DNA from: Desulfobotulus pelophilus
GTDB lineage: Bacteria > Desulfobacterota > Desulfobacteria > Desulfobacterales > ASO4-4
Direction of reading: 5' to 3'
Assembly (NCBI RefSeq): GCF_026155325.1
Contig: NZ_JAPFPW010000024.1
Location: forward strand, 1-35,881
Length of the DNA: 35,881 nucleotides
Both the position numbers and the translations under genes were made by a program. The notes under the pieces are model-generated. The model was not told the DNA's origin and did not search any database. It saw nothing but the letters and a program-made list of their open reading frames with translations. Shown in pieces: positions 1 to 35,881 of the stretch (its first letter is position 1; each line of letters opens with the position of its first letter).

Positions 1-700
1 TTTGTTTTTGATGGATCAGGCAGAAACAGGAATGCTTCTCCCTATAAAATGGGGATAAGGTGGAACAGGAACGGTGTACAAGGCCCCTGCGCACTTCTGT
101 GAGAGGGATAGTGCAGAGAGGATCACTCTTGCACTACCCTACTCGATGCCATTTTTCCCAGTAACGAAGCTGCTTTCGGCAAAAAAGGTCTCTTAATTTT
201 AGTTGAATAACAACTTTGGTTTCCGATAAATTCAACCTACCTTCATTCCCTATATCCGAAATGGCTATGGATTTTATCGCTCTGTTATCAGATGTAAGAT
301 ATCATCGGGGGCGGTATATGTCTTTGCGCTTCTTTTGGACCAGAATGACCACTGGACAAATGGTCGATGGGGTTGTATATGTTGAGGTCCTTAATGCAGA
401 GAGTTTTTCTGCGGACGTAATTTTACCAGAAAAAATGGTGATGCGTGTCGTAGGCAGATTCTCAATGTTAAGGAAAATGAGCAGGCTTTGCCTCTCATGA
501 AAGGTGCCTGCCGCTGAAGACAGATTTATTTTAACAGTTCTTTTGGGTGTATAGCTTTGAGAAAAAGTCTTTTCACTTTGAACATGACACAATGTTTCAT
601 AAATACATGGATGCGGGCATTCATCAAAAGGTTCTGGCAAAGCCTGAGATGGGAGTGCAGGCAGGTATGCAGGGTTCTGTCAGATCGGACGCGAAAAAAA
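1..700. other. Left-edge region without a recognisable gene
   Basis: I recognise no protein or RNA in the first 700 bases. Two open frames overlap on opposite strands: 216-500 (+, TTG start, 94 codons) and 302-640 (-, TTG start, 112 codons). Neither has a convincing start, a family motif or a clear Shine-Dalgarno sequence. The minus frame has three cysteines near its N-terminus and then a beta-rich-looking stretch, which could be a worn remnant of a small regulatory domain, but this is a guess. The stretch looks richer in A and T than the coding regions that follow. It may be intergenic DNA, a decayed gene, or the 3' part of a transcript that ends at the terminator at 710-745. Confidence 0.4.
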
Positions 701-746
701 AGAAAAAAAGAGCGGTGCAGGGAATACCTGCACCGCTCTTTTTTTG
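701..746. terminator. Strong, apparently bidirectional intrinsic terminator
   Basis: A perfect 12-bp GC-rich stem (arms 710-721 and 727-738) closes a 5-nt loop. It is followed by seven T on the plus strand and preceded by an A-rich tract (694-709), so it could work in both directions. It ends 4 nt before the Shine-Dalgarno sequence of the next gene, leaving no room for a promoter between them. Confidence 0.85.
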
Positions 747-758
747 CATGGAGGCTTC

Positions 759-1796
759 ATGGTGCTCAGGGTGGAAGATTGTATGCTCCTAATGTCAGAT
801 ATGGCCCCGGAAAATCTAGCGGAGTCGTGGGATCCAGTTGGTCTTCAGATAGGTCATCGTTTGCAATCGGTTCGGCGTATCGGCGTAGCACTGGATGCCA
901 CTTTTGAGATTGTGTCTGAGTCGATTCGTGAAGGCGTGGATTTTCTGATTGTGCATCATCCTCTTTTCTTAAGGCCGATGAAGAGATTGGATCTGGAATC
1001 TCCCTCTGGTATGGTTGTGGATGCAGCAGTGCGTAACGGTTTGAGCATCTATGCGGCTCATACGAATCTGGACAGTGCTGTCGGTGGTCTGAATAATGCC
1101 CTTGGAGAACGTATCGGGCTGAAAGACATGTCTGTTCTGGGGAAAAATATCAAAAATGAGGAATTCCTTCTGCACGCAGTGGTTCCGTTTTCTGTTCAGG
1201 ATCGAGTTCATTCTATTTTAGGTGAAGTCGCTGACGGGATTGCCTGGTGGCGTGGCATGGGAGAAGAAAATGAAAGCTGTGTGGTACGTTGCCGTCTTGC
1301 CTCAGGTAGGGTAGGGGGTGTACGTACCAAAATCAGCAGTCTTTCCGCGGATGCACGGACAGATATTATTCCTGCCGGTGAAATTCCTGGCAAGGAAGGT
1401 TTGGGAAGGATAGGACGGATCGATAGGGCTATTTCGCTCAAGAATTTTGCTTGTGAAGTGAAAAAAGCTCTGATGCTCAGCCATGTCCGTACCGTAGGGA
1501 ATCCGGAGGCAATGTTGGAGCGGGTTGCCCTGTGTACGGGAAGTGGAGGAGGAATGATAAAAGATGCCATTGCAATGGGAGCTGACGTGCTTCTTACGGG
1601 GGATATAAAATACCACGAGGCTATGGAGGCACTCGAGCATGGGCTTTGTTTGGTGGATGCCGGGCATTTTGGAACGGAGCGTATGATGGTTGACCTTGTG
1701 GCTGAATATTTAACCGAGGCTCTTGCTGCCAGGCAGCACGGTAATATCTCTGTTATGCCCTTGATCTCACAGAAAGATCCTTTTTGTGTTGTGTGA
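759..1796 (+). CDS. Nif3-like dinuclear metal centre hexameric protein
   Basis: This 345-residue protein belongs to the Nif3/YbgI/YqfO family (DUF34), soluble proteins that form toroidal hexamers with a two-metal site in each subunit. The physiological role is unsettled; the database name 'GTP cyclohydrolase 1 type 2' rests on limited evidence. The N-terminus (MAPENLAESWDPVGLQIG, near residues 15-32) is typical. Probable metal ligands are the HH pair at 66-67, H101 and D105 in AHTNLD, and H303 and E307 in DAGHFGTERM. Between the two Nif3 halves, about residues 125-235, lies an insertion like the PII/CutA-like domain of YqfO, so this is the long form. ATG 759 is chosen over an upstream in-frame TTG because GGAGG at 750-754 precedes it. 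In Desulfobacterota I would expect this gene beside a zinc-ribbon protein, as here. Confidence 0.93.
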   Translation: MVLRVEDCMLLMSDMAPENLAESWDPVGLQIGHRLQSVRRIGVALDATFEIVSESIREGVDFLIVHHPLFLRPMKRLDLESPSGMVVDAAVRNGLSIYAAHTNLDSAVGGLNNALGERIGLKDMSVLGKNIKNEEFLLHAVVPFSVQDRVHSILGEVADGIAWWRGMGEENESCVVRCRLASGRVGGVRTKISSLSADARTDIIPAGEIPGKEGLGRIGRIDRAISLKNFACEVKKALMLSHVRTVGNPEAMLERVALCTGSGGGMIKDAIAMGADVLLTGDIKYHEAMEALEHGLCLVDAGHFGTERMMVDLVAEYLTEALAARQHGNISVMPLISQKDPFCVV

Positions 1797-1804
1797 TGCT
1801 CTTT

Positions 1805-1839
1805 TTAACTTCAGAGACTTGAAAATACTCTGAAGTTAA
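1805..1839. repeat. Perfect 12-bp inverted repeat after the Nif3-like gene
   Basis: The arms at 1805-1816 and 1828-1839 are exact reverse complements around an 11-nt loop, starting 9 nt after the stop codon. The RNA hairpin is AT-rich, and the following T run is broken and distant, so it is a weak intrinsic terminator at best. On the minus strand the stem is followed by A, not T. It may act as a 3' stability hairpin or a protein-binding palindrome. Confidence 0.6.
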
Positions 1840-1883
1840 TCGGATTTTGCTGTTTTTTAAAGATTTGTTTTTTTATGGGTAGA

Positions 1884-2000
1884 GCATGATGGTCTCGCAA
1901 AAAAATTCAGGCGCTGCCGCCAGTCGTGCCGTATCTTATACTTTGGCATAGTGAAAAATTTATGTGCACATCATGCAGGTGCATTACGAGTTTTTGCGAG
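1884..2000 (+). promoter_or_regulatory. Possible structured leader with crossing pairings
   Basis: Two exact complementary pairs lie in the leader of the zinc-ribbon gene: an 8-bp pair at 1884-1891 with 1969-1976, and a 10-bp pair at 1894-1903 with 1991-2000. They cross, so they would form a pseudoknot or compete as alternative folds. A small stem (TGCC with GGCA, and GTAT with ATAC inside it) sits between them at about 1927-1948. I recognise no known riboswitch. The 10-bp pair is A/T-biased, so chance is possible. Confidence 0.25.
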
Positions 2001-2079
2001 TCCATCAATCATGGCTCTGTCTGCGGGAAGGGGCTGGTCGCAGACAAGTTTGAATAATGGCCCGAAGGACGGATCTGCT

Positions 2080-2799
2080 ATGAATCCATCAGTGAAAAAA
2101 GAACTGGATATTCTGATTCGTCTCCAGGAGACGGAAACCCGTGCCCAGGAATTGAGGGCCGCGATTAAGGATGTCGAAATGCGCCAGCTGCAGCTGGAAG
2201 AAGTCCTCAACAGTGAACGTCTGCAGCTGGAAGAGCGGGAATCAGCACTTATGAAGTTAAAAAAACAATATACGGGTTTTGAGGAGGATCTCCGGTATAA
2301 TGAAGAGCGCTTGAAGAAGAGTGAGCAGACTCTGCGTACGGTAACAAACAACCGTGACTATCAGGTACTGTTGCGGGAGATGGATGATAACCGTAAGGCT
2401 AATAGCCGAATTCAGGAAGCCATGGTTGCCCTTATCGATGAGCTAACGTCGATGGAAATCAGTGTTACAGAAATTCAAGGTCGTGTGGATGAAGAAGCAC
2501 GGAGAGTGGAAGAACAGAAGGCGGAGTTGCTGACATCCTGTACCCGAGAAAGGGATTCACTGGCCAGCCTTGAAGAGGAACGCAGGTCTTTGGGTAATTT
2601 GGCCTCCGCTCGATTAATGAAATTGTTTGATCAGGCGATCCGACTGGGCGGAGGGATTGGTGTATCCTGTGTGCGCGGGAATATCTGCAAGGGATGTTTT
2701 ATGAAGCTGCCTCCCCAATTCTGCATTGAGCTGCAAAGAGGAAATGAGATAAGCCGTTGTCCTCGCTGCAACCGGATCGTTTATTGGGACGATATCTGA
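2080..2799 (+). CDS. Coiled-coil C4 zinc-ribbon protein (DUF164/CdsZ-type)
   Basis: This 239-residue protein has a long helical coiled coil (about residues 5-175) followed by a small zinc ribbon. Four cysteines, C203 and C206 (CKGC) and C227 and C230 (CPRC), should bind one zinc ion. The TVTNNRDYQVLLREMD stretch at 87-102 matches the conserved turn region of the family, which includes the Chlamydia protein CdsZ. Members have been linked to secretion or nucleic-acid-associated roles, but the general function is not settled. An in-frame GTG at 1951 would add 43 residues unlike the family; ATG 2080 has AAGGA upstream at 2065-2069 and gives the usual length. The gene lies directly upstream of the RNase P RNA gene. 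Confidence 0.88.
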   Translation: MNPSVKKELDILIRLQETETRAQELRAAIKDVEMRQLQLEEVLNSERLQLEERESALMKLKKQYTGFEEDLRYNEERLKKSEQTLRTVTNNRDYQVLLREMDDNRKANSRIQEAMVALIDELTSMEISVTEIQGRVDEEARRVEEQKAELLTSCTRERDSLASLEEERRSLGNLASARLMKLFDQAIRLGGGIGVSCVRGNICKGCFMKLPPQFCIELQRGNEISRCPRCNRIVYWDDI

Positions 2800-2800
2800 T

Positions 2801-2828
2801 AAGATCAGTAAATGGATTTTCTGATCTT
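2801..2828 (+). terminator. Hairpin after the zinc-ribbon gene, weak terminator
   Basis: An 8-bp perfect stem (2801-2808 with 2821-2828) and a 12-nt loop follow the stop codon by 1 nt. There is no clean T tract. It may separate the zinc-ribbon gene from the RNase P RNA promoter a few bases further on. Confidence 0.4.
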
Positions 2829-2834
2829 CTATGA

Positions 2835-2863
2835 TGGACTTTTAATAAGAATGGGCTTAGAAT
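2835..2863 (+). promoter_or_regulatory. Promoter of the RNase P RNA gene
   Basis: TGGACT (2835-2840, 4 of 6 match to the -35 consensus) and TAGAAT (2858-2863, 5 of 6 match to the -10) are separated by exactly 17 nt. A start about 7 nt downstream falls at 2869-2870, exactly where the P1 helix of the RNA begins. That agreement makes the call stronger than the motif scores alone. Confidence 0.7.
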
Positions 2864-2868
2864 AGAAA

Positions 2869-3265
<397 letters not shown>

Positions 3266-3269
3266 CATA

Positions 3270-3306
3270 CCGCCAGTGATCCGTTTGTGATCCTGGCGGT
3301 TATATT
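3270..3306 (+). terminator. Terminator of the RNase P RNA gene
   Basis: The stem CCGCCAG(T)GATC pairs with GATCCTGGCGG (3270-3281 with 3289-3299), with one bulged T, and is followed by a T/A-rich run. It begins 5 nt after the RNase P RNA 3' end. Confidence 0.75.
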
Positions 3307-3371
3307 TCATATCACCATATCAGTTCGTTTTGTAGCGGGGTTTAACGCTTTGTCCGTGTGATGGGGGAAAT

Positions 3372-4682
3372 GTGGAAGAACTGAGTTGCAAGATAACTTT
3401 TTCCGAAAAAGTTAAGATCTATTCAGAAGATTATCTCAGATGTTGTATTTATATAACGCGTTTTCTCGAACCTCGACACTATTTCACAAAACGCATGTAC
3501 TCCAAGCTGATTTCTACTTCCCATTTACTGGAAGATTTTTTGGATTTCCATGGAGCTAAAAATAATCGTACCTGGTATTTTTACCGTGAACTTGCTGCAA
3601 CGGTACGCCATATAAGCTTGGGATGCTATGCTCAGCAGCATATCCTGAACCGTATGGATTTTTATGAACTCGGTGATGTGGATAGTTTTCGGCTGGAAGG
3701 AGAAAAAACCCTTGAATTTCTGAACAGCATCCTGATTCGTGTGGCTCCAGTTATTTTGGAAGAAGCAGCAAAGCTTGAAATATCCCTTCCCGGTGCTTCT
3801 TTTGAACCTCAGGATTTTCCTGGAGTCATAACTTCTGAGGTGTTGGAGCATAATATAGATGATGATGAAGATGCTCTTCCCTTTCAGAGCCATTATATTG
3901 TCAAGATTGCCAGTGAATTTATTAAAACATCGAAGGATTTTGATCAGTTCGGTTTTTACGAGCCCTATTCGTATGCGGAAATGTTGGAGTTGGTACCGGA
4001 CAAGGTCAATGAGGCTGAAATTCGCCGCTTTCAGGTTCTGGTCCACAACCTTCAGTCTTCTTTTGATACTTATGTAATCCACGGAGGGTATCGTTTTGGG
4101 AACAGGCGACTGAAGCAGCTGAGGGCTCATTTTTCAGTTTCTTTCCATCTTCTTCAGATTGTGAGTCGTCTTCTGCATTATTATGAGCGCCATCTGCGGG
4201 TTCGCGGCTTCAAAGATTCGTACAAAAAAGTTCAGGAGATTTTGTGTGACTACGTAGACCCTGAAATCCTTTTGAGCAGAACTGTAAATTATGCCCTTTA
4301 TTATGTGAATCATTTTTTAAATTCCGGCACGCAACTGGCCAAAGAACTTTTGAATGAACATGTGGAGCAGGCCACTATAACTGTGGGTATTCCCGTTAAG
4401 CTGGGTTTTCATAGCCGGCCCAGCCTCATGGTAGCAAAAATTGTGCAGCACTACGGTGGGCGGGTTGATTTGTGTGTGGGTGATGCTTTGTTTGACGCAT
4501 CCAGTGTTCTGGATATTCAGTGGGCGGGAGGGAAGATTCAGAAGGAAGGGCTTCAGGACGTTGCATTCAGGGGAGATATCCGTGCATTGAAGGATATACA
4601 GATTCTGGCCAGTGTTAATTATGGTGAAGACAGCATGGGAAAAGGGATCCCTCTTCCGAGGGAGCTGGCTTATTTACGTTGA
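3372..4682 (+). CDS. Large protein with C-terminal HPr-like domain
   Basis: This is a 436-residue protein with an uncharacterised, mostly helical N-terminal part (about 1-330) and a C-terminal HPr-like domain (about 335-425). HPr is the small phosphocarrier of the phosphotransferase system. The active-site motif GFHSRPSLMVAKIV is present, with the phosphorylatable histidine at H347 followed by R349 and P350. The serine-containing regulatory helix is represented by ASSVLDIQWAGG (serines 377-378). No EI, EII or HPr kinase gene lies nearby, so a regulatory rather than sugar-transport role is plausible; that is inference. The start is GTG 3372 behind a GGGGGA Shine-Dalgarno; an out-of-frame ATG at 3370 overlaps it. 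The N-terminal part matches nothing I recognise. The gene ends 23 nt before ispD and is probably cotranscribed with it. Confidence 0.75.
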   Translation: MEELSCKITFSEKVKIYSEDYLRCCIYITRFLEPRHYFTKRMYSKLISTSHLLEDFLDFHGAKNNRTWYFYRELAATVRHISLGCYAQQHILNRMDFYELGDVDSFRLEGEKTLEFLNSILIRVAPVILEEAAKLEISLPGASFEPQDFPGVITSEVLEHNIDDDEDALPFQSHYIVKIASEFIKTSKDFDQFGFYEPYSYAEMLELVPDKVNEAEIRRFQVLVHNLQSSFDTYVIHGGYRFGNRRLKQLRAHFSVSFHLLQIVSRLLHYYERHLRVRGFKDSYKKVQEILCDYVDPEILLSRTVNYALYYVNHFLNSGTQLAKELLNEHVEQATITVGIPVKLGFHSRPSLMVAKIVQHYGGRVDLCVGDALFDASSVLDIQWAGGKIQKEGLQDVAFRGDIRALKDIQILASVNYGEDSMGKGIPLPRELAYLR

Positions 4683-4705
4683 TTGTGCTCTAGAGGAGTA
4701 TGTCA

Positions 4706-5398
4706 GTGTCTGTGGTAGCTGTTGTGGTGGCCGGAGGTTCGGGTGTCCGTATGGGAGGGTCTGTCCGTAAGCAGTATCTTTTATTGGGAGGAATGCCGCT
4801 TATGGGGCATTGTCTACGGACTTTGGATGAGAGTTCGGAAGTCGAAAGTATGGTGCTTGTCGTTCCTGAAGAGGATATGGAAGATATCCAAGTACGGATT
4901 TTACCGAAATTTGGGCTGAAGAAAAAGCTTGTGCTGGCCAAGGGAGGGGCGAGCAGGCAGGCATCGGTTTTTTCGGGTTTGGCCTCTGTCGATCCCAAGG
5001 CTTCTTATATACTGGTACATGATGCGGTTCGCCCATTTCTAGAGCCGCATCATATTCGTGATGGATTGGATGCAGCCAAAAAATACGGTGCCGCATCTCT
5101 GTCTACAGAGATTGTTGACACGCTGCGCAGCAAGTTTCCACATTCTGGCTCTGCTGGGCCAGACAGGGATAGTCTTTTAGCTGTGCAAACTCCGCAGATT
5201 TTCAGAAGCGATCTTCTTCGAAGAGCCCATGAGCACTCATTGGCTACGGGGTGTATGGAAACAGATGATGCAGGGCTCGTTGCAGCCTTGGGGTACCCTG
5301 TTGTTTATATTCAGGGTAGTCGGACCAACCTTAAAGTAACAAGCCCTGAAGACCGTATACTTGCCGAGGCTTTGTACCGGGTCATACAGGGCAACTGA
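4706..5398 (+). CDS. ispD: 2-C-methyl-D-erythritol 4-phosphate cytidylyltransferase
   Basis: IspD joins CTP to 2-C-methyl-D-erythritol 4-phosphate in the non-mevalonate (MEP) isoprenoid pathway, in the cytoplasm. The protein is about 230 residues, the normal length. The nucleotide-binding loop AGGSGVRMG is at the N-terminus, followed by RKQYLLLGG with the conserved lysine, then LVHDAVRPFL, QTPQIF, ETDDAGLVAALG and the C-terminal NLKVTSPED. Start choice: the ATG at 4700 is only 1 nt from the GGAG at 4695-4698, too close to use it, whereas the GTG at 4706 sits 7 nt away, so I prefer GTG. The partner gene ispF is not in this window; many bacteria keep the two adjacent or fused. Confidence 0.95.
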   Translation: MSVVAVVVAGGSGVRMGGSVRKQYLLLGGMPLMGHCLRTLDESSEVESMVLVVPEEDMEDIQVRILPKFGLKKKLVLAKGGASRQASVFSGLASVDPKASYILVHDAVRPFLEPHHIRDGLDAAKKYGAASLSTEIVDTLRSKFPHSGSAGPDRDSLLAVQTPQIFRSDLLRRAHEHSLATGCMETDDAGLVAALGYPVVYIQGSRTNLKVTSPEDRILAEALYRVIQGN

Positions 5399-5557
5399 GC
5401 GGTTATTTCCGATCCTCCACACACACAAACGATTGGTGTTGTGAGGGTTCTTCGCGGACGGAGAATGGTAACTTTTTTGCCTCTTGTTGAATACTGTGAG
5501 AATAAAACAGGAAGAGTGTTCTTTTTATTCAGCAGGAGTTCCTGCCCGCTGAAGCTC

Positions 5558-6052
5558 TTATCCGGTCTTCGCGGTGGACGTTTTCTGTGTTTCTTTTTTT
5601 TCTGCTGTCTGCAGCGCTTTTTTCAGGTCTTCTTCCAGTTTTTTGATTTGTGACTCCGCAGATTTCAATGCTTCTTCCGTCTGTTTGAGACTTGAACTGT
5701 CCTGTTCTCCTTTTTTGTTTTTTTTCTGTTCTTCTTCCAGTTTGTGTTTTACGGCTTTGTATTGTTCCAGCAAGCGTTCATATTCATTTGCTGGTACCAG
5801 CCCCATTAACTTCCAGTATTCTCCCAAGGCCGTTTGCATTTGCTCTGAGGCAAGGGAGTACCACTCCATTCCTGCTTTGCTTAAGTCAGGAAATAGTGCA
5901 GAACCAGGCCATATACTGGAAGCGTCGAGGACTTTCTGATCTTTAAGCCAGTCCTGCACGGCTGTAAATGTCATATTTGGTGATAAAAAAGGGGAAACGT
6001 CAAAGGAGGGGAACTGAAACCAGCCCGTTGCTTGTTTGTCTTCGCTTTTCAT
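5558..6052 (-). CDS. Phasin/PhaE-like granule-associated protein (putative)
   Basis: This is a 164-residue, highly charged helical protein. Residues about 40-100 carry aromatic-rich helices ending in a GEYWKLMGLVPANEYERLL stretch. This resembles the segment before the coiled coil in polyhydroxyalkanoate (PHA) synthase subunit PhaE and some phasins. Residues about 100-155 form a Lys/Glu/Gln-rich coiled coil. The C-terminus is a low-complexity KETQKTSTAKTG tail. ATG 6052 is chosen because AAGGA lies just upstream; a longer in-frame start 19 codons earlier has no such support. It is the distal gene of a three-gene minus-strand set with two shorter phasin-like genes, which supports a role at storage granules. 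No phaC synthase is in the window. A different coiled-coil protein remains possible. Confidence 0.55.
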   Translation of the reverse strand: MKSEDKQATGWFQFPSFDVSPFLSPNMTFTAVQDWLKDQKVLDASSIWPGSALFPDLSKAGMEWYSLASEQMQTALGEYWKLMGLVPANEYERLLEQYKAVKHKLEEEQKKNKKGEQDSSSLKQTEEALKSAESQIKKLEEDLKKALQTAEKKETQKTSTAKTG

Positions 6053-6180
6053 GGGAGATTCCTTATCCGATAAGGTTGGATGGAAACGAATCCGTCGGAA
6101 TCTTTGCACATTATGTTTGAGACGGGACGGATTCGTCAGGATTGATCCGGGATTCTGTGTGACCAGGAAAGCCGTCTGAT

Positions 6181-6444
6181 TCAGGGTATCAGAGAAAGAA
6201 AATAGGTTTCCATCTGACGATAGGAATTCGTCATGGACTCATGGATATCACTACGTGTCTGCCGTATATTATTTAGCCATTCCTGAATCATTTTTTTACC
6301 ATCTTCCGGCGTGCTGTCCTGGACAAGGAGCATTTCAGCAAATTTTTCCATTTGTCCCTGTGCCATCGTGGTTGAAGCAAGAAATTGATCAAAGGCTGCT
6401 TTATTGTAAGAAAGAATGGATTTTGCAAATTCTTTTTGATCCAT
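6181..6444 (-). CDS. Small phasin-like protein, paralogue A
   Basis: This 87-residue helical protein aligns end to end with the gene at 6599-6907. Shared positions include FA-x2-IL, K-x-AFD, QGQ-x-EK, PE-x-G-x-KMI-x-EW, and a C-terminal amphipathic helix. Phasins coat PHA granules, control their number and size, and act in the cytoplasm on the granule surface. The family call rests on the AFD...QGQ-EK...EW pattern I associate with phasin family proteins of Desulfobacterota; it is recognition from memory, not a search. The start ATG 6444 is preceded by GGAAAGG at a slightly long distance. It is probably cotranscribed with its neighbours, although a terminator-like hairpin lies just upstream. 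Confidence 0.6.
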   Translation of the reverse strand: MDQKEFAKSILSYNKAAFDQFLASTTMAQGQMEKFAEMLLVQDSTPEDGKKMIQEWLNNIRQTRSDIHESMTNSYRQMETYFLSLIP

Positions 6445-6466
6445 GAGGGTCGGGCCTTTCCGTCAA

Positions 6467-6526
6467 AAAATAAAAAAAGAGGAACCTGCACCTTTGTTAA
6501 GTCAATTGCAAGATGCAGGTCTGAAA
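6467..6526 (-). terminator. Possible terminator between the phasin-like genes
   Basis: On the minus strand the 7-bp pair ACCTGCA with TGCAGGT brackets about 20 nt and is followed by a TCC TCTTTTTTTA run (plus-strand positions about 6470-6525). The long loop makes it moderate. If active, it would let the promoter-proximal phasin gene be made in excess over the two downstream genes. Confidence 0.4.
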
Positions 6527-6598
6527 TTCTTGCCGCTGAGCAAGCACGTATTGTTCGTGGGGAGCAGGTTTTCCATCAGGAGCGCCTGCTCTGGTTAC

Positions 6599-6907
6599 TT
6601 ATTTGGAAGTTTTGCCAGCGCTTTTTTCGGTTCTGCTTGCGGATTCAGAAACAAAAGATTCAAATTTTTTGAAATTTTCGTCCATGGTTTTCTTGAAGTC
6701 TTCCTGACCTTTTTTAAAGGCCATGGTCCACTCATGGATCATTTTTTGGCCTTCTTCCGGAATCATATTGTTTTTTGTCAGGAAAGTTTCTGTCATTTTC
6801 TCTGTTTGGCCTTGCACCATGAGCATAGCGTTGAATGTGTTGTCAAAGGCGGTTTTCTGAAAGTCCAGAATTTGCTGGGCGAATTTTGCAGGCTCGAGCG
6901 TTTTCAT
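6599..6907 (-). CDS. Small phasin-like protein, paralogue B
   Basis: This 102-residue protein is the promoter-proximal member of the minus-strand set. Core features are AQQILDFQKTAFDNTFNAM, then VQGQTEKMTETFL, PEEGQKMIHEWTMAFKKG and a Lys-rich, Ser-rich tail, as expected for a short phasin. It is clearly related to the 6181-6444 product, so the pair arose by duplication. ATG 6907 has a textbook AAGGAG Shine-Dalgarno 7 nt upstream, and a sigma-70-like promoter lies at 6952-6980 on the same strand. Strong signals fit an abundant structural protein. The family assignment is by pattern recognition only; an alternative is another amphipathic helical surface protein. Confidence 0.65.
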   Translation of the reverse strand: MKTLEPAKFAQQILDFQKTAFDNTFNAMLMVQGQTEKMTETFLTKNNMIPEEGQKMIHEWTMAFKKGQEDFKKTMDENFKKFESFVSESASRTEKSAGKTSK

Positions 6908-7234
6908 ATGTATCTCCTTATGGGATTTAGGGTTGATGCTTTTTACAAGGTACTATGAGGGCGAAGGAAAGATTTGTCAAGAAAAAATATTGCGATGCAA
7001 CAGGGGATAAAAAGGTCTTTTCGGCTGCTATTGGTGCAGGGCAATAAAGCTTGGTATGGGTGTTTTTTTTGCAATATTTTTTGGAAAAAGACGCGTGTGC
7101 CAGATAGAAAAGCTTGTCATGATCTTGCCAAGGATAAAGGCCTCTGATAAAGCCTATGCGTTTTGGGCAGTATTTTTATCATGATTATTAGGCTTGGTCT
7201 TGACAAACGCCTGAAGCCGAAAGGGGAATACGTA
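6908..7234. other. Divergent intergenic region, phasin genes and argC
   Basis: These 327 bases separate the minus-strand phasin set from argC. Besides the minus-strand promoter at 6952-6980 I see long A and T runs and no gene. A frame running from 7163 into argC is only an upstream extension of that gene. No plus-strand promoter is convincing: a TTGACA at 7202-7207 is too close to the argC start to drive it. Confidence 0.6.
6952..6980 (-). promoter_or_regulatory. Sigma-70-type promoter of the phasin-like genes
   Basis: Read on the minus strand, a perfect TTGACA (6975-6980) is separated by exactly 17 nt from CATAGT (6952-6957, 4 of 6 match). The predicted start is about 6945, giving a leader of about 38 nt to ATG 6907. 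Confidence 0.72.
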
Positions 7235-8272
7235 ATGATCCGAGCTTCTGTTGTCGGTGCAACAGGATATGCTGGTGCCGAGCTGGTGCGCATCCTGAGT
7301 GGTCATCCTGAAGTACGTCTGTCCATGCTTACCTCCCATCAGTATGCCGGGCAGTTGTTCTCTGACGTTTTTCCGGCGTTCTTTCAACGTGTTGCTTTGC
7401 CCCTTGAAGAGTTCGATACCCGAAAACTTGCGGAGTGTTCTGATGTGGTTTTTATGGCTTTACCCCACAGCATGCCTATGACTATGGTTCCGGAGCTTCT
7501 GCAAGGGGGGTGCAGAGTGGTGGATCTCTCTGCTGATTTTCGTTTTTCAGACCCCTTTGCTTATGAAGTTGCCTATGAACCTCACCGTGCTCCTGAGCTA
7601 TGTCGCCATGCGGTTTACGGATTGAGTGAGATTTTTAGGGAAAAAATTACCGGTGCGTCGCTTGTTGGAAATCCAGGCTGCTATCCAACCTGTATTCTTT
7701 TGCCCCTTCTTCCCCTTGCAACGCCTGGCTGGCTGGATCTTTCCCGTGTTATATGTGATGCAAAGTCGGGAGTGAGTGGTGCAGGAAGAGGGGTTTCACT
7801 TGCAACCCACTTCTGTGAGATCGCGCAGGCTTTTAAGGCCTATAAGGTGGGAGAGCACAGGCATCGGCCGGAAATCGTTAATGTGCTGGAAATGGTTACC
7901 GGTGAAAAATCCAGGCTTACTTTTGTGCCTCATCTCGTACCGGCCATCCGGGGAATGCTTGCCACAACCTATGTGTCGCTACGAGAAGAAAAAAGCGAGG
8001 CGGAGCTGAGGGAAAGGTTGCGAGATGCCTACCGGGGCAATGATTTTATCCGGATTCTTCCGGAAAATAGTTTCCCTGACCTCTCTCATGTCCGGGGTAC
8101 GAACTGTTGTGATATTGGCCTGAGGGTCGATCGGGAAAGCGGCATGCTCATACTGATTTCAGCCATCGACAATCTTGTCAAGGGGGCTGCCGGTCAAGCG
8201 GTGCAGAATATGAACATCATGTGGAGGCTGGAAGAGACGATGGGTTTAGGAGCTCTCCCGCCTGTGGTGTGA
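7235..8272 (+). CDS. argC: N-acetyl-gamma-glutamyl-phosphate reductase
   Basis: ArgC carries out the NADPH-dependent reduction of N-acetyl-glutamyl phosphate to the semialdehyde, the third step of arginine biosynthesis, in the cytoplasm. The 345-residue length is normal. The dinucleotide loop VGATGYAGAELVRIL is at residues 7-21. The catalytic cysteine is C149 in GNPGCYPT. KSGVSGAGRG (about 178-187) and the HRHRPEI motif with the likely base (H208 or H210) follow. ATG 7235 is used because AAGGGG precedes it and the family begins exactly here; an upstream in-frame start at 7163 would add 24 unsupported residues. No other arg gene is in the window. The symporter gene follows after 50 nt and may be cotranscribed. 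Confidence 0.97.
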   Translation: MIRASVVGATGYAGAELVRILSGHPEVRLSMLTSHQYAGQLFSDVFPAFFQRVALPLEEFDTRKLAECSDVVFMALPHSMPMTMVPELLQGGCRVVDLSADFRFSDPFAYEVAYEPHRAPELCRHAVYGLSEIFREKITGASLVGNPGCYPTCILLPLLPLATPGWLDLSRVICDAKSGVSGAGRGVSLATHFCEIAQAFKAYKVGEHRHRPEIVNVLEMVTGEKSRLTFVPHLVPAIRGMLATTYVSLREEKSEAELRERLRDAYRGNDFIRILPENSFPDLSHVRGTNCCDIGLRVDRESGMLILISAIDNLVKGAAGQAVQNMNIMWRLEETMGLGALPPVV

Positions 8273-8322
8273 ACGGATACGGTACGCGACATTTCTGTTG
8301 CAGATCAAATTAAGGAAAAAGG

Positions 8323-9774
8323 ATGCTGATTAAAACCCTTGTTGTAATTGTTTATTTTGCAGTGATCCTCTGGGCGGGTATTGCGGGACTACGCCGAACC
8401 CGGTCTTTTGCGGACTATTTCCTGGGAGGAGGGAATATAGGCCCTTGGATGAGTGCCTTTACCTATGCTACCGCTTATTTTTCCGCCGTACTTTTCATTG
8501 GTTTCGCCGGGAGTGTAGGGTGGAATTTTGGTTTGTCCGGACTGTGGATTGCTCTTGGTAATGCCCTGATAGGTGTCATGGGTGTATGGGTGATTATGGG
8601 AAGGGCCATTAAAAAAATGTCCCTCACCTATGGCGTGCACACCATGGCTGAGTTTTTTGAGAAGCGATATAACAGCCCGGGTTTAAAACTTTTTGCAGCG
8701 TTTGCAATTTTTGTTTTTTTTATTCCCTATACCAGCGCAGTTTTTATGGGGCTTTCCTATCTTTTTCGTTCAAATTTTGGCATGGATTACGGCTTGGCCT
8801 TGGGTATTATGGGTAGTATGACAGCGCTTTATATGATTCTTGGCGGTTACCGATCTATGGCATTGGTGGATGTTTTTTTTGGTATGATCATGGTTGGTGG
8901 TGTTCTCATGTTGCTGGGCTTTACCCTCCACAAAGGGGGTGGGGTTGTCAATATTGTTTATGATCTGCAGGCAATTAATCCAGAACTCAGCTCTTTAGTC
9001 GGTCCTCCAGGCTGGTGGCCGCTTTTTTGTCTGGTTTTTCTTACTAGTGTGGCTCCCTTTGCGATGCCACAACTGGTGCAGAAATTTTATGCGATAAAAG
9101 ACAACAGGGCTATTCGCATCGGTACGGTTGCCTCTACGCTTTTTGCCCTGATGATCAGCGGAATCGCCTATTTTATAGGCTCCACAACCCGGCTCTTTCT
9201 TTCCCCGGATGCAACGCCCGGAGCCTTTCGGGATGGATTCCCTCTTTTTGACGCCCTTATGCCAGAACTGCTAGCAAATGTGGTACCGGCTTCACTTTCA
9301 GTTCTTATTCTGCTTCTGGTTCTTTCGGCATCCATGTCAACTCTTGCGGCTCTTGTGCTCATTTCCAGTTCGGCGATGGTGAAGGATTTCTATGCGGGTT
9401 TTGTACGGAAAGATGCTTCAGATCTGCAGCTGACCGTACTGATGCGCTATGCAAGTTTCTTTTTTATTCTGCTTTCCGTGCTCCTTGCCTATGCACGACC
9501 TTCATCTATTGTGATGATTCTGGGTATTTCCTGGGGCGCCATAGGATCCGCTTTTTTGGGGCCTTTTATATGGGGGCTGTTCTCTGAAAAAACCACCAAA
9601 CTGTCCGCACTGGTGTCAGGTTTTGGTGGTCTCTTTACCTGTCTTCTGTTGTATTTTTTGGGAAAAAGTTCACCAGAGGCTGGCACTCTGGGTATGTTGA
9701 CATCACTGATACTCGCTCCTTTGGTAACATGGATTACTGTTTGGGCTAATAAATTCGTAGCGGTGCGAGGGTAG
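8323..9774 (+). CDS. Sodium:solute symporter (SSS family)
   Basis: This is a 483-residue inner-membrane protein with about 12-13 hydrophobic helices, typical of the SSS family (PutP, PanF and related), which use the sodium gradient to import small solutes. The N-terminal motif RSFADYFLGGGNIGPWMSAF, then the TYATAYFSA helix, is characteristic of the first two core helices. ILGGYRSMALVDVFFGMIM in the middle matches the conserved 'GG...a...D..Q' region of SSS proteins. The substrate cannot be read from the sequence; pantothenate, proline and organic acids are all possible. ATG 8323 has AAGGAAAAAGG upstream. The N-terminus is complete, with no truncation seen. It sits between argC and folD, which gives no clear hint of the substrate. 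Confidence 0.88.
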   Translation: MLIKTLVVIVYFAVILWAGIAGLRRTRSFADYFLGGGNIGPWMSAFTYATAYFSAVLFIGFAGSVGWNFGLSGLWIALGNALIGVMGVWVIMGRAIKKMSLTYGVHTMAEFFEKRYNSPGLKLFAAFAIFVFFIPYTSAVFMGLSYLFRSNFGMDYGLALGIMGSMTALYMILGGYRSMALVDVFFGMIMVGGVLMLLGFTLHKGGGVVNIVYDLQAINPELSSLVGPPGWWPLFCLVFLTSVAPFAMPQLVQKFYAIKDNRAIRIGTVASTLFALMISGIAYFIGSTTRLFLSPDATPGAFRDGFPLFDALMPELLANVVPASLSVLILLLVLSASMSTLAALVLISSSAMVKDFYAGFVRKDASDLQLTVLMRYASFFFILLSVLLAYARPSSIVMILGISWGAIGSAFLGPFIWGLFSEKTTKLSALVSGFGGLFTCLLLYFLGKSSPEAGTLGMLTSLILAPLVTWITVWANKFVAVRG

Positions 9775-9866
9775 CGTTTTAAGGGGTGAGTACCCGTTGC
9801 CGGGGGCTTATTGGCTAAATACTTTCCGGTAGCCTAAAAATACGACAAATCGCAGGAGGCAGATGC

Positions 9867-10772
9867 ATGACGGCAAAAATTATCCGTGGGACAGACCTGC
9901 GGGAAGCACTTCTGGACGAAGTTGCGGTGGACGTATTGCGTATGAAGGAACAGTATGGGCGACCTCCGGGGCTTGTAACCATACTTGTGGGTGAAAATCC
10001 GGCGTCCCTTTCCTATGTGTCTTTGAAGATAAAAACAGCACACAGAGTCGGGTTCAAGGAAGTTCAGGAGAACTTGCCTGAAAATATATCGGAAAATGAG
10101 CTTTTGGAATGCATAAAAAAATATAATAATGATGAAACTATCGACGGTATTCTTGTTCAGTTGCCGTTACCTGGCCACATAAATGAGGGAAAGGTCATAG
10201 AGACCATCGATCCTGTAAAGGATGTGGATGCTTTTCATCCGGTGAATGTCGGCCGTTTGATGCAGGAGGGTGCTGCCGCTCCGTTTCTTCCATGTACGCC
10301 CGCAGGAATCATGGAAATGCTGATTCGATCCGAGGTCCCTGTTGCCGGAGCTGAAGTGGTTGTTGTCGGCCGTTCCAATATTGTAGGAAAACCCATTGCT
10401 AATCTGCTGCTTCAGAAAGGAGCAGCAGCTAATGCCACGGTTACGGTTGTACATACGGGAACAAGAAATATTGCTGAGCACTGTCTTCGGGCCGATATTC
10501 TTATTGTGGCAGCCGGAGTACCGAATCTGGTCCGCCCTGAATGGATCAAGGCGGGGGCCTGTGTGATTGATGTGGGTGTAAACCGGGTGGGAGAATCGGT
10601 CAGTGCTGTAACAGGGAAAAAAATAGCTTTGCTCCGTGGTGATGTGGATTATGACGCAGCTCTGGAAGTCGCCGGTTGGATAACACCGGTTCCGGGAGGT
10701 GTGGGGCCTATGACCATAGCCATGCTTATGAAAAACACTGTAAAAGCCATGAAACTTCGCAGGACGTCCTGA
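9867..10772 (+). CDS. folD: Methylenetetrahydrofolate dehydrogenase/cyclohydrolase
   Basis: FolD is the bifunctional enzyme that interconverts 5,10-methylene-THF, 5,10-methenyl-THF and 10-formyl-THF, supplying one-carbon units for purines and fMet-tRNA. In acetyl-CoA-pathway organisms it also serves the methyl branch. The protein has 301 residues. The catalytic pair Y50 and K54 lies in SLSYVSLKIK. DGILVQLPLPGHI (93-105), the Rossmann motif VVGRSNIVGKP (166-176) and PVPGGVGPMT (274-283) are all intact. An AGGAGG Shine-Dalgarno (9854-9859) sits 7 nt before ATG 9867, the second of two near-adjacent ATGs. The position KDVDAF has alanine where many homologues have glycine, a minor change. It lies in the plus-strand run after the symporter. 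Confidence 0.97.
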   Translation: MTAKIIRGTDLREALLDEVAVDVLRMKEQYGRPPGLVTILVGENPASLSYVSLKIKTAHRVGFKEVQENLPENISENELLECIKKYNNDETIDGILVQLPLPGHINEGKVIETIDPVKDVDAFHPVNVGRLMQEGAAAPFLPCTPAGIMEMLIRSEVPVAGAEVVVVGRSNIVGKPIANLLLQKGAAANATVTVVHTGTRNIAEHCLRADILIVAAGVPNLVRPEWIKAGACVIDVGVNRVGESVSAVTGKKIALLRGDVDYDAALEVAGWITPVPGGVGPMTIAMLMKNTVKAMKLRRTS

Positions 10773-10889
10773 ATGTATTCGATTTGCATGGGGCTTTCCG
10801 ATGGGAGTGGCGGCCCATGAGGGGGGTAGGGCTGCTCCCCGAATGTTTTTCGAAACGGATGTCCTTTCGGCCCTAGGGCTACTTGTATC

Positions 10890-10917
10890 TTGACAGTTTG
10901 CTGACGTATGGTAAAAA
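10890..10917 (+). promoter_or_regulatory. Probable promoter of the M23 peptidase gene
   Basis: A perfect TTGACA (10890-10895) is followed after 16 nt by TAAAAA (10912-10917, 4 of 6 match). The predicted start is about 70 nt upstream of ATG 10995. No other promoter is obvious in the 222-nt gap after folD. Confidence 0.5.
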
Positions 10918-10994
10918 TATTCACTGGTAAGTATTGACTACTCTCTGCGGGGTTGAACAGGCTCCCTTCTCTTTCAGAAACACGGGACATAGGC

Positions 10995-11921
10995 ATGAAT
11001 CAAAAGATGACCTTCTACATAATGAGTCATTCGGGAACCAGAATTCGTGAACTTACGTTCCCTAAGGCCTTTGTTTACCTGGTATTTTTATTCGTTTTGT
11101 TCTTTATATCGCTCTTTGCATGGGTTATGTATGATTACAGTCGTCTTGCCGCACGTGCAGCAGAGGTACCCTTTCTTCAGTCGGAACTGACGGTGAGCGA
11201 AGAGAGTCTGTCCATACAGAGGGATCAGCTTCAGGTTTTTGCAAAGGAACTGAATCTGTTAAAAAACCGGATTCTAACCCTGTCTGAATTTGAACAGAAA
11301 ATTAGAACTATTGCAAACTTGCAGGCAACGGAAGGTGGCGAGGGTATTTTCGGGCTCGGAGGGCCTCATGTGGAAGATCTGGATACACGGCTTGAACTAT
11401 CCGATACCCATGCCAGTCTTATCCGGGAGATGCACGATCGTGTGGTGCATCTCGACAGTGGTTCTTCTGAACGGATCGACAGTTTTGAAGCCCTGCTCCA
11501 ATCTCTTGAGGACCAGCGAAATCTTCTGGCTGTTACTCCCGCAATTCGACCTGCAGATGGGTGGGTTACTTCGAGTTTCGGTTACCGAACTTCTCCATTT
11601 ACTGGAAAGCGGGAGTTTCACAGTGGACTGGACATTGCCAATCGTATGGGGACCCCCATACTCGCAACGGCAGATGGCATTATAAGTTTTTCAGGTGAGC
11701 GGGGTGCCATTGGTATAGTGGTGAATATTGATCATGGTCATGGTCTTGTTACCCGGTATGGTCATTTGAAGAAATCCCTGGTTAAAACGGGTCAGAGAGT
11801 AAAAAGGGGTGAGGTTATAGCAAAAATGGGTAATACAGGTCGCAGTACAGGGCCTCATGTCCACTATGAGGTTCGCCTGAATGGCGTTCCCGTTAATCCA
11901 GGCAAGTATATTCTTGATTGA
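10995..11921 (+). CDS. Membrane-anchored M23 family murein peptidase
   Basis: This 308-residue protein has a single N-terminal membrane anchor (about 25-47), a periplasmic coiled coil (about 55-110), a linker, and a C-terminal LytM/M23 zinc peptidase domain (about 188-305). The fold signature FGYRTSPFTG is followed by FHSGLDIA with zinc ligands H209 and D213, and GPHVHYEVR with H288 and H290; H257 in YGHL completes the active site. All ligands are present, so it should cleave peptidoglycan cross-link peptides rather than act as an inactive EnvC-like activator. The C-terminal NGVPVNPGKYI is typical of the family. ATG 10995 is chosen because the mature N-terminus (basic, then hydrophobic) begins there; a TTG at 10953 would add 14 residues. 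Its exact role, in cell division, elongation or turnover, is not visible. Confidence 0.9.
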   Translation: MNQKMTFYIMSHSGTRIRELTFPKAFVYLVFLFVLFFISLFAWVMYDYSRLAARAAEVPFLQSELTVSEESLSIQRDQLQVFAKELNLLKNRILTLSEFEQKIRTIANLQATEGGEGIFGLGGPHVEDLDTRLELSDTHASLIREMHDRVVHLDSGSSERIDSFEALLQSLEDQRNLLAVTPAIRPADGWVTSSFGYRTSPFTGKREFHSGLDIANRMGTPILATADGIISFSGERGAIGIVVNIDHGHGLVTRYGHLKKSLVKTGQRVKRGEVIAKMGNTGRSTGPHVHYEVRLNGVPVNPGKYILD

Positions 11922-12128
11922 CGGGGAGGATTCGATCCCTACCGCTTATTCCCTGCTGTTTTCAAAGGTTTTCCTTCCTGAAGCATGAAAGAAGCCCTGG
12001 TTTTGAAAATTTTGGTCTTTTTGAATACCTGGTATTTTTTTAAAGATTGTGAGTAGATTTGGTTGTTCATGGGCTTTATTCAAAGGCATATTCCCGGATA
12101 CAGGCAGAGAGTGTTATTCTTAAGTTCA

Positions 12129-12159
12129 AACCGGGCACTTTTATTTGGCCCGGTTTTTT
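12129..12159 (+). terminator. Intrinsic terminator before secA
   Basis: An 8-bp stem AACCGGGC with GCCCGGTT (12129-12136 and 12148-12155) and an 11-nt loop are followed by a T run. It lies more than 200 nt after the M23 stop codon, so either that transcript has a long 3' tail or a small RNA ends here. Confidence 0.78.
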
Positions 12160-12250
12160 GTTTTGGCATGAAATAGCGGGTGCCCTTTCTTTTAGGTCAT
12201 ATCAAAGAAGAATGGGGCCCCATAAAAAAAGAATAGTCGTATTTTTCTTT

Positions 12251-12294
12251 CTGCACTCAGGCACAGATTTGTGAGTGCAGGAGTGACGTTTTTT
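12251..12294 (+). promoter_or_regulatory. secA leader hairpin, possible attenuator
   Basis: A perfect 9-bp stem CTGCACTCA with TGAGTGCAG (12251-12259 and 12272-12280) has a 12-nt loop, and T6 follows at 12289-12294 after 8 nt. It ends about 22 nt before the secA start. The gap between stem and T run makes it a poor terminator, but it could be an attenuator or translational control element. In other bacteria secA is regulated in its leader by secretion status, though by different means. Confidence 0.4.
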
Positions 12295-12316
12295 ATCAGA
12301 AGATCAGGAAGGGCTT

Positions 12317-14836
12317 ATGATCGCACGTCTGTTGACCCGGGTATTTGGCAGCCGCAACCAGAGAGAGTTAAAACGAATTCAGGGGTATGTTGACGCAGTC
12401 AATGCCCTTGAGCCGGAAATGACGGAGCTGGAAGATGCCGTGCTGGCAGCAAAAACTGAATTTTTTCGTGAGCGCTTTCTTTCCGGAGAATCCCTTGAAT
12501 CCCTTTTGCCGGAAGCGTTTGCTGTGGCGCGTGAAGCTTCCAGAAGAGTGCTGGGTATGCGCCACTTTGACTGTCAGCTGATCGGTGGCGTAGCCCTTCA
12601 TGAAGGAGGGATTGCCGAGATGAAAACCGGTGAGGGCAAAACTCTGGTGGCAACACTAGCGGCTTATCTTAACGCCATTACCGGCAAGGGTGTTCATGTT
12701 GTTACTGTGAACGATTATCTGGCTCGCAGAGATGCGGACTGGATGGGGAAACTGTATGGGTTTTTGGGACTTTCTGTAGGAATTGTTGTTCATGGGATGG
12801 ATGATATCCAGAGGAGGGAAGCCTACGGTTCCGATATTACCTATGGAACAAATAACGAGTTTGGTTTCGATTACCTTAGGGACAATATGAAGTTTCACAG
12901 CCAGACACTGGCACAGAGGGATCTCAATTTTGCCATCGTGGATGAGGTTGACAGTATTCTGATTGACGAAGCGAGAACTCCCCTGATTATTTCTGGTCCG
13001 GCAGAAAAGTCTACGGAGCTTTACTATTCCGTCAATTTGATTATGCCGGCCCTGAAGGAAGAACGGGATTATCTTGTTGATGAAAAAGCTCGGACCGTTT
13101 CTCTTACGGAAGAAGGAGTGGCAAGGGTTGAAGAACTTCTGAAAACTCCCAATATATATGAGCCTGCGAATATTGAAGTGCTGCATCATGTAAATCAGGC
13201 TCTCAAGGCCTATGCTCTGTTCAAGAGGGATGCGGATTATATTGTGCAAGATGAAAAAGTAATCATTGTTGACGAGTTTACCGGGCGTTTGATGCCGGGA
13301 AGGCGTTACAGTGAGGGCCTTCATCAGGCACTGGAGGCCAAGGAAGGAGTTCCCATTGAAAATGAAAACCAGACTCTTGCCTCCATTACTTTTCAAAATT
13401 ATTTTCGTATGTATGACAAGCTTGCGGGCATGACAGGTACTGCTGAAACGGAAGCTGCAGAATTTAAGAAGATTTATGGCCTTGATGTTTTGTCTATACC
13501 CACTCATAAGCCCATGGTAAGAATGGATTTTCCGGATGTGATTTATAAGACAAGAAATGAGAAGTTCAAGGCCGTTGTTGAGGAAATTGTGCAGCTTCAT
13601 AAAAAGGGGCAGCCTGTTTTGGTGGGGACCATCAATATTGATATCTCCGAATACCTGAGCAAGCTTCTGGCAAAACGAAATGTTCCTCATGAGGTTCTCA
13701 ATGCGAAAAATCATCAGAAGGAAGCCGAAATTGTGTCTATGGCCGGGCAGAAAGGTCACGTAACCATAGCAACCAACATGGCTGGCAGGGGTACGGATAT
13801 TGTGTTGGGAGAAGGCGTTCGCGAACTGGGCGGGCTTCATATACTTGGGACCGAACGCCACGAATCCCGGCGTATAGACAATCAGCTACGAGGTCGTTCC
13901 GGACGGCAGGGCGATCCAGGCTCTTCCCGTTTTTACCTTTCCCTTGAAGATGATCTGTTGAGGATTTTTGGTGGAGAACGTATAGGAAAGATCATGGATC
14001 GTCTCGGGCTTGAAGAAGGAGAGCCCATCGAGCACGGCTTGATCTCCAGAGCCATTGAAAATTCACAGAAAAAAGTTGAAGGCCACAACTTTGACATTCG
14101 CAAGCATATTCTTGAATATGATGATGTGATGAACCAGCAGCGGGAGGTGATTTACCGCCAGCGCAGAGAAGCCCTGACCAGTGGGTCTCTAAAACCATCT
14201 GTTCTTGAGATGATTGAAGAACTTTCTGAAAACATAGCCTATTCTTTTGATTATCATCCAGGACATGATGCCATTTCATGGGAGATGATCAAAGAGGCTG
14301 TGGAACGCCGGTTCTTTTTTCAGATACCGGCACCTGAGGAAGATTTGATGGATAATCTTCTGCCTGAAGTTCTGTCGGGTTTCATACGGGATGCTGCGGT
14401 CAGAGTCTATGAGGATAAAGAGTCTCTGATCGGAGAGGAGGAGATGCGCCAGCTGGAACGGTTTATTGTACTGCAGACCGTTGATGGCATGTGGAAAGAT
14501 CATCTTCTGAGCATGGATCATTTGAAAGATGGCATTGGTCTGCGTGGCTATGCTCAGCAAAACCCTCTTATTATATATAAAAAAGAGGGTTTTGCTATGT
14601 TTCAGGATATGATCCATCGGATTAAAAATGAGGTTGTGGGCCTTCTTTTCCGTGTGCAGATTCGAAGGGAAACAGAGCTTGACTCGTTACCGGAACCCAA
14701 ACAGGATAAACTGGTTTTTTCCCATGGTAAGCATGATGAGGGTAAGGTTCCTGTGAGGCGTTCGGAAGTCAAGGTGGGAAGAAATGATCTTTGTCCTTGC
14801 GGCAGTGGGAAAAAGTATAAAAAGTGTTGTGGATGA
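12317..14836 (+). CDS. secA: Preprotein translocase ATPase SecA
   Basis: SecA is the ATP-driven motor that pushes unfolded preproteins through the SecYEG channel. At 839 residues it is full length. The N-terminus ([20 protein letters not shown]) and the Walker A loop GEGKT (105-109) are typical, and the DEAD-like Walker B region [19 protein letters not shown] follows at about 208-226. The preprotein cross-linking and helicase-like domains are intact, with AGRGTDI and [13 protein letters not shown] motifs. The C-terminal SEC-C zinc finger [14 protein letters not shown] (826-839) is present, so SecB or ribosome binding through this tail is likely. ATG 12317 is preceded by an AGGAAGGG Shine-Dalgarno. 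The gene stands alone, with hairpins on both sides. Confidence 0.98.
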
Positions 14837-14839
14837 TTC

Positions 14840-14880
14840 CAGGGCTCGACACGTTTATATGTGTCAATATGTTTGCCCTG
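14840..14880 (+). terminator. Two-tier hairpin just after secA
   Basis: Four nucleotides after the stop codon, CAGGGC (14840-14845) pairs with GCCCTG (14875-14880), and inside it GACACGT pairs with ATGTGTC around a TTAT loop. No T tract follows, so it is more likely an mRNA 3'-end stabiliser or processing structure than a classical terminator. Confidence 0.45.
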
Positions 14881-14986
14881 TATTCATATGGGTGGTTCCA
14901 TTTACCAATGTAAAACGCTATGCAACTGAATGGTTGTGGCAAAGGCTGTTTTTTTATGCTTGACCTTAACTGAAGAAGCATTAGTC

Positions 14987-15022
14987 TAAAAAAGACTCCG
15001 GAGCGATTTCGGGGTCTTTTTC
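14987..15022 (+). terminator. Intrinsic terminator upstream of clpS
   Basis: AAAAAGACTCCG pairs with CGGGGTCTTTTT (one G-T wobble) around a 9-nt loop, and the T-rich arm serves as the T tract. It probably ends the secA transcript. It stops only about 22 nt before the clpS Shine-Dalgarno, leaving no space for a normal promoter between the two, so clpS transcription must start upstream or inside it. Confidence 0.75.
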
Positions 15023-15058
15023 TGATCTGTAGACACACCAACCAAGGAGCAGCAGCCC

Positions 15059-15382
15059 ATGGTGGGGCCTGGTACGGAATTCGAGCAGTCACTGGAGGAG
15101 CTTATAAAGGGCGCAGAGGAAACCAAAGAGCCGTCCCTTTATAAAGTTTTGTTGCATAACGATGATTATACCACTATGGACTTTGTCGTTGAGGTGCTGG
15201 TGACTATTTTTCATAAGTCGCTGGAGGACGCCACGCAGATAATGCTGAGTGTCCATCGGAGAGGGGTGGGGTTGTGTGGTATTTACCCCTATGATGTTGC
15301 CGAAAGTAAGGTGGATGCCGTTACCCTGCATGCCAGGAGTCATGGTTTTCCCCTCAGGACAACGATGGAGAAGGAATCATGA
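15059..15382 (+). CDS. clpS: ATP-dependent Clp protease adaptor ClpS
   Basis: ClpS binds proteins whose N-terminal residue is Leu, Phe, Tyr or Trp (the bacterial N-degron) and delivers them to ClpAP. The protein is 107 residues. The recognition pocket is complete and at the same numbering as in E. coli: N34, D35 and D36 in HNDDYTTMDFVVEVL, and H66 in SVHRRGVGLCG. The flexible N-terminal tail (1-25), which engages ClpA, is present. ATG 15059 has AAGGAG at 15044-15049. The stop overlaps the clpA start as ATGA (15379-15382), a sign of translational coupling between adaptor and unfoldase. Confidence 0.96.
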   Translation: MVGPGTEFEQSLEELIKGAEETKEPSLYKVLLHNDDYTTMDFVVEVLVTIFHKSLEDATQIMLSVHRRGVGLCGIYPYDVAESKVDAVTLHARSHGFPLRTTMEKES

Positions 15383-17640
15383 TCAGCAAAGAGTTGAGCG
15401 CAACCCTCGGTTTTGCGGTTCGGGAGGCCAAAAGGCGTCGGCATGAGTATGTTTGCGTGGAGCATGTCCTTTTTGCCATTTTGCACGATGCCATTGGCAT
15501 GGAAATTCTGGAAGCATGCGGCGGCAACATGGGTAAGCTCAAGCAGCGTTTAGAAAATTTTTTTCGAGAACGCATGGAAACTCTTCCTGAAAGTACGGAA
15601 TATGTGCTCCAGCAGACCGTAGGATTCCAGCGTATGATTCAGCGTGCAGTAAACCATGCACGGAGTGCGGAGAAAAACGAAGTAAGCGTGGGAGATATTC
15701 TGGCGGTTATTTTTCAGGAAAAGGACTCCCATGCTGCATTCTATCTGGAAAAAGAGGGCATTACCCGTCTGGATGTCCTGACCTATATTTCCCATGGAGT
15801 GGGAACGGATACTGCCCGTTCCCCGCAGGATATTCCCCGCCCGGCCCCGGGTGAACGGAGCAAAGAAGATCCCCTGGAAAGTTATACGGTGGATCTGGTG
15901 GAAAAAGCAGCCAGGGGCTGCATTGATCCACTGGTAGGAAGGCGTGATGAACTGCGGCGGACCCTGCAGGTTCTTTGCAGGAGAAGAAAAAACAACCCTG
16001 TTTTTGTAGGAGATCCAGGTGTTGGGAAAACAGCGCTGGCAGAAGGGCTTGCCCAGCGTATTTATGATGGGGATATTCCTGCTATCTTAAAAGATTGCCG
16101 TATTTTTTCTTTGGATATGGGTTCCCTGCTTGCAGGAACGAAATTCCGGGGTGATTTTGAGCTTCGTCTGAAAAAGGTCATCGAAGCTTTAAAAAAGCAT
16201 AAAAATGCTATTTTATTCATTGATGAAATTCATACCATTGTCGGGGCAGGCGCAACCAATTCCGGTTCCATGGATGCGTCCAATATATTGAAACCATCCC
16301 TTGGGTCTGGAGAATTTCGCTGCATTGGTTCCACTACCTATGAGGAATTTAAAAATCATTTTGAAAAAGACCGTGCGCTTTCCAGAAGATTTGAAAAAAT
16401 TGAGCTTGCCGAACCTTCCGTGGAAGCCTGCATCAGTATTCTCGAAGGCCTGAAGAGCCGATATGAAGATCATCATACTATTACGTATTCTTCCGACGCC
16501 ATTGAGGCCGCGGTTAAATTGTCTTCCCGCTATCTGAATGACCGGTTTCTTCCTGATAAAGCCATTGATGTGATGGATGAAGCCGGAGCACTGTATGCGT
16601 TGAAACGTTCCGAAGGATATCTCGGAAGGGGGGTAATCACAGAAAAAGAAGTTGAGGATGTGATTGCCAGGATGGCAAAGGTTCCGCAGAAAAGTGTGTC
16701 CGGATCCGATAAAAAAAAGCTGTTTCGTCTGGAGGAACAACTCAAGGCCGTGGTTTTTGGTCAGGAAGCCGCTATCTTCGCTTTGTCTGCGGCGATCAAA
16801 CGATCCCGTTCGGGGCTGGGGCACCCTGAAAAACCAGTGGGTTCTTTCCTTTTTACGGGCCCTACGGGTGTGGGAAAAACGGAAGTGGCCCGCCAGCTGG
16901 CTGCTGTACTGGGGATCCACTTTGTGCGCTATGATATGAGTGAATTTATGGAAAAGCACGCCGTATCAAGGCTGATCGGAGCACCCCCAGGGTATGTAGG
17001 TTTTGAGCAAGGTGGTCTGTTGACCGATGAAATTCGCAAGTATCCCCATGCCGTTCTGCTTTTGGATGAAATTGAAAAAGCCCATCCCGATGTGTTCAAT
17101 ATACTACTTCAGGTGATGGACTATGCCCGGCTGACTGATAATAACGGAAAACATGCGGATTTCAGAAATGTTATTCTGATTATGACATCCAATGTTGGTG
17201 CCAGGGAAATGGCAACGGCTACCATTGGTTTCAGTGCGTCAGGACAGGATGAAGCAGGAAAGGGGAGACATGCCGTAAATCGAATGTTTTCTCCGGAATT
17301 TCGAAACCGTCTGGATGATATCCTTTCTTTTTCTCCACTGGACCAGAAAATTATGGAAAAGGTGGTAGAAAAGTTTATGGGTGTCGTGCGAGTACAGCTG
17401 GCCGAGCGTGGGGTAACCCTCAGGCTGAGTGCAAAGGCCCGTCAGTGGCTTGCCCGCAAAGGCTATGACCCCAAATTCGGTGCCCGTCCACTGGATCGAT
17501 TGATCCAAGTAGAGGTGAAGGATAAGCTGGCAGATGCTCTTTTGTTCGGGGAGCTGGTTGCCGGTGGCAGTGTTTCCATTGGCTTACAACAAGATGCCCT
17601 TACCTTTCGCTGTAAAGCTGCAGAGAGTGAAGGAACCTAG
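15379..17640 (+). CDS. clpA: ATP-dependent Clp protease ATP-binding subunit ClpA
   Basis: ClpA is the double-ring AAA+ unfoldase that feeds substrates to the ClpP peptidase. The 753-residue protein has an N-terminal Clp-N domain (about 1-142) that docks ClpS. The first AAA module has Walker A GDPGVGKT (211-218) and Walker B AILFIDEIH (277-285). The second has Walker A GPTGVGKT (494-501) and Walker B VLLLDEIEKAH (559-569). The IGF motif that plugs into ClpP is at 616-618 (TATIGFSA). It lacks the long coiled-coil middle domain of ClpB and ClpC, which confirms the ClpA class. It overlaps clpS by 4 nt and ends 5 nt before aat. No clpP lies in the window, so the peptidase is encoded elsewhere. Confidence 0.97.
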   Translation: MISKELSATLGFAVREAKRRRHEYVCVEHVLFAILHDAIGMEILEACGGNMGKLKQRLENFFRERMETLPESTEYVLQQTVGFQRMIQRAVNHARSAEKNEVSVGDILAVIFQEKDSHAAFYLEKEGITRLDVLTYISHGVGTDTARSPQDIPRPAPGERSKEDPLESYTVDLVEKAARGCIDPLVGRRDELRRTLQVLCRRRKNNPVFVGDPGVGKTALAEGLAQRIYDGDIPAILKDCRIFSLDMGSLLAGTKFRGDFELRLKKVIEALKKHKNAILFIDEIHTIVGAGATNSGSMDASNILKPSLGSGEFRCIGSTTYEEFKNHFEKDRALSRRFEKIELAEPSVEACISILEGLKSRYEDHHTITYSSDAIEAAVKLSSRYLNDRFLPDKAIDVMDEAGALYALKRSEGYLGRGVITEKEVEDVIARMAKVPQKSVSGSDKKKLFRLEEQLKAVVFGQEAAIFALSAAIKRSRSGLGHPEKPVGSFLFTGPTGVGKTEVARQLAAVLGIHFVRYDMSEFMEKHAVSRLIGAPPGYVGFEQGGLLTDEIRKYPHAVLLLDEIEKAHPDVFNILLQVMDYARLTDNNGKHADFRNVILIMTSNVGAREMATATIGFSASGQDEAGKGRHAVNRMFSPEFRNRLDDILSFSPLDQKIMEKVVEKFMGVVRVQLAERGVTLRLSAKARQWLARKGYDPKFGARPLDRLIQVEVKDKLADALLFGELVAGGSVSIGLQQDALTFRCKAAESEGT

Positions 17641-17645
17641 AACCT

Positions 17646-18374
17646 ATGCCTGTTTTCCAGCTGGGCAGCTCCACGACATTCCCCCCTGCCGTATTTGCGG
17701 ATCAAACGGGGCTTCTGGCCATAGGGGGGGACCTGAGCATTGAGCGCTTGCTTTCCGCATATGCGGAGGGAATTTTTCCATGGTACAGTGAAGGAGATCC
17801 TATTCTATGGTGGTCTCCGGATCCAAGGCTGGTTCTGATTCCTGCTTCCCTGCATATCTCAAAAAGTTTGCGTAAACGCATACGCAAACAGGATTTTTAT
17901 GTGACCATGGATGAGAGTTTCACTGGGGTTCTGGAGGCTTGTGCTGAAACACGCAGGGAGAAGGGCGAAGAGACTTGGATTATGCCAGAAATGATGGAAG
18001 CATACCAGGGTCTTCACGATGCAGGCTATGCTCACTCCGTGGAAGTTAGGGGAGATGAAGGGGAGCTGCGGGGAGGATTGTATGGCGTGAGTCTTGGCCG
18101 GATTTTTTTTGGTGAAAGTATGTTCACAAAAACTCCGGATGCTTCGAAAATTGCCCTGGCTGCCCTCGCTGGTCAGCTGCATATCTGGAATTTTGATTTG
18201 ATAGATTGCCAGATGGAAACCCGACACCTGATCTCTATGGGGGCTGCACGCATGGGTCGGCGACACTTTCTTTCCGTATTGAAAAAAAGCCTGCAACATG
18301 GCACATGCAAGGGGCCGTGGATTATGGATGCCCTTCCTATGGCTCCTTTTTTTTCGAAGGATCTTTATGGGTAG
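17646..18374 (+). CDS. aat: Leucyl/phenylalanyl-tRNA--protein transferase
   Basis: Aat moves Leu or Phe from aminoacyl-tRNA onto N-terminal Lys or Arg of proteins, creating primary N-degrons that ClpS recognises. The protein has 242 residues. Diagnostic motifs are GLLAIGGDLS (22-31), AYAEGIFPWY (38-47), LWWSPDPR (54-61), and GGLYGVSLGRIFFGESMF (about 142-159) with the catalytic-site region, then SKIALAALA and DCQMETRHL. The start ATG 17646 lies 5 nt after the clpA stop, with AAGGA upstream inside clpA. Together with clpS and clpA this puts tagging, recognition and unfolding in one transcript. The 3' end overlaps sbcB by 8 nt. Confidence 0.97.
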   Translation: MPVFQLGSSTTFPPAVFADQTGLLAIGGDLSIERLLSAYAEGIFPWYSEGDPILWWSPDPRLVLIPASLHISKSLRKRIRKQDFYVTMDESFTGVLEACAETRREKGEETWIMPEMMEAYQGLHDAGYAHSVEVRGDEGELRGGLYGVSLGRIFFGESMFTKTPDASKIALAALAGQLHIWNFDLIDCQMETRHLISMGAARMGRRHFLSVLKKSLQHGTCKGPWIMDALPMAPFFSKDLYG

Positions 18375-19791
18375 CTATCTTTTTTATGATCTTGAAACCA
18401 GTGGACTGAACCCGGCTTTTGATCAGATTCTTCAGTTTGCGGCCATTCGAACGGATTTTTCCTTTCAGGAGCTGGAGCGCCATGAAATCCGCATACGCCT
18501 GCGTCCGGATGTTCTGATTGCACCAGGAGCCTTGATTACGCATCGCATTCCGCTGGAGGTTCTGAAAACTGGAGAAACAGAATATGATGCCATTCAGCAG
18601 ATTCACAGGATGTGCAATGCTGCTGGAACCGTTTCTTTGGGTTATAACAGTCTTAGCTTTGATGATATTTTTTTAAGATTTTCTTTTTATAGAAATCTTA
18701 TGTCTCCCTATACCCATCAGTTTGCCTCGGGATGCTCCCGAATGGATGTCTTTCCATTAACCGTTTTTTTTCTTCTTTTCCGCCCCGAAGTTCTCCGATG
18801 GCCGGAAAGGGGCGGGAGGGTAAGCCTTAAGCTTGAAAACCTGATTCGGGAAAATAAGCTTGCCGAGGGAATGGCCCATGATGCCATGGTTGATGTGGAG
18901 GCAACGCTGGCCCTTGCGCGCATATTGGCAATGGAAAAAGATATGTGGGAATACCTGATTGCTGGATTTGATAAAAAAAAAGATGGAATCCGCATGGACC
19001 AGTTGCCGGAGGCGTTTCAGTCTGGCATGGGAATTCATCCCCATGGTATCCTGGCAGGACCGGATGCTGGTTCAGCTAACGGATATCTGGCACCTGTTCT
19101 GGGATTGGGCCGTTCCCTTGTCTATGGTAATCAGACACTCTGGCTTCGCCTTGATGATGAGAGGCTTCCGTCTTTAGACCCTGCTGAGCCCGAAAAACAT
19201 ACGTTTGTGATCCGTAAAAAAAATGGTGAGTCTCCTTTTATTCTCCCTCCAGCTGCCCGATTCTGGGATCGTTTATCCGATGAAAAGAAAAAGGTCAGTG
19301 CCGGGAATCTGGCCTGGCTGCAATCCAAGCCAGAACTTGTGGAAGATCTAGCCATATATTACAGGGAATATCGTTATCCGGAAATTAGCGGACTGGACCC
19401 GGATGCTTCCCTTTATCAGAAGGGCTTTTTTTCCCGGTCGGAAGAAGCTTTGTGCCGTCGTTTTCATATGCTTCCACCGGCAAAGAAGTCAGAAATGATT
19501 TCCGATTTTCCACCCGCACTGCAAACCCTTGCCGCGCGGATTTTGTTTCGAAACGGGATGGATGAGAATCATCCCCTTGTGCGTACTATGCTAAGCAGAC
19601 AGATAGAATATCTGCGTTCGGATAATATAACGGAGCGATTAAGGGACTGGCGCGGAGAACCGAGGAGAACGGCAGCTGATGTATTGCAGGAGATAGGCGT
19701 TCTTCGGGAGCAGGGTGGGCTGGATGCGGAACAGATAGATCTTCTCGAGTCTCTGGAAACAGATTTACACCGCCATGTTTCCCTGGAATGA
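18367..19791 (+). CDS. sbcB: Exodeoxyribonuclease I
   Basis: ExoI digests single-stranded DNA from 3' to 5' and acts in recombination and mismatch repair. The 474-residue length is almost exactly that of the E. coli enzyme (475). The DEDDh exonuclease core is intact: D8 and E10 in FYDLETSGLNP, the FDD at 98-100 in GYNSLSFDD, and H171 and D176 in MAHDAMVDVEATLALA. The SH3-like and C-terminal helical regions are recognisable by length and by the repeated Leu/Arg helices near the end. ATG 18367 has AAGG just upstream and overlaps the aat stop by 8 nt; a longer in-frame start inside aat is unlikely. ExoI is best known in gammaproteobacteria, so its place in the N-degron operon is worth noting. 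Confidence 0.92.
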   Translation: MGSYLFYDLETSGLNPAFDQILQFAAIRTDFSFQELERHEIRIRLRPDVLIAPGALITHRIPLEVLKTGETEYDAIQQIHRMCNAAGTVSLGYNSLSFDDIFLRFSFYRNLMSPYTHQFASGCSRMDVFPLTVFFLLFRPEVLRWPERGGRVSLKLENLIRENKLAEGMAHDAMVDVEATLALARILAMEKDMWEYLIAGFDKKKDGIRMDQLPEAFQSGMGIHPHGILAGPDAGSANGYLAPVLGLGRSLVYGNQTLWLRLDDERLPSLDPAEPEKHTFVIRKKNGESPFILPPAARFWDRLSDEKKKVSAGNLAWLQSKPELVEDLAIYYREYRYPEISGLDPDASLYQKGFFSRSEEALCRRFHMLPPAKKSEMISDFPPALQTLAARILFRNGMDENHPLVRTMLSRQIEYLRSDNITERLRDWRGEPRRTAADVLQEIGVLREQGGLDAEQIDLLESLETDLHRHVSLE

Positions 19792-19819
19792 TTCTTTTAA
19801 AAGTCTGAAAGGAGGTCAT

Positions 19820-20539
19820 GTGCCGGTTCAAGCTGTGACAATGGAGACTCCTCCGGAGGATGCCGACCTTACATCAACCGTATACATTGATTCCGATAAT
19901 GTGGACCTTATTGCTTTTTGTAGCAGACATGCCATTTCCGGCAACCCGGTTCAGACAGCGGTAGCTCTCTATCATGCCGTGAGGGATGGTATTCTTTATG
20001 ATCCTTATCGCATCGTTTTTTCGATCCACGGCATGAAAGCATCGACGACTTTGCATAATGGGTACGGTTACTGTGTGGCGAAAGCGATCCTCCTGACAGC
20101 TGCAGCAAGGGCGGCTGGTATTCCTGCCCGATTGGGTTTTGCTAATGTGCGTAATCACCTTGCCACTCCCCGGTTGCAGGAAATAATGGGTACAGACCTG
20201 TTTGTTTACCATGGTTACACAGCTCTTTTTCTAAGAGGGAGATGGGTCAAGGCAACGCCTACATTCAATCGTGAGCTCTGTGAACGCTTTGCTGTTTTGC
20301 CCCTGGATTTTGACGGTAAAACCGATTCCCTTCTCCATCCCTTTGATGCCCATGGTAAGCAGCATATGGTGTATGAAAAAGACCATGGCCTTTTTCAGGA
20401 TCTTCCCATTAAGCTGATTTTACAGGCCTCTATGGATGCGTATCCTGAAATGATGAAAGGCCTTCAACAGGGAGGAACAGGAGGCCGTTTTCAGGAGGAA
20501 ACAGGCGCTTTCTGCACAGTGACAAGAGATGATTCGTAG
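19820..20539 (+). CDS. Transglutaminase-like domain protein
   Basis: This 239-residue soluble protein has a transglutaminase-like (papain-fold) core. The nucleophile is likely C85 in GYGYCVAKAILLTAAARAAG, the typical Cys-helix plus the GIPAR strand, and H131 is in YHGYTALFLRGRW. The usual third residue, an Asp in a W..vDpT motif, is replaced by KATPTFN (144-150), so alanine stands at that place. I believe a subfamily carries this motif, but activity is uncertain. Start: GTG 19820 lies 4 nt from an excellent AAAGGAGG (19808-19815); an ATG at 19775 overlapping sbcB has no Shine-Dalgarno. There is no signal peptide, so it is probably cytoplasmic. The substrate is unknown; a protease, an amidase or a non-catalytic binder are all possible. 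Confidence 0.75.
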   Translation: MPVQAVTMETPPEDADLTSTVYIDSDNVDLIAFCSRHAISGNPVQTAVALYHAVRDGILYDPYRIVFSIHGMKASTTLHNGYGYCVAKAILLTAAARAAGIPARLGFANVRNHLATPRLQEIMGTDLFVYHGYTALFLRGRWVKATPTFNRELCERFAVLPLDFDGKTDSLLHPFDAHGKQHMVYEKDHGLFQDLPIKLILQASMDAYPEMMKGLQQGGTGGRFQEETGAFCTVTRDDS

Positions 20540-20630
20540 ATAGCTGGTGTCGGATGATGACGTTGCCCGTCTCCGGAAATTGTTGCCTGCAGCCTCCGTT
20601 ATCTTTACCTTTAAAAAAAGAAAATTTGAC

Positions 20631-21692
20631 ATGAGAATCGCACAGGTCCTTACTTCTTCAGGATTCGGTGGCGCAGAGCGCCTTTTTGTCGATATATGCA
20701 ATGGTATGGCGAGAAGGGGCCATGATGTTCTGGCTTTATGCCCTGAAAATTTTCAGGGACTTAGTCTTATGGATACCAATCCCTTGCTCCGCACGGAGTT
20801 TCTCAGAAGCCATTGGGACCGCAATCTTTTTGCTGAGCAAAGAATCCGTAAGGAGATTAACGTATTCAGGCCGGATGTTGTGCATACCCATCTTGCCCGA
20901 TCAGCTTCTTTAACAGGGGCAGCACTCAGGGAACGGGGTGTTCCCATCATTGCCAACATGCATAATTACGTAAAGCTGAAATATTATAAAAATATAGATT
21001 ATTTTGTTCCGGGTACAGAGCATCAGGCTGCCTATCTCCATGCAAACGGGATAGCAAAAGAACGAATTTCAGTGATTCCACATTTTACCAATATATGTTC
21101 TGACGGAAATGAGGCGCATGATTTCTCTTCTCCTGTATTGGTAGCTTTTGGTCGTTTTGTTCATAAAAAGGGCTTTGATGTTCTTCTGAGGGCTATAGTC
21201 CTGCTACAGGATCAGGGGATAAATCCGGTACTTTTTCTCGGGGGGGACGGCCCTGAAGCGGATTCTTTGAAAAAGCTTGCCTATGAGCTTGGTATCTCTG
21301 AACGGATACATTTTTGTGGCTGGGTGGAAGATGTGGATCAGTTTTTGAGGAAAGCTCCTTTTTTCGTTCTTCCATCGCGTGATGAGCCTTTTGGTATTGT
21401 GGTTCTCGAGGCGATGGCCAGTGGAAATTGCATCATTGCAACGCGAACCCGGGGACCAGTGGAGGTTTTACGGGATGACAGTGCTTTTTTCTGCAAAATT
21501 GATGACTGTGAAGATATGGCGGAGGCTATTGCCAGGGCAATGCGGTCACCTGAGGTTGCAAAGGAGCATGCAGTGGTTTCACGGGGGATTTTTGCCAAAA
21601 AGTTTGCTCCGGACGTGATCCTGTCTCAGTATGAACGTTTTTTTTCTGAAATTCTTTCGTTTCGGAATCCGATGAAGCAAAAAAAATCATGA
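20631..21692 (+). CDS. GT4-family glycosyltransferase
   Basis: This 353-residue protein has the GT-B fold of family 4, which transfers sugars from nucleotide donors with retention. The N-terminal glycine motif SSGFGGAERLFVDI (9-22), the HTHLARS region (85-91), and the donor-site GRFVHKKGFD (174-183) are present. So is the E-x7-E motif in DEPFGIVVLE (E252 and E260). ATG 20631 begins the first beta strand (MRIAQVL) as in the family. A GTG at 20547 would add 28 residues without an obvious ribosome site; the site before 20631 is also weak. With the downstream O-antigen ligase-type protein it suggests lipopolysaccharide or other surface-glycan synthesis at the inner membrane. Donor and acceptor are unknown. 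Confidence 0.88.
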   Translation: MRIAQVLTSSGFGGAERLFVDICNGMARRGHDVLALCPENFQGLSLMDTNPLLRTEFLRSHWDRNLFAEQRIRKEINVFRPDVVHTHLARSASLTGAALRERGVPIIANMHNYVKLKYYKNIDYFVPGTEHQAAYLHANGIAKERISVIPHFTNICSDGNEAHDFSSPVLVAFGRFVHKKGFDVLLRAIVLLQDQGINPVLFLGGDGPEADSLKKLAYELGISERIHFCGWVEDVDQFLRKAPFFVLPSRDEPFGIVVLEAMASGNCIIATRTRGPVEVLRDDSAFFCKIDDCEDMAEAIARAMRSPEVAKEHAVVSRGIFAKKFAPDVILSQYERFFSEILSFRNPMKQKKS

Positions 21693-21744
21693 CTGTGATC
21701 CTGTAGTCCATGGGTTTTTTGAAATTGTATTTAAAGATAGCAAC

Positions 21745-21773
21745 TTGAATTTGATTTAGGGGCGCGGTATATA
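21745..21773 (+). promoter_or_regulatory. Sigma-70-type promoter in the 480-bp gap
   Basis: TTGAAT (21745-21750, 4 of 6 match) and TATATA (21768-21773, 5 of 6 match) are separated by exactly 17 nt. The predicted start is about 21780. There is no gene start for nearly 400 nt downstream. Confidence 0.6.
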
Positions 21774-21779
21774 TAGTAA

Positions 21780-22017
21780 CTCTGAGTACATAGTTAGTGA
21801 GACCGCGCGCGGGGGCATGGAAGCCCTCTTGGGTGGAGCAGAAACACGTTGGATGGTGTCCCAAAGATGTATCCCAATGAAATGCTGTTGAGACTCTTTT
21901 TTATGAGATCAGGATCGCTAAGAAGCCGGGTAGGGAAACAGATATTGCGGGAGCAGGGTTCTTACTGTCGGCAGCGGTTGTTTGGGCCTGGGGCTGCGAT
22001 ATCCGGCCTTTTTTTAT
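21780..22017 (+). ncRNA. Candidate small RNA of unknown family
   Basis: This segment runs from the promoter's predicted start to a terminator-like hairpin. It contains a GGGGGC-ATGGAA-GCCCTC stem-loop (about 21812-21828) and a longer arm closed by TTGGG with CCCAA (about 21829-21866). It matches no RNA family I can name: no tmRNA, 6S, SRP or riboswitch signature is visible. An alternative is a long structured leader of the O-antigen ligase-type gene 150 nt downstream, with the hairpin acting as an attenuator. Confidence 0.35.
21985..22017 (+). terminator. Terminator-like hairpin before the ligase gene
   Basis: GGCC(T)GG pairs with CCGGCC (21985-21991 and 22003-22008) with one bulged T and an 11-nt loop, followed by TTTTTTTATTT. 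The stem is short but the T tract is good. Confidence 0.55.
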
Positions 22018-22172
22018 TTAAGATTTACGGAGCTGTGAGCTTACCTGGATGTTTGAAGAGCATTTCAAATGCCCGCCTTAGTAGATTTGTGAGCATGTAT
22101 ATTATAAAATAAAAAAATTATTTTGTTACCAAATATGAAAATATGACAGGTTAATAACAGCAAAGGAAGGCT

Positions 22173-23435
22173 ATGGGATTGCCAGTAGTATGGAAAAAGT
22201 ATGGTTCTTATCATTGGTTTTCACTGGCCCTGATTGCATCTTTTCCTCTCCTTGTTCCTTTTGGCAGATTGTCAGAGATACCCATTATCCTGATGGCCAT
22301 CGGAGGTGTTTTTCTGCTGATCAATGAGAGGAAGAAACTATTCCTGAACAGAGAAATTATTCTGTTTACGTTTGTATTTTCAGCTATATGGATTCCTGTC
22401 TGGATTTCTTTAATAGGGGCGGTATATCCACCTAAAACATTGAGCGTGGGGCTGACTTTTGTTCGTATGTTTCTGGCAGGGGTTTTTATCGTATCCACCA
22501 TGGCAGGCAGTCCGGGAGTCTCTGGAAAAGTTTTAAAAACATTGGCCCTGCTTCTGTGCGTATGGGTTGCGGATGCGCTTTTGCAGGCAGCAGTCGGGTA
22601 TAATCTAATTGCTTACCCCGATGTGGGTGGGCGCGTGAACAGTTTTTTTGGAGAAAGTCTCAACTTTGGTCCCTACATGGCTACTTTCAGTCCACTGCTG
22701 TTTGTTTATGCACTTTTAAACTGGCGGTGGCAGGGGCAGAGTTTTGCTTTCCTTGGAGTGGTTGTGGTCGTTTTTATGGCGGGCAGCCGAAGCGGATGGG
22801 TTGTTCTTGCCTTTGTGATTGCCGGGATTGCGGTGTGGATTGTGCGCAGGGAGGGGTGGAAAATCCTGTCCCGCTTTGCCATAATGGCACTGGTTCTTAT
22901 GGGTGTGGCGGGTGGAATCCTGCAGTTTTCCCAGCCGTTTTCGGATCGTTTGCGTCAATCTATGCTGGTTTTCAGTAAGGATAGCGAATCCGTTAACCAT
23001 GCTCTCAGCAATCGTCTGCCAATTTGGGAGACAACTTTCGAGGTGATCAGGGCAAATCCCATTAACGGTGTGGGTGCTCGGGGCCTGAGATATGCTTATG
23101 AGGATTTTGCTTCTCCTGACGATTATTTTGTTCAGAAAGATTACACCGTTCATCATGCCCACAATCTTGTTCTTGATATCGGAAGTGAGACCGGCCTTAT
23201 CGGTCTTACTGGCCTGGTGCTGGCCATGGGTATCCTGCTTTGTGCATGGAGAGCCGCCGGGCCGGAGGAACGTTTGCGAGCTTTTCCCTATGCTTTGGTA
23301 CTTTTTGTCATTTTCCTTCCCATAAACAGTCATTTCGCCATGTATTCTTCAGCATGGTCCACCACGTATTTCTGGGCCATGTCCCTTTTCTTTGGTGCCC
23401 TGGCAAAGCAAGAAGGTTTTAAAAAAGCAGCATAG
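22173..23435 (+). CDS. O-antigen ligase family membrane protein
   Basis: This 420-residue inner-membrane protein has about 10-12 hydrophobic segments and one large periplasmic loop (about residues 260-330), the layout of the Wzy_C/WaaL superfamily. These enzymes ligate or polymerise undecaprenyl-linked glycans, for example joining O-antigen to lipid A-core. The central MAGSRSGWVVLAFVI matches the conserved arginine-containing helix. The loop carries ANPINGVGARGLRYAYEDF, and VHHAHNLVLDIGSETGLIG holds the conserved HAHN. It cannot be told here whether it is a ligase, a polymerase or a protein glycosylation ligase. ATG 22173 has an AAAGGAAGG Shine-Dalgarno. It belongs with the glycosyltransferase upstream as a small surface-glycan unit. 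Confidence 0.85.
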   Translation: MGLPVVWKKYGSYHWFSLALIASFPLLVPFGRLSEIPIILMAIGGVFLLINERKKLFLNREIILFTFVFSAIWIPVWISLIGAVYPPKTLSVGLTFVRMFLAGVFIVSTMAGSPGVSGKVLKTLALLLCVWVADALLQAAVGYNLIAYPDVGGRVNSFFGESLNFGPYMATFSPLLFVYALLNWRWQGQSFAFLGVVVVVFMAGSRSGWVVLAFVIAGIAVWIVRREGWKILSRFAIMALVLMGVAGGILQFSQPFSDRLRQSMLVFSKDSESVNHALSNRLPIWETTFEVIRANPINGVGARGLRYAYEDFASPDDYFVQKDYTVHHAHNLVLDIGSETGLIGLTGLVLAMGILLCAWRAAGPEERLRAFPYALVLFVIFLPINSHFAMYSSAWSTTYFWAMSLFFGALAKQEGFKKAA

Positions 23436-23617
23436 GCTTGTAGCAAAGGTGAAACCGAAGTTTTTTTCTGAACTTCTCCCGCTGCACTCTGGACTTGTGG
23501 CACAGCTCAACAAGTGTTTTTGTCAACCTTTGTATGGTATCTCAGTTTTATTCCCTCCTGCTTACTACCCATGGATTTAAAGTCTATTGGGTCAGAGCGT
23601 ACAGTTCGGGCAGCAGA

Positions 23618-24697
23618 TCAGTGATTCCTTTCTTTATTTTTTTCCGTACGCAGGTAGTGTAAAAAAAGGAAGAAAAACATTATGACTATGCTGATGACAG
23701 CCAGCTGCAGTGGACGAGTCAGGCCCTGTCTCAGGATGCGTCTGGTTTCATCATTACCGTATATGGCCCTTGCATGGGCTTCTGACGCAATTTCTGAGGC
23801 TGTGCTGAGAAGCTCATGATAAGATGCTTTTTGAATTGCCGTGGCTTTTTCTGCATGCTGTCTTGCCAGGATGAGATTATGAACGGCTGCCATGTTGTTT
23901 TCCAGTGCTGCCATCGCCCTCTGTAACAGTTGAAGATTCTGGGGCTGTCTGGTTACTTTCAACAGTTCTGACATGCTATCATGTACTTCCTGCACATCAG
24001 GCAGGATTATGCTGAGACTGTGGATGTCCCCGCGAGTTTCCGCTTCCCATATTTCGGTATAAAGGGTATGGCCGCGATTAAGGATAGTATTGCCGGCCTG
24101 TATGCGGCTATGGCGTATTTTCAGCTCCTGCTCGGAGGAAAGATCCAGGCCGTACCGGACAAGACTCCCTTTTCCAAAGGCGGCTGCAATCTGCAGGTTC
24201 ATTTCCTGGTCCTGCAGCCTGTTATATGCACGGATACTTTCAAGAAACAGACTGGAAGAACGTTTCATGGTTTTGCGGTTTTCCATAATGCTCTCCCTGG
24301 CATTCCTGGATCGTTGCATGACATCTTGATAACGGGTGAGGACTATGTCCATGCGGTCCATATGCGATTGGAAGGTAACGGAATTCTGATTCCTGGCAAG
24401 GCTCTGTCCTGTTCGGATATTTTCCATGCATATTTCTGAGGTTTCCCATGCCGTTTCCCATGTGGCTGGATCTGCATGCTGCTCGTAGGATGCCATTGCA
24501 TAGCCGGTTTCAGCCGTAAGTCTGTACAGAGTACCTGCCATTGCCCATAGAGGAAGGTTCTGACTGATGAGAAGCTCTGTTTGGCTCCGAATATGCCGCA
24601 GCAGCAGAAAATTTCCTGTCCCCATGATAAAAATGAGAACGGTCAGAATAATGACAGGCGCCATCAGCCGTTCTTTTTTCAGACGTATTGCTGTCAT
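23618..24697 (-). CDS. Membrane-anchored helical sensor-like protein, no output domain
   Basis: This 359-residue protein has an N-terminal membrane helix (about 12-34), a periplasmic all-helical region of nearly 290 residues, a second membrane helix (about 327-348) and an 11-residue basic tail. The layout and helix content of the periplasmic part resemble the long helical ligand-binding modules (HBM or 4HB type) of chemoreceptors and histidine kinases. No HAMP, MCP, kinase or GGDEF domain follows. ATG 24697 is chosen for its GGGAGG Shine-Dalgarno; a longer in-frame start at 24757 would add 20 residues. It may signal through a partner, or be a truncated receptor, but the stop codon is clean and the tail is basic as in a finished membrane protein. 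I do not recognise the specific family. Confidence 0.65.
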   Translation of the reverse strand: MTAIRLKKERLMAPVIILTVLIFIMGTGNFLLLRHIRSQTELLISQNLPLWAMAGTLYRLTAETGYAMASYEQHADPATWETAWETSEICMENIRTGQSLARNQNSVTFQSHMDRMDIVLTRYQDVMQRSRNARESIMENRKTMKRSSSLFLESIRAYNRLQDQEMNLQIAAAFGKGSLVRYGLDLSSEQELKIRHSRIQAGNTILNRGHTLYTEIWEAETRGDIHSLSIILPDVQEVHDSMSELLKVTRQPQNLQLLQRAMAALENNMAAVHNLILARQHAEKATAIQKASYHELLSTASEIASEAHARAIYGNDETRRILRQGLTRPLQLAVISIVIMFFFLFLHYLRTEKNKERNH

Positions 24698-24938
24698 TCG
24701 AATGCCTCCCTGTTCCCATAGGATTTTTGCAATTGTATGTCCTGAAATAACCAGCAAGAACTGTTCCAGTTTTTTTTAGGGGCTGACTATGACCATGCAG
24801 GCAGATGGGAAGAGTCGGGTGTCATGTTGTTTTGCAGAGTGTTCGCTTTCTATATAAAAAGACCGACAACCAGTACATCAGGAAGGGTACCATAGAATGG
24901 CTGGAGAAAAGCGGATGTGTTGAAACGATCTGTTTCGT

Positions 24939-25676
24939 TCAGAAGAGGAAAGGCGGCCTCTGTTTTCGTAAGCGTTTTTTATTATGTTTCCAAGATTCCT
25001 TCATATTTTTTGATTGACCTGGAGATTTGTTTTCACCTTCGCTATGCAAAAGAATGCTGGCTGGAGCGGAAAGAGCATGGACTGCAGGTGTGGTGATTTT
25101 TTTACCGGGCTGTTTTGTTTGAGGGGACACTGGAGGGCCGGAGATGGCTTCTGCCGGGATGGCGTCTGCTACAAAAAGATGTGTACCTGCGGCATAAAAA
25201 ATCACCCCTGAAGCGAGGGCTCTGAATACATGAATTTCAATGTGAATGGGGTTTGAATCCTTTCTTTTTCCCATGCGTAAGGCCAGCTCCTTGTCTTGGG
25301 TAAAAAGAATAGGGGCGTTAGTGGAAGAGCACAGACCTTTTTGAGAAACATGAGACCAGGCTTTACTGCGGATATACAGATGAAGTAACTTAGGAAGTTT
25401 AGTCACAGGCTGGAGGGAGGGGTCAAAGGAGCGTGCTGTTGCTCGGATTTTCTTATCCTCGACCTGAATGGGTGCGGCGGTGATGCTGCGGCTGATGTCC
25501 ATAAGATCTGCTTCGTGAATGGATGGAAGCTCTGGGTCTTCGCTGAAAACCTGAAGAAGGCTTGTTATTTTTACCCAACCATGGGCATCCGGCAGCAGCC
25601 CATGGGCATCCGGGTGCCTGCCGAGAAGTGTTTCGATTGTTTTTGCAAGTGTTTTCAGTTTTTTGTCTCTTTGCAT
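24939..25676 (-). CDS. Divergent KptA/Tpt1-like protein, likely inactive
   Basis: This 245-residue protein has the backbone of RNA 2'-phosphotransferase (KptA/Tpt1), which uses NAD+ to remove 2'-phosphates from RNA. Landmarks align in order: GRHPDAHGLLPDAHGWVKI (19-37), an IRA at 77-79, LPKLLHLYIRSKAW (94-107), KGL (113-115), ALRMGKRKD (132-140), and SGVIFYAAGTHLFVADAIP (156-174). Key catalytic positions look changed: LRHxP becomes LGRHP, the QGHS after IRA is absent, and YHGT is replaced by HLYI. The C-terminal 60 residues are a basic, low-complexity extension not seen in KptA. GAGG lies before ATG 25676. It may have become an RNA-binding or ADP-ribosyl-binding protein. The similarity is by eye and needs a profile search. 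Confidence 0.6.
   Translation of the reverse strand: MQRDKKLKTLAKTIETLLGRHPDAHGLLPDAHGWVKITSLLQVFSEDPELPSIHEADLMDISRSITAAPIQVEDKKIRATARSFDPSLQPVTKLPKLLHLYIRSKAWSHVSQKGLCSSTNAPILFTQDKELALRMGKRKDSNPIHIEIHVFRALASGVIFYAAGTHLFVADAIPAEAISGPPVSPQTKQPGKKITTPAVHALSAPASILLHSEGENKSPGQSKNMKESWKHNKKRLRKQRPPFLF
25579..25613 (-). repeat. 21-bp-period tandem repeat in the KptA-like gene
   Basis: The 14-bp word CCATGGGCATCCGG occurs at 25579-25592 and again at 25600-25613, encoding PDAHG twice, seven residues apart. The spacing equals that of the normal KptA segment, so it is probably drift toward similar codons rather than an insertion. Confidence 0.6.
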
Positions 25677-25688
25677 GAAGGACCTCGC

Positions 25689-25718
25689 TTGACAGGAAAG
25701 GATGCGGCTGGGTAAAAG
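25689..25718 (+). promoter_or_regulatory. Possible hemL-mpl promoter
   Basis: TTGACA (25689-25694) and TAAAAG (25713-25718) are 18 nt apart in the divergent gap between the KptA-like gene and hemL. The predicted leader is about 105 nt. The -10 is poor, so this is tentative. Confidence 0.35.
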
Positions 25719-25829
25719 CGGTATCGTGCCCCTTAGGATGACGGCATTATTTTAATTTCCTTGAATCTGGAAACGCTATTTTTTTTTAAAAGTCAATACC
25801 TGGTTGGATACCAGAGAAAGGAAGCTCCC

Positions 25830-27113
25830 ATGCGGACGGAACGTTCCCAGGAACTTTTCAAGCGGGCGGAACTCTGTATTCCTGGTGGTGTGAACAGCCC
25901 TGTTCGGGCCTGCCGTTCTGTCGGCAGCACGCCTCTTTTTATTGACAGGGCTCAGGGTGCATGGCTTTACGATGCGGATGGCAATGCATTCATTGATTAT
26001 GTCGGCTCCTGGGGCCCCATGATTCTTGGCCATCGCCATCCTGCAGTGGAACAGGCCATCCGAAAGGTGATGGAAAGAGGGGTGAGTTTTGGTGCTCCTG
26101 TGGATCTGGAGGTTGCTCTCGCTGAAAAAGTCATGTCCCTTGTACCTTCTCTTGAAATGATTCGCATGGTCAATTCCGGTACGGAGGCTACCATGAGTGC
26201 CCTTCGCCTTGCCCGTGGATTTACGGGAAGGAATGGACTGGTAAAATTTGATGGCTGTTATCATGGTCATGGAGACAGTTTTCTTGTGGATGCAGGATCA
26301 GGTGTGGCTACCCTTAGCATTCCCGGCAGCCCTGGAGTTCCTGATGATGTGATAAAACACACCTTTTCCATTCCATATAATGACGCAGAGACTTTTCGCA
26401 ATCTCATGGCGGAGCGTGGAAAAGATATAGCAGCAGTGATTGTGGAGCCTGTAGCAGGAAACATGGGTTTTGTCCGGCCCGAAATGAATTTTTTGTCGGC
26501 GTTACGAGATGAGACGGAAAAATACGGGGCTTTGCTGATTTTTGACGAGGTGATGACAGGTTTTCGCGTGGCCTCAGGAGGTGCACAGGAACTGTTTGGT
26601 ATTCGACCGGATCTTTCCACATTTGGAAAAATTATCGGCGGTGGTCTTCCGGTAGGCGCTTATGGTGGCCGCCGAGATATTATGAAACATGTTGCCCCCC
26701 AGGGTCCGGTGTATCAGGCGGGAACGTTGTCGGGCAACCCTTTGGCCATGGCCGCAGGGCTTGCCACCCTGGAAGAGCTCTGCAGGCCGGGTTTCTATGA
26801 AACTCTTGCGGCTAAAACCAGAAAGCTGGTTGAAGGCCTTACTGCGGCAGCCAAAGAAGCCCATATTCCAGTCTGGTGTGATTGCATCGGGTCCATGTTC
26901 GGTCTTTTTTTCATTGAAGGCCCGGTTCGCAATTTTGCGGATGCCAGAAAATCGGATCTGAACCGTTTCAATGCCTATTATGCGGGTATGCGTGAAAAAT
27001 GTATCTATCTTGCCCCATCTCAGTTTGAGGCGGGTTTTGTTTCTTTTGCCCATGGGGATGAAGAAATCCATGCAACCATACAGGCAGCAAGATCTGTCCT
27101 GAAAAATCTGTGA
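25830..27113 (+). CDS. hemL: Glutamate-1-semialdehyde 2,1-aminomutase
   Basis: HemL converts glutamate-1-semialdehyde to 5-aminolevulinate in the C5 pathway of tetrapyrrole synthesis, feeding haem, sirohaem and cobamides. The protein is 427 residues, the normal length. The PLP-binding lysine is K267 in [18 protein letters not shown]. The N-terminal [11 protein letters not shown], the [18 protein letters not shown] segment (113-130), the [12 protein letters not shown] loop and FDEVMTGFR (238-246) are all diagnostic. ATG 25830 is chosen over an upstream in-frame start at 25761 because AAAGGAAG precedes it and the family begins with a short [10 protein letters not shown]-like helix. The mpl gene follows after 12 nt, so they form an operon; their pathways are unrelated. 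No hemA is in the window. Confidence 0.97.
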
Positions 27114-27125
27114 GGATTGGTTTGT

Positions 27126-28586
27126 ATGCTGGATCCAGAAAACAACCGGATCCCGGAAGGGATCCGTCATATCCATCTGATTGCCATATGCGGCACGGCC
27201 ATGGGTGCTTTGGCGGCCCTTCTTCAGGACGCAGGATTCCGTGTTACGGGTTCAGATCAAAATGTGTATCCTCCCATGAGTACCTTTTTACTGAAAAAGG
27301 GGATAGGTCTTACGGAAGGATTTGATGCTGCAATGGTTCTGGAAGAAAAACCGGATCTTGTTGTGGTGGGGAATGCCGTGAGGCGTGATAATCCTGAGGC
27401 GCTTGCTCTGGCTGAAAGCGGGATTCCCTATTGCTCCCTTCCTCAGGCGTTGAATCATTTTCTGGTTGGATCTCGGAAGGCCATTGTGGTTGCAGGTACC
27501 CATGGTAAAACCACAACGACTGCTCTGATGGCATGGGTCCTCGAAAAGGCCGGTCTGGCTCCAGGATTTATGATTGGAGGGATTGCCTGTAATTTTGAGG
27601 CAAACTATCGTATGGGTAAAGGCCCTTATGTTGTGCTGGAAGGGGATGAATACGACACTGCCTTTTTCGATAAACGTTCTAAATTTCTTCATTTCCATCC
27701 GTACAGGGCTATCCTGACGGGCGTGGAATTTGATCATGCCGATATTTTTTCTGATCTTGAACAAGTAGAAAAAGCATTTGAGGGCTTTGTCCGGAAGCTC
27801 CTGCCGGAAGGCCTGCTGGTGGCCAACAGGGATTTTACCGCCGTAAAACAGGTGCTGGAGCGTTGTATCCCTTTGGAAAAACAGTGTACATATTTTGGCC
27901 GTACCTCTGCGGACAAGGGCTGGTTTGTGGCAGATGTTTCCATTCATAGCCCGACTGAAAGTTTTACGGTGTTGTTGGATGGGAATATGTTTTGCCGGGT
28001 GGAAACGTCTTTGCCTGGCGAGCATAATCGAATGAATATTCTTGCCGTATGTGCTGTTGCCCACAGCCTTGGTCTCAGTCCCGGAGAAATTGCTTCTGGA
28101 ATCGGGAGTTTTACCGGTGTGAAACGACGGCAGGAAAAGGTGGGTGTATCAGGGGGCATAACGATAATGGATGATTTTGCCCACCATCCTACAGCGGTGT
28201 CGGAAACTATCAGGGCAGTTCGTCCTCATGTCTCAGGTCGCCTGATAGCTGTATTTGAGCCACGGACCAATACGAGTATGCGCCGTGTTTTTCAGAAAGC
28301 CTATGCCGGCAGTTTTGATATGGCGGATCTTGTTTGTGTCCGGGAAATTCCTCTGCCGGATAAGGTGGCCGCAGAAAGTCGTTTTTCTTCTTCTGAGCTT
28401 GTTCGGGACCTGAACAATAGACATGTAAGAGCTGGTTTTTTTCAAGATGCAGGTGCGATTGTTTCTTTCCTGGAAAAGGAGGCAAAGGCCGGGGATCTTG
28501 TACTCGTAATGTCTAATGGGGGATTTGAAGGAATTCACGGACGTCTGCTTGCAGCGTTTTCCCATGCTGAGGATAAGAACATTTGA
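27126..28586 (+). CDS. mpl: UDP-MurNAc:L-Ala-gamma-D-Glu-mDAP ligase
   Basis: Mpl re-attaches the recycled tripeptide L-Ala-gamma-D-Glu-meso-DAP to UDP-MurNAc, saving murein building blocks. The protein has 486 residues and the Mur-ligase layout. The N-terminal signature HIHLIAICGTAMGALAALL with RVTGSDQNVYPPMS is specific to Mpl rather than MurC. The ATP loop GTHGKTT is at 124-130. EGDEYDTAFFDKRSKFLH, where MurC has a different sequence, and the C-terminal domain (LIAVFEPRTNTSMRRVFQ) follow. ATG 27126 is preferred: GAGGA (27112-27116) lies 9 nt upstream, while the TTG at 27117 overlaps that site. It implies meso-DAP peptidoglycan and recycling, although no ampG, ampD or mpaA gene is nearby. 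Confidence 0.95.
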   Translation: MLDPENNRIPEGIRHIHLIAICGTAMGALAALLQDAGFRVTGSDQNVYPPMSTFLLKKGIGLTEGFDAAMVLEEKPDLVVVGNAVRRDNPEALALAESGIPYCSLPQALNHFLVGSRKAIVVAGTHGKTTTTALMAWVLEKAGLAPGFMIGGIACNFEANYRMGKGPYVVLEGDEYDTAFFDKRSKFLHFHPYRAILTGVEFDHADIFSDLEQVEKAFEGFVRKLLPEGLLVANRDFTAVKQVLERCIPLEKQCTYFGRTSADKGWFVADVSIHSPTESFTVLLDGNMFCRVETSLPGEHNRMNILAVCAVAHSLGLSPGEIASGIGSFTGVKRRQEKVGVSGGITIMDDFAHHPTAVSETIRAVRPHVSGRLIAVFEPRTNTSMRRVFQKAYAGSFDMADLVCVREIPLPDKVAAESRFSSSELVRDLNNRHVRAGFFQDAGAIVSFLEKEAKAGDLVLVMSNGGFEGIHGRLLAAFSHAEDKNI

Positions 28587-28723
28587 AGTGAAGGGTGAAC
28601 TTTTCAAGGGAATTGTCTGTCGGCTGTCTCATATTCAATGGTGCGAAAGACAGTTCGGACAGTGCTAAGGCTTTGTTCCGCTCAGGGTTTCCCCTGTCCG
28701 TAAACCATCTAAAGGAGATTTTT

Positions 28724-30499
28724 GTGACTCGTCCTTCCTATGTGGTTGGTATCGACCTTGGAACATCCAATACGGTTGTGGCTTATGCTTCTCTGACCGA
28801 AGACTTGGAGCATACACCGGACTTTCATATCCTGGAGATACCTCAAATGGCAGGTCTTGGTGTGGTGGAAAAATCCACCATCCTTCCTTCATTTCTTTAT
28901 CTGCCGGAACAAAGGGAGGCAGAACAGATGAAGCTTCCCTGGGGCACAGCAAACCCTGTTGTGGGGCTTTATGCCAGAGACCGTGGAGCGGAGGTTCCTG
29001 GAAGGCAGATCGCAAGCAGTAAATCATGGCTATGCACCGATCTGGTGGACAGGGGGGGTGGTGTTTTGCCATGGGATTCACAGGATATTGAGTCTGAGAG
29101 GCGCCTTTCTCCGGTGGTAGCCTCATCCATGATTCTGCATCATGTGAAAGATGCCTGGAATTATCATTTTCGGAGTCAGGGAGAGAACTTTTTGCTGGAA
29201 AATCAGGAGATTTTTCTTACCGTTCCAGCATCCTTTGATGCCGTGGCCAGGGATCTGACAGTCAGGGCTGCCCAGGAAGCCGGTCTGCTGAAGCTTGTTT
29301 TACTGGAAGAGCCGCAGGCTGCTTTTTATGCGTGGATAGCTAAGCGGAGAAATGCCTGGCGGGATCATGTCAAAGCCGGTGATACGGTTCTGGTCTGTGA
29401 TGTGGGCGGAGGTACCAGTGACTTTTCCCTGATCCGGGTAAAAGATGCTGACGGGAGACTGGAGCTGGAGCGGATCGCCGTTGGCAACCATCTTTTGGTA
29501 GGGGGAGATAACATGGATTTAACCCTTGCCTACCATGTGGCCGCAGGGCTTGCTGCTAAAAACAAGGCTTTGGATGCTTGGCAGATGCGGGGACTAATTC
29601 AGCGTTCCCGTCAGGTCAAGGAAAGTCTCCTGAAGGATCCAGGCAAAGAGAGCTTGTCCGTTACCATTGCAGGACGGGGCAGCGGGCTGATTGCCGGAAC
29701 CATTAAGTCGGAGGTTCGCTATGATGAAGTTGAGAAGCTCATTATGACAGGTTTTTTTCCGGAATGTGACAGGGATGCACGACCTGTGCAGCCTTCTGGA
29801 TCCGGACTCAGCGAATTTGGTCTCGGGTATGAGGCGGACCCGGCCATAACACGGCATCTCGCTGCTTTTCTGGCTGAAACGGGGGAAGAGCCTACGGCTG
29901 TCCTTTTTAACGGTGGCGTGATGAAGCCATCCCTGCTCAGAGAGAGGCTGTGCCGGATTGTAGCCTCCTGGCAGAATGGCAAAGAAGTCCGTGAGCTGGA
30001 GAATGAAGCCGGTGATCTGGCTGTGGCCATGGGTGCAGCTTATTATGGATGGGCAAGGAAGGGGAGGGGAATTCGCATCCGCAGCGGGCTGAGCCGGACC
30101 TACTATATCGGTGTTGCAGCGGCTATGCCTGCAGTTCCCGGTATCCCCATGCCAAAAAAAGCTCTTTGCATAGCTCCTTTTGGCATGGAAGAAGGAAGCG
30201 AAGTCAGCATCAGGGAAAAGATTTATATGCTGAACGTGGGTGTGCCCGTATCCTTTGAGCTTCTAGCATCCACAAGTCGGCGGGAAGATACTCCGGGCGA
30301 AGTGGTGGAAGACTGGCAGGGTGCGCTTGTACCCGTTGCTCGTATTGAAACCCGTCTGGACGGTGGGGACGAAAAGCGTATTCCCGTAACCCTTGCCGTA
30401 CGTGTTACTGAAGTGGGAACGCTTGAATTTTTCTGTGTATCCGAAAAAGATGGACGAAGCTGGGATCTGGCGTTTCAGATTCGGGAAGGTTTTTCCTGA
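28724..30499 (+). CDS. Hsp70-family protein, first of a tandem pair
   Basis: This is a 591-residue DnaK-like ATPase that differs from canonical DnaK. The phosphate-1 motif GIDLGTSNTVVAYASL (9-24), the phosphate-2 DVGGGTSDFSLI (226-237) and the adenosine-site FNGGVMKPSLLRERL are intact, so ATP binding is expected. The SSKSWLCTDLVDR at about 98-110 probably holds the equivalent of the DnaK catalytic lysine (K100). After about residue 460 a short beta-rich region replaces the DnaK substrate-binding domain, and the EEVD/lid region is absent. This resembles the YegD-like 'Hsp70 family' proteins, whose function is unknown. Start: GTG 28724 has a strong AAAGGAG 6 nt upstream; a frame opening 43 codons earlier has no site. 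The paralogue follows after 187 nt. Confidence 0.88.
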   Translation: MTRPSYVVGIDLGTSNTVVAYASLTEDLEHTPDFHILEIPQMAGLGVVEKSTILPSFLYLPEQREAEQMKLPWGTANPVVGLYARDRGAEVPGRQIASSKSWLCTDLVDRGGGVLPWDSQDIESERRLSPVVASSMILHHVKDAWNYHFRSQGENFLLENQEIFLTVPASFDAVARDLTVRAAQEAGLLKLVLLEEPQAAFYAWIAKRRNAWRDHVKAGDTVLVCDVGGGTSDFSLIRVKDADGRLELERIAVGNHLLVGGDNMDLTLAYHVAAGLAAKNKALDAWQMRGLIQRSRQVKESLLKDPGKESLSVTIAGRGSGLIAGTIKSEVRYDEVEKLIMTGFFPECDRDARPVQPSGSGLSEFGLGYEADPAITRHLAAFLAETGEEPTAVLFNGGVMKPSLLRERLCRIVASWQNGKEVRELENEAGDLAVAMGAAYYGWARKGRGIRIRSGLSRTYYIGVAAAMPAVPGIPMPKKALCIAPFGMEEGSEVSIREKIYMLNVGVPVSFELLASTSRREDTPGEVVEDWQGALVPVARIETRLDGGDEKRIPVTLAVRVTEVGTLEFFCVSEKDGRSWDLAFQIREGFS

Positions 30500-30686
30500 T
30501 TGGGGAGGAAGGGCGGGTTCTCTTCCCTGTAAGCGGTACTTTAACGATAGTGTTACTCCTGTGGCTGCCGCAAAGAGAGAACATATATCCATATGGTTTC
30601 ACAGAAGCCCTCAATTCATGACTGTAAGCCGTTAGCCGGACTGTGGTTCTGGGCTTTTGCCGTTAACTTCATTTCCAGGATTTTAT

Positions 30687-33461
30687 ATGCAGAACAGCGA
30701 GACTCCTTTTGTGGTTGGGATCGATCTCGGAACAACCAATTCCGCGGTATCCTTTGTGGATCTAAGAAAAAAATCATTTGAAATCAAGAATTTTCCCATT
30801 CAGCAGCTGGCAGGTGCCGGTGTTTTTGCTCCGCATAATGTACTCCCTTCCTTTCTTTATATCCCTGGTACCCATGAAATGGATTCATCCGCAATTCAGC
30901 ACCCATGGCCTAAGTCAACGGATATGTTTGCGGGTCTGTTTGCAAGGGAGTATGGAGGCAAGGTGCCGTCCCGCCTTGTGGTTTCCGCTAAAAGCTGGCT
31001 GTGTCATGACCAGGTGGACAGGCGTGCTCCCATCCTTCCATGGGGAGCACCGGCAGAAATTCCTAAGGTGTCACCGATTGAGGCAACATCACTTTATCTA
31101 TCCCATATTCGTAGTGCGTGGAATACATACCATGCCAAAGATCCGGATCTTTATCTTGAGCATCAGCAAATTACGGTCACGGTCCCTGCATCCTTTGACG
31201 AAGTGGCAAGGGAGATGACCCTTGAAGCAGCAAGGGAAGCCGGTCTGCCGAGGGTCATTCTTCTGGAGGAGCCCCTTGCAGCTTTTTATTCCTGGCTTTT
31301 GCGTCATGAAAAGAACTGGATGGAGCAGATCCGGCCGGGAGAGCTGGTACTTGTCTGTGACATGGGAGGGGGGACAAGCGACTTTACGCTGATATCCTTG
31401 AAAGAGAGCGAGGAAGGGGGAAGTCCGCGTTTTGAACGGATTGCCGTAGGCGATCATCTGATTCTCGGTGGGGATAATGTGGACCTTGCTTTGGCTCGTA
31501 TGATTGAAATGAGGCTGGGAGGTAAGGATATTTCTCTTTCCGGAGACCGCTGGAAGGTTCTCTGTCACCTCTGCCGTGCGGCAAAGGAACGGCTGCTTGA
31601 GGGAGGGCGGGCAAGGGAACGGATTACAATCATGGGGGAAGGCCGGAGACTGATTGGTGATACGGTTTCTGTTTTTCTGGAACAAGAAGAAACGGAAGAA
31701 ATTGTTCTTGAAGGGTTTTTCCCCAGGCTGTCTCCCGATGACCTGAAGCGTGATGCGCCTCCTGTTACGGGCGGTGTTACAGAATTTGGACTTCCATATG
31801 CGGCTGATGCAGCCCTGACTCGGTATCTGGCTGCTTTTCTTTACAGTCACAAGGAAGAAGTCCATCGAAAAATGGATCGTTCCGTCTGTCCTGATCATAT
31901 TCTTTTTAATGGCGGTGCATTGAAACCGCTCAGCATCAGGGAGCGTATCAGGGTCGCCGTTTCCGATCTTTTTAATCTGTCTCCGGATCAGGCTCCCGCA
32001 GAGTTGGAGAATCCTAATCCTGATCTTGCTGTGTCTTTGGGCGCTGCCTACTATGGCCTTGTTAAATACGGGAAGGGTGTACGGGTTGGGAGCGGCAGCC
32101 CCAGGAGTTACTACATGAGTATTGGTGTTGGAGAGCAAAAAAAAGCCTTGTGTCTTGTAGAGCGTGGCCTGGATGAAGGCAGTGTGATTGATCTTCCCCG
32201 GAATATTTTTGAGGTACAGGCAAATCAGCCGGTACAGTTTGATGTGTATGCTTCCAGTTTTCGTTCCGGTGACAGGGCAGGGGATCTGATCAATATTGAT
32301 GAGACCCTTTCTCCTCTTCCACCCCTTCGGACTTTGATCCGGTTTGGCAAGAAGGAAGAGGCTCGGAGTATTCCTGTTCATATGGAAGCGAATTATACGG
32401 AAATGGGATCCCTTGCTCTCTGGTGTCGGTCAGGGATTTCTGATCACAGGTGGCAACTTTCTTTTCAGCTTCGGCAGCCGTATCAGGTCCTTGTTCCAGA
32501 CAACAAGGATATTCTGGATGCTGAGCGAGTTGATGCTGCCGTGTGTGCCGCTCTCATGGCCTTTGATGATACCGGAGAAATTGTAAATCCCGTACGGGAA
32601 ATAGCGGCTATTGTTCTTTTATCCAAGAATCAATGGCCACTGGATCTTTTGAGAAAAATATCCGATGCTTTGCTCTCCGAGCCGGATTTACGTCGTATTT
32701 CACCTGCCCATGAAAGTCGATGGTTGAATCTTCTTGGTTTTTGTCTCAGGCCCGGTACGGGAGATGCTTTTGATGATGAAAGGTTACGGAAGCTATGGCG
32801 TTTTTACAAAGATGGTCTTGTTTTTACCAACAAAACCCAAAATAAAAATGAGTGGTGGATTCTCTGGCGTCGGGTTGCTGCCGGTTTGGGGCCAGGCAGA
32901 CAGCGTCAGATTCTTCAGGATCTTTCTTCCGTACTTTTTACAAAAACAAAGTCAAAAAAAATTATTTTTTCACAGGAATTGGTGGAAATATGGTCTGCCG
33001 TTGCTAATATGGAATTTTTAAGTGTTCAGGATAAAAAAAGATGTTCTGAAGCGTTGCTGCCTCTGCTCCACCCGAGAAAATCTCCTGAGCGTCTCTTCTG
33101 GTCTTTTGCAAGGCTGTGCAGCCGTACCCTTTTATATGGACCGGCGGACAGGGTTTTGCCTCCGGAGATGGTGACCCCTTGGCTGGATACGATTCTTGCT
33201 ATGAACTGGAACGATCCGGAAGCCCTGGCTTCCGTTCTTGTACCCGTAGCCCGGCTGACAGGTGACAGGGTACGGGATTTATCTCCGGATATGCGCAAAA
33301 AAATTGGTAAAAAGCTGGAGAATGTCCGGGGAGATGAAAGCAGAGAAGCACTGGCATGTCTTTACTCCGTGATTCCCATGGAAAGAAAAGAGGAGAAAGA
33401 GATGTTTGGGGAATCTCTGCCGCCTGGATTGCGTCTGTATCGTGATGCAGAAACAGACTGA
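30687..33461 (+). CDS. Hsp70-family protein with long C-terminal extension
   Basis: This 924-residue protein is the second member of the tandem pair. The ATPase core (about 1-500) is closely related to the upstream gene: GIDLGTTNSAVSFVDL (11-26), VSAKSWLCHDQVDRRAP (99-115) and CDMGGGTSDFTLI (224-236) are intact. After a short beta-rich region comes a helical extension of about 320 residues (about 600-924), matching the layout of Hsp70 proteins annotated with DUF3731. I know of such pairs in gammaproteobacteria, often beside a DUF2760 gene, which is not seen here. ATG 30687 has AGGA upstream; an in-frame TTG at 30657 is unlikely. The extension could be a client-binding or partner-binding domain. 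Function is not established. Confidence 0.85.
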   Translation: MQNSETPFVVGIDLGTTNSAVSFVDLRKKSFEIKNFPIQQLAGAGVFAPHNVLPSFLYIPGTHEMDSSAIQHPWPKSTDMFAGLFAREYGGKVPSRLVVSAKSWLCHDQVDRRAPILPWGAPAEIPKVSPIEATSLYLSHIRSAWNTYHAKDPDLYLEHQQITVTVPASFDEVAREMTLEAAREAGLPRVILLEEPLAAFYSWLLRHEKNWMEQIRPGELVLVCDMGGGTSDFTLISLKESEEGGSPRFERIAVGDHLILGGDNVDLALARMIEMRLGGKDISLSGDRWKVLCHLCRAAKERLLEGGRARERITIMGEGRRLIGDTVSVFLEQEETEEIVLEGFFPRLSPDDLKRDAPPVTGGVTEFGLPYAADAALTRYLAAFLYSHKEEVHRKMDRSVCPDHILFNGGALKPLSIRERIRVAVSDLFNLSPDQAPAELENPNPDLAVSLGAAYYGLVKYGKGVRVGSGSPRSYYMSIGVGEQKKALCLVERGLDEGSVIDLPRNIFEVQANQPVQFDVYASSFRSGDRAGDLINIDETLSPLPPLRTLIRFGKKEEARSIPVHMEANYTEMGSLALWCRSGISDHRWQLSFQLRQPYQVLVPDNKDILDAERVDAAVCAALMAFDDTGEIVNPVREIAAIVLLSKNQWPLDLLRKISDALLSEPDLRRISPAHESRWLNLLGFCLRPGTGDAFDDERLRKLWRFYKDGLVFTNKTQNKNEWWILWRRVAAGLGPGRQRQILQDLSSVLFTKTKSKKIIFSQELVEIWSAVANMEFLSVQDKKRCSEALLPLLHPRKSPERLFWSFARLCSRTLLYGPADRVLPPEMVTPWLDTILAMNWNDPEALASVLVPVARLTGDRVRDLSPDMRKKIGKKLENVRGDESREALACLYSVIPMERKEEKEMFGESLPPGLRLYRDAETD

Positions 33462-33514
33462 TTTTTTATCCATGTGAACAGTTTTTTCATTGCAGATAGC
33501 GGAAGGAGTCCACT

Positions 33515-33889
33515 TTGGTAAAAAGGATGTTGTTCTTTCTGCTGGTTCCAGTGGCAATGCTGGGTGGCTGCTCAGCTCACAATACAGAAAATTTTACCCC
33601 GAGCCGTCATCAGCATCCGGTACTGAATTTCTATCAGGGTCCTCTTGATCATCTGCATGCAGTGCGAAGTGGTAAATGCGGCATGTCTCCAAGCTGCTCT
33701 TCTTATGCCGCTCAGTCGTTTCAAAACCGGTCTTTTTTTGATGCGTGGTTTGCATCCTTCGACAGACTATTACGTTGTGGCAGAGATTTGGGTCACCCGA
33801 ATATCCGTTGGGTGCCCGCACCCGGTGGCCCGAAGGTTTTTGACCCGGTGGTGATATTGCGTGAAGATGCCCCCTGCTTACAGAAATAA
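33515..33889 (+). CDS. YidD-domain lipoprotein (putative)
   Basis: This 124-residue protein has a lipoprotein signal peptide: basic start, hydrophobic core and the lipobox MLGGC with C19 as the modified residue. After it, residues 38-90 resemble the YidD family, which aids membrane-protein insertion: NFYQGPLDHLHAVRSGKCGM, then SPSCSSYAAQSFQ and FDRLLRCGRDL, matching the family's YQ...C...P-x-CS-x-YA...LRC pattern (C55, C61, C88). Normal YidD is cytoplasmic-side and has no signal peptide, so an exported, lipid-anchored form is unusual. The start is TTG 33515, preceded by GGAAGGAG at 33501-33508; ATG 33527 would cut the signal peptide. It lies 17 nt before the ZnuA-like gene, so they are probably cotranscribed. 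It might be a metal-related surface protein rather than an insertion factor. Confidence 0.65.
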   Translation: MVKRMLFFLLVPVAMLGGCSAHNTENFTPSRHQHPVLNFYQGPLDHLHAVRSGKCGMSPSCSSYAAQSFQNRSFFDAWFASFDRLLRCGRDLGHPNIRWVPAPGGPKVFDPVVILREDAPCLQK

Positions 33890-33906
33890 CAGACAAGGAG
33901 ATCCCC

Positions 33907-34830
33907 ATGAGTCGTTGGATAAAAAAGTATGATTTGAGCATAATCTTGCATGGTCTGATTCTTATGCTTTTACTGCTTTTTCTGGGTGCAGCGACGGCAA
34001 AGGCGGATAAATCACTGATCATGGTCAGTATTCTGCCTCAAAAATATTTTGTGGAAAAAATTGCAGGGGACATCCTCGATAGTTTTGATGTAAAAGTCAT
34101 GGTTTTACCGGGGGCAAGTCCTGCAACCTATGAGCCCACACCTTCTCAGATGCTGCAGTTGTCTCGTGCCCGAGTCTATTTTTCCATAGGAGTTCCTTTT
34201 GAACGATCATGGCTGCCCCGTTTTGCAAGCACATATCCGGACCTGACCATTGTGGCTACGGATGCAGGATTTGCCAAAAGAACGATCCGTGGACACCGGC
34301 ACCATGATGACGGACACGGGCACAGTCATAGCCATGGAGAAGATTTTCCGGATCCGCACATATGGCTTTCTCCTGAACTTGTAAAATACCAGGCAATCAC
34401 TATCCTGGATGCCCTGCAGGCTCATTTTCCCGATAAAGCAGCTGCTTTTACTGCTGGATACGAAAGCTTCATTGATGAGATCGAAGGAATTGATAGAGAA
34501 ATACGAAAAATTCTTGAATCCCAAAAAGGTCGCAGTTTTTTTGTTTTTCATCCTTCATGGGGATATTTTGCTGATGCCTATGAACTGGAGCAAATACCCG
34601 TTGAGGTTGGAGGACGTGAGCCCACACCCGGGGAACTGGCTGTGATGATCCGTCAGGCAAGGGAGAAAGATGCCGTTGCAGTTTTTGTCCAGCCACAGTT
34701 TTCACAGCGTTCAGCTACCATTATTGCTAATGCAATCAATGCTGATCTGGTTGTTTTAGATCCGTTGGCAGAAAACTGGGGGGAAAACCTGATAAAGGCT
34801 GCCCGTGCTCTGAGGGACCATGCCCGGTGA
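33907..34830 (+). CDS. ZnuA-like metal-binding protein of an ABC transporter
   Basis: This 307-residue protein is a cluster 9 (ZnuA/TroA-type) solute-binding protein, exported by an N-terminal signal sequence (about 1-33) to the periplasm. A His-rich loop, GHRHHDDGHGHSHSHGE (129-145), is typical of zinc binders. Ligand candidates are H151 in DPHIWLSPELVKYQ and the histidine in VFHPSWGYFADAYELEQI. The first family ligand, the His of sPHtYEP, is replaced by alanine in PGASPATYEPTPSQM (68-82). I recall a subgroup with this motif, so it is probably functional with three ligands. ATG 33907 has AAGGAG upstream. No permease or ATPase gene is in the window; the neighbour is a PHP protein. Zinc is likely, manganese possible. 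Confidence 0.82.
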   Translation: MSRWIKKYDLSIILHGLILMLLLLFLGAATAKADKSLIMVSILPQKYFVEKIAGDILDSFDVKVMVLPGASPATYEPTPSQMLQLSRARVYFSIGVPFERSWLPRFASTYPDLTIVATDAGFAKRTIRGHRHHDDGHGHSHSHGEDFPDPHIWLSPELVKYQAITILDALQAHFPDKAAAFTAGYESFIDEIEGIDREIRKILESQKGRSFFVFHPSWGYFADAYELEQIPVEVGGREPTPGELAVMIRQAREKDAVAVFVQPQFSQRSATIIANAINADLVVLDPLAENWGENLIKAARALRDHAR

Positions 34831-34944
34831 ATTTTTTCACCTCAGATCAAAAATATAAAGAGAATTGGTGGAAAACGTGTGCATTTTGAGCTAAGAAGCT
34901 CATGGTTTTATTCTGGCCTTTTTTCGGTGTTTGAGGAGGAGAAG

Positions 34945-35808
34945 ATGCACGCCGATAGTTTGGGTACTAAATGGGTATCCGTGCACGGGGGGCACTCGGG
35001 AGAGTTTTGTCACCATGCCACAGACAGTCTTGAAGAGATTCTTGAAAAGTATGTTGCCCTTGGATTTTTATGGGTGGGAATTTCAGAACATGTCCCTGCA
35101 CCGACTCCTGAATTCCGGTATCCCGACCAGGTAAGGGCAGGTCTGACTCCGGAATTTTTGTATGAGCGTTTTGGTCGATACATGACGAGATGCAGGGAGC
35201 TGCAAAGGATTTTTGCACCAAGATTACAAATTTTTGTGGCCATGGAAAGTGAAAGTTATTCTGGTTATGAAAGCCTTATGAAAAACCTCATTACAGATTT
35301 TCGGCCCGATTATGTCGTAGGTTCCGTTCACCATGTCGCTGATCTTGGCTTTGACTATTCTGAAGATCAGTATATGTCCACAGCGAAAGCTCTTGGCGGG
35401 CTGGATAGCATGTATTGCCGCTACTTTGATCTGCAGTTTGAAATGATAGAAACCCTGAAGCCTTCTGTTGTCGGGCATTTTGATCTGATTCGCCTTTTTG
35501 ATCCTGACTACGGAAGCCGTATTCAGAAGCCGGATATTGCCTGGCGCATTACAAGGAATCTAGAGGCGGTAGCCAACCATAATCTGATTCTGGATTTTAA
35601 TCTGAGGGCTTTCTACAAAGGTGCTAATGAACCTTATGTTGCTGCTCCTATCTTGCAACAGGCTGCAGCAATGGGGATTTCTCTTGTTCCCGGTGATGAC
35701 TCTCACGGCGTATCACAGGTCGGTAATTTTATGAAAGAAGGAATCAGTATTTTAGAAAATGCTGGAGTCAGCACGAACTGGAAGATGCCTAAGTGTTTTG
35801 ATTTCTAA
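34945..35808 (+). CDS. PHP-domain phosphatase, histidinol-phosphatase-like
   Basis: This 287-residue protein is in the PHP superfamily, whose HisJ/HisK members remove phosphate from histidinol phosphate in histidine synthesis using a metal cluster. The first metal motif is VHGGHSGEFCHHA (13-25), similar to the HxH...H of HisJ. VAMESESYSG, VVGSVHHVADLGFDY and VVGHFDLIRLF provide further metal residues, and LVPGDDSHGVSQVG near the C-terminus holds the final DxH-type pair. No other his gene lies nearby, so histidinol phosphate may not be the substrate; related PHP phosphoesterases exist. ATG 34945 follows GAGGAGGA at 34933-34940. A frame opening at 34879 would add 22 residues without a site. The C-terminal end is complete. 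Confidence 0.85.
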   Translation: MHADSLGTKWVSVHGGHSGEFCHHATDSLEEILEKYVALGFLWVGISEHVPAPTPEFRYPDQVRAGLTPEFLYERFGRYMTRCRELQRIFAPRLQIFVAMESESYSGYESLMKNLITDFRPDYVVGSVHHVADLGFDYSEDQYMSTAKALGGLDSMYCRYFDLQFEMIETLKPSVVGHFDLIRLFDPDYGSRIQKPDIAWRITRNLEAVANHNLILDFNLRAFYKGANEPYVAAPILQQAAAMGISLVPGDDSHGVSQVGNFMKEGISILENAGVSTNWKMPKCFDF

Positions 35809-35881
35809 CAATAATAAAAAAGTTGTTGCTGATATAAAAAATAATGTTGACATAGGCTTGGTTGTTGGGGTAGTTTGTCTT
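35809..35881. other. Right-edge intergenic stretch
   Basis: The last 73 bases are AT-rich and hold no gene. A TTGACA occurs near 35846-35851 and could be the -35 of a promoter for a gene beyond the window; no good -10 is visible at the right distance. Confidence 0.4.

Follow-up and report, generated by a model that had tools for sequence, protein, structure and literature searches.

The genes for two Hsp70-family proteins, HspA and HspB, and for a protein of the family DUF2760 form a three-gene module. The module is widespread and hardly described, and DUF2760 is a strong third partner of the two Hsp70s. HspA and HspB were read in the window, i.e., the whole stretch of 35,881 nucleotides of Desulfobotulus pelophilus DNA that was analysed (contig NZ_JAPFPW010000024.1), where they are intact ORFs on the same strand. 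HspA (28724..30499, + strand) starts at the GTG at 28724, with AAAGGAG ahead of it, and encodes a 591-aa protein; HspB (30687..33461, + strand) starts at the ATG at 30687 and encodes 924 aa. A sequence-only reading had described two adjacent same-strand Hsp70 genes with intact nucleotide motifs, the second carrying a DUF3731-like extension, and both statements were borne out. Pfam HSP70 matches HspA at 56.5 bits and HspB at 54.3 bits (cut-off 20.6), and the whole DUF3731 model (PF12531) matches the C-terminus of HspB, scoring 263.7 bits (cut-off 25). The two proteins are paralogues that are 40% identical in 608 alignment columns, which take in almost the whole of HspA, and their profiles match each other at E 2e-190. 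PF00012 has five matches in this genome. Besides HspA and HspB they comprise a DnaK of full length, at 908.7 bits, and two weak matches, in frames 351 and 296 codons long. The NCBIfam equivalog model for canonical DnaK was not reached by HspA or HspB (54.8 and 52.6 bits, respectively, cut-off 648). In a tree made by a quick method with SH-aLRT values only, which counts as support only, the genome's own DnaK sits on an extreme branch and HspA and HspB are separate from the other Hsp70s; the HspA proteins, that of the window among them, lie on one side of a branch with an SH-aLRT of 95, and HspB needs two changes. Selenocysteine in HspA was considered and rejected, as the in-frame TGA (three genomes) or TAA (one genome) in the HspA match is the terminal stop, and all four HspA frames with a suspected internal stop (L166, L167, L169 and L171) are open to the C-terminal end. 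A role in anti-phage defence was likewise rejected: PADLOC gave only weak PDC-M61B matches of the ATPase core, at 21.7 and 18.1 bits.

The module was recognized from its distribution in the phylum. Among 297 genomes DUF3731 was found in 40 and DUF2760 in 42, with both in 39 (Fisher p 4.6e-44; the genomes are related, and the matches span 22 family codes). The one genome with DUF3731 and no DUF2760 (G041) is 85% complete and fragmentary, and HspA was not found in it either; the three with DUF2760 and no DUF3731 are an assembly of 740 contigs (G275) and two genomes that are 67% (G042) and 62% (G078) complete. A profile search in 23 of the 40 DUF3731 genomes and a reading of the HspB loci in the other 17 detected HspA in 33. 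In G181 the HspA gene is a frame of only 353 codons. At E values up to 1e-50, HspA was also present in two of the three DUF2760-only genomes (it was absent from G078), and in none of the 46 tested genomes that have neither DUF. The Hsp70 genes thus do not occur together seldom: HspA lies in the HspB locus in 20 of the 33 genomes, namely in the window, in 18 loci where the two are adjacent and in one where they are 3.5 kb apart. In the remaining 13 genomes HspA is away from HspB, and in all 13 it is directly downstream of DUF2760. Overall, the gene immediately upstream of HspA is that for DUF2760 in 32 of the 33 genomes, with gaps of up to 258 bases or an overlap in the 19 loci measured. The exception is the genome of the window itself, where the DUF2760 gene lies on a separate 16.5-kb contig (C31 of G000, also locus L076; 5131-5850, minus strand). 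In six genomes (G134, G204, G269, G228, G248 and G155) HspB and DUF2760 were present but HspA was not found, and two of these, G204 and G269, are single-contig assemblies that are 99-100% complete. The suggestion that HspA and HspB work as a hetero-pair was therefore upheld as regards their frequent company and not as regards an obligate pair; the latter is an incomplete account because of the six genomes without HspA and because HspA keeps closer to DUF2760 (32/33) than to HspB (20/33).

The same arrangement was found beyond the phylum. The wider contig scan was read for the best 80 of 536 loci, which come from named records and are no random sample; 31 of the 80 are relatives (L077-L107), and the other 49, as judged from the shortness and low scores of their matches, are other Hsp70s or ATPases. 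Among the 31 relatives in these best 80 loci, 17 carry DUF2760, HspA and HspB in this order as a same-strand array, counting L090 and L091, in which the contig end cuts HspB. The sources of the arrays in this set include Vibrio, Photobacterium, Burkholderiaceae (among them Caballeronia and Paraburkholderia), Methylococcales, Chromatiaceae, Lentisphaerae, Riflebacteria, Verrucomicrobia and Acidobacteria. Partial arrays in the same best 80 loci are L092, with HspB 7.6 kb away, L078, with HspA-HspB only, L096, with DUF2760-HspB only, and L107, which ends shortly after DUF2760; four more (L093, L094, L099 and L101) have DUF2760-HspA and no HspB in the available stretch. Lone genes in this set are HspA in L105 and HspB in L080, L089, L100 and L103. 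A Cupriavidus locus (L104, 5516-10898) holds the whole DUF2760-HspA-HspB array broken over several frames, by sequencing error or decay. In addition, HspB gave tblastn matches in 11 records of a plasmid collection, several of which are megabase replicons.

Our preferred reading, which we put forward tentatively, is that the module may be a dedicated Hsp70 machine in which HspA and HspB are the ATPase subunits and DUF2760 is a GrpE-like exchange factor that is often membrane-tethered. We infer that such a machine would work as follows. HspA and HspB would bind ATP, and the lidless beta domains of both would grip client segments. The beta domain of DUF2760 would open the nucleotide clefts of HspA and HspB and so reset them; as a GrpE-like nucleotide exchange factor, DUF2760 would also keep the Hsp70s tethered to the inner membrane. 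In HspB, the DUF3731 arm might be a replacement lid, or an adaptor for a client or partner, and HspA might be an auxiliary paralogue that is missing in some lineages. Since HspB and DUF2760 persist in genomes that lack HspA, the core ATPase is probably HspB, with HspA in an auxiliary role; yet no gene keeps closer to DUF2760 than HspA does. More cautiously still, the module could be a second self-contained Hsp70 machine of bacteria, with two lidless paralogues and its own GrpE-type protein, DUF2760, fixed to the membrane in many lineages and with client release confined there.

The membrane part of this reading draws on hydrophobic stretches in DUF2760. A hydropathy window was run over 42 DUF2760 proteins, made up of 21 from the phylum (from 21 of its 42 DUF2760 genomes) and 21 of 24 from the named loci; three named-locus proteins whose N-termini carry long extensions were excluded from the DUF2760 alignment. 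Hydrophobic stretches were present in 32 of the 42, as two stretches in 23 proteins, one in eight and three in one. All 21 of the phylum sample, including that of the genome of the window, have two, and helices and a small beta domain come after them. Because 10 of the 42 have none, a membrane tether is not general.

The GrpE part draws on structure, GrpE being built of a long helix, short helices and a C-terminal beta wing. A model of the DUF2760 protein of L077 (pLDDT 79.1, pTM 0.42) is helical at its N-terminus and again at 124-182, and has six short strands at 196-255; its confident last strand is the conserved C-terminal strand of the family, with the consensus A-P-A-E-V-E-L. When the model was searched with Foldseek against 350,542 PDB chains, the first match was Thermus thermophilus GrpE (3a6m_B, E 0.043, probability 0.69). 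The match is weak, with TM scores of 0.21/0.30 and an rmsd of 26.7, and the next match has an E value of 0.56 and a probability of 0.11. Six GrpE entries are among the 50 listed for the model in VIA, at Z 3.7-4.5. Two are compact and take in the last helix and the beta domain, i.e., 9bls_C (76 residues, rmsd 5.7, Z 4.3) and 3a6m_A (74 residues, rmsd 6.4, Z 3.8). The 9blt entry covers the N-terminal helix, 1-52, only, and 1dkg, 9a81 and 4ani have rmsd values of 12-33. Unrelated chains score as high in VIA, the first row being a viral polymerase subunit at Z 4.7, and the beta domain of DUF2760 is matched by rows of the FIP200 claw as well, at Z 2.8-3.1. None of the GrpE matches to the predicted structure is significant alone; they deserve notice since the searches were blind to the gene neighbourhood, which points to Hsp70.

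Assignment of DUF2760 to GrpE by sequence was negative in every test. Six hhalign runs of DUF2760 against a GrpE profile gave P values of 0.6, 0.6, 0.22, 0.79, 0.45 and 0.8; the profile was built from 18 of 27 GrpE loci, and the other nine, second GrpE copies among them, were left out. A separate profile alignment was no better than shuffles, of which 106/200 and 325/600 were as good. Pfam GrpE matched none of 21 DUF2760 proteins at E up to 10, where the HMMER filters drop most matches above 0.1, and the Pfam scan of the same number of proteins found no J domain. Canonical GrpE was present in 20 of 20 genomes tested, so that a further exchange factor is not strictly needed. We use "GrpE-like" for DUF2760 as a hypothesis suggested by the model and not as a classification.

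A rival explanation is that HspA and HspB regulate each other, in the style of Hsp110-Hsp70 or Ssz1-Ssb, one of them serving the other as exchange factor or allosteric partner, with DUF2760 only a membrane anchor, adaptor or client. This is doubtful in our view, though well worth weighing. A paralogous pair with 40% identity, found together in 33 of 40 genomes and in one locus in 20, would suit mutual regulation, and a lidless beta domain recalls Ssz1; on the other hand, HspB occurs without HspA in the six genomes that keep DUF2760, and the structure search that was blind to the neighbourhood put an Hsp70 exchange factor first, weakly, for DUF2760. The eukaryotic systems themselves are partial likenesses. 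The fungal Ssb-Ssz1-Zuo1 system also has two Hsp70s, one of them atypical, together with a third, tethering protein, but Zuo1 is a J-protein at the ribosome, whereas no J domain was found in the 21 DUF2760 proteins. The Hsp110-Hsp70 pair likewise consists of two Hsp70-family members of which one is enlarged, and Sse1 is among the PDB fold matches of HspB; in contrast, the present module is bacterial and the enlargement is DUF3731. Compared with DnaK-DnaJ-GrpE, the module shares the Hsp70 ATPase motifs and a predicted beta substrate domain, and its third protein bears a faint likeness to GrpE; it differs in having two lidless paralogues, no LLL linker, a DUF3731 arm and a partner that often has hydrophobic stretches.

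The ATPase site looks intact in both HspA and HspB, as judged from sequence alignment. A nucleotide-binding domain of the Hsp70 superfamily, with its phosphate loops and catalytic Lys, Glu, Asp and Thr, was indicated by Pfam, by the alignment with DnaK and, for HspB, by structural matches at Z > 30, which place it at about residues 6-465 (30702..32081, + strand). The EEP, DxGGGTxD and NGG motifs of both proteins align with their DnaK counterparts. The S-x-KSWLC segment, read earlier as an oddity shared by the two proteins, is indeed present in both, as SSKSWLC in HspA (29015..29035, + strand) and SAKSWLC in HspB (30984..31004, + strand). In the family alignment its lysine, the putative catalytic one, is paired with that of the GVKRLIG segment of the genome's own DnaK, which we take to be the catalytic Lys70. 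By this alignment S-x-KSWLC is the catalytic-lysine segment, as in DnaK, and no separate extra motif. S-x-K-S-W-L is constant in 20 of 20 HspA proteins of relatives, with the final C in 18 of 20; SAKSWLC is constant in 28 of 28 HspB proteins of the phylum sample. The final C is not general, because it was kept in 11 of 21 HspB proteins of the wider set.

Both proteins had been read as lacking a substrate domain of DnaK type, a claim that holds for the lid and does not hold for the beta domain. A model of HspB (21-row alignment, mean pLDDT 85.4, pTM 0.83) has nine strands at residues 474-593 and helices only from 612 to 907. It aligns with ATP-bound BiP (5e84) over 468 residues at an rmsd of 3.8 A and Z 33.8, with the BiP chain followed up to 528, and with DnaK (7kru) over 468 residues at 5.3 A and Z 33.9. 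The alignment with DnaK and BiP extends to HspB residue 596, where the beta substrate domain ends; the PDB rows cover residues 6-595, i.e., the model without the DUF3731 arm. HspB is thus predicted to consist of a nucleotide-binding domain and a DnaK-like beta substrate domain (about residues 470-596; 32094..32474, + strand), followed by DUF3731 (32700..33437, + strand), which is all-helical in the model (by DSSP) and stands in place of the lid. DUF3731 itself is no DnaK substrate domain, while the region ahead of it resembles one. In HspA a beta substrate-like domain (30071..30487, + strand) is put forward from homology, the stretch being aligned to the beta domain of HspB, and there is no helical lid, since the protein ends at 591 directly after that stretch. 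The LLL interdomain linker is absent: the genome's own DnaK has DVLLLDVTPLS where HspB has RVGSGSPRSYY, in a part where the alignment is uncertain, and no run of three leucines occurs in the linker stretch of HspA or HspB. The earlier suggestion of a specialised chaperone or ATP-driven switch gains support from the apparently intact ATPase motifs together with the predicted retention of the beta substrate domain.

Another rival explanation is that HspA and HspB are no chaperones and instead, like MreB, form a scaffold or switch of the actin/Hsp70 superfamily that is driven by ATP and binds through the DUF3731 arm. MreB_Mbl of Pfam does match HspA and HspB at 25.8 and 27.8 bits (cut-off 27), and both proteins are far from DnaK (54.8 and 52.6 against 648 bits), but HSP70 scores higher and the PDB matches listed for the HspB model are Hsp70s, many of them extending into the beta substrate domain. 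MreB is not known to have a beta substrate domain. We consider the MreB-like scaffold unlikely.

Published traces of the module are few. Pfam has DUF2760 and DUF3731 as domains of unknown function, and in the open literature, which leaves most subscription journals outside, no paper on DUF3731, DUF2760 or PF12531 was found. None of the terms sought occurs in a review of bacterial Hsp70s (PMC8215388), nor do "membrane-anchored", "transmembrane" or "DUF" in a 2025 review of GrpE (PMC12987570), and the titles returned by a broader search named no such bacterial Hsp70 system. In Vibrio cholerae, VC1373 and VC1374 are annotated as DnaK-related in two papers (PMC5816637, PMC9201469), one of which has the unit VC1373-1375 in a table of biofilm-repressed genes (PMC9201469), and another has the VC1375 promoter activated by HapR (PMC10328515). 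By analogy with the Vibrio hibernica array (L088), we infer that VC1373, VC1374 and VC1375 are candidates for HspB, HspA and DUF2760, respectively. Possible members are also a carbonylated DnaK-related protein of Photobacterium (PMC3706606) and a differentially expressed DnaK-related protein of Thiodictyon (PMC6413534). Myxococcus xanthus MXAN_5323, a possible HspB, is described as a protein of 925 aa with an NBD-only domain match, distant from DnaK; its deletion reportedly slowed the onset of growth and reduced survival after exposure to hydrogen peroxide, like four other hsp70 deletions, whereas neither heat, cold nor high osmotic pressure brought out a phenotype (PMC8265645). The peroxide phenotype shared by this possible HspB with other hsp70 deletions is what one would look for if HspA and HspB were just ordinary paralogues of DnaK, redundant with it in general stress responses and not part of a dedicated machine, but their separate place in the quick tree, their different architecture and the near-perfect DUF2760 linkage make this the least probable explanation, and a very unlikely one. 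If DUF2760 is indeed the exchange factor of a dedicated machine, two DUFs and many entries called "Hsp70 family protein" would gain a joint, testable role, and bacteria would possess, alongside DnaK, a further Hsp70 system in which each machine has two Hsp70s and a cofactor that is often held at the membrane.

The other neighbours of the two Hsp70 genes in the window did not prove to be partners. Downstream of HspB and on the same strand, Pfam identified two proteins, one of the YidD family, whose start looks like that of a lipoprotein, and one of the ZnuA family. The genes had been said to run into a lipoprotein gene and a metal-binding protein gene; the shared strand is as described, but the link is not conserved, and an operon with these downstream genes was rejected because they do not recur in the 759 ORFs that flank 68 loci. 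Of the clusters present in at least four of these loci, only that of HspA itself holds a neighbour from the window. The YidD-like, ZnuA-like, PHP, Mur ligase and aminotransferase neighbours were not recurrent around HspB in the 68 loci. The YidD-family gene (33515-33889) has an LGGC N-terminus and scores 39.8 bits with NCBIfam YidD (cut-off 40). Elsewhere in the window, 24939-25676 on the minus strand encodes an RNA 2'-phosphotransferase of the Tpt1/KptA family (Pfam) with an extra C-terminal stretch, which scores 48.7 bits against an NCBIfam equivalog cut-off of 231. Further recurrent clusters around the 68 loci were one in 12 loci with mixed strands and several in 4-5 loci. A DUF3592 gene was found directly behind HspB in seven loci (L056, L058, L059, L067, L068, L071 and L073), all of other lineages in which HspA is elsewhere or was not found. 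In six of the seven it overlaps the HspB stop codon by four bases, and DUF3592 is possibly a fourth member of the module in those lineages.
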